A model generated the notes under the pieces. The model was not told the DNA's origin. It saw only the letters and a list, made by a program, of their open reading frames with translations, and made no database searches. DNA of 58,675 nt from an uncultured Oscillibacter sp. (GTDB lineage: Bacteria > Bacillota > Clostridia > Oscillospirales > Oscillospiraceae). Each line of letters starts with the position of its first letter. Position 1 is the first letter of the stretch. The position numbers and the translations under genes were made by a program. This document shows, in pieces, positions 1 to 58,675 of the stretch. Location of the stretch: positions 1-58,675 of the forward strand of contig CAMNRF010000005.1 of NCBI GenBank assembly GCA_946551795.1, in the 5' to 3' direction.

Positions 1-110
1 GGGGGGGGGGGGGGGGGGGGGGGGTTTTGTGGGGGCTTTCGCCCGGCCGGGCCTCCACAAAAAAAACTTTTTTTTGTTTGGGGGGGGGGGCCCCCCCCCC
101 CCCCACCGCT
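1..110. other. Low-complexity contig end
   Basis: The stretch is mostly runs of a single base: 24 G, then short G, A, T runs, then a G run followed directly by a C run. It codes for nothing plausible and ends where the first real gene begins. Poly-G tails of this kind are typical of short-read sequencing dark cycles at an assembly edge, so this is probably an artefact rather than biology. Confidence 0.8.
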
Positions 111-121
111 TTTATGAGGGC

Positions 122-1402
122 TTATGACAGCAGGCGGACAATCCCCGCCTCCACCAGCTTCTGGAGGCTCATGAGGATGCCCAGCTTGGCGTGGTACCAG
201 GTGAGTCCGCCCTGGAAGTACACGGCGTAGGGGGGGCGGATGGGGCCGTCGGCGGAGAGCTCGATGGAGCTTCCCTGGACAAAGGCCCCCGCCGCCATGA
301 TGACGTCGCTGTCATACCCCGGCATGGCCCAGGGCTCCGGGGTGACGTAGCTGTCCACCGGGGCGGCGGCCTGGATGCCGCGGCAGAAGGCCACCATGGC
401 CTCCCGGCTGCCCAGGGTCACCGCCTGGATGATGTCGTGGCGGTCCTCTCCGGCGCCGGGGACACAGGGGAAGCCCAGTCCCTCGTAGATGCTGGCGGCA
501 AAGACGGCGCCCTTCAGCGCCCCGGCCACCACGGTGGGGGAGAGGAACAGGCCCTGGTAAAAGGCGGGCATCAGCCCCAGGTTGGCGCCCACCTCCTGGC
601 CCAGGCCCGGGGCGGAGAGACGGTAGGCGCACCGCTCCACGCACTCCGCCGTTCCGCAGATGTAGCCGCCGATGGGGGCCAGGCCGCCGCCGGGGTTTTT
701 GATGAGGCTCCCCACCACCATGTCCGCCCCCAGGTCCGAGGGCTCCAGCCGCTCCACAAACTCGCCGTAGCAGTTGTCCACCATCACCTTCACGTCCGGC
801 TTTACAGACTTGCAGAAGGCGGTCAGCTCCCCGATTTGGGAGACGGAGAAAGAGGGCCGGGTGGCGTAGCCTTTGGAACGCTGGATGGTGATGAGCTTGG
901 TCCGCTCATTGACGGCCGCCCGGATGGCGTCGTAGTCGAAAGAGCCGTCGGGCCGCAGATCGGCCTGGGCGTAGGTGACGCCGTACTCTTTTAAGGAGCA
1001 TTTGCTCTCCCGGATGCCGATAACCTCCTCCAGGGTGTCATAGGGAGCCCCCACGGGGGAGAGGAGCTCGTCCCCCGGCAGGAGGTTGGCGGACAGGGCC
1101 ACCGTCAGCGCGTGGGTGCCGCAGGTGATCTGGGGCCGCACCAGGGCGGATTCCGTGTGGAAGACGTCCGCGTAGACCCGCTCCAGGTTGTCACGGCCCT
1201 CGTCGTCGTATCCGTAGCCGGTGGTGGCGGCGAAGTGGGTGGCGTTGACCCGGTTTTTCTGCATGGCGGAGAGGACCTTGCACTGGTTGTACTCCGCGGT
1301 TTGATCAATGTCGTCGAAGCGGGGCCGCAGAGAGGCCAGCACCGCCTGGCCGTATTCGTATACCGCCCGGCTGACGCCCAGCTGCTGGTAGATCTGTTCC
1401 AT
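122..1402 (-). CDS. Methionine gamma-lyase family PLP enzyme (aluminium resistance family)
   Basis: A fold-type I PLP enzyme of the family annotated as methionine gamma-lyase-like or aluminium resistance protein, about 426 residues, the normal length. The probable Schiff-base lysine lies in GSLIKNPGGG, and the upstream VDNCYGEF stretch fits the cofactor-binding Asp region. The start at 1402 (MEQIYQQ) is preferred over 1411 because AGAGGA sits about 9 bases upstream of it. The family was linked to aluminium tolerance, but its physiological substrate is uncertain. It probably acts in the cytosol on a sulfur amino acid. The gene ends 12 bases from the homopolymer contig end and looks complete. 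Confidence 0.85.
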   Translation of the reverse strand: MEQIYQQLGVSRAVYEYGQAVLASLRPRFDDIDQTAEYNQCKVLSAMQKNRVNATHFAATTGYGYDDEGRDNLERVYADVFHTESALVRPQITCGTHALTVALSANLLPGDELLSPVGAPYDTLEEVIGIRESKCSLKEYGVTYAQADLRPDGSFDYDAIRAAVNERTKLITIQRSKGYATRPSFSVSQIGELTAFCKSVKPDVKVMVDNCYGEFVERLEPSDLGADMVVGSLIKNPGGGLAPIGGYICGTAECVERCAYRLSAPGLGQEVGANLGLMPAFYQGLFLSPTVVAGALKGAVFAASIYEGLGFPCVPGAGEDRHDIIQAVTLGSREAMVAFCRGIQAAAPVDSYVTPEPWAMPGYDSDVIMAAGAFVQGSSIELSADGPIRPPYAVYFQGGLTWYHAKLGILMSLQKLVEAGIVRLLS

Positions 1403-1481
1403 GTCTCTCATTCCTCTTTATGTCTAAATCGGTAATTTCAGCTCTGTCGACTATAGCAGAGTTCTCCAAAAATAGCAAGAG

Positions 1482-1510
1482 AAAACCGGCACGGAAACCG
1501 TGCCGGTTTT
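1482..1510 (-). terminator. Intrinsic terminator after the NlpC/P60 gene
   Basis: A perfect 13-bp stem (AAAACCGGCACGG with its complement) around an AAA loop lies 17 bases past the stop of the hydrolase gene and is followed by T-rich sequence on the minus strand. It may work in both directions. Confidence 0.8.
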
Positions 1511-1526
1511 CATCGAATCGTCAATT

Positions 1527-2441
1527 TCAGAGGCGGATGCCGCCGACGAAATATGTATTGTAGTAGCCGCTGGTCAGGTCGCTGATGATCACGCCGCCGC
1601 TCCGGGAGGAGGAGGAGTGAATGTGCTGGCCTCCGCCCACATAGATGCCGGCGTGGGAGCAGGCCTTGCCGTTGGAGCGGCTGGGGTCGCAGAAGAACAC
1701 CAGGTCGCCGGGCTGCAGCTCGCCGATATTGTAGATGCGGGTGCCGTAGCCGCTCTGCCACTGGCCGGTGGCGGTATGGGGCAGGGAGTAGCCGAAGTTT
1801 TTATAGACGTACATGGTGAAGCCGGAGCAGTCAAAGCCGCTGGGAGTAGAGCCGCCGTAGACATAGCGGGTTCCAAGATACTGCTTGGCGAAACTTACCA
1901 CGTCGCTGGCGGAGCCGCCGAGGGACCTGGCGGCGCTGGCGCTGGAGCCGCACATGGTGAGGTAGTCGCTGCGGATATAGCCGTCCACGCCGTTTGCGGT
2001 GATCTTGTACCAGCCGTCGGCGAAGCCGCTGACGGTGGCGATGCTGTTGCGGTTCATCACCGTGAGCACCTGACCGTCCGTGGAGGAGGTGGAGCGGACG
2101 TTGACGCCGTCGCCCTCCACCCGGCCATAGGCGTCGAAGATGTTGTCCTGGTCGATGAGCATGTAGTCGGCGGAGACGAAGCCGGTGTTGCCGTTGTAGT
2201 TGATCTTGTACCAGCCGTCCAGGGTGTCGTCCAGCACGGCCACCGGCACGTCCTCATCCAGCATGGTGATGACGGAGGCGTCGAGGGAGGGGCCGGAGCG
2301 GAGCCGCAGGGAGGAACCGGTGGTGCAGCCGATGGCCGTGGCGATATTCTCCTCAGCCGCCAGGGCGGAGACGCCCAGCAGCAGAACTGTGATCATGGAG
2401 AGGGTGGCGATCCTGACCGCCTTTCCAACGAGGTGTGTCAT
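1527..2441 (-). CDS. Secreted SH3-domain NlpC/P60 peptidoglycan hydrolase
   Basis: Extracytoplasmic cell-wall endopeptidase that probably cuts stem-peptide bonds. A Sec signal peptide (hydrophobic ITVLLLGVSALAAEE) is followed by two bacterial SH3 domains (roughly residues 40-100 and 110-165), each with the LRSGPS/NVRSTS and GWYKI...GF/GYI(S/R)SDY pattern. The C-terminal NlpC/P60 domain carries the catalytic Cys in GFDCSGF (about residue 205), the His in CSHAGIYVG and a second His in QHIHS. The start at 2441 is chosen because AAAGGA lies about 10 bases upstream. The 2453 ATG abuts that site. Confidence 0.88.
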   Translation of the reverse strand: MTHLVGKAVRIATLSMITVLLLGVSALAAEENIATAIGCTTGSSLRLRSGPSLDASVITMLDEDVPVAVLDDTLDGWYKINYNGNTGFVSADYMLIDQDNIFDAYGRVEGDGVNVRSTSSTDGQVLTVMNRNSIATVSGFADGWYKITANGVDGYIRSDYLTMCGSSASAARSLGGSASDVVSFAKQYLGTRYVYGGSTPSGFDCSGFTMYVYKNFGYSLPHTATGQWQSGYGTRIYNIGELQPGDLVFFCDPSRSNGKACSHAGIYVGGGQHIHSSSSRSGGVIISDLTSGYYNTYFVGGIRL

Positions 2442-2488
2442 ACGTATATGCATCCTTTCGTTTCAGCTTTTGTTGAGGGGGAGAGGAA

Positions 2489-2788
2489 TTACTTTCCGGC
2501 CAGGGCCCGGTCCAGCCAGATGGCGGCGATGTCCATGGCGGCGTACAGGCTGTCCTTTTCGCTCTTTTTCACGATCCGGCTGCGGGAGTTCTCCGGCTCC
2601 GTCAGCTGGAGCTGAATGGAGACCTTGGAGGCCAGCTTGATGTCCTGCTCCTGCCTGCTCTCCAGAACCTGCATCATAATAATATATTTGTCAGCCATCG
2701 AGCCGTAGTAGATCAGGTTATCCACCCGGCGCAGGGGATGGCCTTTGTAGATGAGACCTTCGCTTTTTTCGGGCTTCTTTGCTGCCAT
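2489..2788 (-). CDS. Conserved small protein of unknown function
   Basis: A 99-residue soluble protein beginning MAAKKPEKSEGLIYKG. It has no signal peptide or membrane segment, is rich in charged residues, and ends with a likely amphipathic helix (KDSLYAAMDIAAIWLDRALAGK is predicted helical). The start has AGGAG 8 bases upstream and a near-consensus promoter at 2819-2847. I do not recognise a function. The strong promoter, good codon use and own ribosome site support a real, expressed gene. Confidence 0.75.
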   Translation of the reverse strand: MAAKKPEKSEGLIYKGHPLRRVDNLIYYGSMADKYIIMMQVLESRQEQDIKLASKVSIQLQLTEPENSRSRIVKKSEKDSLYAAMDIAAIWLDRALAGK

Positions 2789-2818
2789 CAAAACACTCCT
2801 TTGAAATTTTGTAACCAA

Positions 2819-2847
2819 ATTGTAACATGATTTTCCCTCTTTGTCAA
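2819..2847 (-). promoter_or_regulatory. Sigma-A type promoter for the 99-residue gene
   Basis: Read on the minus strand, TTGACA (2842-2847) and TACAAT (2819-2824) are separated by 17 bases. The -10 lies about 30 bases upstream of the start codon at 2788. Confidence 0.8.
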
Positions 2848-2914
2848 CAAAACGACGAGAGGATTTTGGCGGGAATCTTCTTGGAAATCCGATAAATAGC
2901 GACAATAAGTGCAC

Positions 2915-2969
2915 AAAAAGATGCGGAATTCTTCAAATCGCCTGGTTTGCGACAGGAAAAATTCCGCAT
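2915..2969 (-). terminator. Intrinsic terminator after ireB
   Basis: ATGCGGAATT (complement of 2960-2969) pairs with 2921-2930, and a CTTTTT run follows on the minus strand at 2915-2920. It lies about 40 bases past the ireB stop. Confidence 0.7.
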
Positions 2970-3006
2970 AAAAAATTTTACGAGATTGTAATTTTTGTTA
3001 CTTTTG

Positions 3007-3252
3007 TTACTGATTCAGGTACCTGCGCACCAGAACCTGCAGCAATTCGTCCCGGTCGATCTTGCGGATCAGGGTCCGGGCGCCCATGTGGTTGGTGATA
3101 TAGGTGGGGTCCTCAGACAGGATATATCCCACAATCTGGTTGATGGGGTTGTAGCCCTTTTCCTCCAGGGCCCGATAGACTGTGGAGAGAATCTGATAAA
3201 TCTCCTCGTCCTTGTCCACCGCGATGCTGAATTTCCGGGTATAGTCGTCCAT
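3007..3252 (-). CDS. ireB: IreB family regulatory phosphoprotein (DUF965)
   Basis: A small cytosolic protein of 81 residues, the normal family length. In enterococci IreB is a substrate of the PASTA kinase IreK and restrains intrinsic cephalosporin resistance. The whole protein is the conserved domain: [42 protein letters not shown] and the following [20 protein letters not shown]. In phosphorylated relatives, N-terminal threonines are modified, and here DDYTRKF supplies one. The start at 3252 has AAAGGTGG upstream. A promoter at 3403-3431 serves it. Confidence 0.88.
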
Positions 3253-3402
3253 GCGGAACACCACCTTTCTTTCTCTCATGGAATCGTACTCGCCGTAAGT
3301 CACAGTTCTCAAAATCACCGCCAGCGGGCCGCCGAAGGCGGGGGCCCCTGCGGGGCCGGCTTCTTGGCCGGCCTGTTTGTCAGGAATTTTGACGTTTGCT
3401 AT

Positions 3403-3431
3403 AGTATACACTTTTTTTGAAAAACTGTAAA
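3403..3431 (-). promoter_or_regulatory. Promoter upstream of ireB
   Basis: Minus-strand TTTACA (3426-3431) and TATACT (3403-3408) are separated by 17 bases. The leader to the ireB start is about 150 bases and contains several GC-rich inverted repeats around 3320-3380. Confidence 0.7.
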
Positions 3432-3466
3432 GGGTTTCTGCCGGAAATTTAGAAAAGATTTTTACT

Positions 3467-3501
3467 CTCTCCCCGCCGGGGCCGGTTTCCGGCGGGGAGA
3501 G
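3467..3501 (-). terminator. Terminator after pheT
   Basis: A 13-bp perfect stem (3467-3479 with 3489-3501) with a 9-base loop follows the pheT stop at 3510 and marks the end of the T-box-controlled operon. The T tract is weak. Confidence 0.7.
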
Positions 3502-3509
3502 GGCGGTTC

Positions 3510-6209
3510 TCAGCGCAGGACGGCGCCCAGTTCGGTTCTCAGCAGCTCCAGGATGCTCTTGACGTCCTCGTCCGCCTCCTCGGCGGTGAGGCTGCGGTCG
3601 TCGGCCCGGAGCTCCAGGCTGAAGGCCACGCTCTTCTTTCCGTCGGGGACGCCGGGGCCGGTGTAGATGTCGAACAGGGATTCGTTTTTCAAAAGGCCCC
3701 TGGCGCCCCGGCGGATGCAGTCCTCCAGCGCGGCCACGGGGACATCGCAGCCGCACAGCAAGGAGATGTCCCGGGTGACGGCGGGGAACTTGGGCAGGGG
3801 GCAGTACAGCGGCTTGCAGCCGGCGCACTGGCACATGGCGTCCAGGCGGAGCTCCGCGGCGTAGAGCTCACAGTCCACGCCGTAGTTGTCCGCCACGTGG
3901 GGGTGAATCTGTCCCAGGACGCCCAGGACCGCGCCGCCGCGGCAGATCCTGGCGCAGCGGCCGGGGTGGTAGGAGGGGTTCTCCGTCTCCGCCTCATACT
4001 GTACGCCGGTGATCCGGAGGCCGTCCAGAATGGTCTCCACCGCACCCTTCAGGGTGAAGAAGTCCATATCGCCGCCGTAGGCGCCAAGAGACAGGACCTT
4101 GGGCTCATCGGCCATGCCGGACCCGTCGTTTTTGGCGAAGTAGGTGCGGCCCAGCTCATAGAGCCGGACGGACTTGTTGCGGTAGTTGTAGTTCCGGGCC
4201 AGAATCTCCAGCATGGAGGGCAGGGTGGTAGTGCGCATGATAGAGGTGTCCTCCCCCAGGGGATTGAGGATCTTCATGGAATCGCGGAGGGGGGAGTCCG
4301 CCGGCAGGTCGATCTTGTCGTAGCAGGCGGGGCTGATGAAGGAGTAGGTGATGATCTCGCTGTATCCGGCGGCCCGGCACAGGGCGCCCATGGTGTTCTC
4401 CGCCTGCTGGGCCCGGGTCCAGCCCCGGCGCTCATTCAGGCCGGAGGAGAGAGTGTCGGGAATCTTGTTGTAGCCGTAGAACCGGGCCACCTCCTCGGCG
4501 ATGTCGGACCAGTGCTCCACGTCGGAGCGCCAGGAGGGCACGGCGATGGTGTCCCCCTCCAGGCCGAAGCCCAGGTCCAGCAGGGTCCGGTGCTGCTCGT
4601 CCTCGGGGACGTCCACGCCCAGGAAGCGGTTCATCTTGGCGGGCTCGAACTTCACCGTGACGGGCTGGGGGACGTAGTTCAAAATGTCGATGACGCCGTC
4701 CACCACCTCGCCGGCCCCCAGGAGCTCCACCAGCTCACAGGCCCGGTTCACGGCGGGAAGGGTGTTGAGGATGTCCAGGCCCTTTTCAAACTTGGCGCTG
4801 GCCTCGGTGCGCATCCCCAGGGCCAGAGCGGTTTTGCGGATGCAGGCCCCGTCGAAGTTGGCGGACTCGAAGACCACGTCGGCGGTGTCGGCCACGATCT
4901 CGCTGTTGAGGCCGCCCATGACGCCCGCCAGGCCCACGGCCCGGGTGTCGTCGGCGATGACCAGCATATCGGAGGTCAGCCTGCGGACGTTGTTGTCCAG
5001 GGTGGTGAGCTCCTCGCCGTCCTTCGCCCGGCGGACCACGATTTTGCCGCCCTTCACATAGCGGTAGTCAAAGGCGTGCATGGGCTGGCCGTACTCCAGC
5101 ATGACGTAGTTGGTGATGTCCACGATGTTGTTGATGGGCCGGACGCCGCTGGCCCGGAGCCGCTCCCGCATCCACTTGGGGGAGGGGGCGATCTTCACGT
5201 TGCGCACCATCCGGGCGGTGTACCGGGGGCAGAGATCCGGGTCCGGGGTCTCCACGTCCAAAAGCTCCGTCAGGGCCCCTGGAGCACCGCCCTTCACCAC
5301 GGGGGCGTGGAGCTTGAGGGGCTTATGGAAGGTCACCGCCGCCTCCCGGGCCAGGCCGATGACGCTGAGGCAGTCGGGCCGGTTGGGGGTGATCTCAAAC
5401 TCCACCACGTGGTCGTCCGCGCCGATGACGGGCCTGATGTCGTCGCCGGGCTTGCAGTCCTCATGGAGGACAAAGATCCCGTCAGGGATGCAGTGGGGGA
5501 ACTCCCGCTGCTCGGCGCGGAGGTCCGCCAGGGTGCAGATGGTCTCAGTCTTGGTGTTAAAGGCTACCATGTCCTCAAGATGGATGTTGGAACAGTTTGT
5601 AATGACTTCAAAGCAGTTTTCGCCGCCAAGGAGATAAATTGTATATGTGCCAGGAATATCAGTCCGCGGCGTTACCTCCTGCACGAAAGCAGCGATTACC
5701 GGGCCAAACACTTTATCCCCGGCCTTGATGTCCGCGGGGATGGAGGGCTTGACCGGGTCAATGGGTTTGTAGTCGTTGAGCAGGGCGGCGGCAGTGACGG
5801 CGGCATAGGGGAAGTCCCGCTCGTCCAGCCCCAGCTCGCTGAGGGAGCACAGCATTCCGTTGGAGGGAACGCCCCGCAGCTTGCCCTTCTCGATTTTTTT
5901 GCCGCCAGGGAGGGTGGACTTGTGCAGGGCCACGGGCACCAGGTCCCCCTCGTGGATGTTCCAGGCGCCGGTGACGATCTGGACGGGCTCGGCCTGTCCC
6001 ACGTCCAGCTGGCAGACCCACATATGATCGCTGTCGGGATGGCGCTCCATGGAGAGGATGCGGCCCACGACGATGTTGGAGATTTCGGCCCCCAGGTCCT
6101 CGGTGATCTCCACCTTGGACCCGGAGATGGTCATGGCCTCGGCAAAATCCCGGTCATTCACCGGGCCCACATCTACAAATTCCTGTAACCATTTACGGGA
6201 GAGTTTCAT
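3510..6209 (-). CDS. pheT: Phenylalanyl-tRNA synthetase beta subunit, with insertion
   Basis: Beta chain of the alpha2-beta2 enzyme that charges tRNA-Phe. The N-terminal EMAP-like tRNA-binding domain ([26 protein letters not shown], about 45-70) is followed by the B3/B4 region ([21 protein letters not shown]), the B5 region and the C-terminal anticodon-binding ferredoxin-like domain ([11 protein letters not shown]...). It has 899 residues against about 790-810 usually. The excess is an unfamiliar segment at roughly residues 134-240, inside or just after the EMAP domain and before the EITPNR motif. Reading frame and codon use stay uniform, so this is an insertion rather than an assembly error. 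It lies downstream of pheS in the T-box operon. Confidence 0.95.
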
Positions 6210-6435
6210 CTATATATTCCTCCTGATTCAATAGGATAGAAGCAGTATCGGATTGCAGTGGTCCACGGGGTCCAGGGGCCGCGGCGCCCTCCAGAGGGGC
6301 TTCTCTTACCCCTCCGGGGCAATTCACCTTCTGTACGTGGTGAAAATACCCCGACCCAGCCGCCTTGGGCGGCGTCACCAATCCGCTGACTGGTGGTGGG
6401 GGATTCTCAAGGGGAGCCTGCTCCCCTTGACGTTT
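6210..6435 (-). other. pheS-pheT intergenic region with hairpins
   Basis: A 226-base spacer, long for a pheS-pheT pair. It holds a perfect 11-bp inverted repeat just past the pheS stop (TCAAGGGGAGC at 6408-6431) and a CCGCC/GGCGG hairpin near 6360-6372. I see no open reading frame with a ribosome site. Either hairpin could attenuate transcription between the two subunits. Confidence 0.5.
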
Positions 6436-7461
6436 TTAGAACTGTTCCAGGAAGCGCATGTCGTTTTCAAAGATCAGCCGCATGTCGCTGATCTTGTACT
6501 GGCCCAGCGCCAGCCGCTCCAGCCCCATGCCGAAGGCGAAGCCGGAGTACTCCTCAGGGTCAATGCCGCAGTTGCGCAGCACCTTGGGGTGGACCATGCC
6601 CGCGCCCAGAATCTCGATCCAGCCCTCGCCCTTGCAGGTGGGGCAGCCCCTGCCGCCGCACTTGTAGCACTGGATGTCCACCTCGCAGCTGGGCTCGGTG
6701 AAGGGGAAGTGGTGGGGCCGGAAGCGGGTGACGGTGCCGGGACCGTAGATCTCCCGGATGACGGCGTTCAGCGTGCCCTTGAGGTCCGCCATGGTGATGC
6801 CCTTGTCCACCACCAATCCCTCGATCTGGTGGAACATGGGGGAGTGGGTGGCGTCCACCTCGTCTTTGCGGTACACCCGCCCGGCAGAGATCATGCGGAT
6901 GGGCACGCCGTAGGTCTCCATGGCCCGAATCTGCATGGGGGAGGTCTGGGACCGCAGCAGGACGGAGGAATCCTCCTTCAGATAGAAGGTGTCGGTCCAG
7001 TCCCGGGAGGGGTGGTTCTCCGGGGCGTTGAGTTTGGTGAAGTTGTAGTCCGCCTGTTCGATCTCCGGGCCGTCCATGATCTCAAAGCCCATGTTCAGGA
7101 AGATCTCCTTCATCTCGTCCAGCACGGAGTACATGGGGTGCTTGTGGCCCTGGAGGGGCTTTTTGCCGGGGATGGTGACATCCAGCGTCTCCAGTTTCAG
7201 TTTGGCCTCCATGGCCTTTTGGGAGAGGGCGGCGGACTGGGCCTCGATGGCCTCCTCCAGCCGGGCGCGGACGTCGTTGGCCATCTGGCCCATGGCGGGG
7301 CGCTCCTCGGCGGAGAGCGCGCCCATCTGCTTGAGGACGGCGGTGAGCTCGCCCTTCTTGCCCAGATACTTCACCCGGAGGGCCTCCAGGTCCGCCATGG
7401 CCTGGGTTGCGGCGATGGCCTCCAGCGCGCCCTTGCGAATGGCTTCCAGTTGTGCTTTCAT
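6436..7461 (-). CDS. pheS: Phenylalanyl-tRNA synthetase alpha subunit
   Basis: Catalytic chain of the synthetase, 341 residues, normal length. An N-terminal coiled coil that grips the tRNA (residues 1-90) precedes the class II core. Motif 2 is seen in RMISAGRVYRKDEVDATHSPMFHQIEG and motif 3 in the GLERLALGQY glycine-rich segment. A CYKCGGRGCPTCKGEG zinc-like knuckle lies near residue 260, as in many bacterial PheS. Transcribed with the upstream deacetylase and pheT under the T-box at about 8400-8650. Confidence 0.95.
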   Translation of the reverse strand: MKAQLEAIRKGALEAIAATQAMADLEALRVKYLGKKGELTAVLKQMGALSAEERPAMGQMANDVRARLEEAIEAQSAALSQKAMEAKLKLETLDVTIPGKKPLQGHKHPMYSVLDEMKEIFLNMGFEIMDGPEIEQADYNFTKLNAPENHPSRDWTDTFYLKEDSSVLLRSQTSPMQIRAMETYGVPIRMISAGRVYRKDEVDATHSPMFHQIEGLVVDKGITMADLKGTLNAVIREIYGPGTVTRFRPHHFPFTEPSCEVDIQCYKCGGRGCPTCKGEGWIEILGAGMVHPKVLRNCGIDPEEYSGFAFGMGLERLALGQYKISDMRLIFENDMRFLEQF

Positions 7462-7501
7462 ATGCGTCTAACTCCTTTACTTGGATGTGATTGAGAGGTT
7501 C

Positions 7502-8365
7502 TTATAGTCCCAGGAATTCCTTGATCCTGGCCTTGACCACCGTTTTCAGCGGCGGATTCAGGATGTTTTCCGGGGTCTTGTTCATGGTGACGGTGTACCG
7601 GGGCAGGTCGTACAGGCCGCCGGAGAGGTCCGCCGTCTTTGGCAGGGTCACCGCCGTGACGGGGAACAGCTCCCGGATCAGGCCGTCGGCGTCCGGCTCC
7701 GTCAGGCCGAAGGGGTAGGCGAAGAACGTGGGGGGCGCCTCCAGCTTCTCCGCGATCAGGTCATAGCTCTTCTGGATGTCGTCCAGCACCCTGGTCTGAA
7801 ATTCCCCGTCGGTCTCCGCCGGCTCTCTCTGGATGCCGTTGACGCCCTCCGGATCGAAGCTGCCGCCCCGCTCGCCCAGATTGTGCAGAAAATAGCTGTG
7901 GGAGCCGATCTCAATGAGGCCGGAGTCCATCATCTCCCGGCACATGGCCCAGGTGATGAAGTCGCTGGCGGCGTTGTCCGGCATATAGACAATGACGGAG
8001 ATCACCACCTTGGCCTCAAACTCCTGGAAGACGGGAAAGGCCAGGGTGTAATTGCTGCGGTAGCCGTCGTCAAAGGTGATGAGGACCGGCTTTTCCGGCA
8101 GGGGCTCTCCCGCCGCCAGCTCCCGGGGGAGGACGGTGGTGTAGCCGTTGTCCTCCAGCCACTGGAGGTCCTCCCGCAGGCGGGAGACGGTGACGGTCAT
8201 GTCGTTGCACGCCTGTCCGTCCTCCACCACGTGGTGGTACATCAGCACCGGCAGCGTTCTGCCGCGGTATGGGTTTTCCGAATCGCCGGAGGACTGGCAG
8301 GCCGTCAGAGAGAGGAGGAGCAGGGCCAGAAGCGCGGCCAGACCCCTCTTCCATTGGAATCGCAA
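7502..8365 (-). CDS. Lipoprotein polysaccharide deacetylase (NodB domain)
   Basis: A probable membrane-anchored carbohydrate esterase 4 that removes N-acetyl groups from a wall or exported glycan. It starts at a TTG (8365) with GAAGGA 7 bases upstream. Then come Lys/Arg, a hydrophobic stretch and the lipobox LTAC, so the mature Cys should carry the lipid. The NodB core shows LPVLMYHHV, the catalytic and metal Asp pair in ITFDDGY, the metal His motif in IGSHSYFLH, and FFAYPFG. It is the first gene after the T-box leader and is followed 40 bases later by pheS, an unusual partner for tRNA synthetase genes. Confidence 0.87.
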   Translation of the reverse strand: MRFQWKRGLAALLALLLLSLTACQSSGDSENPYRGRTLPVLMYHHVVEDGQACNDMTVTVSRLREDLQWLEDNGYTTVLPRELAAGEPLPEKPVLITFDDGYRSNYTLAFPVFQEFEAKVVISVIVYMPDNAASDFITWAMCREMMDSGLIEIGSHSYFLHNLGERGGSFDPEGVNGIQREPAETDGEFQTRVLDDIQKSYDLIAEKLEAPPTFFAYPFGLTEPDADGLIRELFPVTAVTLPKTADLSGGLYDLPRYTVTMNKTPENILNPPLKTVVKARIKEFLGL

Positions 8366-8399
8366 GGTCAGTTCCTTCTTTCTGAAATATTGCGGGGCC

Positions 8400-8652
8400 G
8401 CTTTGGGTACAAAAAAGGCCCTCCGTCCCCTTGACTGGGACGAAAGGCTGACCCCTCCGCGGTACCACCCGGATTCGCGCCTGACGGCGCGCGCTCTGAC
8501 CCCTGTAACGGTGGGCCTCCGGCCGTGTCTCCACGGCGGCTCCCGGGCGAACCAAACGGCACGGCGCGGACAGGCTTGCAGCCGATGGCCAGTCCTCTCT
8601 GAGACGCCGCGGGACCCGTTATTTTCCCGTTCATCGCTGATTTCAAATACCA
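8400..8652 (-). ncRNA. T-box leader riboswitch (probably Phe)
   Basis: The minus-strand leader carries the T-box antiterminator sequence GGGTGGTACCGCGG (8457-8470). It ends in a terminator whose 12-bp stem (8437-8448 with 8418-8429) is followed by six Ts (8411-8416). Upstream lie the AGAGAGGAC and GGCTGCAAGCC segments typical of stem I. A TTC at 8549-8551 in TGGTTCGCC is the best candidate specifier for phenylalanine, matching the downstream pheS and pheT. Uncharged tRNA would favour read-through into deacetylase-pheS-pheT. The family call is firm. The specifier is my inference. Confidence 0.88.
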
Positions 8653-8681
8653 CTTATACCATAGAAATCCGGGAAATGCAA
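8653..8681 (-). promoter_or_regulatory. Promoter of the T-box operon
   Basis: Minus-strand TTGCAT (8676-8681) and TATAAG (8653-8658), 17-base spacer, placed just before the start of the T-box stem I region. Confidence 0.7.
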
Positions 8682-8738
8682 GAGGAAAAATCCCCGTTTT
8701 CCCCATTGTTTTGGAGGGCGCGGGCCGGAGAGCGGGCC

Positions 8739-8767
8739 TTGCGCCGGGCGTTTGCCTGTGCTATACT
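8739..8767 (+). promoter_or_regulatory. Promoter for the nitroreductase-like gene
   Basis: TTGCGC (8739-8744), 17-base spacer and TATACT (8762-8767), about 30 bases before the start codon at 8797. It is divergent from the T-box promoter. Confidence 0.7.
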
Positions 8768-8796
8768 CGGTATATCACATTTTCAGGAGGACCGCT

Positions 8797-9459
8797 ATGA
8801 CGATCAAAGAGGCGATGGAGGTCAGGCACACGGTGCGCAGGTATACGGACCGCCCCCTCTCCCGGGAGACCGTGTCCCGGCTGGAGGAGCGGATCGCGGA
8901 GAACAACGCGCGGTACGGCCTGGGGATGAGGCTGGTGACGGAGAACACGGCGGCGTTTCAGGCGGCGCTCAAGCTGGTTTTGGCCAAGGGCGTCCGGAAT
9001 TACATCGTCCTGGCGGGGAGCGCCGGGGAGGAGGAGCGGCTGGGCTACTGCGGCTGCGACGTCATGCTCTACGCCCAGACTCTGGGCCTGAATACCTGGT
9101 GGGTCGGCGGCACCTACAGCAGGAGGGGCGTCCGGAGGGGCGCCGGTCTGGCGGAGGACCAGCGGCTGGCCGGCATCATCGCGGTGGGCTATGGCGCCGC
9201 CCAGGGGGGCCCCCACAGGTCGAAGAGACCGGAGGACATCAGCTCCTATTGCGGCGGCGCGCCGGATTGGTTCACGAGGGGAGTGGAGGCGGTGCTGCTG
9301 GCGCCCACGGCCCTGAATAAACAGGCGTTTCAGATCACCGGCCAGGGAGATACGGTGAAGATGACCTGTGACAACGGCATTTTCTCCGGAATCGACCTGG
9401 GGATCGGAAAGTACCACTTCGAGGAGGGCGCGGGAAGGGAGAATTTCCGCTGGGCCTGA
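8797..9459 (+). CDS. Putative nitroreductase (TM1586 type)
   Basis: A 220-residue flavin-type oxidoreductase of the nitroreductase superfamily. The N-terminal EAMEVRHTVRRYTDRPL matches the family's FMN-phosphate-binding RRSVRxY-like motif. The GYCGCDVMLYAQTLGLNTWWVGG stretch matches the central helix and strand, and LAPTALNKQAF the C-terminal NPQP-like segment. A single polypeptide with an internally repeated half fits the TM1586 subgroup. The start at 8797 has AGGAGG 7 bases upstream. The substrate is unknown. Confidence 0.78.
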   Translation: MTIKEAMEVRHTVRRYTDRPLSRETVSRLEERIAENNARYGLGMRLVTENTAAFQAALKLVLAKGVRNYIVLAGSAGEEERLGYCGCDVMLYAQTLGLNTWWVGGTYSRRGVRRGAGLAEDQRLAGIIAVGYGAAQGGPHRSKRPEDISSYCGGAPDWFTRGVEAVLLAPTALNKQAFQITGQGDTVKMTCDNGIFSGIDLGIGKYHFEEGAGRENFRWA

Positions 9460-9464
9460 AAAAG

Positions 9465-9504
9465 GACAGAGAGGAGACGGGGCGTACCCGGTCTCCTCTC
9501 TGTC
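9465..9504. terminator. Bidirectional terminator between convergent genes
   Basis: A 14-bp perfect stem (GACAGAGAGGAGAC and its complement at 9491-9504) lies between the two converging stop codons, with an A run on the left side and TCTTCTC on the right. Confidence 0.75.
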
Positions 9505-9509
9505 TCTTC

Positions 9510-10406
9510 TCAGTCCTCTCCCTTGTAGGGGTCCAGCACCACGGACACCACGCCGCAGAGGATGCCCGCCACGGCGAAGAGCCACCAGGCGGTGCGCCAC
9601 ATATCCCGGGTCAGTCCCAGACCTACGTAAGCCGCCGTGGCCAGCAGCATCAGAGTGCCCTGGATGGAGCCGATGAGGTTCAGCCGCTGTTTGGCCTCCG
9701 GAGTGGGGTTGTTGTCCCGGTTGTACTTCCAGATCTTGTACTTGTCCTCGCTGATTCCGGCGTAGATGAAGCTGGCCGACGCGCCGGCGATAATCAGCAG
9801 AAAGACGGATATGGCATAGGACTCATAGGGCTCCTCCTCCGGAAAGACGCTGAAAAAAAGCAGCAGCAGCGCCACGCCGAAGAGGATCGCCCCCACGCCG
9901 CCGGCGATGTACCAGACAAATTTCTGGTGAAAGGCGTCTTTTTCCTCCTGGGTGTAGAAGTCGGTGATGACGGGATAACGCCGGCGGAAGTTTCCGTGCT
10001 GAATACCGGTGGCCACGATGACCACCACGCAGACCGTGATGATCAGCAGCAGCGCGGCGGCGGTCAGCGTCTCCGTCACGCCTATGGCCTCCAGCACGCC
10101 GCACAAGCCCACACCCGCGACGATGCCGCTGATGGAGAGGGTCATGCGCCTGGCGAAGCGGCTCATAAAGCTGTCGTACCGGGCGGTGTCCTCCACCCGG
10201 CTCTCCTCCAGGCTGCCCCGGAGCAGAGTGTCCAGATTCACGCCGTACAGGTCGCAGATGCGCAGCAGGGTGTCCATCTCCGGGAAGCTCTGGCCGCCCT
10301 CCCACTTGCTGACGGACTGCCGGGAGACCTCCAGCTGTTCCGCCAGCTGCTCCTGGGTGACGCCGGCCTGGGCGCGGATGAACTGTAAGTTTTCGGGAAA
10401 TGCCAT
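9510..10406 (-). CDS. XRE-type regulator with C-terminal membrane domain
   Basis: The N-terminal helix-turn-helix (residues 5-62, VTQEQLAEQLEVSRQSVSKWE) is followed by a linker and about six hydrophobic segments in two clusters (about 88-130 and 165-290). This is a common clostridial arrangement in which a DNA-binding domain is tethered to the membrane. Length is 298 residues. It may sense an envelope signal and control nearby genes, but the sequence does not show a target. The start at 10406 has AGGAGGA upstream. Confidence 0.8.
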   Translation of the reverse strand: MAFPENLQFIRAQAGVTQEQLAEQLEVSRQSVSKWEGGQSFPEMDTLLRICDLYGVNLDTLLRGSLEESRVEDTARYDSFMSRFARRMTLSISGIVAGVGLCGVLEAIGVTETLTAAALLLIITVCVVVIVATGIQHGNFRRRYPVITDFYTQEEKDAFHQKFVWYIAGGVGAILFGVALLLLFFSVFPEEEPYESYAISVFLLIIAGASASFIYAGISEDKYKIWKYNRDNNPTPEAKQRLNLIGSIQGTLMLLATAAYVGLGLTRDMWRTAWWLFAVAGILCGVVSVVLDPYKGED

Positions 10407-10590
10407 GGGAATGTCCTCCTTGTGTTTTGATGCCCTCAGACTACCGGAGCGGAGGCCGCAACGCCAGCGATTTTGTGTTGCGTTTGAAGAAAATCGTGTA
10501 AACTTTGGGTTGCACGGCCTATTTTAGCAGATTTTTCAGATGATTGGAAGGCCTGTTCCCCGAAAAGGAGAAGAGGACCGGGAAAACTCC

Positions 10591-10758
10591 CTAGTCCTCT
10601 TTCAGACAGCTTTCGATCATGGATACCACTACATTGTTAAAGCTGGTTTTGTTCTCCGCGGCGATCTTCTCTATATTATCGACGAGGGAACGTTTGATGT
10701 ACAAAGTTTTATAAATGGCCTCTTCCTTTGCTGGAGGCCGTTTTACTTCAAATTTCAT
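10591..10758 (-). CDS. Small ribbon-helix-helix protein
   Basis: A 55-residue open frame with GAGGGA directly upstream. The sequence KTLYIKRSLVDNIEKIAAEN is followed by TSFNNVVVSMIESCLKED, the strand-helix-helix pattern of CopG/MetJ-type DNA-binding proteins. Such proteins bind DNA as dimers through the N-terminal strand and usually control their own gene. No toxin partner is adjacent. It sits in an AT-rich pocket unlike its neighbours, suggesting acquisition. The stop overlaps a terminator-like hairpin (about 10565-10600). Confidence 0.72.
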   Translation of the reverse strand: MKFEVKRPPAKEEAIYKTLYIKRSLVDNIEKIAAENKTSFNNVVVSMIESCLKED

Positions 10759-10801
10759 TCCCTCACCCCAGCCCTATTATACAACAGAGAACCCAATAAA
10801 A

Positions 10802-10840
10802 GATACACCAGAAAATTAAAGGTTCTTTTTCTGGTGTATC
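10802..10840. promoter_or_regulatory. 14-bp inverted repeat between divergent small genes
   Basis: GATACACCAGAAAA and its exact complement flank an 11-base loop. It lies about 15 bases upstream of the region expected to hold the promoter of the ribbon-helix-helix gene (TATAAT on the minus strand near 10777) and before the plus-strand 84-residue gene. It could be an operator or a terminator. Position argues for the former. Confidence 0.45.
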
Positions 10841-10886
10841 GCCTGTCTGTTGATTAGAAGTACAATGAATGTCGGGAGATGATATG

Positions 10887-11135
10887 ATGGAAGACAAAAA
10901 AGAGAGCCTGAACAAGATGATTCAGGAGGACTATCTGGCCCACCAGGAGCGGCTGCGGGTCTGGGCGGAGGCGGCGGAAAATCTGGCGGAGGAGGAATAC
11001 CGCAAAACGGTCTTCGACCTCCTCTTCTGGGCCAAGGTGGAATTTCACCGCCGGCGGACCTATCTGGGACTGGAGGAGCCGGAGCTGGAGCGCCGTGCCG
11101 CCCTGCTGATCCGGAGGCTGGCGGAGCGGTTATAG
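10887..11135 (+). CDS. Small charged helical protein, unknown
   Basis: An 82-residue protein dominated by Glu, Arg, Lys and Ala, predicted almost entirely alpha-helical and probably coiled. GGGAG lies 6 bases before the ATG at 10887. ATGs at 10869 and 10884 are alternatives. No membrane segment or known motif is visible. TACAAT at about 10861 may be its -10 box. I do not recognise the family. Confidence 0.6.
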   Translation: MEDKKESLNKMIQEDYLAHQERLRVWAEAAENLAEEEYRKTVFDLLFWAKVEFHRRRTYLGLEEPELERRAALLIRRLAERL

Positions 11136-11149
11136 GCCCCCGGCCTCGA

Positions 11150-11178
11150 TTGCGCCCGGGGCGAAAACGTGCTATGAT
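11150..11178 (+). promoter_or_regulatory. Promoter for the nnr operon
   Basis: TTGCGC (11150-11155), 17 bases, then TATGAT (11173-11178), about 32 bases before the start at 11211. Confidence 0.7.
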
Positions 11179-11210
11179 AGAGGAAAATCATGACGCCGGA
11201 GGAACTGACC

Positions 11211-12743
11211 ATGAAACTTGCCACATCTTCCCAGATGAAGGAGCTGGACAGGCGGGCCATTCAGGAGCGGGGCATCCCCTCCATCGACCTGATGGAGCGG
11301 GCGGCGGCGGGCGTGGCGGAGGCCGCGCTGGACCTGCTGCCCGTCCGGCCCGGAAGGGCGCGGGCCTCCGTGCTGTGCGGCGCGGGGAACAACGGCGGGG
11401 ACGGCATCGCCGCCGCCCGGCTGCTGTTTTTGCAGGGGGTCCGGGTCCGGGTGTTCCTGGTGGGCAGATACGAGCGGCTGACGCCGGACGCCCTGGAGGA
11501 GACCCGCCGCCTCAGCGAGTGCGGCGTGGAGCTGGAGCCCTTTGACCGGAACAGCGAAGATCAGGCGGAGTGGATCGCGGCCAGCCATGTGCTGGTGGAC
11601 GCGCTCTTCGGGGTGGGGCTCTCCCGGGAGATCGCGCAGGACTCCGCCGCCGCGGCCGCCGTGGAGCGGATGAACCGGAGCCGGGGGAGGATCGTGGCCG
11701 CGGACGTGGCCTCCGGCGTGGAGGCGGACACGGGAAAAGTCCTGGGCTGTGCCGTGAAGGCTGACAGGACTGTAACCTTTACACTTCCGAAAGTCGGGCA
11801 GTTTGTGGGGGATGGCGCCCTGTGCTCCGGCCAGGTGGAGGTCCGGGACATCGGAATCCCGGCGGACCTGGTCCGCCGGACCGCCTGCGCGGCGGTGACG
11901 GTGGAGCGGGAGTACGTCCAGGAGGCGCTGCCGCCCCGGAAAATTGACGGCCACAAGGGGGACTTCGGAAAACTCCTGGTGGTGGGCGGGAGCGTGGGGT
12001 ACACCGGCGCGCCCTATCTCACGGCCTCGGCGGCGGTGCGGTCCGGCTGCGGCCTGGTGTATCTGGGGGTGCCGGAGAGCATCTGGGAGATTGAGGCCGC
12101 CCGGTGCGTCTCCGCCATGCCCTTCCCCCTGGCCGGCGGGGGAGAGCTCCGGGAAGCGGCCCTTCCAGCGGTTATGGAAAAGCTGGAGGGCTGTGATGTA
12201 TTGGCCGTCGGCCCGGGCCTGGGCCGGAACGGGGACACGGCAGAGCTGGTGCGGGAGGTCCTGAAACGGACGGAAAAGCCGGTGGTGCTGGACGCCGATG
12301 GCATAAACGCCCTGGAGGGGCATATAGATGTTTTGGACGCCCGGCGGGACAGGGTCACCATCCTGACGCCCCACGACGGGGAGTTCGCCCGGATCGGAGG
12401 GGACCTTACAGCCGGCAGGGCGGAGGCGGCCCGGCGATTTGCTCTCCGGCACGGATGCACGCTGGTCCTGAAGGGCCACCGGACTGTGACGGCCACGGCG
12501 GCGGGCACCGTGCTGGTGAACACCACCGGCAATTCAGGTCTTGCCAAGGGGGGGAGCGGCGACGTGCTGACGGGGATCATCGCCTCCCTCCTGGCCCAGG
12601 GGGCCGCGCCGGTCCGGGCGGCGGCGGGGGGCGTGTGGCTCCATGGCCGCGCCGGGGACCTGGCGGCGGAGCGCCTGACGGCGTGGTGTGTGACGCCGGA
12701 GGACGTGATCTCCCAACTGCCCGGGGCATTTCGGGAACTGTAA
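11211..12743 (+). CDS. nnr: Bifunctional NAD(P)HX epimerase / ADP-dependent dehydratase
   Basis: Repairs hydrated NADH and NADPH. The N-terminal epimerase domain (about 1-215) has the nucleotide-binding loop GAGNNGGDG. The C-terminal dehydratase domain (about 225-508), a ribokinase-like fold, shows VVGGSVGYTGAPYLTA, AVGPGLGRN, LTPHDGEFARI and the ATP-site GNSGLAKGGSGDVLTG. The 510-residue fusion is normal for bacteria. The start at 11211 has GGAGGAA upstream. It heads the run nnr, lipoprotein, alr, mazF, an order common in Clostridia. Confidence 0.94.
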   Translation: MKLATSSQMKELDRRAIQERGIPSIDLMERAAAGVAEAALDLLPVRPGRARASVLCGAGNNGGDGIAAARLLFLQGVRVRVFLVGRYERLTPDALEETRRLSECGVELEPFDRNSEDQAEWIAASHVLVDALFGVGLSREIAQDSAAAAAVERMNRSRGRIVAADVASGVEADTGKVLGCAVKADRTVTFTLPKVGQFVGDGALCSGQVEVRDIGIPADLVRRTACAAVTVEREYVQEALPPRKIDGHKGDFGKLLVVGGSVGYTGAPYLTASAAVRSGCGLVYLGVPESIWEIEAARCVSAMPFPLAGGGELREAALPAVMEKLEGCDVLAVGPGLGRNGDTAELVREVLKRTEKPVVLDADGINALEGHIDVLDARRDRVTILTPHDGEFARIGGDLTAGRAEAARRFALRHGCTLVLKGHRTVTATAAGTVLVNTTGNSGLAKGGSGDVLTGIIASLLAQGAAPVRAAAGGVWLHGRAGDLAAERLTAWCVTPEDVISQLPGAFREL

Positions 12744-12758
12744 GAAGGAGGAATTTCG

Positions 12759-13379
12759 GTGCGCAGAGGCTTCTGTGTACCAATGATGGCCCTGCTCCTG
12801 CTGCTGGCGGGCTGCGCCGGCGGCGGGGCGGGAGAGGCGGAGACGGTGGACCTGCGCCAGCGGTATCATGACATGGCGGGCTGCACCATGGAGGCTGATG
12901 TGACCTGCGGTCAGGAGGGGCTGGAGTGGGAGGCCCTGCTGCGGTGTGAGTACGCGCCGGACGGGGAGAGCACCGTGGAGGTGCTGGAGCCGGCGTCCAT
13001 CGCCGGGGTCAGGGCGGCGGTCAGCGGCAGCGGCTGGCGCATCGAGTACGAGGACGCCTGTCTGAACGCGGGGACGCTGGGCAGCGAGGAGATCAGCCCC
13101 GCCGCCTGCCTGCCCCGGCTGATGAGCGCCCTGCGGGACGGCTGGCTGCTGGAGGAGAACCGGGAGGACTGGAACGAGATCCCCTGCCTGCGGCTCACCG
13201 TGGACCAGAGCGGCCTCCAGGACGGGAAGATCGTCTCCACCGTGTGGCTTCGGCAGGAGGACGGGACGCCCCTCCGGGGGGAGATCGCCGTGGACGGGGA
13301 GATCATTTTAACAGCGGACTTTACGAGCTTTGCTTTTTGTGATACAATGGAGTCCACGGAGGAGAGCGGGGTGGCCTGA
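12759..13379 (+). CDS. Putative LolA-like lipoprotein
   Basis: A 206-residue exported lipoprotein. GTG start with AAGGAGG 7 bases upstream, then a hydrophobic segment and lipobox LAGC. The mature part (MAGCTMEADVTC..., EWEALLRCEYAPDGES..., RLTVDQ, DGTPLRGEIAVDGE) has the alternating strand pattern and threat-like repeats of LolA/LppX-type carrier folds often encoded between nnr and alr in Clostridia. Function is unknown. It may bind a lipid or assist sporulation-type envelope processes. Confidence 0.68.
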   Translation: MRRGFCVPMMALLLLLAGCAGGGAGEAETVDLRQRYHDMAGCTMEADVTCGQEGLEWEALLRCEYAPDGESTVEVLEPASIAGVRAAVSGSGWRIEYEDACLNAGTLGSEEISPAACLPRLMSALRDGWLLEENREDWNEIPCLRLTVDQSGLQDGKIVSTVWLRQEDGTPLRGEIAVDGEIILTADFTSFAFCDTMESTEESGVA

Positions 13380-13426
13380 GGGCATCCCGGCCCCGCGAAA
13401 CTGTTGTTTTAAGGTGGCGCTGTAGA

Positions 13427-14596
13427 ATGGATGACACATTTTTGAGAAGGACCTGGGCGGAGATTGACCTGGACGCCCTGGCCCACAACTACCACCGGGC
13501 CCGGGCGCTCACCGGGCCCGGGGTCAGGTACCTGGGCGTGGTGAAGGCGGACGCCTACGGCCACGGCGCGCTGCAGGCGGCTGCTCTTCTGGAGCGGCTG
13601 GGGGCGGACTACCTGGCGGTGGCCAGCCTGGACGAGGCCCGGGAGCTGCGTCATGGGGGGATTCTGGCCCCCGTTTTGATCCTGGGCCACACCCCGCCGG
13701 AGATGGTGCCCCGGCTGATCGCCCTCAACATCACCCAGGCTGTCTCGGACCTGGACAAGGCGGAGGCGTACAGCGCCGCGGCCTCCGCCTGCGGCGGAAC
13801 GCTGAAGGTGCATATGAAGGTGGACACCGGGATGTCCCGCCTGGGCGTCCAGGTGCGGGACGGGCACTTCGACAGCGGCGTGGAGGCCATCGCCCGCGCC
13901 TGCGCCCTGCCCGGTCTGGAGGCGGAGGGGATCTTCACCCACTTTGCCGCCGCCGACGAGGACGGCGGGGAGAGCGAGGCGTACACCCGTCGTCAGTTCG
14001 CGCTCTTCACACGGGTGCTGGAGGCCCTGGCGGCAAAGGGACGGACCTTTGCCCTGCGGCACTGCGCCAACAGCGGCACCCTGGCCCGGTATCCGGAGAT
14101 GTATTTGGACATGGTGCGCCCCGGCATCGCCCTGTACGGGGCGGGAGGGGACCGGGAGCGGCTGGGCCTGCGGCCGGTGATGACACTGAAATCCAGCGTC
14201 TACGCCGTCAAGACCTTTGACCCGGGGACGGACATCAGCTACGGCAGGACCTTCCGCACCGGGGGAGAGACCCGGGTGGGGGTGCTGCCCATCGGCTACG
14301 CCGACGGGCTGTTCCGGGGCCTCTCCAACCGCGCGGCGGTGCAGACGGCCCATGGCCCCGCCCCCATCCTGGGGCGGATCTGCATGGACATGACCATGGT
14401 GGACCTCACCGGCCTGCCGGATGTCCGCGAGGGCGATGAGGTGGAGGTCTTCGGGCCGCGCCAGCCGGTGGACGAGCTGGCGGCGACGCTGGGAACCATC
14501 CCCTACGAGCTGACCTGCGCGGTCAGCAAGCGGGTGCCCCGGGTGTATCTCCAGGGGGGCCGGGTGGTGGAGCGCAGCCTGCGGCTGCTGCTCTGA
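13427..14596 (+). CDS. alr: Alanine racemase
   Basis: PLP enzyme that interconverts L- and D-alanine for peptidoglycan. The cofactor lysine lies in VVKADAYGHG (Lys40), and the second-subunit catalytic Tyr region is seen in LPIGYADGLFRGL and ICMDMTMVDL. The TIM barrel and C-terminal beta domain together give 389 residues, the usual length. A modest AAGGTGG lies 11 bases upstream. It is followed by the mazF-type gene, the familiar alr-ndoA neighbourhood of Bacillota. Confidence 0.95.
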   Translation: MDDTFLRRTWAEIDLDALAHNYHRARALTGPGVRYLGVVKADAYGHGALQAAALLERLGADYLAVASLDEARELRHGGILAPVLILGHTPPEMVPRLIALNITQAVSDLDKAEAYSAAASACGGTLKVHMKVDTGMSRLGVQVRDGHFDSGVEAIARACALPGLEAEGIFTHFAAADEDGGESEAYTRRQFALFTRVLEALAAKGRTFALRHCANSGTLARYPEMYLDMVRPGIALYGAGGDRERLGLRPVMTLKSSVYAVKTFDPGTDISYGRTFRTGGETRVGVLPIGYADGLFRGLSNRAAVQTAHGPAPILGRICMDMTMVDLTGLPDVREGDEVEVFGPRQPVDELAATLGTIPYELTCAVSKRVPRVYLQGGRVVERSLRLLL

Positions 14597-14722
14597 GGAA
14601 GGACCGGGCGCACACTCCGGCCCTGTCCCGCGCATAGGATACTGCGGGGCGGAGACGCCGGAATTTTACCTGCGGGGCAGCGTATAAATTCCGGAACTGC
14701 GTGGGAGAATGAAAGTGGCCTC

Positions 14723-14743
14723 ACCGAAGGGCTTTCGGTGACG
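14723..14743 (+). promoter_or_regulatory. Hairpin in the alr-mazF spacer
   Basis: TCACCGAA pairs with TTCGGTGA around a short loop, ending 20 bases before the mazF start. The 167-base spacer has no open frame longer than 11 codons, so it does not encode an antitoxin. The hairpin could limit translation or processing of the toxin message. Confidence 0.4.
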
Positions 14744-14763
14744 GGTACTTCTTTCGGCGGAGT

Positions 14764-15141
14764 GTGAACTTTGTGGATACGAGTGTCAAGCGCGGCGATA
14801 TTTACTATGCCGATCTCTCCCCGGTGGTGGGCAGCGAGCAGGGCGGCGTCCGGCCGGTTCTGATCATCCAGAACGACACCGGAAACCGTTACAGCCCCAC
14901 TGTGATCGCGGCGGCCATTACCTCCCAGACGGGCAAGGCCCGGCTGCCGACACATATCGATCTCCCCGTGGACCAGAGCTGCGGCCTGAGCCGGGACTCC
15001 GTGGTCCTGCTGGAGCAGGTGCGGACCCTGGACAAAAAGCGGCTGCGGGAGCGCATGGGCCACGTGGAGGAACATGTGATGGAAAAGGTCGATACGGCCA
15101 TCGCGGTGAGCTTTGGACTGCCGCACGACCAGCTGGTTTGA
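14764..15141 (+). CDS. mazF: MazF/PemK-family endoribonuclease toxin, no antitoxin adjacent
   Basis: Sequence-specific mRNA interferase. The [30 protein letters not shown] block is the family signature, with the catalytic Arg in GGVRPVL and the Thr/Ser region in VIAAAITSQ. Length is 125 residues against about 116. GTG start at 14764, with GTG 14773 possible. In Bacillus the equivalent ndoA follows alr and a short antitoxin gene. Here the 167-base gap before it has no antitoxin frame. The last 46 bases of the gene recur as a diverged copy downstream. Confidence 0.88.
15096..15141 (+). repeat. Direct repeat copy 1, mazF 3' end
   Basis: The last 46 bases of mazF (encoding [14 protein letters not shown] and stop) match 15288-15333 at 42 of 46 positions. 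Confidence 0.85.
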
Positions 15142-15287
15142 ACGAGTGCCGTGCGGAGGAGAAGCGCCGGATCGACCCCGCCGCGGGTGCGGCGTCAGAT
15201 GTTTCACGGAGGCGAAGCCCCGAAATCGGCGGAATTTTCCTCCGGCGAGTTGAGTGAGATCAAAAGAGCTCCTGCGGCGGGCAAAAG

Positions 15288-15333
15288 GGCCATCGCGGTG
15301 AGCCTTGGACCGCCGCACGACCATCTGGTGTGA
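15288..15333 (+). repeat. Direct repeat copy 2, mazF tail remnant
   Basis: A second copy of the mazF tail, 147 bases after the gene, still reading AIAVSLGPPHDHLV and stop in one frame. The intervening sequence shows no ribosome site for a second toxin, so this is a duplicated fragment or the remnant of a second paralogue. Confidence 0.8.
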
Positions 15334-15397
15334 GTCGCTGGTCCTCCCGGAGGAGGTCTGCTTTTCCGGGAGGACGGTTTTACAGAGGAGGTACATA

Positions 15398-15892
15398 ATG
15401 AAAAGGAAGAACTGCCTTTTCCGCCTGGCCGCGGCGGCGGCCCTGTGCGGCGTTCTGATGACCACGGCGCTGGCGGCGGAGGCCGGCTCCGCCCAGGACC
15501 CCCTGGTGACCCTGAGCTATTTGAACGAGACGTTTATGAACACCATCATGGCCCGGGTGGATGAGAAGATCGCCGCCCGGACCGGCCAGCCGGGGGGCCA
15601 GCTCTCCGGCGGGGGGGCGGCCACGGCGGCCGAGTTCACCGTGGTGACCCTCTCCAGCGGGCAGACCCTGACGGGAGGCATCGGCTGCGAGGTGATGCTG
15701 CGGGTGGGCACCGCCGTCTGTGTGACGCCCTCCGCGCCGGGGCTGATCGATGAGACCACCGCCGGCACGCTGAACAACGGCGGCGCCCTGGCCCAGAACC
15801 ACCTCTATATGATGACCATTGAGAACCGGGCTGTCCGGGCCACCGCCGCCACCACCAAGCTGCTGGTGCGGGGCTCCTATGCCATTGCCTGA
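15398..15892 (+). CDS. Secreted small protein, unknown
   Basis: A 164-residue protein with a Sec signal peptide (MKRKNCLFRLAAAAALCG..., cleavage after ALA near residue 28). The mature part has LVTLSYLNETFMNTIMARVDEKIAAR, a Gly-rich linker, then a beta-rich domain (EFTVVTLSSGQTLTGGIGCEVMLRVG). Similar exported proteins occur in Oscillospiraceae, sometimes tied to sporulation. I cannot assign a role. GAGGAGG lies 7 bases before the start. Confidence 0.68.
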   Translation: MKRKNCLFRLAAAAALCGVLMTTALAAEAGSAQDPLVTLSYLNETFMNTIMARVDEKIAARTGQPGGQLSGGGAATAAEFTVVTLSSGQTLTGGIGCEVMLRVGTAVCVTPSAPGLIDETTAGTLNNGGALAQNHLYMMTIENRAVRATAATTKLLVRGSYAIA

Positions 15893-16003
15893 GGAAAAAC
15901 CGCATAACCGGCCCCGCCTGCGCATAGATTGGCACAGGCGGGGTATGTTTTTCTCCCCGGCCCGTGACCCGGCGGGGGAGGTGCTGGCGTGGACAGGAGA
16001 TGT

Positions 16004-16531
16004 ATGGATAAATTTCCGCTGCTGCTGGACGGCAGGGCGGCGGGGGAGCTGACCGTGGAGCGGGAGGCCCTCTACACCTGGTTTGATGCCCGCTGCCGCC
16101 TGCCGCCGGGCGGGGGGCTGTGGTGCGCCTGGGCCGTGGGCCAGGAGGGCTCTCTGCGCCTGGGGGTCCTGGAGCCAATGGGGCAGGAGGCGGTGATCCG
16201 GCGGAGGTTTTCCGGGCGGATGACGGAGCCTCTGGGCCGGCTGCTGCGGGGAGAGGTCCGGCCCGCGGCGGCGGAGGACCGGCAGGTCTGGCAGGCTGTG
16301 CCGGACCCGGAGACACTGTTTCAGGCGTCCTGGCTGCGCAAGCGGCTGCGGGGCGCCGCAGGGGCTCTGGTCCGGACAGAGGAGGGACGGACGCTCCTGG
16401 CTCTGCCCTGGGACAGCAAAAAGGCGTTTCCCCTGCCCACGCTCTTCTGCTTTGCCTCCATCCGCTCTATCAATGGCGGAAGCTACGCCGTCTTTGCCTT
16501 TGACGGGGAGGAGCGTCCGGTGTTTCCGTGA
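16004..16531 (+). CDS. Conserved hypothetical protein
   Basis: A 175-residue cytosolic protein starting MDKFPLLLDGRAAGELTVEREALYTWFDARC. The N-terminal half looks beta-rich with a repeated G(E/S)L..VE..L pattern. The C-terminal half is mixed and ends AVFAFDGEERPVFP. AGGAG lies just upstream of 16004, and the ATG at 15989 is an alternative. No motif is recognised. It lies between a secreted protein and nrdR with no obvious functional link. Confidence 0.62.
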   Translation: MDKFPLLLDGRAAGELTVEREALYTWFDARCRLPPGGGLWCAWAVGQEGSLRLGVLEPMGQEAVIRRRFSGRMTEPLGRLLRGEVRPAAAEDRQVWQAVPDPETLFQASWLRKRLRGAAGALVRTEEGRTLLALPWDSKKAFPLPTLFCFASIRSINGGSYAVFAFDGEERPVFP

Positions 16532-16612
16532 GGACCGGCACCGGCGCCTGGGAGGCGGGGAGAAAAAACTTTGAGGAACGTGAAATTATGTCTACCATAT
16601 CCGCCGCTTTTA

Positions 16613-16621
16613 TGGTATAAT
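16613..16621 (+). promoter_or_regulatory. Extended -10 promoter for nrdR
   Basis: TGGTATAAT gives an extended -10 with a poor -35. The ~100-base leader to the nrdR start contains GC-rich inverted repeats (CCGCC/GGCGG near 16687-16703). Confidence 0.6.
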
Positions 16622-16725
16622 GGCCGCGAAACAGATGGATTCCGCACAGGTCCGCCCCGGAGGAGCGGAGGGGTACAGAGGAAAACCGCCGGCGGACTGC
16701 CGGCGAGGAAATGGAGGCCATTTAT

Positions 16726-17184
16726 ATGAAGTGTCCGTTTTGTGGGTACAGCGAGAGCAAGGTCATCGATTCCCGGCCCGCTGAGGAGGGGGCCAGCATC
16801 CGCCGCCGGAGGGAGTGCCTCTCCTGCGGCAAGCGGTTCACCACCTATGAGACGGTGGAGAGCCTCCCCATGGTGGTGATGAAGAAGGACGGCAGTCGCC
16901 AGAGCTTTGACCGGCGGAAGGTGCTCGCCGGCATGATCCGCGCCTGCGAGAAGCGCCCGGTTCCCCTGGCGGACCTGGAGCGGATCGCCGCGGAGATCGA
17001 GCAGGACCTCCAGAACACCATGGAGCGGGAGATCAGCACCGAGGACGTGGGGGAGAAGGTCATGGAGCGGCTGCGGAAGGTGGACCAGGTGGCCTATGTC
17101 CGCTTCGCCTCGGTGTACCGCCAGTTCAAGGACATCGACACCTTCAAGGAGGAGCTGAACAAGCTGCTGCTGGAGGACGAGTGA
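16726..17184 (+). CDS. nrdR: Transcriptional repressor NrdR
   Basis: Represses ribonucleotide reductase genes in response to (d)ATP. The four zinc Cys (3, 6, 31, 34 in CPFC and CLSC), the [18 protein letters not shown]-contact segment and the C-terminal ATP-cone ([24 protein letters not shown]) are all visible. Length 152 residues, normal. The start at 16726 is fixed by MKCPFCG, the family N-terminus. Confidence 0.96.
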
Positions 17185-17565
17185 CTACAGGATATTTCGG
17201 ATGCTGAGCCGCTCCATCTCCGCCAGCAGCCGCAGCTGTTCCCGCAGGCCCGCCACTTCCGCCCGGAACTCCGAGAGCTCCTGAACGGCGGCAAAGGCCT
17301 GGCAGCGGCGGTACATGGCCTCCGCCTCGTCCACGGCGCTGTGCTGAGAGACGATGTGGAGATAGGTCTGGCGCCGGGTCCAGTCCGCGTGGCTCTCCGC
17401 GAGGGCGCCGGCCGCCCCGGCCCAGTCCTCCGCCTGCGCCAGGGTGTCCGCCCGCTGCAATTGTGCCCGCCAGCGGCCGGTGTCGCCGGTGATCCGGTCT
17501 CCGTTCCACAGGGCGAAGGCCAGCAGGAGCGCCAGCAGAGTCAGGGGCGGCAGAGTTCCCCTCAT
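17185..17565 (-). CDS. DUF4363 family protein
   Basis: A 126-residue protein with one N-terminal membrane helix or signal anchor (LPPLTLLALLLAFALWNGD), then an extracytoplasmic helical domain rich in Ala, Glu and Arg. Such proteins typically follow DUF421 genes in spore-forming and related Clostridia. The start overlaps the stop of the DUF421 gene (ATGA), indicating coupled translation. Exact role unknown. Confidence 0.75.
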   Translation of the reverse strand: MRGTLPPLTLLALLLAFALWNGDRITGDTGRWRAQLQRADTLAQAEDWAGAAGALAESHADWTRRQTYLHIVSQHSAVDEAEAMYRRCQAFAAVQELSEFRAEVAGLREQLRLLAEMERLSIRNIL

Positions 17566-18245
17566 GGGCCGTCCTCCTTTTTGACGCAGTTTACCTGACC
17601 CTGTTCGTCCAGGGTCAGGAGAAAGACCTCCCCGGGGGAGGACAGCTGCCGTTCCCGCAGCTGCGTGTCCAGCCAGGCGCGGTCCCGGCCGCAGGCGGCG
17701 AGATTTTTCCGCAGGAGCCGCCCGTCGTTGATGAGGACCGTGGGCAGCGTCACGTCGTCCTCCAGCTCCAGCCGGAGCTGGGCGGCGGTGGGGGGCTGCT
17801 GGCGGGTCCAGGGCAGGACGGACAGCTGGCCGGAGTTCTCCAGGACGGCGTATTTCACGTCCTCCACACAGGAGATTCCCTGGCATCGCAGCTCCTCCAG
17901 GAGCTCGTCCAGGGTGTAGCGGTTTTCCCGCATGGTCTTCTGCTGGATAACTCCGTGGCGGATCAGAACGGCGGGCGTTCCGCAGACCAGCTCCCGGAAC
18001 CGCAGGTTCCGCAGGGACAGCTGGCTCATCAGCATGGAGAGGGCCAGCAGCGTCAGAATGGGGATGACGCCGGCCAGCAGCGGGATGCCGAAGTCCTGCA
18101 TGGGCACGGTGGCCAGGTCCGAGATCATCATGGTCAGCACCAGCTCGCTGGGCTCCAGCTCGCCGATCTGGCGCTTGCCCATCAGACGCAGGCCGATCAT
18201 AATGAGAAAATAGAGGATCACGGTGCGCGCGAAGGCGGTCATCAT
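17562..18245 (-). CDS. DUF421 / YetF-like membrane protein
   Basis: A 227-residue membrane protein. Three N-terminal helices (TVILYFLIMIGLRLMG, then VPMQDFGIPLLAGVIPILTLLAL) carry the family signature GKRQIGELEPSELVLTMMISDLATVPMQD. The cytosolic C-terminal YetF domain follows (LVCGTPAVLIRHGVIQQKTM..., TLDELLEELRCQGI). Homologues occur in spore membranes and vegetative envelopes. The molecular function is unsettled. AGGGAG lies upstream of the start, and the gene diverges from glmS. Confidence 0.85.
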   Translation of the reverse strand: MMTAFARTVILYFLIMIGLRLMGKRQIGELEPSELVLTMMISDLATVPMQDFGIPLLAGVIPILTLLALSMLMSQLSLRNLRFRELVCGTPAVLIRHGVIQQKTMRENRYTLDELLEELRCQGISCVEDVKYAVLENSGQLSVLPWTRQQPPTAAQLRLELEDDVTLPTVLINDGRLLRKNLAACGRDRAWLDTQLRERQLSSPGEVFLLTLDEQGQVNCVKKEDGP

Positions 18246-18305
18246 AGGCGGTCTCCCTCCGTCGGGATAGTGTCTGCCGCCGCCGCTGAATTATTCCGGG
18301 ATATT

Positions 18306-18321
18306 GTCTCCGGAGGGAGAC
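18306..18321. promoter_or_regulatory. GTCTCC-N4-GGAGAC palindrome upstream of glmS
   Basis: A 6-bp perfect dyad in the 130-base gap between the divergent DUF421 gene and the glmS leader, within the likely promoter region (TTATCATAAA follows). It may be an operator. No regulator is identified. Confidence 0.35.
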
Positions 18322-18354
18322 TTTATCATAAAAGCGCAGAGAGAAAGGAGGACT

Positions 18355-18390
18355 ATGGGGCAATCCCATCAAAAGCGCCAGTGCCTGTAA
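18355..18390 (+). CDS. Possible 11-codon leader peptide over the glmS ribozyme
   Basis: ATG at 18355 is preceded by AAAGGAGG at 4-5 bases and encodes MGQSHQKRQCL. The frame crosses the ribozyme cleavage site at 18374/18375. Translation could interfere with or be interrupted by the ribozyme. It may equally be chance, since no conservation can be checked here. Confidence 0.3.
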   Translation: MGQSHQKRQCL

Positions 18391-18545
18391 TGTAAAAATG
18401 CCTTACAGGACGACGAGGAGAGGGAAGGATCGAAGATTCGGCGGATGTCCCTCCGTGCCCCGCGGGCGCGTGACGCGGGCCTTGAAATATGCGGGCGACC
18501 GCAAAACAAAGAGGCCGCGGCCGCGGAGAGAGCGACAAATCCTGC
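18370..18545 (+). ncRNA. glmS ribozyme
   Basis: Self-cleaving riboswitch activated by glucosamine-6-phosphate, lying 5' of glmS. The core is intact: AGCGCCAG at the cleavage site (between A18374 and G18375), GACGAGGAG, ATCGAAGATTCGGCGG and the following ATGTCCCTCC pseudoknot strand. A P3/P4 region extends to about 18545, just before the glmS ribosome site. High sugar phosphate would trigger cleavage and message decay. An 11-codon frame with its own ribosome site overlaps the cleavage site. Confidence 0.93.
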
Positions 18546-18587
18546 GCGTTTGTCCTCTTGGTCAAAAATCAGGAGGATTTTTTTACT

Positions 18588-20429
<1,842 letters not shown>

Positions 20430-20435
20430 TTTTAA

Positions 20436-20467
20436 CCGCCCGCGCCTTCCGGCGCGGGCGGTTTTTC
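20436..20467 (+). terminator. glmS terminator
   Basis: A perfect 12-bp GC stem (ACCGCCCGCGCC with its complement) with a TTCC loop and TTTTT after it. Confidence 0.92.
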
Positions 20468-20496
20468 TCCGGCGGAGAAAAATTTAAAAATCCCTC

Positions 20497-20527
20497 TTGA
20501 CTCTCCCCCCGGGGGAGGGCTTATGCT
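20497..20527 (+). promoter_or_regulatory. MerR-type promoter with dyad operator, gene displaced
   Basis: TTGACT (20497-20502) and TATGCT (20522-20527) are 19 bases apart, the long spacer typical of MerR-activated promoters. The spacer is an almost perfect dyad, CTCTCCCCC facing GGGGGAGGG. It reads into GGAGGA at 20556-20561, immediately followed by the IS3 end, so the gene it controlled has been separated by the insertion. Confidence 0.72.
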
Positions 20528-20623
20528 GTTCCTGAGCTCAAAAATCACATCGATGTGGAGGAACTGAACCGCCCCCCAATAGATAGACAAAAATGATAAA
20601 ATAGAAAAAAGGGGAGTGAGTAT

Positions 20624-20688
20624 ATGCCAAAGGGAGTGCCAAACAGGAGATATACAGCGGAATTTAAGACAAAGGTAATCGAAACCAT
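20624..20688 (+). pseudogene. IS3-family transposase orfA, 5' part, split by the prophage
   Basis: ATG at 20624 with GGGGAG upstream encodes MPKGVPNRRYTAEFKTKVIET, the N-terminus of an IS3 OrfA helix-turn-helix protein. The frame resumes at 58594 with (T)MRTEGLSYSEAGRRFG. The two pieces rejoin in phase across a single copy of ACCAT, showing the prophage is precisely inserted within this gene. Confidence 0.85.
20684..20688 (+). repeat. 5-bp target duplication, left copy (ACCAT)
   Basis: Matches 58594-58598. Flanks prophage ends 5'-TG and CA-3', as in Mu-type transposition. Confidence 0.85.
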
Positions 20689-20773
20689 TGTTGCTTTGCA
20701 AACGGAGCGCAAATTTTTTGCAAATAAAGCCCAAAAATTAAAGGCTTAAAATCCCGCTTTCGTAAATACAGGA

Positions 20774-20815
20774 AAAGGCGTTTAAGAGGTCAAAAAATTC
20801 CTCTTAAACGCCTTT
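20774..20815. repeat. 16-bp inverted repeat near the left prophage end
   Basis: AAAGGCGTTTAAGAGG and its exact complement around a 10-base loop, 85-127 bases from the end. It can act as terminator for the XRE gene, but its core CGTTTAAGAG recurs only near the two prophage ends, so it may also be a transposase-binding site. Confidence 0.65.
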
Positions 20816-20818
20816 CCT

Positions 20819-21097
20819 TTACCTGCGATCAGCAGGCGGCTTGTTGCGATTGCCATGTTCTTCGGCAATCAGGTCTTTCCCCGTCTTGCGTTGGTGATTT
20901 GGTATGTACTCGAAGATGTCAGAAACATCGCAGTCGAGCGCCTCGCATAGCCTGTCCAGGTTCTCCAGGGAAATCCGTGCGGCGAAATCATTATACAGTT
21001 CGTTGATAGTCGCTGCACGGATACCTGTTGCCCTGACCAGCTTTGCTTGGCTCCAACGCTTTTCTCCGAGGATGCGCGAGAGATGGTTTATGATCAT
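20819..21097 (-). CDS. XRE-family DNA-binding protein
   Basis: A 92-residue protein consisting of a helix-turn-helix (WSQAKLVRATGIRAATINELYND) and the following helices (ISLENLDRLCEALDCDVSDIFEYIP), with a basic tail. It resembles YozG-type small Cro/C1 regulators common in phages. It is the last prophage gene before the left end, downstream of the adenine methylase. The start codon lies inside a 15-bp inverted repeat whose other copy is upstream of the methylase. Target unknown. Confidence 0.85.
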   Translation of the reverse strand: MIINHLSRILGEKRWSQAKLVRATGIRAATINELYNDFAARISLENLDRLCEALDCDVSDIFEYIPNHQRKTGKDLIAEEHGNRNKPPADRR

Positions 21098-21108
21098 CTA
21101 ATCGCCCC
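21094..21108 (-). repeat. 15-bp inverted repeat, inner copy
   Basis: GGGGCGATTAGATGA on the minus strand. The same sequence is on the plus strand at 21961-21975, so the pair brackets the XRE and adenine methylase genes. Confidence 0.8.
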
Positions 21109-21179
21109 TACACAGGATTTTATCTTAAATGTGGGGCGTTGCCTTTGATTCGGAAGATTATTCCGTTGTGCGTAATGGT

Positions 21180-21938
21180 TCAAAAGTTCTTGATGATCAA
21201 TTCCGCAAACGGCGCTCGGTTGTCGCCGTTGCCCGCCAGGGTGTTCTTTCGGATGACGGTCTCCACGTTGCACCATGCGTACAGTTCCCGGATGGAAGCG
21301 TCATCATTATAGGACAAAATAAAGCGCCCTTTGATGTGCTTCAGTTGCTCTGCCAGTCGCTGGTGGTCCTCGGTCTTAAACGGGCTGTCGTAATACCCCT
21401 CCGTGCCAACATAGGGCGGGTCGAGGTAAAAAAGGGCGTCCTTTCGGTCATACACCCGGATCAGGTCAGCGAAGTCCTTGTGTTCGATATTGACACCCCG
21501 CAGGCGCTCCTTGACCTTTTCCAGGTATGCGGCGGCGTTGTCAATCGTTCTGGCGCTGGTGGCGTAGGTGCGCTGATCACAGCCGAAGCTGATCTTGATG
21601 GTATAGAAGAACCGCGCCGCCCGCTGGATGTCGGTCAGGCCGCGAGTGTCCAACTGTGCCAGGCAATCAAAGAACTGTTCCCTGGAAGTCAGCATCCAGT
21701 CCAGTTCCTTCTGTACCTCGCCGCAGTGATATTTTACACAGCGGAACAGGTTCACCAGGCCCCCGTTGATGTCGTTGTAGACCTCCAGTTGGTCAGGAAC
21801 CTTATCTTTGCCAAAAAGCACCCATCCAGCGCCGCCGAACACCTCAATATAGCGGCCTATGCCATCTGCGGGGAATCTGGCAATGATCTCCTTCCGCAGC
21901 TGGCGCTTGCCGCCAATCCAACCAAAAAAGCTATTCAA
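21180..21938 (-). CDS. DNA adenine N6-methyltransferase (Dam, D12 class)
   Basis: Methylates adenine in DNA using SAM. The SAM-binding motif is seen in FGWIGGKRQLRKEI and FGGAGWVLFGK, and catalytic motif IV as DPPY at residues 173-176. Length is 252 residues, close to Dam. TTG start at 21938 with AAAGGA 9 bases upstream. No restriction partner is nearby, so it probably protects phage DNA or alters host regulation. It is a cargo-type gene at the end of the lysis module, bracketed by an inverted repeat. Confidence 0.9.
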   Translation of the reverse strand: MNSFFGWIGGKRQLRKEIIARFPADGIGRYIEVFGGAGWVLFGKDKVPDQLEVYNDINGGLVNLFRCVKYHCGEVQKELDWMLTSREQFFDCLAQLDTRGLTDIQRAARFFYTIKISFGCDQRTYATSARTIDNAAAYLEKVKERLRGVNIEHKDFADLIRVYDRKDALFYLDPPYVGTEGYYDSPFKTEDHQRLAEQLKHIKGRFILSYNDDASIRELYAWCNVETVIRKNTLAGNGDNRAPFAELIIKNF

Positions 21939-21960
21939 TATGCTTCATCCTTTCGTTTTT

Positions 21961-21975
21961 GGGGCGATTAGATGA
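21961..21975 (+). repeat. 15-bp inverted repeat, outer copy
   Basis: GGGGCGATTAGATGA, inverted relative to 21094-21108, about 850 bases apart. Confidence 0.8.
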
Positions 21976-21984
21976 AGCAACACA

Positions 21985-22326
21985 TTAGATGGGAGGGCTG
22001 TTTTCGCCCTCCTCGGCCACTTGGGAGAAGTCCTTGGCCTTTGCGCTCTCAAAAGTGATCCCGCCCCGCCTGTGGTCAGACTTGGCCATGCTGAGATAGT
22101 TGGAGCAGACCACACCGTGAGCGGTCCAGGGCAGCCCCACCATGGCGGTCAGCCAGGGCAGCGCCCCGGTGTAACCTGTGCGGATGCAGTAGGCGGCCAG
22201 CAACAGCCCACCCACCGTCACCACCCAAAGCAGCGCCCGGATATCGGTGATCATCTGTTTGGAGTAGTCGGTGCGCTTGGTTTTCTTGCGGCTCCGGGAC
22301 CTCTTACCGCCTACGGTGATGGTCAT
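21985..22326 (-). CDS. Small membrane protein of the lysis module
   Basis: A 113-residue protein with a basic N-terminus (GGKRSRSRKKTKRTDYSKQM) followed by two hydrophobic helices (ALLWVVTVGGLLLAAYCI and LPWLTAMVGLPWTAHGVV) and a charged tail. The ATG at 22326 overlaps the endolysin stop (ATGA). It may be a second holin, spanin-like or antiholin factor. The sequence alone does not decide. Confidence 0.65.
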   Translation of the reverse strand: MTITVGGKRSRSRKKTKRTDYSKQMITDIRALLWVVTVGGLLLAAYCIRTGYTGALPWLTAMVGLPWTAHGVVCSNYLSMAKSDHRRGGITFESAKAKDFSQVAEEGENSPPI

Positions 22327-23306
22327 ACCAGGTTGAACTTCTGAGCGAAGCGGTAAAGCACCTGGGCGCACTGCTCACGGGTCAGAAGGTCCTCCCACAT
22401 CATGTTGGGCTGGCCATCCGGGGCCATGGTGCCGCTCCCGGCGAAAATGCCCTGGTCCACGGCGAACTGCCGGGCCGCCCGGCTCCACTCGCCGCAGTCG
22501 TTATCCCGCAGGCTCTGGCGGTACTGCTGCATCGCCGTTTCAAACATCTTATTGAACTTATCCTGGTCCATGTTATCGTCCTCCTTGGGCTTCTCGGCCA
22601 GCTTCAGCACCTGGCCGGGGTGGATGGTGTATGGGCTGCTGATACCGTTCAGGGCGGCGATGGTTTTCCAGTCCACCCCCGTCTTGGCCCCAATGGCCGA
22701 CAGGCTGTCCCCGGCCTTCACAGTATAAGTGCTGTACTCCGGCACTGCGGGAGAAGCCCCGCCGCCATTGTTGTAGGCCCTGGCATCCACCACCCAATAA
22801 TAGGCGGCCTCGTTGCGGAAGGTTGCCGGGTCCCCGTTCAGGCGCTTGTCCCTGGTGCTGGCCGGGTCATTGATGCGGATTTTATTATCTGCCCACCAAA
22901 CCACCACGAAGTGGCCGCCGCCAGTCCAGGTGCCTTTCTTCATCAGGGCGATCAGATAGTAGCCCTGCTTCAGATACTCCAGGGCCTGGTCGTGGACCTT
23001 GGCCTTGGGGTTGTGGTAGCCGTTGGTCCAGGACAGCTGCCAACACTTGATGCCAAACTCTGCAAACTGCGGCGCGAAGTAGGCGTAATAGGTCCCCGCC
23101 TTCAGGGCCTTATACCCATGGGCGACAGACCAGGCACAGGCGTCCTCCGGGGTGTAGGTCTTGCCGGTCAGCGTTTCGATCAGCATGGCGGCGGCGGTGG
23201 GGCCGCACCCGGAGTCCCCGATGGTGCTGTTCTCCCCCGGCACCCGGTAGGGCTTCTTGGCCCACCGGGAGTCGGTCTGGAGATAGGAAACAGGCCGTTT
23301 ATTCAT
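22323..23306 (-). CDS. Endolysin: C39-like peptidase with LysM
   Basis: Cuts peptidoglycan at the end of infection. The N-terminal peptidase_C39_2-type domain shows the Cys region in GDSGCGPTAAAMLIETL and the His in GGHFVVVWWADN with Asp in RINDPAS. A LysM domain follows (YTVKAGDSLSAIGAKTGVDWKTIAALNGI, about 205-245). The C-terminal helical part (MDQDKFNKMFETAMQQ...) resembles an SLH-like repeat of phage lysins. 327 residues. No signal peptide, so a holin is needed, and that gene overlaps directly upstream. Confidence 0.85.
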   Translation of the reverse strand: MNKRPVSYLQTDSRWAKKPYRVPGENSTIGDSGCGPTAAAMLIETLTGKTYTPEDACAWSVAHGYKALKAGTYYAYFAPQFAEFGIKCWQLSWTNGYHNPKAKVHDQALEYLKQGYYLIALMKKGTWTGGGHFVVVWWADNKIRINDPASTRDKRLNGDPATFRNEAAYYWVVDARAYNNGGGASPAVPEYSTYTVKAGDSLSAIGAKTGVDWKTIAALNGISSPYTIHPGQVLKLAEKPKEDDNMDQDKFNKMFETAMQQYRQSLRDNDCGEWSRAARQFAVDQGIFAGSGTMAPDGQPNMMWEDLLTREQCAQVLYRFAQKFNLV

Positions 23307-23712
23307 GTGTCTGCCCCGGCAGTCGGGCAAGCACCTCCTGCGTCACCGCCTCTGCCAGGGCGTCCACATTTGCGGAAACGATCTCCTTGGTCTGCACCTG
23401 GGCTTTCTTGGTTTCCGTGTTGATTTCCCACACTGCGCCCTCGATCATGTTAATAACGGCCTCGGTGATCTCAATGCCCAAGGCAGACAGCTGTTCCCTG
23501 ACAAACTGCTGGCGCTTGGCCCCGGAGGGGTCCGTGTCGTGGAACAGCTGCTCCGCTGCCCTGGCGAAAGCGGTGACCAGCTGGTTGATCCGCTCTTGGG
23601 CGGTCTTGTCAGTGTTGGCCACAAACCAGGCCCTGGCTTTCGGCACCAGGTAGGCAACCAGGCCCACCACAAAGGCGGCCAGCAGCTTACCGATGATCTC
23701 ATAGATTTCCAT
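23299..23712 (-). CDS. Phage holin, LLH family
   Basis: A 137-residue protein with one N-terminal membrane helix (EIIGKLLAAFVVGLVAYLVPKA) and a long cytosolic helical tail, the layout of phage holin LLH proteins. AGGA lies 8 bases before the ATG at 23712. The ATG at 23718 is an alternative. It overlaps the endolysin start, so the pair is translated together. It would form the lesion through which the endolysin escapes. Confidence 0.8.
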   Translation of the reverse strand: MEIYEIIGKLLAAFVVGLVAYLVPKARAWFVANTDKTAQERINQLVTAFARAAEQLFHDTDPSGAKRQQFVREQLSALGIEITEAVINMIEGAVWEINTETKKAQVQTKEIVSANVDALAEAVTQEVLARLPGQTHE

Positions 23713-23847
23713 GTGCATCTTCCTTTCGTTGTTCTCGGCGCTCCCTGGGCTGCGCTGAAGCCGCGCCGTCCCCGCTCCAGCACCCGTCAACCATCAGTGG
23801 GACATAGGCCACCGCCTCCTTTCAAACGGCTTTTAAAGGCAATATAA

Positions 23848-23872
23848 AAAGGCCGCTCTGTGAGCAGCCTTT
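23848..23872 (-). terminator. Intrinsic terminator before the lysis genes
   Basis: AAAGGC.GCTC stem with a TGT loop, followed by TTTTTATATT on the minus strand. It lies between the fibre-associated genes and the holin, within the late transcription unit, so read-through or a separate promoter is needed for lysis. Confidence 0.75.
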
Positions 23873-23882
23873 CTATCTGAAC

Positions 23883-24293
23883 TTACTGCGCCCGCGCCCC
23901 GATCAGCCGGGCGATGTGGTAGAGGTCCACCACCGGCGCATTGAAAAAATCATAGTTCCACAGCCAGAAGTCCTCATGCTCCGGCCTTCTGTATTTCTGG
24001 CACAGGGGATCGCCCCACACCTTATCCCAGCGGGCCTGGTAGCCATCATCCCGCCGTTCCAGGCAGGAGATAATTGTGGCCACCAGCGTCCCGCGCTCCC
24101 GGCCACAGCCATCGTCGTTCTGGCTGAAATGGTCGTAGGCGTTCTGGCTGGTGACCGCGCATACGGGCCGCCCCTTAAAAAGGATGAAGCCCTCCCTGGC
24201 TTCCAGCGCCGTCCCATAGGGGATATTCACCAGGATGCCGCCAATACCTGAGAATCTGGCCCGCCTCCTGGCGATATAGCTGTTATGCTCCAT
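23883..24293 (-). CDS. Phage protein of unknown function, fibre region
   Basis: A 136-residue soluble protein with many aromatic residues (DFWLWNYDFFNAPVVDLYH). It overlaps the preceding gene by 11 bases and probably acts with it near the tail tip. Start at 24293 (MEHNSYIARRRARF). It contains no known motif. A host-recognition or fibre-assembly role is only an inference from position downstream of the diversified fibre. Confidence 0.6.
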   Translation of the reverse strand: MEHNSYIARRRARFSGIGGILVNIPYGTALEAREGFILFKGRPVCAVTSQNAYDHFSQNDDGCGRERGTLVATIISCLERRDDGYQARWDKVWGDPLCQKYRRPEHEDFWLWNYDFFNAPVVDLYHIARLIGARAQ

Positions 24294-24912
24294 CGCCAGG
24301 CTCCTCCACGGCCTCGGTCCAGCCATAGACGCCCGGTTCCCACACGTTGCCGTCCTGGTCGCTGATCCAGTGCTTCTCCCCATGGCTTACCTTGGCCCCG
24401 GCAGAATAGGCGTCGTGCGCCCCCACAGGGGCGCTCCAGGTGGGCCATTCCTCGGCAGGGTCGGATGTACCCGCCCACAGGCTGGAGGCGTTGTCGGGCG
24501 TCCAGTCGGCCTGTGAGGTATGTTCCTGAACGCACTTATAAAGCGCCCCGCCATACCTGCGGATTTGCCCCTCCTTGTACTTGATGGGATAGGCCCACTC
24601 GGCAAACAGGTCAGCGTGTTCCGCTGCCGTGGCAGCGTCGATGCCCCCGGACTCGGCCAGGGTCACAAATACAATGCCGTTGGTTTCGTTGGCCCTGGCG
24701 ATCTCGGTGCCAGCGTCAACCTCCTCCAGCATGACGGACTCGGCCCCCTCCAGCGGCTCCCGGCCCAGCAAATGATAAACTGAACCGGCAAAGGCAATGC
24801 CCGAAGCCTCCGGCTCCGGGCAAAGGACAAAGCTGCCATTGCTGTGTTGTTTGATGTAGGTCGGGGCCTCGGTCATGCCGACGCTGGCCCCGTTTTTTGT
24901 GATCCTGAACAT
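24283..24912 (-). CDS. Phage protein with carbohydrate-binding-like C-terminus
   Basis: A 209-residue protein. The first 90 residues (ITKNGASVGMTEAPTYIKQHSNGSFVLCPEPEASGIAFAG is beta-rich) are typical of phage structural accessory proteins. Residues 115-200 (GQIRRYGGALYKCVQEHTSQADWTPDNASSLW) match the aromatic pattern of chitin-binding CBM5/12 domains. It overlaps the end of the reverse transcriptase gene by 40 bases and has GGAGG upstream. Likely binds a surface glycan at the tail tip. Confidence 0.7.
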   Translation of the reverse strand: MFRITKNGASVGMTEAPTYIKQHSNGSFVLCPEPEASGIAFAGSVYHLLGREPLEGAESVMLEEVDAGTEIARANETNGIVFVTLAESGGIDAATAAEHADLFAEWAYPIKYKEGQIRRYGGALYKCVQEHTSQADWTPDNASSLWAGTSDPAEEWPTWSAPVGAHDAYSAGAKVSHGEKHWISDQDGNVWEPGVYGWTEAVEEPGDGA

Positions 24913-26045
24913 TGTCCACCTCCGAAAAAGATTGCATGATACAGCCGCTGCAGGCGAAGCAGCCGCCCATGGTCGTTAAAGTTTTTATAGTACGCGCTCT
25001 GGCAGTTCATGTACTGCTCCACGTCCGCAAAGGGGCGCTTCCCGGCCTTGAACTCCCGATAAAACAGCTTCAGCTTTCGGCGGGCGCGCTTTACCCCGTC
25101 CCGGCTGCCGTTGACCTTGATCTTCCCGGTCTCCGTCAGCGTGAACCGGGCCTTGCACCAGCGGAAGGGTTTTGTGAGAGGGATGATCTTGCACTTCCGC
25201 TTATTTACCCGGATGCCCATGGCCTCGAACCGGCGCACCATCTCCCGGATCACCGCTTTCAGCTGCTCCGCATCGGGCATGATGATGTAATAGTCATCCA
25301 TGTAATGCCCAGCGCAATGGATGCCCTTCTGGCACTTCAGCCAGTTATCCACCGCGCTGGGCAGGGCCACCATCTCCTGCTGGGACGGCTCCACGCCCAG
25401 GGGCATCCCCCGCTCCGGCGCGGTGCTGGGAGCGTATTGGACCACCGTATCAGCCAGCCAGCGCAGGTCAGGATTCGTGATCAGCAGCTGGTGCCGCTGA
25501 TAGATGCTCCAGCGCGGAGCATTGGGAAAGAAGCCTTTCAGGTCTATCAGCCCAACAGCGCCCTCCCGGCCCCACCGGCGAAAGTGCCAGTGCAGCTGGT
25601 CTTTGATGCGCCGAAAATGCCAGTGCAGGCCCTTGCCCCGCTGGCTGGCCCCGTTGTCGTAGATCATGCTGGGGGTGTAGAGGGGGATCAGGACCTCGTT
25701 GCAGTGTGTCTTATGCACCTGCCGGTCTGTGATGTGCGGGGCGTCGATGGGCCGCACCTTACCCCGCTCACACAAGGTAAAGTGGGTGCATTTCTTGGGC
25801 TTCCAGCGGCCCTCCAGCACCTCCCTCCGGCGTCTTGCGGTGCCGGAAAACAGGTGCAATTTGAAGTTCTGAGTTGACTGCTTCCAGTTGACACCATTGC
25901 AGCAACGGTGTCCGTAAAAGAACATTTTCCGATAGGAAAACACCTTGTCGATGGGGCCGAGGGCCGCACACCTGGCTTCCCTCCTGGCCTGCCGCTTTGC
26001 TTTGCGGCGTTGGTATCGCGCCTCCCGGCGCTCCTGGCTGGTCAT
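24873..26045 (-). CDS. Diversity-generating retroelement reverse transcriptase
   Basis: Copies the template repeat RNA with adenine errors so that cDNA replaces the variable repeat. Motifs in order: basic N-terminus, GKVRPIDAP, IDLKGFF with catalytic Asp (about 168), the DGR-specific LGVEPSQ (about 216-222) in place of the usual QG...SP, and YMDD (248-251). 390 residues, normal for the class. The start at 26045 has GGAGGG about 12 bases upstream. The catalytic residues are intact. It is the last gene of a complete target-avd-TR-RT cassette. Confidence 0.95.
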   Translation of the reverse strand: MTSQERREARYQRRKAKRQARREARCAALGPIDKVFSYRKMFFYGHRCCNGVNWKQSTQNFKLHLFSGTARRRREVLEGRWKPKKCTHFTLCERGKVRPIDAPHITDRQVHKTHCNEVLIPLYTPSMIYDNGASQRGKGLHWHFRRIKDQLHWHFRRWGREGAVGLIDLKGFFPNAPRWSIYQRHQLLITNPDLRWLADTVVQYAPSTAPERGMPLGVEPSQQEMVALPSAVDNWLKCQKGIHCAGHYMDDYYIIMPDAEQLKAVIREMVRRFEAMGIRVNKRKCKIIPLTKPFRWCKARFTLTETGKIKVNGSRDGVKRARRKLKLFYREFKAGKRPFADVEQYMNCQSAYYKNFNDHGRLLRLQRLYHAIFFGGGQCSGSQKTGPASA

Positions 26046-26271
26046 AATAAAGTATTCGCCCTCCGTACAGTTGTCTTGTCGGGTGCCGTCTAAATCTGCG
26101 TTGCCCCGGCACATGAAACGTGGTCAGGCACATCCCACGCCATGCAAGAAGCGTCCGTGCAGGGGCATCAAAGGGCAGTTTTAGGGATTAAAACCCAGGG
26201 AAGTACTTCTCCTTTTACGAAGGTCGTCTTTCACAATCGTTACTCCGTTTGACCTCGTATTTTCGTAAAAT
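26046..26271 (-). ncRNA. Spacer RNA between TR and reverse transcriptase
   Basis: 226 bases downstream of the template repeat with no convincing gene. In the Bordetella system the equivalent spacer belongs to the structured TR RNA that primes cDNA synthesis. The same role is inferred here from position only. Confidence 0.5.
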
Positions 26272-26391
26272 CCGGGCAGCAGCCCAGCCGAGTAGTAAGC
26301 GTTGTTGTTGTTGTAGTTGCCGTCCGTGTTGACATTGCAGAAGTTATTGTTGTTGTTGTAATAGGGGGACCGCAGCCACCACCACACGGCT
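26272..26391 (-). repeat. DGR template repeat (TR)
   Basis: 120 bases identical to 27098-27217 with different flanks on both sides. On the coding strand it is packed with AAC codons (two blocks of four or five), the hallmark of adenine-mutable templates since AAC can change to many residues but not to a stop. About 32 adenines are available for mutation. The open frame over it (WWWLRSPYY...) mirrors the target and is not a gene. Confidence 0.95.
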
Positions 26392-26426
26392 CGCAGTAAA
26401 TTATCAGAAGTACACCCAAGCGATCC

Positions 26427-26891
26427 TTATTTCCTCCGGCGCTTACTCGTTGACTCGATCTGGCCTTTCAGCAGATCATTCTCGCGGTCAATCTTGGCCC
26501 CAAGATTATCTGCCATCGCCTCCAGCCGCTCCGACGCCTCCTTGGCGTCCAACGTCCGGCCCTTGGAGGTGGTGTAGCACCCCTCCGGGTTTTTGTTCAT
26601 AATACGATAGCATTTTCCGAGCCGCACATCCAGCGCCATCAGGGAGGCCCTGGCCTCCAGAAGATGCCCTATGCGCAGGTCGATCCGCTGGGGGTCTGAG
26701 GGAAAAATGCTGTTTGCCTTTTCCGCATGATCTTCCACCTCTCCAGCCAGCTTTGCAATCGGCTCTGCCATCAGGCGGGAATACCGGGTAGACAGCCTCG
26801 TTAGAAATTCGATGACATCATCGTAAATCTCGCTGGCTGTGTTCACAAACTCGGCCTTGCTGGTGATGCGCCGATTTTTCAGCACCGACAT
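26427..26891 (-). CDS. avd: DGR accessory variability protein (Avd-like)
   Basis: A small helical protein between the target and TR, the usual place for Avd, which forms a barrel-shaped pentamer and partners the reverse transcriptase and TR RNA. The sequence is basic and almost all helix: KAEFVNTASEIYDDVIEFLTRL, then LMALDVRLGKCYRIMN, matching the four-helix Avd pattern. It ends in a Lys/Arg tail (KRRRK). 154 residues, slightly longer than the Bordetella protein. Own promoter at 26925. Confidence 0.85.
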   Translation of the reverse strand: MSVLKNRRITSKAEFVNTASEIYDDVIEFLTRLSTRYSRLMAEPIAKLAGEVEDHAEKANSIFPSDPQRIDLRIGHLLEARASLMALDVRLGKCYRIMNKNPEGCYTTSKGRTLDAKEASERLEAMADNLGAKIDRENDLLKGQIESTSKRRRK

Positions 26892-26924
26892 ATTTTCACC
26901 CCTTTCGCTATAATCTCTCGCCTG

Positions 26925-26933
26925 AGTATATCA
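26925..26933 (-). promoter_or_regulatory. Extended -10 promoter for avd-TR-RT
   Basis: TGATATACT on the minus strand, 34 bases upstream of the avd start. It suggests that the retroelement's catalytic part is expressed separately from the fibre gene. Confidence 0.55.
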
Positions 26934-26957
26934 TAAACGGGGTTTAAAACATAGGGT

Positions 26958-27057
26958 CGATTTTCAAAAATCGCGTCGGGCGCTTACGCGCCCTCCATGT
27001 TCCGGCCCTGCGGGCCGGTGGGCGTGGCCCTGGTGGGCCACCCGCTTGCGCGGGTGG
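26958..27057 (-). repeat. Array of five tandem hairpins downstream of the variable repeat
   Basis: Five perfect stem-loops sit almost end to end: 26958-26973 (7 bp), 26978-26993 (6 bp), 27002-27018 (7 bp), 27024-27041 (7 bp) and 27038-27057 (8 bp, TTGC loop). The last begins 41 bases past the VR end. A hairpin just 3' of VR is required for homing in the Bordetella phage, so part of this array may be the target-recognition element. It may also terminate the fibre transcript. Confidence 0.8.
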
Positions 27058-27084
27058 GATGGGGGCTGGATACTCTGCGGAGGA

Positions 27085-29139
27085 TTAGACAGCAAAGCCG
27101 GGCAGCAGCCCAGCCGAGTAGTAAGCGTTGTTGTTGTTGTAGTTGCCGTCCGTGTTGACATTGCAGAAGTTATTGTTGTTGTTGTAATAGGGGGACCGCA
27201 GCCACCACCACACGGCTGTACCTATGGCGCTGTGCCTATACGCCACCTTGCTGTTACCTGCTTTAAAATAGTCGTACTGAGCCTGAGAGTTCTTCTCATA
27301 GCTATTTGCATAGCCATCGTTACCTTGTACTTCATAGTTCGACAGCAGGAACAGGTAATCGCTGGTGCTGGTCACATTGCCTGCGGTATGGCCGGTATTG
27401 TTGCCCACGTTGTCCGTGTACTTGGTCACCGCTTTCATGACGGCCCGCAGGTCGGAGGGTAGGGCGGCCATCAGACTGTTGGCCAGCGGGCTGGTGGGCG
27501 CGTTGCTGTTGCCCAGTAGCGTCTTGCGCATATAGCTGTCCTTCCAGCCGCCCACGTTGGTGTTGCTGGTATTCATGTGGAAGTAGCCCTCGCCAGATAC
27601 GTAACTTCCATATTTATCATCGCACAGGCCCACCATCTTGCCGCTGATTTTCCCGATCAACCAGTGGATGCGCTTGGTCCCCTCCTTGGCGCTGTTGTGG
27701 TTGAAACCCAAGATAAAGGGGTTAATGGTCAGGTTGGAGAAGGTGTAATTGCCCACCTTCCCGTTGATGACGATGGGCTTGGTGTCGCCCACGCTCCAGA
27801 AGTTGGCACCCTCCCCGGCATCGCTGGCGGCTTTGATCGCGGCCCAACTGTTGCTGGCGATAGAGGTGTTAAACACGTTCACTGTCACGCTGCAGGTCTT
27901 ATCTGCCGGGGCCGTGTGGTTGGTCCCCGCAGCCACCTTGACCGTGATGGTCACCGTGCCGTAGGCTTTCCCGGTGACAGTAACGGTGGTGCCGGATACG
28001 CTGACGGTGGCCACGCTGGTATTGCTGGAGGTGGCGCTCACCGCGCCGTCCCCGGCCCGTGTCACCGCGATAGTGCTGGATTTTGTGGAGCCGTTCAGGG
28101 TCATGCTGGTCTTGTTCAGAGATAAGCTGCCAGCCGCCTTGGCGATGGTCCAGTTTACCGACTTCGCGGCGGTTTTCCCGTCAGCCCACTGATAATTGGC
28201 GGTGGGGGTAAAGGAGGCCGAGTAGGTCCCGGCATTGGTGGCGCTGGCCGTGCCGCCGATGGTCAGCTGGGCGCTGTTGTAGTTGCTCCAGCTGGGGGTC
28301 TGTGTGCTGCCGGTATAGGTCAGGCTCCCGCTCTGCGCCGGGGTGTTGGCGATGACAGCCCGCCCGATAGTCCAGGAGATAGACCGGGCTGCCGCGCTGC
28401 CATCGCTCCATTGATAGTTCGCTGTGGGGGTAAACATGGCGCTGTGGCTCCCGGCCTCGGTGGCGCTGGTGGTGCCGCCGATGGTCAGCTGGGCCGTGTT
28501 GTAGTTGCTCCAGCTGGGGGTCTGTTCCTGTCCTGTGTATGTCAGGCTCCCGCTCTGGACCGGTGCGGCGGCGATAGCCGCCCGCCCGATGGTCCAGGTC
28601 ACGGACCGGGCATCATTGGTGCCGTCGCCCCAGGTGTAGTTCTCCTTGGGGGTAAAGGTGGCGGTGTAGGTCCCGGCGTTGACGCCGGAGGTGTCCCCGC
28701 CGATCTCCAGGGCATCAGGGTTGAAGCTGTTCCAGGATGGCGTCTGTGCGCTGCCTGTATAGGTCAGGCTGCCGTTTTGCGAGGGGATGGCGTCGATGGT
28801 ATTGGCCAGCTTCGTGATGGCCTCCAGGGCGGCGTCAGCGGCCACCATGGCCTGGTCTGCGGACAACCTGGCACCGGCTGCGTCCTGGGCGGCCTGCTGC
28901 GCGGCCCGGAGGGCGCGTTCCGCTTTGTCATCGGCGTCCTCGGCCACACCCAGCGTCCTGGCGATGGCCGCTGTGTTGTCATCGGCCTGCAGCTTGACGG
29001 CGTGGATGTTCTCGATCAGCCGCTCCACCACCGGGTTGACAATGGTGCTGGCCCGCACCGGGTCGCTGTCCTGGATTTTTCTGATCTCCTCTGCGTTATA
29101 AACCGGGGCCTCCGGGAGGCTGTAATATTCCTCTGCCAT
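27085..29139 (-). CDS. Diversified tail fibre / receptor-binding protein (DGR target)
   Basis: A 684-residue fibre. N-terminal ~60 residues probably attach to the baseplate, followed by an Ala-rich coiled coil (about 70-115). Three near-identical ~70-residue beta repeats follow (SLTYTG..QTPSW, ..IGGT.SAT.AGTYSA.FTPTANYQW, .SWTIG), then an Ig-like BIG2 domain (about 345-425), and a C-terminal C-type-lectin-like domain. Its last 40 codons, WWWLRSPYY and two Asn runs, are the variable repeat. Variation would change the host receptor contacted. Stop is 11 bases after VR. Confidence 0.93.
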   Translation of the reverse strand: MAEEYYSLPEAPVYNAEEIRKIQDSDPVRASTIVNPVVERLIENIHAVKLQADDNTAAIARTLGVAEDADDKAERALRAAQQAAQDAAGARLSADQAMVAADAALEAITKLANTIDAIPSQNGSLTYTGSAQTPSWNSFNPDALEIGGDTSGVNAGTYTATFTPKENYTWGDGTNDARSVTWTIGRAAIAAAPVQSGSLTYTGQEQTPSWSNYNTAQLTIGGTTSATEAGSHSAMFTPTANYQWSDGSAAARSISWTIGRAVIANTPAQSGSLTYTGSTQTPSWSNYNSAQLTIGGTASATNAGTYSASFTPTANYQWADGKTAAKSVNWTIAKAAGSLSLNKTSMTLNGSTKSSTIAVTRAGDGAVSATSSNTSVATVSVSGTTVTVTGKAYGTVTITVKVAAGTNHTAPADKTCSVTVNVFNTSIASNSWAAIKAASDAGEGANFWSVGDTKPIVINGKVGNYTFSNLTINPFILGFNHNSAKEGTKRIHWLIGKISGKMVGLCDDKYGSYVSGEGYFHMNTSNTNVGGWKDSYMRKTLLGNSNAPTSPLANSLMAALPSDLRAVMKAVTKYTDNVGNNTGHTAGNVTSTSDYLFLLSNYEVQGNDGYANSYEKNSQAQYDYFKAGNSKVAYRHSAIGTAVWWWLRSPYYNNNNNFCNVNTDGNYNNNNAYYSAGLLPGFAV
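27098..27217 (-). repeat. DGR variable repeat (VR), identical to TR
   Basis: 120 bases in the 3' end of the fibre gene (residues about 641-681), identical to TR including all adenines. The fibre is therefore in the unmutated state. Confidence 0.95.
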
Positions 29140-29156
29140 TCTCAGTTCCCTCCTGG

Positions 29157-29543
29157 TTAAAATTCATCGTCGAACTCGAAGGTGAAGCTGACGCCCGCAT
29201 CCTTCTGCTTGGAGTACATGGTCTTGATGGCGGCCACGTCCCCCTCGCTGTCCACCAGGGCGGCCTCGTTGATGATCTCACCCGCCAGGTCATCCTTGGG
29301 GATGGTCACCGCATAGCGGGCGGTGGTTTCCTCCGGGTAGGTCACGCTGTCCACCGGGTATCGGGCGATCTCCGTGTTCAGGGCCGTCTGCGCCTCTGAA
29401 GGCGCGATAGGCTCACCACTGAGGTTCACGCCTCCGCTGCCAAAGGCGATGTGGGTGATGATGGGCAGCGGCTTCGTGGCGTCACTGGACGCCTGGCAAA
29501 ACTTGATGCGCCGGGTCCTGGTGATCACGCTGTTTTCATTCAT
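29157..29543 (-). CDS. Tail-collar-like fibre protein
   Basis: A 128-residue protein with the phage tail-collar/DUF3751-like pattern: ITRTRRIKFCQASSDA, ITHIAFGSGGV, then EAALVDSEGDVAAIKTMYSKQKD and a FTFEFDDEF end. These proteins link the baseplate to fibres. It lies one base after the DUF2313-like gene and before the diversified fibre, consistent with an adaptor role. Confidence 0.75.
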   Translation of the reverse strand: MNENSVITRTRRIKFCQASSDATKPLPIITHIAFGSGGVNLSGEPIAPSEAQTALNTEIARYPVDSVTYPEETTARYAVTIPKDDLAGEIINEAALVDSEGDVAAIKTMYSKQKDAGVSFTFEFDDEF

Positions 29544-30311
29544 CTATAACTCCTCCTGCGTGTGCTGCGCGTTGAATTTCCGGGAGCCGTCAAAGGCAGC
29601 GGTGCCATCGAAGGCGCACCAATCGTCTATGGTCACAGTGCCGGTGATCGCCTCCCGGTTTAAAAATGATGTTCTGAATGCGGCCCGCCAGAAGCTGATC
29701 CCGTCAGGAGCCTGGTTGAACTGGCTGGAGCCGTCGAAATGAATGCTGCCATCAAAGCGGATGACTGGCGTTCCCCTGGAGTTGGAGCAGGAGAATCGCA
29801 TGGCCAGCCGGTGAAAAACCAGGCGGCTCTCATGCACCAGCGGGGTGGGCCGAAAGGCCGCGATGATGTCAAAGAGCAGGTGGGCGGGTTTGATCTCCTC
29901 AATCTGCCGGATCAGTTCCTGCACATCGGCGGTGGCGTCAGTGGGCAGCAGCTTGATCAGCACGGAAAAGGCATAGTCCTCAAAATGCTCTATCACATCG
30001 CCCTCCCGCCCGGTGATGATCTCCACCATATCCCGGATGGCCCGCACGGTGGTGGTTCCCCGTGTGTTCAGCTTGGCCAGCACCCTGGCCCGACGCACCT
30101 CCAGGCTCTCCGTGGTATTGACAGGCAGGGCGAACAGCCGCTCATGGCGGGGGAGCAGGTGGGTGCTGGTGCTGATGGTCAGCTGATTCTCCAGCGCCAT
30201 GATGGTGCGCTGGGTTTGGTCCAATTCAGCCTGCTCCGCTGCCAGCAGGTCGGCCATCTGCTCCATGGTGCGCACCCGTTTGGGGAGCATGAACCTGTCA
30301 TTGATCGCCAC
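29544..30311 (-). CDS. Baseplate/tail protein YmfQ-like (DUF2313, XkdU)
   Basis: A 255-residue baseplate component like PBSX XkdU or Mu gp48. GTG start at 30311 with GGGGGAGG about 7 bases upstream. The N-terminal part has the LPRHERLFALPVNTTESLEVRRARVLAKL motif of the family. The C-terminal ~70 residues carry repeated FDGS(I/S)..F motifs (FDGSIHFDGSSQF, FDGTAAFDGSRKF), a likely beta extension reaching toward the fibres. It overlaps the gpJ-like stop by 14 bases. Confidence 0.8.
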   Translation of the reverse strand: MAINDRFMLPKRVRTMEQMADLLAAEQAELDQTQRTIMALENQLTISTSTHLLPRHERLFALPVNTTESLEVRRARVLAKLNTRGTTTVRAIRDMVEIITGREGDVIEHFEDYAFSVLIKLLPTDATADVQELIRQIEEIKPAHLLFDIIAAFRPTPLVHESRLVFHRLAMRFSCSNSRGTPVIRFDGSIHFDGSSQFNQAPDGISFWRAAFRTSFLNREAITGTVTIDDWCAFDGTAAFDGSRKFNAQHTQEEL

Positions 30312-31404
30312 TGACGGCCACCTCCCCCAGGGAGAAATATTCCTCATAATCGGAGGCCAGCGAAGTCAGGCCGCCGTTCAGCGTGTAGCTGATAATATCG
30401 GCCACCCCCTCCACACCGAAGATCAGGTCACCGATGCGGTAATAGCTGATGCTGCTCTGCCGTCCCTCATCCTTCTGGGTGGGCGGGGTGCTGAAGTCCT
30501 CCCGGTTCACGCTGTCCACATACCGCTGCAGCGCCGTCTGGATATTCTGCCGGATGTCGGCCAGACTGTAACCGCTGGCCACCACCACCGTTACCTCTAC
30601 GGCGACGGCCTTGGGGGCGGCGGCGGCCACCGTTACCGCCGCTCCGATCTGGCGCTCCTCCTCAATGTGGGCTTTGACGTTGCCCAGGATCACATCATCC
30701 GGGGCGGCGTATTGGTCGGACAGAACAATCACCCGCACCTTGCCGGGGCCGCAGACCTCCGCACCCAGGCACTTGGCCCCGCCCACGCCTGACACCTGCT
30801 TGGCCCAATAGATAAAATGGTTTCGGTTGCCGCTGGTGATGGGCTGGCGTATCTTCTCCAGAATGCGGCTCCTGAAGGAGTCATCGCTCTCGGCCTGAGT
30901 ACCGCCGCCGAAGGGGGCGGTGTTGGTAACAGACTTCACCCCGTCGATGGCCACGCGCAGGACGGTGATGGTTTCGGCGGCCACGTTGCCCGCCGTCCCC
31001 TCCGTCTGGCACCGCGCCCCCACCTCGCAGTAGCCCTCGGCGCTGATCCGGGCCGCCGCCGTGGTTTCAAACACCAGGCTGCCGTACAGCGCTTCGGTGC
31101 CAGTGGGGATTGCTGTTCCCGGCTCCCCGGTGAACAGGAGGTTGCCCACCGCCGCTTCTGCGGGGTTCCTGGTCTCGTTGTAGTCCAGGGCCTTGCGGTC
31201 CAGATACTCGCCCTCGGCGGTGTCCAGCAGCACCCGGTCAGGGATGGGCTTCACCTCCATCAGGTCCAGGCGGGCCAGTTCCTCTGACACCGCCTGGGCG
31301 TTATCCATGCAAAAACCGCCCTCCAGCCTATTGGCGGGGTTCTGCAGGCTGTTGCGGATACGCTGCAGCACCGCGCTGGCGCTGAAGTCCATGGTTTCCT
31401 CCAT
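30298..31404 (-). CDS. Baseplate J-like protein (XkdT)
   Basis: Outer baseplate wedge of contractile tails, 368 residues. Visible motifs: the GYCEVGARCQTEGTAGNVAAETIT region and TNTAPFGGGTQAESDDSFRSRILEKIR, the signature of the gpJ/XkdT family. ATG at 31404 overlaps the XkdS stop (TAATG). Three upstream codon-frame ATGs are less likely. Confidence 0.9.
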   Translation of the reverse strand: MEETMDFSASAVLQRIRNSLQNPANRLEGGFCMDNAQAVSEELARLDLMEVKPIPDRVLLDTAEGEYLDRKALDYNETRNPAEAAVGNLLFTGEPGTAIPTGTEALYGSLVFETTAAARISAEGYCEVGARCQTEGTAGNVAAETITVLRVAIDGVKSVTNTAPFGGGTQAESDDSFRSRILEKIRQPITSGNRNHFIYWAKQVSGVGGAKCLGAEVCGPGKVRVIVLSDQYAAPDDVILGNVKAHIEEERQIGAAVTVAAAAPKAVAVEVTVVVASGYSLADIRQNIQTALQRYVDSVNREDFSTPPTQKDEGRQSSISYYRIGDLIFGVEGVADIISYTLNGGLTSLASDYEEYFSLGEVAVSGDQ

Positions 31405-31847
31405 TATGCCACTTTCACCCCCTTGGCCTCCCATGTGATTTGGTCTTTCCCGTACACCGTGGTGCAGTCGAACTCCACCCGCACCCCGCTGCCGGATTGC
31501 TCAAATTGAAAATTGCTCAGTTCCTCAATGTACGGGTTTACCATCAGCGCCTCGATGATAAACCGCTTCAACTCCGGCAGGATCACGCTGCTATTGACGG
31601 CCCCGATCAGCGTGTCGATCTCGCTGCCATAGTCCGAATCGTAAGCCGTATATCGGAACCGCTCCGTGTCCAGAGCCTTGAATATCCAGATGCGCAGGGC
31701 CTCGTTGCCCTCTACCAGGTAGGTCTGGCCGTCCCGGAGCAGCAGCCGGTTGTTTTCGTAGTCGTAAGCATACTCCCGGAACATAGGCAGGGCGTTGTCC
31801 TGGCTGCCCGCCAGCGCCTCCGGGTCGATGAATGGGAAGATGCTCAT
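31404..31847 (-). CDS. Baseplate wedge protein XkdS-like (DUF2634, gp25-like)
   Basis: A 147-residue gp25/lysozyme-like wedge component. The YRYTAYDSDYGSEIDTLIG segment and the RFIIEALMVNPYI region fit the PBSX XkdS family. The ATG at 31847 overlaps the previous stop (ATGA). Confidence 0.85.
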   Translation of the reverse strand: MSIFPFIDPEALAGSQDNALPMFREYAYDYENNRLLLRDGQTYLVEGNEALRIWIFKALDTERFRYTAYDSDYGSEIDTLIGAVNSSVILPELKRFIIEALMVNPYIEELSNFQFEQSGSGVRVEFDCTTVYGKDQITWEAKGVKVA

Positions 31848-32182
31848 ACCTTCACCACCTTCTCCAGAATGTAGAAGCCAGCCCCCACCTGAAGCACCAC
31901 CACCATGTCGCCCGCCTTCAGCACATACTTCGTATGGAACTCGGTCAGGAACGAATACGGGTGGGGAGCCAGCCCGGCCAGTTCCGGGGGGATACGGCTG
32001 CCCCCGCCCTCGGCCCACACCAGCAGGGCCGGGTTGATATACAGCCCCTTGCTGATGACCTGGTCGTGGGCCAGAATAGTCAGCGGGACCACGGATTTGA
32101 CCTCCGCAAACATCAGCCCGCTGCTGCTCTTGCTTGCAGAGCGCAGCGCCTCCACCATATCTGCAGCCCACCGTTCACCCAT
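31844..32182 (-). CDS. Baseplate protein XkdR-like (DUF2577)
   Basis: A 112-residue OB-like hub or spike-related protein. MFAEVKSVVPLTILAHDQVI and the LKAGDMVVVLQVGAGFYILEKVV end match the DUF2577 pattern. AAGGAGG precedes the start. Located in the PBSX order xkdQ-xkdR-xkdS-xkdT. Confidence 0.82.
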   Translation of the reverse strand: MGERWAADMVEALRSASKSSSGLMFAEVKSVVPLTILAHDQVISKGLYINPALLVWAEGGGSRIPPELAGLAPHPYSFLTEFHTKYVLKAGDMVVVLQVGAGFYILEKVVKV

Positions 32183-32194
32183 GGTATCGCCTCC

Positions 32195-33154
32195 TTAACT
32201 GCCAGCTTCCTTCTCATCCATCATGTTGGAAAAGGCCAGGGTCAGCTGCATCATTTCTTTGCCGTCCTCAAAAGTGTGGGTGTCGCTCTCAATGTAGAAC
32301 TTCCCGTAAAGCCCCGTGGTGGCCTCCTGGACGGCGATGGCATAGCCGGAGACAGCGCGGGTGTCGCTGGTGGCGGTCACGGTTGCGGATTGGTCCATGA
32401 CGTGAAGCAGCGCCTTGGCCTCGGAGGCGGCGTCCTTGCCCTCCTCCTGCTTGTAGACGCGCTGCACCACGCCATACTTCGACTGCGCCCCGGCATCCTC
32501 CACCACGCTGGTTTGGTTGCCGTTCTTGTCGGTGACGATCACCCGGTCCACCAGCTTCTGCAGGCTGGTCTTGTAGGTGGCCTCCGTCAGGTTATAGCCC
32601 CCATCCAACACCGCCCCGCACAGCGCCCCCTTTTCGATCACACACACCTGGTTGACGTTCTGCATCAGGGGGATGTATTTCTTCCCGTTCTGGCGGCTGG
32701 CGGTGGTGTAGGCCGCCATGATGGCCTCATAGGCTTTCTTGCCCAGCCAGGGCAGATATATCTTGATGCCGGTGGGGGCTGCGGAGCCGAAAGGGACGCC
32801 CAGGTGGGAGCATATCCAGGCGGTGATGGCCTCTGGGGTATCGTCAAAAATCTTGCTGATATCGCTGTTGTTGATGTAGAACATCAAATCAAAGGCGGTA
32901 AAGGTGGTGAGATTCCCGGAGGCTGACTTTTCAATATCAAAGACGGGACCGCCGAAAAGTGTCTTGTCCCCGTCCCTGAACAGTACGCTGTCCCCCTCGT
33001 TGATGGTCACCTTGGGGAGAAAGCGGTCTGTGTTTCGAGTCGCTATGGAAAAGGTCAGCTTTCGGGCCACCTGCTTGCTGTCGCCGCTCCAGGTGACCTT
33101 TTCCACCAGCTGGGAGAGGTCCTTGCCCCCCGCCGTCAGCTGCTTCTGGATCAT
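32195..33154 (-). CDS. Baseplate hub protein XkdQ-like
   Basis: A 319-residue hub protein resembling the gpD/gp27 class: early beta domain (KVTWSGDSKQVARKLTFSIATRN) then DGDKTLFGGPVFDIEKS and a long C-terminal region ending EKEAGS. Its start overlaps the LysM gene stop. It would form the ring at the tail-tube end, contacting the spike. Confidence 0.82.
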   Translation of the reverse strand: MIQKQLTAGGKDLSQLVEKVTWSGDSKQVARKLTFSIATRNTDRFLPKVTINEGDSVLFRDGDKTLFGGPVFDIEKSASGNLTTFTAFDLMFYINNSDISKIFDDTPEAITAWICSHLGVPFGSAAPTGIKIYLPWLGKKAYEAIMAAYTTASRQNGKKYIPLMQNVNQVCVIEKGALCGAVLDGGYNLTEATYKTSLQKLVDRVIVTDKNGNQTSVVEDAGAQSKYGVVQRVYKQEEGKDAASEAKALLHVMDQSATVTATSDTRAVSGYAIAVQEATTGLYGKFYIESDTHTFEDGKEMMQLTLAFSNMMDEKEAGS

Positions 33155-33798
33155 GGGATCACCAGCTTCTGGCCTGGCTTGATCAGGTTGGGGTTGCTCC
33201 CGATCACCGCCTTGTTGGCCTCATAGATTTTTTTGTACTGCGCCCCGTCGCCGTAGTATTTCTTGGCCAGGTTCCACAGGCAGTCCCCGGACACCACCGT
33301 GGCGGTCTTGGGGGCCTCCTGGGTATTGGGGCGGGTGTTCAGCCCGCTGGTCTGGCTTTTGGCCTGGCTCTCCACCTTGACGGCGGGGACGTTCAAAAAG
33401 CGGTATTCCGACAGTTCCAGGGTGTAATACACATCCTTGTCCCCCTCGTGGCTGCCGTAGGTCAGGCTGTCGATGCTCATGGCCAGGTTGAAGTCGCAGT
33501 CGCTGATGATCACCCGGATGGGCTGCGGCTTGGATTTCCATTTCTTCAGCAGCCGGATGTACTCCATCGGCTCCCGGTCAGCGTACCGGGCCAGCGGGGA
33601 GGTGGTCGAGGGGAAAAAGCTGGACAGGGAGCCGGAAACCAGCCCCCTGTGTCCAATCAGGTTTACCTCGCCAATGTTCAGCAGAGTGATCCGCTGGTTA
33701 TTGTGCGCTTCGGTAAATTCAAACTCTGCGGGGTTGATGGGGAGATTGAACATCTCCGCATGGTTGTTAAAACTCAGTTCAATGGTTCGCTGTTTCAC
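33151..33798 (-). CDS. LysM tail protein XkdP-like
   Basis: A 215-residue protein with a PBSX XkdP-like N-terminal domain (FNLPINPAEFEF..., INLGEVNLIGHRG region) and a C-terminal LysM module (VVSGDCLWNLAKKYYGDGAQYKKIYEANK). LysM in contractile phages helps the baseplate grip the peptidoglycan or joins hub subunits. It lies just downstream of the tape measure gene. Confidence 0.87.
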   Translation of the reverse strand: MKQRTIELSFNNHAEMFNLPINPAEFEFTEAHNNQRITLLNIGEVNLIGHRGLVSGSLSSFFPSTTSPLARYADREPMEYIRLLKKWKSKPQPIRVIISDCDFNLAMSIDSLTYGSHEGDKDVYYTLELSEYRFLNVPAVKVESQAKSQTSGLNTRPNTQEAPKTATVVSGDCLWNLAKKYYGDGAQYKKIYEANKAVIGSNPNLIKPGQKLVIP

Positions 33799-33810
33799 GC
33801 TGCTGCCTCC

Positions 33811-36309
33811 TTACGCTGGGGCCATATTGCGGGCCGCCTGTACCACACGCTTGGCCACCGCCTCACCGATGCGGTCAATGTCAGCATCCTCCCGCACAAT
33901 GATTTGGTCGGCCAGCTTCGCCACCGTTACCTGCAGCGGCGTCTGTGCCGCCGCTGTGGGCCTCGGAGCCTTGGGGCTGGGGTCAGGGGGCGGGGGGAAG
34001 TCCTGGCCGTTGTCGGGCCGTTTAGGGGGCCTTCTGGGGGTATCTTCATCTTGGCCCCTCCGGCCATCCCGGCCCAGCAGGCCGGTGACCACGCCCAGGC
34101 CCTTCTCGATACGCTCCAGCACGGGAGAGGAATTGCCCTCTGTCGTGTAGATGGAGGGCTTTTCCACGGTGTTGTGGACGATATCCCGCATGACGGGCTT
34201 CTCCACCGTATTCTGGATGACCTCCCGCACCACCGGCTTCTCCACTGTGGTGGTCTGGAAGATCTCACGGACCACGGGCCGGGCGGCGTTTTGGGCCAGC
34301 TGGACGCTCTCCTTGTTGGGAAGCACCCGGCTGCCCTTGGGCAGGTCCACTAACTCCGGCCCGCGCTCACCCACCCAGGTGGGGCCGCCGCGCCAGTTGT
34401 TGGTGCCTTCGGCGTTGGAGCCGACGCTGCCGCCGTCGCCGCCGCCCATCCCCAGCAGGCCCTTGACCTTTCCGGCCACCCAGGACAGGCCGTTGCCGAT
34501 GCCCTCCACAATGGGCTTGACCTTGGACCACACGCTGGAGACCACGCTGGCGATGCCATTAAAGACCGTTTGCACCACGTTGAAAAGCAGTTTAAAGACG
34601 CTGATGGCCAGGTCCATAACGGGGGAAATGACGCCCCAGGCCGTGATCAGGATGTCCGCTACCACGGGGGCCACCGTGCCGATGATGTTTTGAATCCAAC
34701 CCATCTTACTGCCCACGAACTCCAGCACGGAACCGACTTTCTGGCCGATGCCGTCAAAGATGACCTGAAAGACCGGGGCCAGCGCCGATACCACCGTGCC
34801 GATCCCCTGGACCAGCCCGGCGATAACAGGGGCCGCCGCCGCGATCACGTTACCGATGGTGGTGACCACCGTTTCCAGTACGGGGAGAACAGAGGGAATC
34901 ACCGACTGAACCGTGGTGATGATGCTGGCGATGGCGGGCATAGCCGCTGCGGCCACCTGCTGCACCGTCCCCATCACCGTGGTTCCAAACTTGACCATCT
35001 GCGGGAGCAACGGGGCAAAGCCCTTTATAATCCCGTCCAGAAGCGGCTTCACCGTCTGCGCCCCCTGGGCCAGTCCACCAAAGACGTTTGAAAGCACCGG
35101 CCCCATGGATTCGGCAAAGCTGCCCAGCCGGGTCAGCGCCCCCTCCACCACAGGGGTGACGTGGGTGATCACGCTGTCCAGGGCGGGCATGGCCACGTCG
35201 GCAAACTTGGAAATGGTGGACATCAGGGTGGTGCCAAGTTTCTGGACCGTCGGGATATTCTTCATGATCACCGAGGCGAATTTGCCCTTGATGGAGAGGG
35301 TGACCTTGCCGACCTCCTCCTTCATGTCGCCCCAGGCGTTTGCCATCTGTTGGATTTTGCCCTGGTCGGTTTGGGCCAGGGCGGCGTTGACACCGCCCAC
35401 ATTCTGCTGCAGGATTTCTGCGAGGACAGCGGCCCGCTGCTCTGCGTTGCCCATCTTCAGGGCCTGCTCCTGCGCTTCGGTGAACGTGATACCCACCCTG
35501 GATAGGGCGCTGGTCTGGCCCTGCATGACCTTGCCGATCATGTTGCCGATGGCCACGGCGTCCTCCTGGCTGGCGTTCAGGCCCTTTTGCTGGGCCAGCA
35601 GGTCTGTCATGCCGCCTGCCAGGGTGGCGATCTCCTTTTCGGACAGCTGGAAGGTGGCCAGCTGCTGCATACCGGCCAGGGTGACTTCATCCCCGATCAC
35701 ACCGATCTGCTGCAGTTCGCTGGCCACGCCCATCAGCTTTTCCTTGGCCTGCGCCGCTGCGCCCGCACCCCTGGCCTGGATGCTGGCCACGTTGCCCAGG
35801 ACGGCCTCCAGCTTGGTCTCGGCCTCGATCTGCGCCTTGGCCAGTTCCGTGCTGCCGCTGAACAGGGCGGTCAGGCCCGCTGCCGCCGCTGCGGATACCG
35901 CGCCCACACCGATGGCTGCGGCCTTGGTCACCTGGGCAAAGCCCTTGCCGATTGCCGATAGGGCCTGCGCCCCCTTAGTGACCACTTTGACAACGGGGGT
36001 GGCCACCATTTTCCCCACCGCTTTGACCTGATTGCCCAGGGCCTTGACCTTTGCGGTGGCCAGGTCCTTGACTGCCGTGGCCACTACCACCTTTTTGCGA
36101 AGCGGCTCCATCTTTTTCTTCAGGGAGTCCATCGCCTTGGAGGCGGCGGTGGCCTCCAGCTTGGCGGTGCGCTTTTTGTCCCAGGTGGCCTGCAGTTCCT
36201 TTTTGGTCTTTTCTACATCCTGGCGAAAGGCCGACTGCTCCTGCCTGATGCTGCGGAGAACGACTGTCATGTTGTCCTTAATGGAAATTGCGCCTTTGAC
36301 CACGCCCAT
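33811..36309 (-). CDS. Tail tape measure protein
   Basis: An 832-residue protein that sets tail length. N-terminal basic coiled coil (about 10-80), hydrophobic helices (about 120-165, GFAQVTKAAAIGVGAVSAAAAAG), then long repeated hydrophobic heptads in the middle (about 370-620). A repeated VEKPV(V/M)R(E/D)(I/V) segment (about 690-740) sits near the C-terminus. The ATG overlaps the chaperone frameshift product's stop (ATGA), the normal order in tailed phages. Confidence 0.92.
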   Translation of the reverse strand: MGVVKGAISIKDNMTVVLRSIRQEQSAFRQDVEKTKKELQATWDKKRTAKLEATAASKAMDSLKKKMEPLRKKVVVATAVKDLATAKVKALGNQVKAVGKMVATPVVKVVTKGAQALSAIGKGFAQVTKAAAIGVGAVSAAAAAGLTALFSGSTELAKAQIEAETKLEAVLGNVASIQARGAGAAAQAKEKLMGVASELQQIGVIGDEVTLAGMQQLATFQLSEKEIATLAGGMTDLLAQQKGLNASQEDAVAIGNMIGKVMQGQTSALSRVGITFTEAQEQALKMGNAEQRAAVLAEILQQNVGGVNAALAQTDQGKIQQMANAWGDMKEEVGKVTLSIKGKFASVIMKNIPTVQKLGTTLMSTISKFADVAMPALDSVITHVTPVVEGALTRLGSFAESMGPVLSNVFGGLAQGAQTVKPLLDGIIKGFAPLLPQMVKFGTTVMGTVQQVAAAAMPAIASIITTVQSVIPSVLPVLETVVTTIGNVIAAAAPVIAGLVQGIGTVVSALAPVFQVIFDGIGQKVGSVLEFVGSKMGWIQNIIGTVAPVVADILITAWGVISPVMDLAISVFKLLFNVVQTVFNGIASVVSSVWSKVKPIVEGIGNGLSWVAGKVKGLLGMGGGDGGSVGSNAEGTNNWRGGPTWVGERGPELVDLPKGSRVLPNKESVQLAQNAARPVVREIFQTTTVEKPVVREVIQNTVEKPVMRDIVHNTVEKPSIYTTEGNSSPVLERIEKGLGVVTGLLGRDGRRGQDEDTPRRPPKRPDNGQDFPPPPDPSPKAPRPTAAAQTPLQVTVAKLADQIIVREDADIDRIGEAVAKRVVQAARNMAPA

Positions 36310-36904
36310 CAGCCGTTCACCTCCTCACCAAACATCCGCGCCCGCTCCTCCAGGGCGGTCTGCATAGAGGCTGTATAAAAGAGCCTGGACTCCAGGTCCA
36401 GGCTCAAAAATCGCTCCGCATCCCAGCCCTTCTGGATGTAGTAGTGAAGCAGATACGCCTCACCATCCTGGGCAATCAGTTTTTTAGCTGGTCCACCACC
36501 GTGACCTTGGTGCTGTTCAAGACACCGCTCAGTTCCATGACCTGCATGGCGATCTCCTGAACCTCGCCAATGTCGAAAATCCCCACCACGTCCAGCGGCT
36601 CCAGCAAGGTGCGTTGGTCGGCGGGGAGGCTGGCCTCGGACTCCATGATCTCTTTGGCCACGTCCTTCAGGCTGGGCTCTACGGCGGCCAGATAGATGCA
36701 GTACTTGTCGCTGCGGTTGGGGTCGCCCGTGTCCTCCATGTTCATGCACTCCGTGATCTCATCATAGGAGAGGTTGCGGAACCGCATATCGGTGGCCAGG
36801 CTGGGGATGTGCAGCGTCCGATACTTGGGAACCTTTTTGTCCTGGAGCCGCTGCACGGCGCGGCGGGAAAACTCCGCCAGGAAACTTTTCTTCTCGCTGT
36901 TCAT
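36309..36904 (-). CDS. Tail assembly chaperone, -1 frameshift fusion (gpGT-like)
   Basis: Translation of the XkdN-like gene slips back one base at A_AAA_AAC (36479-36485), directly before the zero-frame TGA (36476-36478). It then continues for 56 residues (LIAQDGEAYLLHYYIQ...EEVNG) to a stop at 36309, overlapping the tape measure start. The product has 198 residues. The extended form is known in many phages to bind the tape measure and help tube polymerisation. The new C-terminal frame has good codon use and ends precisely at the next gene. Confidence 0.9.
36476..36904 (-). CDS. Tail assembly chaperone, short form (XkdN-like, gpG-like)
   Basis: The unshifted 142-residue product: FLAEFSRRAVQRLQDKKVPKYRTLHIPSL and a helical C-terminus. 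It matches the PBSX XkdN position between tube and tape measure genes. Both forms come from one message. Confidence 0.85.
   Translation of the reverse strand: MNSEKKSFLAEFSRRAVQRLQDKKVPKYRTLHIPSLATDMRFRNLSYDEITECMNMEDTGDPNRSDKYCIYLAAVEPSLKDVAKEIMESEASLPADQRTLLEPLDVVGIFDIGEVQEIAMQVMELSGVLNSTKVTVVDQLKN
36479..36485 (-). promoter_or_regulatory. Programmed -1 frameshift heptamer A_AAA_AAC
   Basis: Read on the minus strand in the gene's frame as CTA AAA AAC TGA. The stop follows the heptamer immediately, which favours pausing on the slippery codons. Confidence 0.9.
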
Positions 36905-36917
36905 GGGAATGTCCTCC

Positions 36918-37352
36918 TTATGCGATCTTGTCCAGGTTTACCAGGTCGGAGGGCGTGAAGCCGCCGCTGACCTCCTCCTCGATGACGGCCCCCTTCTCCA
37001 TGTTGACCAGGGGCAAGTCATTGAACCAGCAGTTGTCAGCGGAATACCGCTCCTGCTGGCCGCCCACGGCGTCCGGGTCGGCCAGCTTGGTAATGATCTG
37101 CATCCGCTGGTCGATGCCCTTTTTCCAGTTCTCGAACACGGCGTTATACCGTGTATAGACCTTTTTCAGGGTTACAGACAGCTCACCCTTCAGGCCGGTC
37201 ATCTTGCTGTCCACGTCCAGGTCGATTTGCACATCCTCCCGGTTGGCGGTCACCTTCAGGGATACCTTGGAGAACTCAGCGATGCGCTCACCGTCCACCC
37301 ACAGTTCTCCCCAGGTGCCGGACAGAGTTTTATTGCCTTTGATTTTTCCCAT
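36918..37352 (-). CDS. Tail tube protein (XkdM-like)
   Basis: A 144-residue tube subunit. KTLSGTWGELWVDGERIAEFSKVSLKVTANREDVQID is the tube_2 family pattern. Short distance (15 bases) from the sheath gene. It forms the inner tube of the contractile tail. Confidence 0.9.
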   Translation of the reverse strand: MGKIKGNKTLSGTWGELWVDGERIAEFSKVSLKVTANREDVQIDLDVDSKMTGLKGELSVTLKKVYTRYNAVFENWKKGIDQRMQIITKLADPDAVGGQQERYSADNCWFNDLPLVNMEKGAVIEEEVSGGFTPSDLVNLDKIA

Positions 37353-37367
37353 ATTGGTGTCCCTCCG

Positions 37368-38432
37368 TTACATATTGCAGACCAGGTTCAGGTCCTCCAT
37401 CGCGTCCACGAACTTGACGTTGGAGGAAATGAACACCCGGCTGCCGGTGTTATACATGGCCACCGCCGTGTCATCCATGGCGCTGGTGTCGATACCCCGG
37501 CCCTCGATATAGAGCCGCTGCGCCTCCACGTCGATGGCGGCGGTGTTGTCGTGGCTCTGATCCAGCACGTCCGGCTGCAGGGATTTCTGATAGGCCCGGA
37601 TGGCCGCCACAAACATCTGCTTGGCGTCGTAGTCGTTGCGCACCTTGCCCACATAGGAGTCCTCGAAGGTGTCCCGGATGTCATCCTGGTACAGGTCCAC
37701 GCCCTCCATGATCTTGATCTTGGAGAACTCCTGCCCCTTATCGGTGGTGAAGCTGACCAGGCTATTGACACCGCGCCCAATCTTGAACTTCTCCCCGTCG
37801 AACACCAGGATCAATTCCCCGGCGTCGATCCGCTTGTCCGGGTCATCCGGGGTTTCGGCGGCGGTGATGTCGTTGAGCACATAGTAGGTGCTGCTCCGGG
37901 CCAGGGACAGCCCGGCCAGGATGCCGGTGATCCGGGCGCAGTACTCCGCTGTGGTGAACTGCGTCTTGGACAGGATGCTGTCGATCCTGTCGGTGGTGAA
38001 GTTGATGATGCCTTCATGGTCGCTCTTGCTGTTGGGCAGCACGGCCTTGAAGGTCTTGTGATCCTGGTCGCGGGCCTCCTTGATGAAAGAGGCGATAGAG
38101 GGGACGCCCTCCGTGGCGATGCCCGGAATGGTCAGGTAGTTCCACTTCATGTTCTTCAGCACCGCCAGTGCGGGCATATAGTTGGTGTCCTCCAGGCCCA
38201 TGCGGTAGACGATCACCCGGTAGGGGACTCCCTCATAGATCAGCTTCAGGTAATCGTAATTGCGCTCGGACCACTTGGTGAAGTCCACCTCGGTGATGGA
38301 GTTGTAAACGGTCAGCGTTTCGCCGCCCTCGGTCTCATCGTGCAGAATGACCGCCACAATCCCGCGCTCACTGCGCTGGATAGCGGTCAGGCCCTTGGTC
38401 TTGAACGTGATCAGGATTTCGGGCAGGCCCAT
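37368..38432 (-). CDS. Tail sheath protein (XkdK-like)
   Basis: A 354-residue contractile sheath subunit. The N-terminus MGLPEILITFKTKGLTAIQRSERGIVAVIL and the C-terminal GRGIDTSAMDDTAVAMYNTGSRVFISSN region fit the phage sheath family. Its presence makes the phage a myovirus-type particle despite its other mosaic parts. Confidence 0.92.
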   Translation of the reverse strand: MGLPEILITFKTKGLTAIQRSERGIVAVILHDETEGGETLTVYNSITEVDFTKWSERNYDYLKLIYEGVPYRVIVYRMGLEDTNYMPALAVLKNMKWNYLTIPGIATEGVPSIASFIKEARDQDHKTFKAVLPNSKSDHEGIINFTTDRIDSILSKTQFTTAEYCARITGILAGLSLARSSTYYVLNDITAAETPDDPDKRIDAGELILVFDGEKFKIGRGVNSLVSFTTDKGQEFSKIKIMEGVDLYQDDIRDTFEDSYVGKVRNDYDAKQMFVAAIRAYQKSLQPDVLDQSHDNTAAIDVEAQRLYIEGRGIDTSAMDDTAVAMYNTGSRVFISSNVKFVDAMEDLNLVCNM

Positions 38433-38451
38433 AATATCACAACCTTTCTTC

Positions 38452-38919
38452 TTAAATCGGTTTCACGCTGGTGTCCAGCGTTTCCATGTATGGCAGCGGC
38501 GGCGGCTCCTGGATGCTGTCCCGGAATGCCAGGGTAAAGGTGCAGTGCAGCACCCGGTCCACCACCTTGCAGGCCACATCCGGCACAGTGATGGCCCTGG
38601 CCTCGCCGCCGTCCTCGAAGCGGAACACGGGCCGGAGCAGGTCATCCACCTCTTGGGATATGGTCAGGTAATCGGCGTTGCTCTCCGACCTGGTGTGGAT
38701 GGAGGCGTCCACCAGCACCCTGCGGTCCGTATGCTCGGCATCCACGGTGGCGCTGCCCGCTGGGATGATGTCCAGGAAGATATAATCCTCCAGGTCAGGC
38801 TCCGGCTCATCGTTCTGCGTCTTGGCAATCTCCTCGCAGAACACGTCATAGGCCGGATATTTCCCTTTGAAGAGACTGACCATGGCCAGCTTGATAGACT
38901 GATAAATTGTCGTGGCCAC
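38452..38919 (-). CDS. Tail terminator-like protein
   Basis: A 155-residue protein at the position of the tail terminator, between the gp10-like completion protein and the sheath. It has an alpha/beta pattern (VLVDASIHTRSESNADYLTISQEVDDLL). It probably caps the tail tube for head joining. Confidence 0.72.
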   Translation of the reverse strand: MATTIYQSIKLAMVSLFKGKYPAYDVFCEEIAKTQNDEPEPDLEDYIFLDIIPAGSATVDAEHTDRRVLVDASIHTRSESNADYLTISQEVDDLLRPVFRFEDGGEARAITVPDVACKVVDRVLHCTFTLAFRDSIQEPPPLPYMETLDTSVKPI

Positions 38920-38930
38920 GTTATCCCCCC

Positions 38931-39332
38931 TTACAGGTCATGTGTGCTGATAAAATCATTCAGCCATTCCTGCAGGTAGGCGGGCAGGCGGGCGCTGACC
39001 TCCTCCAGAGAAATGGCCATCATGTGCTTTCCTTTGACAAAGCCCTTCCCGCCACGGGTGCGGTGGCCGTACTCCACCGGCTCCGCATACTCCACGTTGG
39101 TATAGACCTCGATGTAATATTCATCGCCCCGTTTCTCGATTTTTCCCACCTTCCAGCTGTCCTGGAGGCGGCCCGTCTTTTTCGGGGTGTTCTCCTTTAC
39201 CCGGCCCTGCAGTTCATAGGCGATCTGGATCACCAGCGCCTTAAACTCCTCCGGGAAGTCCTGCTCGATCATCTGCGTCAGCTGCTGCTCCAGCGCGTCA
39301 AAGCCCTCGAAGCTGTAATCCGTGCTGCTCAT
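38931..39332 (-). CDS. Tail completion protein, HK97 gp10-like
   Basis: A 133-residue protein with the gp10-like pattern (LVIQIAYELQGRVKENTPKKTGRLQDSWKVGKIE... YTNVEYAEPVEYGHRT). It links the connector to the tail. The start codon ATG overlaps the previous stop. Confidence 0.87.
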   Translation of the reverse strand: MSSTDYSFEGFDALEQQLTQMIEQDFPEEFKALVIQIAYELQGRVKENTPKKTGRLQDSWKVGKIEKRGDEYYIEVYTNVEYAEPVEYGHRTRGGKGFVKGKHMMAISLEEVSARLPAYLQEWLNDFISTHDL

Positions 39333-39694
39333 CAGGCGGTCCCCTTGTCCACCTTCAGAGGGATATTGTTGTGGGAGGGCTGCCGGTCTGCCAGCCCGGC
39401 CAGGGCCACCGTCTGCTTGCCCAGCCGGGTCACCACCACGGTGTCCCCCGGCTGGATGTCCACCTCCGGGCGCACAAAAAGCAGATAGTCGGTATCAACC
39501 CTGGCAACGGTCTGGCTCTTGGCCAGCTTGCCCCCGGAGGGGCTGGACAGGGCGCAGGGGGTATCCTCATACACCATCCGGCCCTCCAGCCCCTTCTTAA
39601 ATACGCTCTCCCCCGATGGCAGTGTCACCTTGCCTGGCCTGTAGACCGTGCAGCTGTCATCGTAGGTCATAGCCAGGATGTCCGCTTCAGTCAT
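39332..39694 (-). CDS. Head closure/stopper-like protein
   Basis: A 120-residue beta-rich protein (CTVYRPGKVTLPSGESVF..., VDTDYLLFVRPEVDIQPGDTVVVTRLG) in the position of the SPP1 gp16-type stopper. It overlaps both neighbours by a few bases. Confidence 0.7.
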   Translation of the reverse strand: MTEADILAMTYDDSCTVYRPGKVTLPSGESVFKKGLEGRMVYEDTPCALSSPSGGKLAKSQTVARVDTDYLLFVRPEVDIQPGDTVVVTRLGKQTVALAGLADRQPSHNNIPLKVDKGTA

Positions 39695-40055
39695 GGGGGC
39701 GGTCCTTTGGCAGTTTCATACGCTTAAAGGGGATCAGCTGACTTTCGTAATTCTTGACGAAGGACACGGTTTCCTTCAGCGCGGAGGTCTTGTCCCGGTA
39801 GCTGATGCTGGTGTCGCCACGGGTGATGCTGGAAACATCGTTTTCCGTGGGGGCCACCTGGTCGGCTTTCAGCATATCCTCCACGATCTGCGCCGCCACA
39901 TCCTCCAGCGGCTCCGGGAAGTCCTCCCGGTTGCAGAATACCTTGATGCGGTTGATTGCCCGCTTCACATACCGCTTGATGGTAGGCAGCTGCTCATCGG
40001 GCAGCTTCAGGTCACTTTGCGCCGTCGCCGCTACCCGGCTGATCAGTTCCTCCAT
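39687..40055 (-). CDS. Head-tail connector protein, gp15-like
   Basis: A 122-residue helical adaptor. MEELISRVAATAQSDLKLPDEQLPTIKRYVKRAINRIKVFCNREDFPEPL resembles phage connector QLRG-type proteins. AAGGAGG lies 6 bases upstream of 40055. It overlaps the preceding gene by 44 bases, so the two are translationally coupled. Confidence 0.75.
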   Translation of the reverse strand: MEELISRVAATAQSDLKLPDEQLPTIKRYVKRAINRIKVFCNREDFPEPLEDVAAQIVEDMLKADQVAPTENDVSSITRGDTSISYRDKTSALKETVSFVKNYESQLIPFKRMKLPKDRPHD

Positions 40056-40320
40056 CCTGGTCCTCCTTGTCATCGCCCTTGCCGCCCTTACCCCTCTTGG
40101 GCGGCTGGGCGGTGGCCTTGGCCACCGCCTCCTTCAGGTTCTCGCTCAGACGCTCGAACATGGCTTCGCCCATTTTGGCGAGGTCAGCCTCCGTGACGCC
40201 AGCGCCCACAGGGGCCTCAGCGGTCCCGCCCGTCCGGGCAAAGCCCAGGCGCTCCAGCTTGGCGGCCTGCTCCTCGGTGGCCACCTTACGCACCACATTC
40301 AGCCGCTTCAGTGTAATCAT
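40012..40320 (-). CDS. Small head-region protein, unknown
   Basis: A 102-residue protein with an alpha/beta N-terminus, a helix (ADLAKMGEAMFERLSENLKEAVAKA) and a highly charged, Gly/Asp/Lys-rich disordered tail. It sits between the major capsid gene and connector, where decoration or Ig-free head accessory proteins occur. No known domain. Confidence 0.65.
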   Translation of the reverse strand: MITLKRLNVVRKVATEEQAAKLERLGFARTGGTAEAPVGAGVTEADLAKMGEAMFERLSENLKEAVAKATAQPPKRGKGGKGDDKEDQDGGTDQPGSGDGAK

Positions 40321-40332
40321 AGCGGTCCCTCC

Positions 40333-41268
40333 TTACGCCCCGGCCTTGGGCTGCTTGATGTTCACCAGGATGGTGTTCATCTTGTTGTCCAGCACCCACA
40401 GGTCGTGATACTTGCGGTAGTCCACAGCCCAGGCCCGCTTCTTCTGATAGGTCTCCGGGTCGAAGATGCGCACCTTGTCCGTGCGGGACACGGCGATGGG
40501 GGCGCTGCGGGGGCAGATGATCCAGTTGATGTCCTGGGCATCGTCAGCGGGGGTAAAGCCGCCCTTGACCTGGTTCTCGGTGGTGCCGTCGTTGAACTGA
40601 TAGCTGGTTTTCAGCCGCCCGGAGCCGACACGGATGATGGGGTGCTGCCCGTTCAGAGATTTCACCTTCAGGGTGATGTCCCCCTGCCGGAAGTCGGTGG
40701 GGCTGACGCTCCGGGCCAGCGTGGTGTTCATATCGAACAGGGCGGCCACCTGGGTGGACATGGTGATCACCAGCGGGGTATCGTCCCCCACCTCATCCTG
40801 GATGGACGCCAGGTCGGCGTACAGCTTCTTCAGGATGGTGGCCTCCTCCGGGGTGTAGCCGTAGACGGCCCGATTCTTGGCGGCGGCCAGGGCGGCCAGG
40901 GTGCTGTAGCGGTAGGCGTCGATCTCAGGCACCACCTTGGTGCGCTGGAACTCGCCCATGACGCTGGAAGCCGTCAGCACAAAGTTGGTGTCGTTGACCT
41001 CCTGCTCATCGAACGTGAACTGGCGGCCCCGGTCCATGGTCATCTTCTTGGTCTGCCAGGTGAGGTCCACGCTGCCCTCCACAAAGCCGGTCTGCCGGTC
41101 ATAGTCGGCCAGACCGTCCATATCCAGCATGGGGATTTTGACCTCGGAGCCGCTGTTGTACCGCACCAGCTTGTCGTTCAGTTCCATCCAGCCGCTGGTG
41201 GCCTGTTCCTTTGCCGCCTTGTCCAGTTCCGCCTGGAAGATGGTGGCATACTGCAGATTGTTCGCCAT
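40333..41268 (-). CDS. Major capsid protein
   Basis: A 311-residue protein with an HK97-like size. NLQYATIFQAELDKAAKEQATSGWMELN..., DRQTGFVEGSVDLTWQTKKMTMDRGRQFTFD and the following EFQRTKVVPEIDAYRYSTLA resemble coat proteins of SPP1-type heads. It follows the scaffold and precedes connector genes. No separate protease gene is visible. Confidence 0.87.
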   Translation of the reverse strand: MANNLQYATIFQAELDKAAKEQATSGWMELNDKLVRYNSGSEVKIPMLDMDGLADYDRQTGFVEGSVDLTWQTKKMTMDRGRQFTFDEQEVNDTNFVLTASSVMGEFQRTKVVPEIDAYRYSTLAALAAAKNRAVYGYTPEEATILKKLYADLASIQDEVGDDTPLVITMSTQVAALFDMNTTLARSVSPTDFRQGDITLKVKSLNGQHPIIRVGSGRLKTSYQFNDGTTENQVKGGFTPADDAQDINWIICPRSAPIAVSRTDKVRIFDPETYQKKRAWAVDYRKYHDLWVLDNKMNTILVNIKQPKAGA

Positions 41269-41269
41269 T

Positions 41270-41932
41270 TTAGTTCAAACCTCCTCTGATATTCTGCGCG
41301 ATCTGATCCTTCAGGGCATTCTCAGCCGTGGCCGCGCCGCCAAGGCCCTCCGGGGTCTTGCCCCGCAGCCGCTCCTTTACCGCCGCCTCCAGGCTGGCTT
41401 TGAACACCTCCTGGACGCGCCCCAGGCTCTTTTCCATGCTCTCCTGGTCGGTGTAGGTCAGCAGGTCGGCCAGCCCCACGGGGAAGCCCTCCTTCTCCAA
41501 CTTGGCCAGGGCGGCATCCTTCAGGTCGCGCTGGAGCAGCTTGGCCTGCAAGTCGGCCAGCTGCTGGTCCTTGGCGTCGGACTCGGCCTTGGCCCGCTCC
41601 TCCGGCGTCAGCTTGGCCAGACGGGCCTTCTCCCGCTGCTCGGCGGCCCAGGCTGCCTTTGCCTTCTCGATCTCGGCCTGCAGGTCAGCCTCGGTGTAGG
41701 TTTTGCCCTGCGGCTCCTGCTTGCCGCCCTTGTCGGTGGCGGGGTCGCTCTCCTGGCCAGCGGGGGCGGCCTCCTTGCCGCCGAACAGGCCAACCAGCCA
41801 CTTCTGGAACGTGGTCTGCTGCTCCGGCGTGGGGGTGGCCCCCTCCGGGGGGGTCGCGCCGCCAGCGGCGGGTGCGGTGCCGGTAGCGCCGGGGGTGCCG
41901 GTGCCAGCGCCGGTAATGATTTCTTCAGCCAT
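41270..41932 (-). CDS. Scaffold protein (DUF4355-like)
   Basis: A 220-residue protein with a disordered Gly/Ala/Pro/Thr-rich N-terminus and a long central coiled coil (YTEADLQAEIEKAKAAWAAEQREKARLAK...). It ends in a basic helical region, the pattern of capsid scaffold proteins. It directly precedes the major capsid gene. Confidence 0.85.
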   Translation of the reverse strand: MAEEIITGAGTGTPGATGTAPAAGGATPPEGATPTPEQQTTFQKWLVGLFGGKEAAPAGQESDPATDKGGKQEPQGKTYTEADLQAEIEKAKAAWAAEQREKARLAKLTPEERAKAESDAKDQQLADLQAKLLQRDLKDAALAKLEKEGFPVGLADLLTYTDQESMEKSLGRVQEVFKASLEAAVKERLRGKTPEGLGGAATAENALKDQIAQNIRGGLN

Positions 41933-41966
41933 TTTTATGTCCTCCTGTCAGTGATATTTTCATAAT

Positions 41967-41990
41967 AAAAACGCCCTTTGAAAGGCGTTT
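41967..41990 (-). terminator. Intrinsic terminator inside the late operon
   Basis: AAACGCC/GGCGTTT stem with TTTTTATT on the minus strand, between the minor head and scaffold genes. A terminator within the late operon implies read-through by an antiterminator or a partial-attenuation role. Confidence 0.7.
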
Positions 41991-42002
41991 AAATTATCCG
42001 GG

Positions 42003-43013
42003 TCATGTGGCGTATTTGCGCCGCCACTCCTGAAATTTGATGTTTTCGGCCAGCGGGGTGGTGTCGATCTTGCGATTGAACATCCCCTTGTCGAAGTCGG
42101 CCACCACGATACACAAGCAGTTGGGGTGGATGGGGGGATAGTTGATACCGGCCACCGCATCCTCAACGGCGAACACCTGACCGTTCAACTCGGCGCAGGT
42201 GCAGCTACCGCTGCCCTCGGTGCCGCCGATGAAGCGGTATCGCTTGATGCCGTTCTCCTTATAGCCCATCAGTTCCCCCTGGTTGGCGAAGTACTTACAT
42301 TCTGTCCGCACCAGGCGCTCGGCGTTGTAGCGGCCCTTGTCCATTACATCGTCGATGGCCTTGGCCATCTTTTGGACGCTGCTGCCCTGGATGAAGCCCA
42401 GGGTGATCTCGCGCTTGGCCAGCGCCGCCAGGTGGTCGCAGGCCCCCCACACAGCCTCGGAGAAGTGCTTCTCGCTCCACGGGTGGGCCAGCACCTGCCG
42501 GATCAGCTTTTGATCCAGCCGGGCCACGTTGAAGCCCATACCAATACCCCGCTGGATGGCAAAGCAGCTTTCATAGTAGTTCACCTTCAGCATATCGCCC
42601 AGAAGCGTTTCCAGTCTGGCATTGCTGTCCCCGGCCAGGTCGATCATGCTCTGATAGATATTCGCCAGCAGCCGCTCCTTTTGGCTGATCCGGCTTTTCA
42701 TGGCCAGGGTGTTCAATTCCAGCATGGCCTTGCTGTCCTTGGCGGCCCCTGACGCCTCGGCCATGTACTTCTCTATGGATTTGCGCCAGGTGCTATACTC
42801 CCGCCCGGAGAGCAGCTGGGACGCCTGGGCGTCGGTCAGGGCGTTGTCCCTGGCGAAGCGGGCAAACAGGGCATTGATCTCCTTTTCCACATTGTAGGCC
42901 GCCTCGTCGTAGAGGAAAATCAATTCCCGCGCCGCTTCATCGGTCCGCCTGGTGTTCTGAAGCACCCGCATTTTTGCATCCTCGATCCACTCGCTACGCT
43001 GTCGGTAACTCAT
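42003..43013 (-). CDS. Minor head protein (SPP1 gp7 / Mu F-like)
   Basis: A 336-residue protein injected or packaged with the portal. The C-terminal motif RLVRTECKYFANQGELMGYKENGIKRYRFIGG..CSCAELNGQVF is the minor-capsid (Mu gpF) signature with conserved Cys pair. N-terminal half is coiled and helical. It overlaps the portal stop by 4 bases. Confidence 0.88.
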   Translation of the reverse strand: MSYRQRSEWIEDAKMRVLQNTRRTDEAARELIFLYDEAAYNVEKEINALFARFARDNALTDAQASQLLSGREYSTWRKSIEKYMAEASGAAKDSKAMLELNTLAMKSRISQKERLLANIYQSMIDLAGDSNARLETLLGDMLKVNYYESCFAIQRGIGMGFNVARLDQKLIRQVLAHPWSEKHFSEAVWGACDHLAALAKREITLGFIQGSSVQKMAKAIDDVMDKGRYNAERLVRTECKYFANQGELMGYKENGIKRYRFIGGTEGSGSCTCAELNGQVFAVEDAVAGINYPPIHPNCLCIVVADFDKGMFNRKIDTTPLAENIKFQEWRRKYAT

Positions 43014-44407
43014 GTGGCCACCCCGCTTTCACCCTGGGGCTGCTGGGCCAGGGGCTTGCCCGGCTCCTGCTGCGCCGCCGTCTGAGCCTCTTGCAGGGCG
43101 TGGGCCAGGGAGTCATAACCGCCGAAGTTGCCCATATCCTCCCGGCGCTCCTCCCGCAGTTTCTCCAGTTCGTCCTGCACATTGTCAACGGTGGGCAGCA
43201 TCTTCAGACGGCTCTCCCGTGACAGGTCGCTGGCCAGCATGGTGATGATCTGTGCAATCTCCAGCACGTTCTGCGGCTTGTTGCGCCGGAACTGAATATC
43301 AATATCCCGGTAATCATAGTGGCCGCCCTGGATGTTCAGGATATTGGTGATCAACTCAATGCGCCGCTGCAGCGCCCGCTTGAACTTGCGTTCCTTGATG
43401 GAGCATATCTGCTCCAGGCCCCACAGCTTATAGGACACCGCCACCCCGGACAGGTTCCCGCCGAAGTTCTCATCGTTCAGGTTGGGGACGCTGGAAAACA
43501 GGTGCATATCCTCCCGGAGCCGTTTCTTATAATTCTCCAGCGGGGTGTCGGCCACCTCCTTAATCAGCCACTGGATGTCGCCGCCATCCTCCAGGATGAT
43601 GGCACCCTTTTCCTTCATTTCGGCAATATCCTGGGAAGTCACCGCTCCCATCTTCAGCACTTTCAGGATGGCTTCATCGTTGTACTGGAAGAAGTTTGCT
43701 GTGTTGCTCTGCGCCCGGTTGTAGGCGTCGATGATACTGACAATGCCCTCGAAGTCGCCCAGGCGCTCCTCGTTGTTGATGTACTCGATGAACGGCACAT
43801 CACCCCAATAGTGGGGGCGAATATCCACCAGGTCCAGGGGGCCGCCGTTGAAGCTAACAAAATACCAGCAGTCGGTGGCCGTCCAGAACTCCACCTTCTT
43901 GATGGGGTGATCGTCCTTGTCCCTGGAGTAGATAAACCGCAGGGCCGCCATGGGGGTGGTGTAGCCGGTCTCATAGATCATGATGCAGTTGCCGGGGGCT
44001 ACCTTCACAAACCGCACCTGGGCGTCCTCATCCATGTAAAGCATCTCGAAGCAGTCCCCGTCGATGCTGCAGGTCTTGGCCACCTCCGTATTTTCGTCCT
44101 GCTCATCGTTATAGTCGAAGATGTCCTGCAGAGCGGCCAGGAAAGCGTCATCCTGGCTGGAGTAGACCACCGGCTTGCCGATGAAATAGCCCACGGCGGT
44201 GTCGGTGATATACTTGGCCATGTTGTTGACGATTTTGTTATTGGGGGCGGTGCTGTCCTTTTTGACCACCCGGAGGATGTCGTGGTCTCCCCGATAGTAG
44301 CCCTCCAGGTGCTGGTATTTGGTGCAGTCCTCGTTTTCGTCGATGATCTTCTTGATGTCCGCTTCCGTCAGGCCCTCCAGCGAGGACCGTTCCATGTATA
44401 AGACCAT
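43010..44407 (-). CDS. Portal protein (SPP1 gp6 family)
   Basis: A 465-residue dodecameric portal. LEGYYRGDHDILRVV..., NNKIVNNMAKYITDTAVGYFIGKPVVYS and the C-terminal region match SPP1-type portals. It follows the methyltransferase and precedes the minor head gene. AAGGGTGG lies upstream of the start. Confidence 0.92.
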   Translation of the reverse strand: MVLYMERSSLEGLTEADIKKIIDENEDCTKYQHLEGYYRGDHDILRVVKKDSTAPNNKIVNNMAKYITDTAVGYFIGKPVVYSSQDDAFLAALQDIFDYNDEQDENTEVAKTCSIDGDCFEMLYMDEDAQVRFVKVAPGNCIMIYETGYTTPMAALRFIYSRDKDDHPIKKVEFWTATDCWYFVSFNGGPLDLVDIRPHYWGDVPFIEYINNEERLGDFEGIVSIIDAYNRAQSNTANFFQYNDEAILKVLKMGAVTSQDIAEMKEKGAIILEDGGDIQWLIKEVADTPLENYKKRLREDMHLFSSVPNLNDENFGGNLSGVAVSYKLWGLEQICSIKERKFKRALQRRIELITNILNIQGGHYDYRDIDIQFRRNKPQNVLEIAQIITMLASDLSRESRLKMLPTVDNVQDELEKLREERREDMGNFGGYDSLAHALQEAQTAAQQEPGKPLAQQPQGESGVAT

Positions 44408-44419
44408 TTTTCCACCCTT

Positions 44420-45688
44420 TCACTGAAGAATAACCGATCTGAGGATGTGGGCGATCACATCTACCGTCCATCCATTTCCCAGGCATTTATATCGCTGAGT
44501 CGCGCTGACGCCCTCGGTGTAGCCGTCCGGCAGCGTTTGGAGCCGTTCACATTCAACCGGCGTTAGTTTGCGGATGATATAAAATCCGTCAGGCAGGTTG
44601 ATGGGGTAGGCTTTCTCCCCAATATCGACTTGGCCGCACCGCACCTCATATACAGGCTTGGTTATCCCATCCGGCAGCATGGCGACCAGCCGACTGGCGT
44701 GGCCCACGGCCAGAAGCGCGTTTGATTTTCCATCCTCCCGGATTTCGTAAGCGCACCCGCTGTCACGGCCTCGGAAAGCGGCGCCGTCTGCCCACAGAGG
44801 GCAGGCATATAGGCCGGTCTTAGCGCCAACTCCTCCACCCTCTGCGCACAGCGTGGTTGATTTACCCTCTGGGGAATACACTCGATACTGTTTGCTGTCG
44901 TGCCCCTGATCTGCGGCGGCGTTCTCAATTGTTCCGATCCTGACAGGCTCCGCAACACAGGTGCGGCGGTCTACCGTGTTCCCAACTAAATTGCGGATGC
45001 CGTCTTTGTGGCAGCTGGCCCGGAGGCATTGTGCTTTCCCATCGGCGGTGATGTTCAGCGGCTCCGCAGCCATAGGAGCAGAAAAATGTCCTCCTGTGAT
45101 ATTTGCGGCAGAGGATTTATAGTAGCTGGCTCGGAGGCAGTAACCTTTTTCCCGCCAAGCCACCCCACTTTCTAAAATATCCCGAAGCAGAATGCCGCGA
45201 TCTGCGGGCTGTACTACTCCGGGAATATTTGTCCAGTAGCACCTTTTTCGAGACTGTGCTGAAACAAGAGCCGAATTTATCATAATCGGTTCAACGCCAA
45301 GGGCCAGGGAGATGGCGGTCTTGATGTCCTTATGTATGCTGTAATTATTCTCATAGAGGAACCATCGGCACCCGCTTTCCTTTAAGGCTCGAACATACTC
45401 CTGAAACAAAGTCCATCCAAGCCCCTCACAGGTCGTTTCCCGGCCACGCTTCGCTATGCTCCAATAGGTGCAGGGGCTTCCGCCAATCAACAGGTCAAAA
45501 CCCTTGTATTGGGTAAAGTCGCCTTCAAGAACATTCCCCCTCTGCTTGATTTGTGGATAGTTCTTCTGGCTGATCGCAATGGCGTATTTGTCAATCTCAA
45601 AGGCAACATACTTCTCAACTGGAATGCCAGCCCGTTCCAGTGCCGCCATTCCACAGGAAATACCGTCAAACAGGGATAATACTTTCAT
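44420..45688 (-). CDS. DNA cytosine-5 methyltransferase
   Basis: Modifies cytosine in DNA, probably to shield phage DNA from host restriction. Motif I MKVLSLFDGISCGMAALERAG, catalytic GGSPC (Cys73), the ENN motif at 113-115 (usually ENV), RKRCYWTN, and the C-terminal LTPVECERLQTLPDGYT and CLGNGWTVDVI motifs are all seen. The 422-residue protein has a ~120-residue target recognition region. It lies between terminase and portal, splitting the packaging module, so it looks like a later insertion. Confidence 0.93.
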   Translation of the reverse strand: MKVLSLFDGISCGMAALERAGIPVEKYVAFEIDKYAIAISQKNYPQIKQRGNVLEGDFTQYKGFDLLIGGSPCTYWSIAKRGRETTCEGLGWTLFQEYVRALKESGCRWFLYENNYSIHKDIKTAISLALGVEPIMINSALVSAQSRKRCYWTNIPGVVQPADRGILLRDILESGVAWREKGYCLRASYYKSSAANITGGHFSAPMAAEPLNITADGKAQCLRASCHKDGIRNLVGNTVDRRTCVAEPVRIGTIENAAADQGHDSKQYRVYSPEGKSTTLCAEGGGVGAKTGLYACPLWADGAAFRGRDSGCAYEIREDGKSNALLAVGHASRLVAMLPDGITKPVYEVRCGQVDIGEKAYPINLPDGFYIIRKLTPVECERLQTLPDGYTEGVSATQRYKCLGNGWTVDVIAHILRSVILQ

Positions 45689-45739
45689 TTTTATTCCTCC
45701 AAAATCAAAATCGGGGCAATCAGATTTTGGAATATTGGA

Positions 45740-47494
45740 TCACAGGCCAAGGTCCCTGCGGTCCAGGATGCGGAACCGCTTTGTTTTCTTGGCGATAGTC
45801 CGTGCGCCCTCCAGGGCGTCCGGGCCGTCATCGTGCGCCCCCATGGGGAAGTGATACAGCTGCTCCAGCAGCCGCTTGTGCCGGGGGTTGAATTTGATAT
45901 ACTTGTTTTTGATGTCCGGCTGCAGCGTCTGGATGCGCATCATCTTATCGCTGGTTTGCTGCACCTCCTCGATGGGCAGATATAGCCCGGCCCGTGCGCT
46001 GGCCTTGGCCAGTTCTTCCTTCAGGAACCACTGGAACTGGTTCACCTCCGCGCCCAGCTTCTTATAGCCGCGCCCATAGGTGGCCCGGAGCCATCGCTCT
46101 TTTTCCAGCACGTCGCTGATGATCCTGTCCGGGTGGCGGCGTTCAATATCGGCGTCCAACACATACATATACCCGCTGGCCCTGTGCTTGGCCAGGGTGA
46201 TAATCGCGGAGAAGTCGCTTTTTTTGCTCTTGCCCAGGGAGGGGTCCACGAAGCCAAAGAACTGATACGCCTGCTCCCGGAAGTTGACCTCGGCCTCGTT
46301 GTAGAAGTCGAACCACTCCTGAATGAAAATACAATCGTCCGGGTTGATCGGCTCGTTCTGCAGTTCGCTGTTGAATGCCGCCTCGCCATCCGTCACACGG
46401 GACACCATCAGGGCGTAGTAAGAATTTTTCTCCTCCCACAGCACCTGGGTCCCCTCCAGCATGGCCGCCCGGTGTTCCTCGAAGAACGCCAGCGCGGCCC
46501 GCTCCCGGTCATCATTGTCCAGGTCGGTGTAAATGCTCTCCCACTGCTGCCACAGGTCATCCGCAGCGGAGAAGGAGATCACCGCCCGGTATTTGATGGC
46601 CTGATAGGAGGGGTTCTTCAGCGTGTTAGCCAGCAGGCTGTCGTAATGGAGCAGGGTGCCGATATACACGATATCGGTGTAATCGTCCCCGGCCTTGGAC
46701 ACCGCCTTTTTAAACCAGCTGTCCAGCTTGGCCCGCTGCTCCGGGGTGCGCACGTTCTCATCGTTCTCCACATCGTCCAGGATGATCAGGTCGGGTCGCC
46801 AGTTGCGGTGCTTCCGGCCACGGATTTTTTTACCGCTGCCGATGGCCTCAATCTTGATGTTGCTCTTGGTCACCAGGACGTTGGCCCGCCACACGGGACC
46901 GGCCAGGTCCCCGAAGTCCGCCCGGATCGCGCCGTTCTCCTCGAACTCCACCCGGATATTATCCAGGAAGCCCTCGGCCTGGTCGCTGCTGTCCGAAATG
47001 ATGATGGGATAGTGCTTGTACTCATACAAGGCCGAGTGCATGGTGCCTTTGAACGTCAGGTTGGTGCTCTTGGCGTGGCCACGGGGCGCAGCCACCACCC
47101 GCCGTACACCGGGAAGCCGGTTGATTGCCTTGGCAGCTGCCGGGGTGAGCGGGGCGCGGTCCTTCAGAACACCCTGCTGCCAGATATTATCCAGTTCCCG
47201 GTGAAACTCAGGGGAGGGGCGGCTGAAGTAATGGGGGAAGTAGGCCCGCCCGAAGAACTCCATATCAATGGCCCCCAGCTTGCGCCGGAGTCCACCGGGG
47301 CCGGTCAGGGGACAGTCCAGGTCATACTCACGCTTCAGCGCGGCCCGCTCCGGCGAGGCGTCCTTTTGTAAAAACTGTTTTAAGAGGTCTTTTAAGGCGT
47401 TTAAATCTTCCTCGCCCTGGGCGGTGGTTTTAGCCTCCGCTTCCGCGATTGCCCCCAGCAGGGCAGCCGCTGCGGCGGTTTTCTTTCGCCTCAT
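45740..47494 (-). CDS. Terminase large subunit (Mu gp28-like)
   Basis: Packages phage DNA into heads by ATP-driven translocation and cuts it. N-terminal ATPase with Walker A-like APRGHAKST (136-144) and Walker B LIILDDVE (236-243), then RNase H-like nuclease with GFVDPSLGKSKKSDFSAI and DGPDALEGA. Length 584 residues. The ATG at 47494 has AAAGGAGG upstream. Mu-type headful packaging would include flanking host DNA. Confidence 0.9.
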   Translation of the reverse strand: MRRKKTAAAAALLGAIAEAEAKTTAQGEEDLNALKDLLKQFLQKDASPERAALKREYDLDCPLTGPGGLRRKLGAIDMEFFGRAYFPHYFSRPSPEFHRELDNIWQQGVLKDRAPLTPAAAKAINRLPGVRRVVAAPRGHAKSTNLTFKGTMHSALYEYKHYPIIISDSSDQAEGFLDNIRVEFEENGAIRADFGDLAGPVWRANVLVTKSNIKIEAIGSGKKIRGRKHRNWRPDLIILDDVENDENVRTPEQRAKLDSWFKKAVSKAGDDYTDIVYIGTLLHYDSLLANTLKNPSYQAIKYRAVISFSAADDLWQQWESIYTDLDNDDRERAALAFFEEHRAAMLEGTQVLWEEKNSYYALMVSRVTDGEAAFNSELQNEPINPDDCIFIQEWFDFYNEAEVNFREQAYQFFGFVDPSLGKSKKSDFSAIITLAKHRASGYMYVLDADIERRHPDRIISDVLEKERWLRATYGRGYKKLGAEVNQFQWFLKEELAKASARAGLYLPIEEVQQTSDKMMRIQTLQPDIKNKYIKFNPRHKRLLEQLYHFPMGAHDDGPDALEGARTIAKKTKRFRILDRRDLGL

Positions 47495-47519
47495 GGCGTC
47501 CTCCTTTCCCGCGCCCCAC

Positions 47520-47541
47520 AAAAAACGGCCCACAGGGGCCG
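47520..47541 (-). terminator. Strong intrinsic terminator before the late operon
   Basis: CGGCCC/GGGCCG stem with a 4-base loop and six Ts (47520-47525), only 25 bases upstream of the terminase start. All head and tail genes lie beyond it. Confidence 0.88.
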
Positions 47542-47784
47542 CACAAGCGCGTTATTTCTCACAGGCCCGTTTACCCCACCCAGGCCCTCGCGCGGTTTTT
47601 AAAGGGGGCTGTGGGCGTCTTAAACGGTATTTCAGAGGGACGGTAAAAGCCGGGTTGATTTTCAGGGGCCGGTGGGTGCGCTTCGCCACCCAGGCCCCCA
47701 ATCTTCAGCCCGGTTTTTCGCTCAATGTGTCCCTCGCTCACGGGGGGAGGGACGCATCAACCTCCGACCATTTACAAGTTCCTG
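47542..47784 (-). ncRNA. Structured leader between nusG paralogue and late operon
   Basis: 243 bases without a gene, packed with inverted repeats: 47729-47753 (7 bp), 47650-47713 (a 64-nt multi-stem hairpin CCGGG/CCCGG, GGGGCC/GGCCCC, GGGTG/CACCC), and others, ending in the terminator at 47520. LoaP-type NusG paralogues act on small leader hairpins before terminators. A similar role is inferred here. Confidence 0.7.
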
Positions 47785-48288
47785 TTATTCGCTTAAAAGG
47801 TTAAACGATAATGGGATGATCCGCTTCTCCCCGCACACGCTCAACTCCACGGTGGCGCGGCGGCTGTGCTTGTCGATCTTCTTGATCCGGCTGGGGAAGT
47901 GCTGGAGGATGCCGGTGCCAAGTTTGACCTCGCCCTCCGGCGTCAGCTGGGCCGTGGTAGGCTCCAGAGGCTTCCCCTCGCCAGCCAGCAGCTTGATCCA
48001 CTCGGCCTCCAGATAGGTCAGCGTGGACGGGTGCAGGCCGTCCGGGCCGAGGAACCGAAGCACACCGGGGATGGCCTTCACCATGTAATAGTTCTCGGCG
48101 GTGTAGTCCAGATTCAGGAACACATACCCCGGAAACAGGATATACTCCTTCTGGCTCCAGCCGCCGCCCTTGCGGATCAGGCGGTTCTCCCTGGGCGTAT
48201 AAGCCAGCACCCGATTGTTGCTCAGGGTGCTGGTCACCGCCATCTCCTTGCCTGTCGATACCTGCAGTACATACCACATAAGCCTCAC
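47785..48288 (-). CDS. NusG paralogue, LoaP-like antiterminator
   Basis: A 167-residue protein with an N-terminal NGN domain (WYVLQVSTGKEMAVTSTLSNN..., ILFPGYVFLNLDYTAENYYMVKAIPGVLRFLG) and a C-terminal KOW-like domain (HFPSRIKKIDKHSRRATVELSVCGEKRIIPLS). This is the shape of NusG/LoaP transcription elongation factors that bind RNA polymerase and let it pass terminators. The gene precedes a 240-base structured leader and a strong terminator before the late operon, so it most likely switches on head and tail expression. Confidence 0.87.
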   Translation of the reverse strand: MRLMWYVLQVSTGKEMAVTSTLSNNRVLAYTPRENRLIRKGGGWSQKEYILFPGYVFLNLDYTAENYYMVKAIPGVLRFLGPDGLHPSTLTYLEAEWIKLLAGEGKPLEPTTAQLTPEGEVKLGTGILQHFPSRIKKIDKHSRRATVELSVCGEKRIIPLSFNLLSE

Positions 48289-48290
48289 CT

Positions 48291-48845
48291 CTACTCCAAG
48301 CCCTCGGCCTTTTTGGCGGCCAGGAATTTTGTCACCTCTGCGTAAAGGTCAGGCCGCTCCTTGGCCATGGCCTGGAACACCAGGGTGCGCACGGCGTCCA
48401 GTCCGGCCTCCGTGGTGTCCTGGTTCTGTACCTCCACGCGCTTCTTGTAGGCTGCCGCCCGGATCAGGCCGGTGGCCTCCTTCATCATCTTGTCAACCTT
48501 GATGCCCTTCCAGTCCTCCTCGGTGGTATTGACCAGGGCGTTGAACATATTCTGGCTGGTCAGCCGGATGATGGCTTCGGTGGTATCCAGGTCGGGGTAA
48601 CGCTCCAGTTCTCCCATCATGGCCCGGAAGTTCTCCTGGGCGATGGCCAGGGCCTGGATGTTGGCGTCGTAGTCCTGCGCATACCGGCAGACGCTGGCGA
48701 TGGAGATGCTAACTCCGTTATCCTCCAGAAAATCTACGATCTCGGCATAGGTGGCATCGGACAGCAGCATCTGCTCAACCGTTGCTTTCAGTTCCGGGGC
48801 CAGCCCGTCGATCTTGCTGTGCTTTCTGTTCGATCTTCTCCCCAT
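48291..48845 (-). CDS. Mu gp27-like protein (DUF3486), likely small terminase
   Basis: A 184-residue helical protein starting MGRRSNRKHSKIDGLAPELKATVEQMLLSDATYAEIVDFLEDNGVSIS, with a helix-turn-helix-like N-terminus. DUF3486 proteins stand at this position in Mu-like genomes and probably mark the DNA to be packaged. Confidence 0.82.
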   Translation of the reverse strand: MGRRSNRKHSKIDGLAPELKATVEQMLLSDATYAEIVDFLEDNGVSISIASVCRYAQDYDANIQALAIAQENFRAMMGELERYPDLDTTEAIIRLTSQNMFNALVNTTEEDWKGIKVDKMMKEATGLIRAAAYKKRVEVQNQDTTEAGLDAVRTLVFQAMAKERPDLYAEVTKFLAAKKAEGLE

Positions 48846-48847
48846 GC

Positions 48848-49177
48848 CTACACCTCGATCATCTTATCGTCGATGCCACCGGCCAGGAGGCGGATGCCCT
48901 TGCCCGTCAGCCGGGCCTCCAGCGTTTCAAAGTGATTGTCGGCCAGGCTGGCGGGGCCTTTCGTCGCCACGTCCCGCAGGTCGATGTATCCCTCCAGCGC
49001 CAGGAAGTTCACGGCGTCCAGGAACTCATCCTGGCTGATACCGTCATCCTCCAGCACGTTCTGGATGCCGGACAGCTTGTTGTACTTGTGCCGCAGGATA
49101 TTGATGGTCCGCAGCACCCGGCCATTGTTGCGGACAAAGTTCCCCGCCTTCAGCCGCTGCTTCTCGTTGCTGGTCAT
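48848..49177 (-). CDS. Mu gp26-like protein
   Basis: A 109-residue soluble protein (LKAGNFVRNNGRVLRTINILRHKYNKLSGIQNVLEDDG...). Located between the DUF3486 gene and the membrane protein, equivalent to Mu gp26. It overlaps its upstream neighbour by 4 bases. The function is not known. Confidence 0.7.
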   Translation of the reverse strand: MTSNEKQRLKAGNFVRNNGRVLRTINILRHKYNKLSGIQNVLEDDGISQDEFLDAVNFLALEGYIDLRDVATKGPASLADNHFETLEARLTGKGIRLLAGGIDDKMIEV

Positions 49178-49575
49178 GTGTCGGTGCCTCCCTTTTTCAT
49201 CAAAATATCCAGGATCATGTCCAGCTTCCGCTCGGTCTTGGCCTGCTCCCGGAAGAAGTCCTCCTTGGTGAGGTAGTTCTCGGTGATCTTCTTGATGTCA
49301 CCCCGGACCTCGTCATAGGCCCGCTCATGGACGCTCCTGGGCGTGTAATCCTTTTTGATCTGCTCGATGTCCCGGACCAGTTTCTCCTGGTCCTTCTCAT
49401 ACTCGCCCTTTTTCGTGGTGCCGTCCCGGATTTCCCTGACCTCCTTGGCCAGTTCATCCACACGGGAGAACAGCGTCCGCTTGACCAGGAACACCACGGC
49501 CCCAATCAGAGCGGTGACCAGCAGGCCGATCAGCCACCAGGTCCCGGCGTCAAATGTCATTGCAGCGTTGTTCAT
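49174..49575 (-). CDS. Membrane-anchored coiled-coil protein (DUF2730-like)
   Basis: A 133-residue protein with one N-terminal membrane helix (WWLIGLLVTALIGAVVFLVKR) followed by a long charged coiled coil. Like the Mu gp25 DUF2730 group. The start at 49575 has GGGGGAG 8 bases upstream. It may act in lysis or as a holin-like factor, which I cannot tell. Confidence 0.72.
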   Translation of the reverse strand: MNNAAMTFDAGTWWLIGLLVTALIGAVVFLVKRTLFSRVDELAKEVREIRDGTTKKGEYEKDQEKLVRDIEQIKKDYTPRSVHERAYDEVRGDIKKITENYLTKEDFFREQAKTERKLDMILDILMKKGGTDT

Positions 49576-49600
49576 AGCAAACTCCCCCATGCGCAAAAAT

Positions 49601-49636
49601 AGACGGTACGATTGATTTACACCAATCATACCGTCT
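49601..49636 (-). promoter_or_regulatory. 36-base dyad between mor-like gene and the next operon
   Basis: AGACGGTA/TACCGTCT with an inner GATTG/CAATC pair, at the spot where Mu has its Mor-dependent middle promoter. It includes the -10-like TATGAT (49625-49630). A TTGCTG lies 18 bases further upstream (49649-49654). ATTTTTG follows on the minus strand, so a terminator is the alternative reading. Confidence 0.55.
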
Positions 49637-49678
49637 AAACCGTAAAATCAGCAACGCAAAGCGTTTAAGTTTTTTGCT

Positions 49679-49990
49679 TTACAACAGGGACAGCTGGCCG
49701 TCCATGGGCCGGGCGCGAAGTTCCCGCACCTTGTCTGATACGATACTCCGAATTGTGATCTCTGTCAAATCATATTTCCTGGCCAATTCCCGGAAGTTGT
49801 ACCCGTCGAACTCTGCCCGGATGCGCTCGTTGCGCTCCATGCGCTCCAACCTGTCGGTCTTGGGGATGTAGAGATAGGCCCCGCCATAGACCTCCATCAG
49901 CTTTCTGAAGTTCTCCGGGCCGATCAGAGCGGCCACCTCCTGCTGGCCCTCGCTCAAATCCTCCAGCCGGATTTCCTCCTGTGCGCTCAC
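49679..49990 (-). CDS. Mor-like transcription activator
   Basis: A 103-residue DNA-binding protein. The IGPENFRKLMEVYGGAYLYIPKTDRLERMERNERIRAEFDG segment and the C-terminal helix-turn-helix (NFRELARKYDLTEITIRSIVSDKVRELR) fit the Mor/C family that activates Mu middle and late promoters at dyad sites. GTG start overlaps the previous stop (GTGA), with GGGAGGTGATC upstream. It probably acts at the dyad 49601-49636. Confidence 0.85.
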   Translation of the reverse strand: MSAQEEIRLEDLSEGQQEVAALIGPENFRKLMEVYGGAYLYIPKTDRLERMERNERIRAEFDGYNFRELARKYDLTEITIRSIVSDKVRELRARPMDGQLSLL

Positions 49991-50481
49991 TCTGGATCAC
50001 CTCCCGGAGGCGGCCCTTTCACGTTGGCCACATACTTCTTCAATACCTCAATCAGCTTGTTGCAGGTCTGGAACTCCAGCCAGGCAAAGGGCTGGGCAGG
50101 AATAGCGTCAACCTTCAGTTCCTTTTTGATGATCCCGCACAGGCGCTCCCCCAGGGAGGCCGTGGAGGGCGCTGTGTCGCGCCGCTGCAGTTCATACATC
50201 AATGCCCACACCTTGCGCTGCTGGCCCTCTGTGGCCCCGCCAGGGCGCTCAGTGTGCGCCTTGGGCCTGCGCCTGGGGTGAGGGGCGTCACCTTGCCGCT
50301 TCTCCAGGTCCCGGATCACCGCCTGGGCCTCGGCATAGGTCAGGGCCTTCAGCGAGTCCTTCCCGGTGATGGAGGACACCAGGTCGTGCAGGCTGTCCTC
50401 GGCGTTGCCGCGCTCCACGATCCCCAGCGCGTTGCCGATGGCGTAGATCTTCCTGATTTGCTGTGTAGCGATAGCAGCCAT
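49987..50481 (-). CDS. GemA-like regulator (Mu gp16, DUF1018)
   Basis: A 164-residue protein, ATQQIRKIYAIGNALGIVERGNAEDSLHDLVSSITGKDSLKALTYAEAQAVIRDLEKR, the pattern of the gp16/GemA family. In Mu it is dispensable and affects host gyrase-linked expression. GGAGGGG lies upstream of the start. Part of the middle-early operon. Confidence 0.82.
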   Translation of the reverse strand: MAAIATQQIRKIYAIGNALGIVERGNAEDSLHDLVSSITGKDSLKALTYAEAQAVIRDLEKRQGDAPHPRRRPKAHTERPGGATEGQQRKVWALMYELQRRDTAPSTASLGERLCGIIKKELKVDAIPAQPFAWLEFQTCNKLIEVLKKYVANVKGPPPGGDPE

Positions 50482-50501
50482 GCCGCCCCTCCTTTCTTGC
50501 G

Positions 50502-51206
50502 CTATGCTCTCGGCGCTTCGGCCTCGATGCCCACTTTGATGGTTTCCTCCACAATGACAGCGGCCCGGATGATGTCAATGGCCTCCTGGGGGCTGCCTGT
50601 CCATCCGGCAGCCTGCAGCACCTGTGTCAGCCACTCCCAGTTGATGACTTCGGCGGCCAGGTAGGCCCAATCGCTGGCCTCCTGCTCCGGCAGCCCGGCC
50701 ACCTTCATCAGCATGGCCTTGTCCTTGTCCCATCGCCCCTTCAGCTTCTTGCGCAGGGTGGCCTGGATTCTCGGATCGCCGCTGATCTGGCCGATCACGC
50801 TGTCCAGGCTCCCCTCGGTGTAGTTGCCCTGGGCGGCCATGGCCAGCAGCTTCTTGCAGGAGGCGGTCATGGTGTCGGTGGTCTCTGTCTTGATGAAGTC
50901 CCCGGCGATACCGCCCAGCAGCTGCTTCACCATGGTCAGCGACACCGGCTTCACCGAGGCGGCGTTGGTCACCGTCACCCGGCTGTTCTGCGTCCCCCAA
51001 TAGGAGGCGGTCAGCAGCTTAGTGTCCTTCAGGTCATCGGTGGCCATGGTCTCGAAGTAGCCCTTCAGCCACTCCATGCGGTCCTTGATGCGTCCGGCCT
51101 CCAGAGCCAGGGCGGCGTACTCATCCACATACGCCCTGATCTGCTCGGCCTGGCACTCCTCCGGGGTCTTGAGGGTAGCCAGGCTGTCCTGTGCCAACTC
51201 AGCCAT
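50502..51206 (-). CDS. DUF3164-like early protein
   Basis: A 234-residue soluble, mostly helical protein. CQAEQIRAYVDEYAALALEAGRIKDRMEWLKGYFETMATDDLKDTKLLTASYWGTQNSRVTV is seen near the N-terminus, as in early proteins of Mu-like phages of the sulfate and clostridial groups. The start at 51206 overlaps the AbrB-like stop. Its function may concern replication or host takeover. Confidence 0.65.
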   Translation of the reverse strand: MAELAQDSLATLKTPEECQAEQIRAYVDEYAALALEAGRIKDRMEWLKGYFETMATDDLKDTKLLTASYWGTQNSRVTVTNAASVKPVSLTMVKQLLGGIAGDFIKTETTDTMTASCKKLLAMAAQGNYTEGSLDSVIGQISGDPRIQATLRKKLKGRWDKDKAMLMKVAGLPEQEASDWAYLAAEVINWEWLTQVLQAAGWTGSPQEAIDIIRAAVIVEETIKVGIEAEAPRA

Positions 51207-51453
51207 GGACGCGCTCCACCTCCTCCCGGATACCCAGGGAACACTCGCGGCAGATGTCAAAGCCCTTGAAGTTCACCACCTCATGGGTACCGCCGCAGAT
51301 GTTGCAGGTGGCTCGATGTTTCTGGAGCAGCAACCCGCCATCCTCGGTGGTGGCGATGTCCAGCGCCATGCCGCCCTGGAATCCCAGCTGGTGCCGCAGG
51401 TGCTGCGGGATGGTCAGGGTGCCTTTTTTGCCCATGCGTTTCTGTGCGTTCAT
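51199..51453 (-). CDS. AbrB-like DNA-binding protein with zinc knuckle
   Basis: An 84-residue protein with an N-terminal swapped-hairpin AbrB-type domain (GKKGTLTIPQHLRHQLGFQGGMALDIATTEDGGLLLQK) and a C-terminal four-Cys zinc site (CNIC, CREC). AAGGAGG lies 7 bases before the ATG at 51453. The combination suggests a phage transcription regulator. A twister-like element ends about 20 bases upstream. Confidence 0.75.
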   Translation of the reverse strand: MNAQKRMGKKGTLTIPQHLRHQLGFQGGMALDIATTEDGGLLLQKHRATCNICGGTHEVVNFKGFDICRECSLGIREEVERVHG

Positions 51454-51474
51454 CAGCATACCTCCTTCGTAGTA

Positions 51475-51533
51475 GCCTCACTCTGCATTATCCGGGCTTG
51501 TGACCGGCTCCCTGGGGGAGGCTGCATTAAGGC
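51475..51533 (-). ncRNA. Twister-like self-cleaving ribozyme, copy A
   Basis: Minus-strand RNA: UUAA (cleavage expected between U51529 and A51528), P2 TGCA pairing with TGCA, a CUCCC/GGGAG hairpin, then GCCGGUCACAAGCCCGG and AUAA, then GAG. This order and the GCCGGUC.CAAGCCCGG block match the twister family. A GC hairpin (to 51551) precedes it and is also conserved in copy B. It sits in the gap before the AbrB-like gene. Confidence 0.78.
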
Positions 51534-51551
51534 AGGGGCCGCGCCCCCTGG
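51475..51551 (-). repeat. Intercistronic repeat, copy A
   Basis: 77 bases, about 96 percent identical to 53145-53223 (two single-base indels, one substitution). Includes the twister candidate plus a GGGGCCGCGCCCC palindrome. Confidence 0.9.
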
Positions 51552-51553
51552 GG

Positions 51554-51718
51554 TCAGTGTATGGTCCCGGAGGTCCCCAGCTGAAGCTGCTCCGGCAGGT
51601 CCTCGGTGACGGACACCACCTTGGCGTCCCCAAACCGCTCCAAGTGCTGGGCCAGGTCCTCCTTGATCCCGATGGCCTGGCCGGGCGGGGCATCCACCTG
51701 GATTATGATGGTCAACAT
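51554..51718 (-). CDS. Small early protein, unknown
   Basis: A 54-residue open frame, MLTIIIQVDAPPGQAIGIK... EDLPEQLQLGTSGTIH, with good codon use and typical spacing to both neighbours (the upstream gene's stop is 4 bases away). Predicted beta-alpha-beta with an acidic end. No known family. Confidence 0.65.
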   Translation of the reverse strand: MLTIIIQVDAPPGQAIGIKEDLAQHLERFGDAKVVSVTEDLPEQLQLGTSGTIH

Positions 51719-51722
51719 GGTA

Positions 51723-51917
51723 TTACACCTCCACGCGCTCCAGCTTTGTTACATCAAAACCGCCTGGATAGTTCTTCAATTTGACTACCGTGCTGCCGCA
51801 GACTTTCCATGGCTCACTTGCCACTTCCCATATAACTCCGGGGTGACAATCTGCCTCCAGGCAGTTGACCATTTTGACCATATCGCCAATATGGAATTTT
51901 TTCCTTTGCCGTTTCAT
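51723..51917 (-). CDS. Small early protein, SH3-like
   Basis: A 64-residue protein rich in Lys and Val (FHIGDMVKMVNCLEADCHPGVIWEVASEPWKVCGSTVVKLK), a beta-rich pattern with two Cys. May be an SH3-like or KOW-like small binding domain. Its role is unknown. Early operon position. Confidence 0.6.
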   Translation of the reverse strand: MKRQRKKFHIGDMVKMVNCLEADCHPGVIWEVASEPWKVCGSTVVKLKNYPGGFDVTKLERVEV

Positions 51918-51931
51918 ATCACTACATCCTT

Positions 51932-52162
51932 TCAGCTGTGGGTGGCGTTGAAGTTCTCAATCGCCCACCTGTTGCCCGTGGCCAGAACGGCCCGCCTGGT
52001 GCGCTCCGCTGGCCCCTCCTGCCGCCTGGGCGTGGCGGCCAGGGCCTCCATCATCCCGCAGTCCGGGCAGATGTCCGTAGCGTTGTCCCTGCGGGAGAGG
52101 GCGGGCGGCTCGGTGTAGGCCCGCCCGCAGATGGGGCAAATCCGCGCTTTGGTCTTATTCAT
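51932..52162 (-). CDS. Zinc-ribbon early protein
   Basis: A 76-residue protein with two Cys pairs (ARICPICGRAYTEPP and DICPDCGMMEAL), a zinc-ribbon pattern, and an arginine-rich C-terminal half. Likely binds nucleic acid or a partner protein. Adjacent to the DnaC-like gene. Confidence 0.68.
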   Translation of the reverse strand: MNKTKARICPICGRAYTEPPALSRRDNATDICPDCGMMEALAATPRRQEGPAERTRRAVLATGNRWAIENFNATHS

Positions 52163-52168
52163 GGGGCG

Positions 52169-53122
52169 TCATCCTTTCTCTCGTTTCTGGAGCCGGATGT
52201 CCCGGCCCTTGAACTCCACCACCGCATACGTCCCGGCGATCCGGGAGTACACCCGGCTGGTGTATTTCTTCTCAATATCCCGCAGGCCCAGGTTGGTGTT
52301 GATGATGGTGGGGCGGCTGGTGTTCAGCCGGGTGTTCACCAGGTCATAGACCTCCGATCTGGTATAGCTGGTGACCATCTCGGTCCCCAGGTCATCTATC
52401 ACCAGCAGATCGCAGCCGAAGATGATCTCCCGATACTCCAGCGCCGCTGCGTCCTTTTGGAACTTGCCGCGCTCCAGTTCATCCATCAGGTGCGGGGCCG
52501 ACACATACATGATCAGCCACCCGGAGCGCACCACCCCCTCGGCCACCGCCAGGGAGAGGTGCGTCTTGCCCAGGCCCGGCGGGCCGGTGAACAGGAGGTT
52601 CTTGCTTTCCTTGCTGAACTCCCGGACATAGCGCAGGCAGCTTTCCACCACCTTGCCCATCGCCGCCCGCTGTTCCCGGTCATAGTAGGCCAGGCTGAAG
52701 TTGTCAAAGGAACACTCCCGCGCCGGGGACACGTCGCACAGCTGCTCATACACCAGCTGGTTCAGAATCGTCTGCCTGCAGGTGCAGGTCTGGCCGTTGA
52801 CCACGCCCCGGTCCATGCAGGCCGGGCAGGTGTAGGGCGGCTCCAGGTCTGCCTCGGTAATCCCGGCTGCCGCCATCAGGGCTTGCAGCTGCTCCCGCCC
52901 GGCGCTGATCTGCGCGTCAATGTCCTCCAGGGTGTCCTGCTTGAAGATGGCCGCCGTGCTGCGCTTGGCATATAGGCCGTTCAGGGACCTTCGGGCGGCC
53001 TCCACCTCCGGGTGCTGCTCATGGAACAAGGTCATGGTGTGGGCCTGCCGTCTCTCGGCGTCCCAGCGGCGGGCGGCCAGGATTTCATCGGCCCGCTTCG
53101 CCAGCTTCTTGGGGTATTTCAT
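52169..53122 (-). CDS. DnaC-like helicase loader ATPase
   Basis: A 317-residue AAA+ protein that probably loads the replicative helicase. A four-Cys zinc patch (YTCPACMDRGVVNGQTCTC) precedes the ATPase core. Walker A is NLLFTGPPGLGKTHLSLAVAEG, with Walker B CDLLVIDDLGTE. The N-terminal helical region resembles DnaC/DnaI. Mu borrows host DnaC, so a dedicated loader is an added independence here. Twister copy B lies upstream. Confidence 0.87.
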   Translation of the reverse strand: MKYPKKLAKRADEILAARRWDAERRQAHTMTLFHEQHPEVEAARRSLNGLYAKRSTAAIFKQDTLEDIDAQISAGREQLQALMAAAGITEADLEPPYTCPACMDRGVVNGQTCTCRQTILNQLVYEQLCDVSPARECSFDNFSLAYYDREQRAAMGKVVESCLRYVREFSKESKNLLFTGPPGLGKTHLSLAVAEGVVRSGWLIMYVSAPHLMDELERGKFQKDAAALEYREIIFGCDLLVIDDLGTEMVTSYTRSEVYDLVNTRLNTSRPTIINTNLGLRDIEKKYTSRVYSRIAGTYAVVEFKGRDIRLQKREKG

Positions 53123-53144
53123 TTAACCACCTCGCTTTGCAGGT

Positions 53145-53205
53145 GCCTCACTCTGCATTTATCCGGGCTTGTGACCGGCTCCCTGGAGGGAGGCTGCATT
53201 AAGGC
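53145..53205 (-). ncRNA. Twister-like self-cleaving ribozyme, copy B
   Basis: Same architecture as 51475-51533: UUAA, TGCA/TGCA, CUCCC/GGGAG hairpin, GCCGGUCACAAGCCCGG, AUAAA. The one substitution and the indels fall outside the conserved core. It lies just upstream of the dnaC-like start and downstream of the membrane protein gene. Confidence 0.78.
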
Positions 53206-53223
53206 GGGGGCCGCGCCCCCTGG
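53145..53223 (-). repeat. Intercistronic repeat, copy B
   Basis: 79 bases. Partner of 51475-51551. Confidence 0.9.
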
Positions 53224-53226
53224 CCG

Positions 53227-53451
53227 TTATTGGAACTGCTCTCGCGCTTCTCGCCACATAGCGCCCAGCTGCCAGCCCAGGTATATCAGCAGGATGATCA
53301 GCGGCAGGATCAGGGCCTCGCCGCCCGGCAGGCCGTCCCGTTGCGCCCAGGTTTCCATCCCATATACCAGCAGCAGCCCGCTCATCACCCCGCTCAAAAA
53401 CACCAGGACCAGCCGCGCCGTCCATCCGATTTTGCGCCAGCATCTTTTCAC
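53227..53451 (-). CDS. Small membrane protein
   Basis: A 74-residue protein with two hydrophobic helices (TARLVLVFLSGVMSGLLLVYG and EALILPLIILLIYLGWQLGAMW). The GTG start at 53451 has AAAGGGG 8 bases upstream. TTG at 53469 is an alternative. Possibly an exclusion or lysogeny-related protein. Unknown. Confidence 0.62.
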   Translation of the reverse strand: MKRCWRKIGWTARLVLVFLSGVMSGLLLVYGMETWAQRDGLPGGEALILPLIILLIYLGWQLGAMWREAREQFQ

Positions 53452-53474
53452 CGTAAAAACCCCTTTCAAATCGT

Positions 53475-53702
53475 TTAACCCTCTTGGAACTCCGGGCAGG
53501 CCAGCACCCGGTAGCTTTCCACCTGCCCTTTATGGAACATTTTCAGATCCCGCCGCTCCGCTTCCCAGCCCTCCACCGGCGTGTGCGCCCGCCTGCTCCA
53601 GCTGCATCCCGCCCCGGTCTCCGGGGACGGCACCGCATTCCGGCAAAACCAGCACAGCGACATTGTGGGGGGCCTGTCGTGCTTTTGCCTTATCCATGGC
53701 AC
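53475..53702 (-). CDS. Small Cys-rich phage protein
   Basis: A 75-residue protein with CWFCRNAVPS, ETGAGCSWSR, HTPVEGWEAE and a C-terminal VLACPEF: a four-Cys, probably zinc-binding, small phage family seen in gut Clostridia. GTG start at 53702 lacks an obvious ribosome site. The in-frame ATG at 53663 is possible. A competing frame (53530-53697) has a better ribosome site but no family resemblance. Confidence 0.6.
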   Translation of the reverse strand: MPWIRQKHDRPPTMSLCWFCRNAVPSPETGAGCSWSRRAHTPVEGWEAERRDLKMFHKGQVESYRVLACPEFQEG

Positions 53703-53708
53703 CCGCCC

Positions 53709-54668
53709 TTACACCAGGCCGATGCCCATGGTCCGGGCCATGCCATACAAGCCATCGTGGCTGATGTCCTCGTTGTTGACAGCGTTGTTGTAGACGTTGA
53801 CCGCGCCCCGGATGCCCCACTTGCTCTGGCAGATACCGTGCAGGAAAGTCAGTTCCTTGGTCCTGCCCTCCTCGGCCAGCTTGGGAAATAGCGCCTTCAC
53901 ATCGTCGCTGGTGACCTTGCGGGTGCTGTAGTAGCGGTTCATGCGGATGCGGCTGAACAGCTGGGCGAAGCGGGCCTCCTGCTTGCCTACCATCCGGGCG
54001 TAGACCTCGGTGTTGCCGATCAGGGCGATGCCCACGCCCGGCTGACCGGTGATGGGGTTGGGGTCGGCCCAGGCCCTGATCTCCTCCAGGGCGCGAAGCT
54101 GCAGGTGCTGGGCCTCGTCGATGATGATGACCTTGTTTGTCCCCTCCAACTTCTCCCGGATGGACAGCATCAGGTCCAGCTTGTTGCGGCTCTCCGGCAC
54201 CTTCAGCGCCCGCGCCACCACCTTCAGGAGGTTGCCCAGAGTGCCGATGCTGGGGGTGGCCTGGATATACACGCTGGCGGCGGGGTTCTCCCGCACGAAC
54301 TTCTCGGCCCCCTTGGTCTTGCCGATCCCGGCGTCACCGTGGATGATGACCATGCCCTTTTCGATCTGGCAGTAGCGGATCAGCTTGCACACGTCCTCGG
54401 AAATGGAGGTGGGGATGTAGTCCTGGGTGGGCCGGTAGGGCATGGCCTTTTCGGTGCTGGCCTGCTGCTCCTCCTGGGTGCGGAAGAACTCCTCCAGCTT
54501 GCTTTCCAGCGCGGCGATGTCGCCGTTGTCGTACATACTGCGCCGGTACTGTGAGAGGGCCGTCTGGCTGATCCCCATCATGGGGGCGGCCTTGGCCTGG
54601 CTGATGCCCTTATCCTTCAGGAACTGCTCCACCCGTGCCTGCAGGGTGCTGTTGTACTCTTTACTCAT
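53709..54668 (-). CDS. MuB-like target-DNA activator ATPase
   Basis: A 319-residue AAA+ ATPase that picks target DNA and stimulates the transposase. N-terminal helix-turn-helix (residues 15-45, ISQAKAAPMMGISQTALSQYRR). Walker A GDAGIGKT (111-118), Walker B VIIIDEAQ (180-187). The ATG overlaps the transposase stop by 8 bases. As with MuB, it would also give target immunity. Confidence 0.92.
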   Translation of the reverse strand: MSKEYNSTLQARVEQFLKDKGISQAKAAPMMGISQTALSQYRRSMYDNGDIAALESKLEEFFRTQEEQQASTEKAMPYRPTQDYIPTSISEDVCKLIRYCQIEKGMVIIHGDAGIGKTKGAEKFVRENPAASVYIQATPSIGTLGNLLKVVARALKVPESRNKLDLMLSIREKLEGTNKVIIIDEAQHLQLRALEEIRAWADPNPITGQPGVGIALIGNTEVYARMVGKQEARFAQLFSRIRMNRYYSTRKVTSDDVKALFPKLAEEGRTKELTFLHGICQSKWGIRGAVNVYNNAVNNEDISHDGLYGMARTMGIGLV

Positions 54669-56625
54669 GATCGCTGCCTCCCTTTCGTTTTAAAGCGTTT
54701 CGGTTCATAACATCCAGGTCGGGACCGCCCGCCACCGCTCTCAGTAGCGGCTCCTCATCAGGCCGCTGGAGTTCCAGCACCTTGGGGTCCGCGCTGGGGA
54801 CGATCCTGGCGGTCTTGCTTTGGTGCGCCTGCTCCATGACAAGTTCCAGGGCGGTGCGCCGAGATACAAACGGGAGAATACTGGCTTCCACCTGGGCCTT
54901 GGCCTTCTTCTTCAGGCTCCGGGTCTTTCGGATGGCGTCCTTGACCTGCTCACCGTCATCGCCGTACTTACAGATCACATCATCCCTGGCCGGTAGCGTG
55001 CAGATAAAACGGTCCTGCAGGTCGTACACCCTGACCTCTCGGAGGTCATCCGGGTCATAACGCAGGTATACCTGCTTCCCTTGCATCTGCATGATGAAGT
55101 CATCATCCCAATAGGAAATGTTGTACCCGGCGATGGGAAGCCGAACACCCAACCGCCCAACCTTCTGCGGGCGGGCGCTGCGCATCAACATCAGGTTCAG
55201 GTCCTCGGCCCCGGCCACCCGCTTGGTGTACAAGTTCTCATTGTAGACCTGCTGGCGGGGCTTGCCCCGGTCCGCTACTACCTCGCCGCCGTAGGGCTGC
55301 TGGTTGAAATACCAATCCAGCAACTCCTCCACCGCCTCGGTAAAGGTGCTGTCCAGGGGTATCTCGCCATTCTTCAGGACGCCCTTCAGGCGCTCCGGCT
55401 TTTCCAGGACGTTGCCGCCTGTGTAGGTGTCAAACAGTCGGGAGAGGTGATCCTTTACGTCCCGGAACCGCCGCTCGATGATTTTCGCCTTGGCGTTGCG
55501 CACGATGGCGTTAGTCATCTTGATCCCCAGCCGTTCAAACACCGGGGGCGGCTCGAACCGCTCCTGTCCATCCTTGGGCTTCTTTTTGCGGTGGCCCAGG
55601 CCGCCGATATCAAAGGTCAGGAACTCGCGGCCATTGTCCACATAGATGTTTTCCGGGATGCCGTACTTCAAAATGCCCTTGCGCAGTGCGATCAGCGTTG
55701 CCTGACTGCTGGGAGCCGTGGTAACATAGCACCCAGTGAAGATACCGCTGCGGGCATCGAAGAAAGCTGTCAAATATAGGCGGTGCCGCTGGCCGTTGTC
55801 GCCCTGGGTGATCACGTCGAATGTGTGGTTGTCCGCGATCCACCACTCGTTGCTGGCCATTTCGCTGTAGATACGCTGGATGTACGGGGCGCAGCGGTCA
55901 TCAAACGCCTTCTCGCCTTCCCGTCCCAATATCTTGATTGGTTCGGGGATATCGTTCTGCACCATTCGGTAAAAAGTCGTGTAACTCGGTATGTCGGCCA
56001 CCAGGTAGGGGGCCTCCTGCTGCGCCCACAGCTTCATGTACTCATAGCACTTTTTGATGGGGTGCTGACTTTGATCCAGATAGTAATACAGAAAAGCCTG
56101 CCGCATGGGATCGGTGATGGTGCTTTTCCCTTTTCGGTTCTTGCCCCGCTTGTTCACCAGGCCGTCCAGATCATTCTCATCCAAGGCCCGCTGGCGTCTG
56201 TACAGCATATCCACCGAGAGCCTGTGCTCCGGGTCCGTTTTGGCGCACAGGGCGATGAACATATCATCGGCCTCGGCCTTGCTGCCGGGGTACTTGCTCC
56301 GATACTGCTGCCACTCTTTCAGCGTCCTCAGCCACCAGGCGATCTCCTTCTGCTCCTCGGCGGTGTAGTGATCCAGCGGCTTGCTGGCCTTGCGCTCTGG
56401 CAGGAGGTCAGCTGGAGGCACGGGGAAGCTGGCTTTCACCTGATAGAAATACTTCAACACTAAATCGGGGTTATATTCTGCAATGGCATCAATGGAAAAC
56501 TCCCATTCAGAAGTGCTGGTCGGTTTTTTCCCTTTCAGCTTTCCTTCCTTTGCCAGCTTTCGGATGAATTGCTCACTGCAGCCCTTCAACTCTGCAACTT
56601 GCTTGGTATTCAGCCTGGTTTCCAT
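54661..56625 (-). CDS. Mu-type DDE transposase
   Basis: Cuts and joins the prophage ends to target DNA, for integration and replicative transposition. N-terminal winged or MerR-like DNA-binding domain (LNTKQVAELKGCSEQFIRKLAKEGKL, 5-30). The DDE core has Asp265 (WWIADNH), Asp330 (IYVDNGREF) and Glu384 (KIIERRFRDVK). A Mu-type beta-barrel follows (about 490-560), then a basic C-terminus. 654 residues, like MuA. A hammerhead candidate separates it from the gene upstream. Confidence 0.94.
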   Translation of the reverse strand: METRLNTKQVAELKGCSEQFIRKLAKEGKLKGKKPTSTSEWEFSIDAIAEYNPDLVLKYFYQVKASFPVPPADLLPERKASKPLDHYTAEEQKEIAWWLRTLKEWQQYRSKYPGSKAEADDMFIALCAKTDPEHRLSVDMLYRRQRALDENDLDGLVNKRGKNRKGKSTITDPMRQAFLYYYLDQSQHPIKKCYEYMKLWAQQEAPYLVADIPSYTTFYRMVQNDIPEPIKILGREGEKAFDDRCAPYIQRIYSEMASNEWWIADNHTFDVITQGDNGQRHRLYLTAFFDARSGIFTGCYVTTAPSSQATLIALRKGILKYGIPENIYVDNGREFLTFDIGGLGHRKKKPKDGQERFEPPPVFERLGIKMTNAIVRNAKAKIIERRFRDVKDHLSRLFDTYTGGNVLEKPERLKGVLKNGEIPLDSTFTEAVEELLDWYFNQQPYGGEVVADRGKPRQQVYNENLYTKRVAGAEDLNLMLMRSARPQKVGRLGVRLPIAGYNISYWDDDFIMQMQGKQVYLRYDPDDLREVRVYDLQDRFICTLPARDDVICKYGDDGEQVKDAIRKTRSLKKKAKAQVEASILPFVSRRTALELVMEQAHQSKTARIVPSADPKVLELQRPDEEPLLRAVAGGPDLDVMNRNALKRKGGSDHE

Positions 56626-56646
56626 CGGTCCACCCGCTTTCTTGAC

Positions 56647-56705
56647 CTGCCATCATCAGTGTGGGGAGGTCATCCCCCGCAGACGCCCCGGAGGACGTTT
56701 CGGCT
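56647..56705 (-). ncRNA. Type II hammerhead ribozyme candidate, copy 1
   Basis: Minus-strand RNA begins right after the upstream stop codon: GCC, GAAA, stem III ACGUCC-UCCG-GGGCGU (UNCG loop), GUC with cleavage expected between 56682 and 56681, stem I closed by a loop (UG.GGGG/CCCC.CA), CUGAUGA, then U and GGC pairing with the first GCC. All core elements are present. The single extra U after CUGAUGA differs from consensus. Confidence 0.8.
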
Positions 56706-56906
56706 TTAGTCGGCTTCCTCTTGCCCTAAATATTCCTTGATCCTCTGTTCCAGCCGGTTGGACATATGACCGTCAAAAAGGTCGTTGATCTTTGAGTGGG
56801 CGGTAGGGTCTGTTTGATTGAGGTACAACATAATCGCCATTGCCAAGGGTTCCCTGGAAAACGCTTCCTCCGTGATTGCTTCTTTCAGCGCATCTGTTCT
56901 GTCCAT
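56706..56906 (-). CDS. Small early protein, unknown
   Basis: A 66-residue helical protein (TDALKEAITEEAFSREPLAMAIMLYLNQTDPTAHSKINDLF...). It is flanked by ribozyme candidates on both sides, starting 18 bases after one and ending at the start of the other. A weak AAAGGA lies upstream. Possible transposition accessory factor. Unrecognised. Confidence 0.65.
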   Translation of the reverse strand: MDRTDALKEAITEEAFSREPLAMAIMLYLNQTDPTAHSKINDLFDGHMSNRLEQRIKEYLGQEEAD

Positions 56907-56923
56907 ATAGATTTCCTTTCTGC

Positions 56924-56984
56924 CCTGCCATCATCAGGCCAGGTGGGGCGGCTCCTGGCGACGGCCCGCAGGCCGTTTCGGCTG
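56924..56984 (-). ncRNA. Type II hammerhead ribozyme candidate, copy 2
   Basis: Same plan as copy 1 with covarying stems: GCC, GAAA, stem III ACGGCC-UGCG-GGCCGU (UNCG loop), GUC (cleavage expected between 56960 and 56959), stem I GCCAGG/CCUGGC, CUGAUGA, U, GGC. Where copy 1 has U-G, copy 2 has G-C. Stem I sequences differ completely but both pair. It starts immediately after the stop at 56985. Confidence 0.82.
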
Positions 56985-57179
56985 TTACCTGCTTTTAACG
57001 ATACAAAGCTGGAACTCGCTTCCATCGGACATCCGAAGCACCAGGCCATTGTCACGGCTCATCATCCCCGCATCCGCGAAAGTAGTTACACTGACCAATT
57101 CCTCGAAAGCGGTGTCGCTTACGTCGCAATCTCCATCCAGGATCATTTCCAGCGCATTTTGGATTACTAACTCGTTCAT
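56985..57179 (-). CDS. Small early protein, unknown
   Basis: A 64-residue acidic protein (MNELVIQNALEMILDGDCDVSDTAFEELVSVTTFADAG is predicted helical, then beta). It follows the Ner/Cro-like gene by 3 bases and so is likely translated from the same early message. No motif is known. It may modify transposase or repressor function. Confidence 0.65.
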   Translation of the reverse strand: MNELVIQNALEMILDGDCDVSDTAFEELVSVTTFADAGMMSRDNGLVLRMSDGSEFQLCIVKSR

Positions 57180-57182
57180 GGT

Positions 57183-57377
57183 TTAGGCTCCTTTCGTTTC
57201 GGTAAAAATATCTTCGATGCTACATTCCAGGATTTGCGCTAACTGGAGGCAATTCCTTAACCGTGGCTGCGCAATGCCTCGTTCCCATTGACTGATGGCC
57301 GTCTGGTCAACATGAACCATTTGTGCCAGCTGCACTTGGGTAAGCCCCTTTTCTTTCCTTAACGTGCGAAGTCCCAT
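57183..57377 (-). CDS. Ner/Cro-like early repressor
   Basis: A 64-residue XRE protein made almost only of a helix-turn-helix: LRTLRKEKGLTQVQLAQMVHVDQTAISQWERGIAQPRLRNCLQLAQIL. It is the first gene of the early operon, the position of Mu Ner and lambda Cro. It may bind the AGTAG-N4-CTACT operators and shut off repressor synthesis. GGAGG lies upstream. Confidence 0.88.
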   Translation of the reverse strand: MGLRTLRKEKGLTQVQLAQMVHVDQTAISQWERGIAQPRLRNCLQLAQILECSIEDIFTETKGA

Positions 57378-57393
57378 TTACGCGCCTCCTTTC

Positions 57394-57407
57394 AGTAGTT
57401 TACTACT
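57394..57407. promoter_or_regulatory. Operator O1 (AGTAG-TTTA-CTACT)
   Basis: Perfect 5-bp half-sites, just downstream of the early -10 box. Confidence 0.8.
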
Positions 57408-57435
57408 ATTATAAGCCAAACTCCTATTTTGTCAA
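57408..57435 (-). promoter_or_regulatory. Early lytic promoter
   Basis: Minus-strand consensus TTGACA (57430-57435) and TATAAT (57408-57413), spacer 16. Its -35 shares the end base with operator O2 and its start region overlaps O1. Confidence 0.9.
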
Positions 57436-57448
57436 GTAGTAATCTACT
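57435..57448. promoter_or_regulatory. Operator O2 (AGTAG-TAAT-CTACT)
   Basis: Same half-sites as O1, centred 41 bases away (about four helical turns), at the early -35 and upstream of the repressor promoter. Confidence 0.8.
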
Positions 57449-57459
57449 AAAATTTTTTG

Positions 57460-57488
57460 TTGCGTTTTATTAGTACAACTCCTATAAT
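57460..57488 (+). promoter_or_regulatory. Repressor promoter
   Basis: TTGCGT (57460-57465), 17 bases, TATAAT (57483-57488), about 22 bases before the TTG start at 57511. Confidence 0.75.
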
Positions 57489-57510
57489 GAAATATAAGGA
57501 GGTGTCTGCC

Positions 57511-57951
57511 TTGAATTCTTTACGGAAACTTCGCAAGGAAAAAGGGCTGTCACAACAAAACCTGGCAGAACTTTTAGCTGTAAATCAAACAGCTGTCAGC
57601 CAATGGGAGCGGGGTATAACAACTCCATCCTCCCGAATGCTGTTAAAATTGAGCCAAATCTTTAGCGTCAACCCATGTGAATTGCTAAATGATGCTGGTG
57701 TAACTTCCGCTCATCAGTGGGACGATCCCGAAATTATGGAGGCTGTGCGGGAAAGCCTTCCAGCGCAGATCAGCGGGCTGAATGACGTGCTAAAGGGCTG
57801 CCCCGCTCAGGAGCAGAAGCTGACCTTTGACATCCTGGTGCAGCTTCGCTATGTGCTGGAATTGAAAGACACCGCCAAAAGGATGACGGCCCTATCTATG
57901 CTCCATGATGTCGCCGCCGCTGTAGAACACCTTGCTGGCGAAGAAAAATGA
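57511..57951 (+). CDS. Prophage repressor (CI/c-like)
   Basis: A 146-residue repressor on the opposite strand to all other prophage genes. N-terminal helix-turn-helix (SLRKLRKEKGLSQQNLAELLAVNQTAVSQWERGITTPSSRML), closely related to the Ner/Cro-like protein so both may recognise the same operators. Its C-terminal helical domain (PEIMEAVRESLPAQISGLNDVLKGCPAQEQKL...) probably makes dimers. TTG start with AAGGAGG 8 bases upstream. No peptidase motif, so it is not a RecA-cleaved CI. Confidence 0.88.
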   Translation: MNSLRKLRKEKGLSQQNLAELLAVNQTAVSQWERGITTPSSRMLLKLSQIFSVNPCELLNDAGVTSAHQWDDPEIMEAVRESLPAQISGLNDVLKGCPAQEQKLTFDILVQLRYVLELKDTAKRMTALSMLHDVAAAVEHLAGEEK

Positions 57952-58210
57952 GCCTTTATTTTTTCCGTTATTGAGTACGCTTGTATCTTAAACGCCCGCG
58001 CCAGTTTTGTCTTAAATATGGAAGATAATTCCGTGTTACGTAATACCTTTTACGGGGACATGGTGCGCAACCTGCCCTGGTTTGAGGTGGTGTGCCTCCA
58101 ATAAAGGCCCTCTCCGTAAAACCGTTGAAAATAGCGGTTTTTTCGTTGGTTGCGCGGCCTGCCGTGCTGGTTGCGCGGTTAGTTGCGGGGTCCGGCCTTT
58201 CAAACAACAA

Positions 58211-58273
58211 AAAAGAACCGTTTAAGAGATACCAATGCGCCCTGTTGTGCGCCCCCTCTTAAACGGTTCTTTT
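58211..58273. repeat. 18-bp inverted repeat near the right prophage end
   Basis: AAAAGAACCGTTTAAGAG and its exact complement flank a 27-base loop that itself holds GCGC/GCGC. The CGTTTAAGAG core is shared with the left-end inverted repeat 20774-20815. Confidence 0.75.
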
Positions 58274-58346
58274 ACGTTCCTTAAAAGCCCCGAAACCGTT
58301 GAAAATACGGCATTTCCACGCCTTGCCCGCCAGCCATGCGCCCCCG

Positions 58347-58356
58347 CTCTTAAACG
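58347..58356 (+). repeat. CTCTTAAACG end motif
   Basis: Fifth exact copy of the decamer (others at 20779, 20801, 58219, 58256, counting both strands). A degenerate CTCTTAAAAG follows immediately at 58357. Confidence 0.7.
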
Positions 58357-58593
58357 CTCTTAAAAGGCCCCCTTAAAACCTCGGCCCGGTTCCCCGCCTG
58401 GAGGCCATCCAAGGCCAAAAAAACAAAAAAAGAAATTGCAATCTTGTTTTCACAAGGTTACAACTTCTTTCACGATTTCCCGCTTGTATTGCATGGAATA
58501 CCTTGATATTAGGGCGTTTTTCGGATTTTCCCGCCTTTTTTCATAAACAAATCCCCACCCGTCACCATTTCTCTGTCTTTCTGAAAACTCACA

Positions 58594-58598
58594 ACCAT
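58594..58598 (+). repeat. 5-bp target duplication, right copy (ACCAT)
   Basis: Matches 20684-20688. Confidence 0.85.
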
Positions 58599-58675
58599 GC
58601 GTACGGAAGGGCTGAGTTACAGTGAAGCAGGCCGCCGGTTTGGAATCGAGGCCCATACTTTGCTGCAGATCTGGG
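58594..58675 (+). pseudogene. IS3-family transposase orfA, 3' part (continues past window)
   Basis: In phase with the piece at 20624 when one ACCAT is removed: ...KVIET then MRTEGLSYSEAGRRFG and IEAHTLLQIW. This is the second helix-turn-helix portion of an IS3 OrfA. The rest of the element lies beyond the window. Confidence 0.85.

Follow-up and report, generated by a model that had tools for sequence, protein, structure and literature searches.

Hammerhead and twister ribozymes at recurrent positions in the early operon of Mu-like phages, a putative punctuation of one message

The window, i.e., the whole analysed stretch of 58,675 nucleotides from an uncultured Oscillibacter sp. (contig CAMNRF010000005.1), harbours a Mu-like phage of gut bacteria. 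Ribozymes are kept at corresponding positions in dozens of its relatives. All window features given with coordinates below lie on the minus strand. The early promoter candidate (TTGACA-16-TATAAT, 57408..57435) is sigma-70-like, scores 12/12 and is the best of the region; it precedes the Ner/Cro-like HTH gene of 64 aa (57183..57377; Pfam HTH_3 2e-17), another 64-aa ORF with no assigned function (56985..57179; 5, 2 and 11 substitutions by codon position against the relative L044) and a 66-aa ORF (56706..56906), for which neither a family match nor a match in L044 was obtained. Then follow the MuA-like transposase of 654 aa (54661..56625; Mu-transpos_C 9e-17, HTH_Tnp_Mu_2 4e-10), the MuB-like AAA ATPase (53709..54668; AAA_22 4e-20, and position after MuA), a 75-aa ORF (53475..53702), an 80-aa gene with a TTG start and the same length in L005 (53227..53469), the DnaC-like helicase loader or IstB-like ATPase (52169..53122; IstB_IS21 1e-18, phrog_50 1.7e-44) and three small ORFs of 76 aa (51932..52162; weak zinc-finger-like matches), 64 aa (51723..51917) and 54 aa (51554..51718; weak coding pattern). 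The last block is composed of the AbrB/MazE-like gene (51199..51459; phrog_4681 5e-14, and TIGR01439 2e-5, which is below its cut-off), the Gam-position gene (50502..51224), labelled by position only and without family match, the GemA-like gene (49987..50481; Pfam GemA 4e-22) and the gene of the Mor-like activator of later transcription (49679..49990; Pfam Mor 2e-18), after which comes a terminator-like hairpin of 17 pairs with a T tail (49600..49637), identical in the closely related L044. The order of MuA, MuB-like ATPase, GemA and Mor is that of a Mu-like early operon. Same-strand promoter-like sites inside the operon are found within Mor (10/12, 49768-49740) and within MuA (9/12, 55802-55773), and such sites on both strands number 4, against 2.9 expected.

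Between Ner and Mor there are two predicted type II hammerheads and two predicted type-P1 twisters, all in operon sense. Hammerhead (a) lies at 56919..56983 (Rfam Hammerhead_II 37.1 bits, cut-off 37; predicted cut 56960/56959), and hammerhead (b), which the stop codon of the 66-aa gene abuts, is located before the transposase at 56641..56705 (45.0 bits; predicted cut 56682/56681). Twister (a) occupies 53145..53205 (predicted cut 53201/53200) and twister (b) 51475..51533 (predicted cut 51529/51528); the first scores 68.1 bits, above the Rfam twister-P1 (RF03160) cut-off of 67.2, and the second 61.7 bits, below it (E 2e-12), as do most twisters of the relatives. None of the 23 twisters that our family model detects in 28 loci is reported at the Rfam gathering score. 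Our own family models give 73.8-81.4 bits for all four window ribozymes, a match that holds by construction, since all four are among the model seeds.

The original prediction stated that the only long gaps of the operon are four and that each holds one ribozyme, and this was confirmed: these gaps measure 78, 80, 104 and 94 nt and are the four longest between Ner and Mor, against 20 nt or less elsewhere in our gene calls. This relation is partly automatic, because any ribozyme takes up about 65 nt between genes; more telling are the absence of other long gaps and the conservation of the positions. At the twister gaps the 80-aa and 54-aa ORFs compete with ORFs of 94 and 71 aa, which run into the twisters and were chosen by a mechanical gene caller. 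When compared with L044, a 74% relative, the competitors differ by 3, 1, 0 and 4, 7, 3 substitutions at the three codon positions and contain 1 and 2 gaps, while the 80-aa ORF (0, 0, 2) and the 54-aa ORF (4, 3, 6) are gap-free, although these counts are small and the pattern of the 54-aa ORF is weak. Since the mechanical caller prefers ORFs that run into ribozymes, gap statistics over the relatives were left unused.

Both window hammerheads contain the CUGANGA and GAAA core with an NUH cleavage triplet, which is invariant or nearly so across 28 aligned hammerheads. Their predicted architecture is of type II, with helices I and III closed, helix II open and covarying pairs; the pseudoknot between loop I and the 3′ tail is paired in 95.7% of cells and covaries, and its pairs, as read from the alignment, amount to 5/5 in (b) and 4/5 in (a). 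The twisters display P1, P2, two hairpins and the conserved cleavage-site and core bases expected of type P1, with AAUG, CGGU and CAAGCCCG invariant in 40 aligned copies, whereas P1 is paired in 86.9% of cells and its outermost pair is present in 22/40. Covariation was counted over 104 distinct hammerhead-model matches (97.9% of cells paired, 460 both-side changes) and 79 distinct twister-model matches (95.1%, 266), leaving out 15 hammerhead-model and 21 twister-model matches of second searches; none of 500 shuffles reached either measure in either set. The predicted hammerhead and twister folds are thereby shown to be supported by covariation, and chance matches are ruled out by E-values, strand and covariation. 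No conserved extra domain, such as the metabolite-binding domain of glmS, was seen in either alignment, and no Rfam riboswitch match was obtained up to E 0.05 at 49500-57600.

For the comparison 122 records were collected, of which 10 (duplicates, pieces of the window and L003, a weak own-genome match) were left out and 112 searched with the family models; 102 loci were reduced to 87 non-redundant ones by MuA identity, and the slot counts omit the distant MuA loci L032-L041, BalMu-1 and L010. One of the records, L076, comes from a prophage carried by the type strain Anaerotruncus colihominis DSM 17241. All 239 model matches, 129 hammerhead and 110 twister, are in operon sense; five weak hammerhead matches in L034, L038 and L040 remain uncounted because the distant MuA loci were left out. 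Of the 83 loci that can be tested (L013, L016, L090 and L115 are truncated), 67 have a hammerhead in the 900 nt before MuA, 46 of them at a distance of up to 70 nt. The rule finds no hammerhead in the other 16, of which 12 form one group (support 90) and one, L023, has a hammerhead that the rule missed. Before the AbrB-like gene, which was not recognisable in 31 loci, a ribozyme was found in 48 of 56 (45 twisters and 3 hammerheads): 42 twisters and the 3 hammerheads by the distance rule, and 3 further twisters that fall inside an AbrB ORF called too long, no more than 100 nt from its start. The remaining 8/56 have none by this count, among them L021, whose twister is 311 nt from a short AbrB ORF. 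It had been expected at the outset that positions would be conserved in relatives while sequences change, and the model matches and slot counts bear this out; the contrary outcome, unconserved positions, is not what the two slots (67/83 and 48/56) present.

Neither model matches in 3 of 65 phage-type loci. BalMu-1 has no detected ribozyme, though its transposase is about as near as that of L006 (39 and 41%), and a protein search of 300 genomes of the same family returned the window's own and a single relative (33%) with E-values of 1e-40 or less. Other ribozyme classes were sought in the empty slots, with none at Rfam gathering in 28 loci and none at E 0.01 in six (L010 is in both sets), and a simple descriptor, used without positive control, gave no type I or III hammerhead in 87 loci when run over the sense strand between 4 kb before and 7 kb after MuA.

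In one clade the fold itself differs. Before orthologous AbrB genes L084 carries a hairpin and a predicted twister, while L104, L082 and L087 carry a predicted hammerhead; the MuA group of five that holds L084 and its clade-mates has a support of 99, and the genes upstream of the slot in L084 and L104 are 39% identical over 112 aa. The MuA tree contains 84 rows, with three omitted, one for its length and L023 and L030 because translation of their match ranges was out of frame. On its predicted folds, L084 is an in-place swap of unrelated ribozymes, new here, so that the earlier proposal of two unrelated folds at equivalent positions gained support from relatives as well.

A second regularity concerns the twisters. 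In the window, hairpins lie directly before twister (a) (53206..53220), where the hairpin would end the upstream message, and before twister (b) (51534..51548), where a different pairing is favoured in the minimum-energy fold of the 45-nt upstream end. The loci contain 124 hammerheads, two of them too near a locus end, and after removal of near-copies 111 of 122 hammerheads and 94 of 110 twisters were retained. A hairpin of varying sequence directly precedes 92/94 twisters, against 22/94 at each of two upstream control positions and a mean of 21.6 (maximum 32) in shuffles, and an equivalent hairpin precedes 20/111 hammerheads. The predicted cut would thereby leave a stem-loop at the end of the upstream message, just as it would with the helix III of a type II hammerhead. 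This hairpin before the twisters, parallel to hammerhead helix III, is new here. The rule is strict only in this phage group, because twisters outside it meet the strict form (stem of at least 5, loop to 12, within 6 nt) in 5 of 12 distinct cases; under a loose form (stem of at least 7, loop to 40, within 12 nt) 9/12 qualify, one with a misplaced anchor, against 4/12 sixty nt upstream. Terminators were rejected as an identity of the hairpins, which are without T tract; none was called at either window twister on the transcribed strand. One may also ask if the hairpin is only a folding insulator that stacks on P1, with the ribozymes cutting without any end protection. The 3′ arm does end at the base before P1 or at its weak outermost base in 77/94 twisters, as stacking would have it; however, hammerheads without such a preceding hairpin leave one by their own architecture, and we find the insulator quite improbable.

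The predicted products were then folded. Upstream products end paired (probability of at least 0.8, last 9 nt) in 103/103 hammerheads with a clear cut site, eight others being left out, and in 93/94 twisters, compared with 134/222 and 107/188 random-window controls, respectively. Downstream products are paired at the 5′ end in 59/103 hammerheads (control 63/222) and 13/94 twisters (control 48/188). Capping of both ends was therefore dropped, since 5′ ends are unpaired at twisters; at hammerheads it is partial. In minimum-energy folds of the window the expected 3′ hairpin is obtained at 3/4 cuts and a 5′-flush stem at 1/4, and, compared with their shuffles, none of the eight falls markedly lower (z -1.68 to +1.47).

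Do such cuts preserve the message or destroy it? RNase J1 degrades glmS mRNA after ribozyme cleavage, as a 5′-OH end can speed decay (PMC3997798), and by this precedent in B. subtilis the cuts could let RNase J remove downstream segments, thus lowering transposase or later products. The mostly unpaired first bases at twisters suit this idea, while the hairpins upstream of twisters look protective. The downstream segments moreover look as expected for translated ones: a start codon of an ORF of at least 40 aa lies within 60 nt after 103/111 hammerheads (median 15 nt) and 91/94 twisters (median 20 nt), with a Shine-Dalgarno-like match at 65/103 and 82/91 of these. Decay as the purpose is unlikely in our estimation. 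It might also be the ribosome that decides on cutting, if on termination it blocks hammerhead folding, so that good translation would keep messages joined and poor translation would let them be cut. In 58 of the 111 non-redundant copies the hammerhead does begin no more than 3 nt from the end of an ORF of at least 40 aa, against 2.1% at random positions, yet the overlap with stop codons may be mere compact packing, and at 69/94 twisters the upstream ORF ends 10-40 nt before P1, with the hairpin between or overlapping. Such gating is, like decay, given a low probability.

The best reading, and a probable one, is that the four ribozymes punctuate one early transcript of about 7.8 kb by a cut-and-cap process. 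Phage Mu has a single early transcript. Here, as judged from sequence, a single transcript would start at the promoter upstream of Ner and finish at the terminator that follows Mor, and while it is made or shortly afterwards the ribozymes would divide it into five mRNAs: Ner with the 64-aa gene; the 66-aa gene; MuA, MuB and the 75- and 80-aa genes; the DnaC-like gene with three small genes; and AbrB, Gam, GemA and Mor. At the end of each upstream mRNA a stem-loop would remain, helix III of the hammerhead or the hairpin before the twister, that may guard it from 3′ exonucleases, whereas the downstream mRNA would begin with ribozyme remains near the start codon, where a 5′-end stem is a tendency at hammerheads only; in B. 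subtilis a hairpin close to the 5′ end of an mRNA can make it more stable (PMC3997798). The segments would be translated and degraded independently by the cell, so that transposition, replication and activator modules could be present in different amounts and could swap genes while leaving their neighbours undisturbed. Such cutting might, as first suggested, set the ratios of transposase, MuB and DnaC-like protein or uncouple decay. Selection would act on cutting at the site and leaving a hairpin, not on one particular fold. The conserved slots, one fold swap included, suggest that the message may indeed be cut into separate pieces with protected ends. With somewhat less than even confidence we propose further that the heritable unit is not the ribozyme but an exchangeable cut-and-cap cassette, and that cassettes mark module borders for gene swaps in Mu-like phages of Clostridia. 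Equally tentative is the corollary that any small fold which cuts and leaves a 3′ stem-loop fits the slot, be it a type II hammerhead alone or a hairpin plus twister.

Hammerheads can ligate as well as cut. The ribozymes could thus ligate or circularise RNA, or be neutral passengers kept by mosaic exchange, and splicing or circles were considered, with neither detected, in the clusters described by Perreault et al. (2011; PMC3088659); the uniform strand, the recurring slots and the strong covariation make this very improbable. In prophages the same paper reports several hammerheads on either side of genes or of short blocks of them, as in the present operon, and it proposes that long phage transcripts are processed into operon- or gene-length mRNAs; polycistronic RNAs of about 2 kb were cleaved in vitro and one cluster in E. 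coli. In haloviruses HF1/HF2 a hammerhead precedes an early helicase gene, and a transcript 5′ end lies within three nucleotides of the cut site (PMC3088659). The claim that no phage operon organised this way had been described thus fails in part, since the general idea was proposed before. The clusters, as presented in the consulted portion of that paper, contain hammerheads only and gene identities that are not constant, whereas the present operon is defined and, with its relatives, shows slots that recur, twisters with a preceding hairpin and an in-place swap. Beyond that work none on this organisation was among the matches listed, most subscription papers being outside the search, and the accessible part of one review leaves phages unmentioned (PMC6154101). 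It is common for hammerhead and twister ribozymes to lie near particular phage genes and other ribozymes (Harris et al., 2015; PMC4604425), as they do here; Weinberg et al. (2015), as related in PMC4604425, used the association of hammerhead, twister and pistol with phage genes for RNA discovery, with no slot-by-slot anatomy in that account, though the source papers of 2014 and 2015 may say more. The glmS ribozyme (PMC3997798) is likewise a case of natural self-cleavage of a bacterial mRNA, here predicted, that leaves a 5′-OH, but it is ligand-controlled, sits in one leader and serves decay, while the present folds have no recognised ligand domain and lie between operon genes. The early operons of Mu and BalMu-1 share the MuA-MuB order; in BalMu-1 no ribozyme was detected.

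For bacterial hammerheads and twisters in general, an operon whose slots recur, which nature has replicated dozens of times and which offers a fold swap and a testable 3′ hairpin, opens their biological role to direct experiment, and if the reading is true, phages would split an operon by ribozymes instead of internal promoters, terminators and RNases. The hairpin may also be the better annotation handle for twisters, given that the Rfam gathering score misses them in these loci. A further RNA, RAGATH-28, was located in the window; RAGATH RNAs are reportedly a product of the 2015 programme of Weinberg and colleagues.

The window carries a Mu-like prophage, recognised by family matches to MuA, GemA, Mor and Gp27, and a transposase 100% identical to its MuA is present in an Oscillospiraceae assembly (locus L042 of those collected for comparison). 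Its early operon lies on the - strand and contains, between Ner and Mor, two type II hammerheads and two type-P1 twisters, all on the transcribed strand. Gene calls together with Rfam bore out the original prediction that each of the four longest Ner-to-Mor gaps holds one of these ribozymes. Since a sequence scan found a perfect match to a sigma-70-like promoter upstream of Ner and a terminator-like hairpin of 17 pairs downstream of Mor, a single early transcript of ~7.8 kb between these two elements is likely; weaker promoter-like sites occur within Mor and within MuA, in a number near chance expectation. Cut sites were placed by the known cleavage chemistry of the two folds, and from their coordinates fragments of about 0.44, 0.28, 3.5, 1.7 and 1.9 kb would be expected.

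Two models, one made from 28 hammerheads and the other from 40 twisters, window copies among them, were searched over 112 of 122 collected records (E 0.01 or better) and gave 129 hammerhead and 110 twister matches, near-copies of one phage counted apart, 100% of which lie in operon sense. In the aligned matches, fitted to the models themselves, 97.9% of paired cells hold in hammerheads and 95.1% in twisters, with 460 and 266 both-side changes, respectively, which no shuffle reaches; the MAFFT seed alignments give similar values (97.1 and 95.2%). The loop I pseudoknot of the hammerhead, though outside the model, covaries too. The gathering score of RF03160 reports none of the 23 twisters found by our twister model in 28 loci.

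Ribozyme positions were counted in loci reduced to 87. Of 83 testable loci, 67 have a hammerhead ahead of MuA, at ≤70 nt in 46 and at 143–673 nt in 21, many of the latter with one small gene in between; it is absent from one group of 12 loci (MuA tree, support 90). Ahead of the AbrB-like gene, a ribozyme is present in 48 of 56 loci (42 twisters, three twisters overlapping an over-called start and three hammerheads), and in eight the distance rule accepted none. At least one copy of each fold occurs in 53 of the 65 loci having the Gam/GemA/Mor block and neither in three, while among nine loci lacking the block, with flanks long enough, four have one to three ribozymes and five none. No ribozyme was found on scanning BalMu-1. 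Five members of a ribozyme-free MuA group (L089, L095, L097, L103, L105), with Ner adjoining MuA and without a recognisable Gam/GemA/Mor block, are perhaps not phages. Two twisters sit in unusual places: that of L055 (12236–12299) separates the Gam-position gene from GemA, and that of L056 (7294–7347) lies ahead of MuA, in a slot occupied by hammerheads in relatives. Distant Mu-like contigs gave weaker type II hammerhead matches, downstream of MuA by several kb (L034 7804–7875; L038 6892–6960 and 8058–8126; L040 7082–7151 and 8249–8317), which point to other slots in other Mu-like phages.

The claim that no phage operon organised this way had been described was too broad, as hammerhead processing of prophage transcripts was proposed in 2011 (PMC3088659), and the association of both folds with phage genes is in print (PMC4604425). 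A literature search whose reach ended short of the 2014/2015 source papers returned no description of conserved slots in Mu-like operons, of the hairpin before twisters or of the exchange of folds in place.

This hairpin, a mismatch-free stem of ≥5 pairs ending ≤6 nt from P1, precedes 92 of 94 non-redundant twisters, and for 77 the 3′ arm runs up to the base preceding P1 or to P1's outermost base, the outermost pair itself being weak (formed in 22 of 40 aligned twisters). Such a stem occurs in 22 of 94 windows each at 40 and at 80 nt upstream, in 21.6 shuffles on average (maximum 32), in 20 of 111 windows before hammerheads, and at just 5 of 12 twisters from other phages. Mean energy is -10.5 kcal/mol before twisters, -5.6 and -5.5 further upstream, and -3.3 before hammerheads. 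The stem sequences vary, so the hairpin keeps its structure with hardly any conservation of sequence. Type II hammerheads can do without an added hairpin, since helix III remains on the upstream product; by one element or the other the upstream product ends paired, as found for 103/103 hammerheads and 93/94 twisters (random windows, 134/222 and 107/188).

The next start codon follows closely, at a median of 15 nt behind hammerheads and 20 nt behind twisters. With folds, slots, strand, terminal stem-loops and this short spacing observed, the ribozymes would cut one transcript covering the early operon in cells, the terminal stem-loops would protect 3′ ends, and the segments may have independent fates. 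Because hammerheads overlap a stop codon in 58 of 111 cases, cutting gated by translation is a serious rival to this scheme, or a refinement of it. General 5′ capping of downstream products was not supported by cut-end fold analyses.

Before the AbrB-like gene, L084 has hairpin and twister, while L104, L082 and L087 have a type II hammerhead. The 25-nt leader between ribozyme and AbrB, AGAATTTTGAAAACTGAATAGGAGG, is shared base for base by L084 and L104, is one base off in L087 and differs more in L082; the preceding gene is orthologous between L084 and L104 (39%, E 6e-22) and not so in L082 and L087. These loci and L090, whose available sequence has no AbrB, form one group in a MuA tree from a short search (SH-aLRT support 99). 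The exchanged stretch is the entire hairpin and twister against the entire hammerhead, in a single observed event that could have run in either direction.

In the region 47680–48288 (-) the window also holds a RAGATH-28 RNA (52.6 bits), directly 3′ of a gene for a LoaP/NusG-like antiterminator (matching phrog_6386 and, at 113 bits against a cut-off of 125, NF033641) and 5′ of the terminase gene. This RNA may be what the antiterminator recognises in the late operon, and RAGATH-28 is above its cut-off also in L006, L017, L054, L056, L073, L079, L081, L082 and L094. An RT-2 RNA (26038–26257, -; 173 bits) and a glmS ribozyme (18363–18529, +; 80.6 bits) are present as well.
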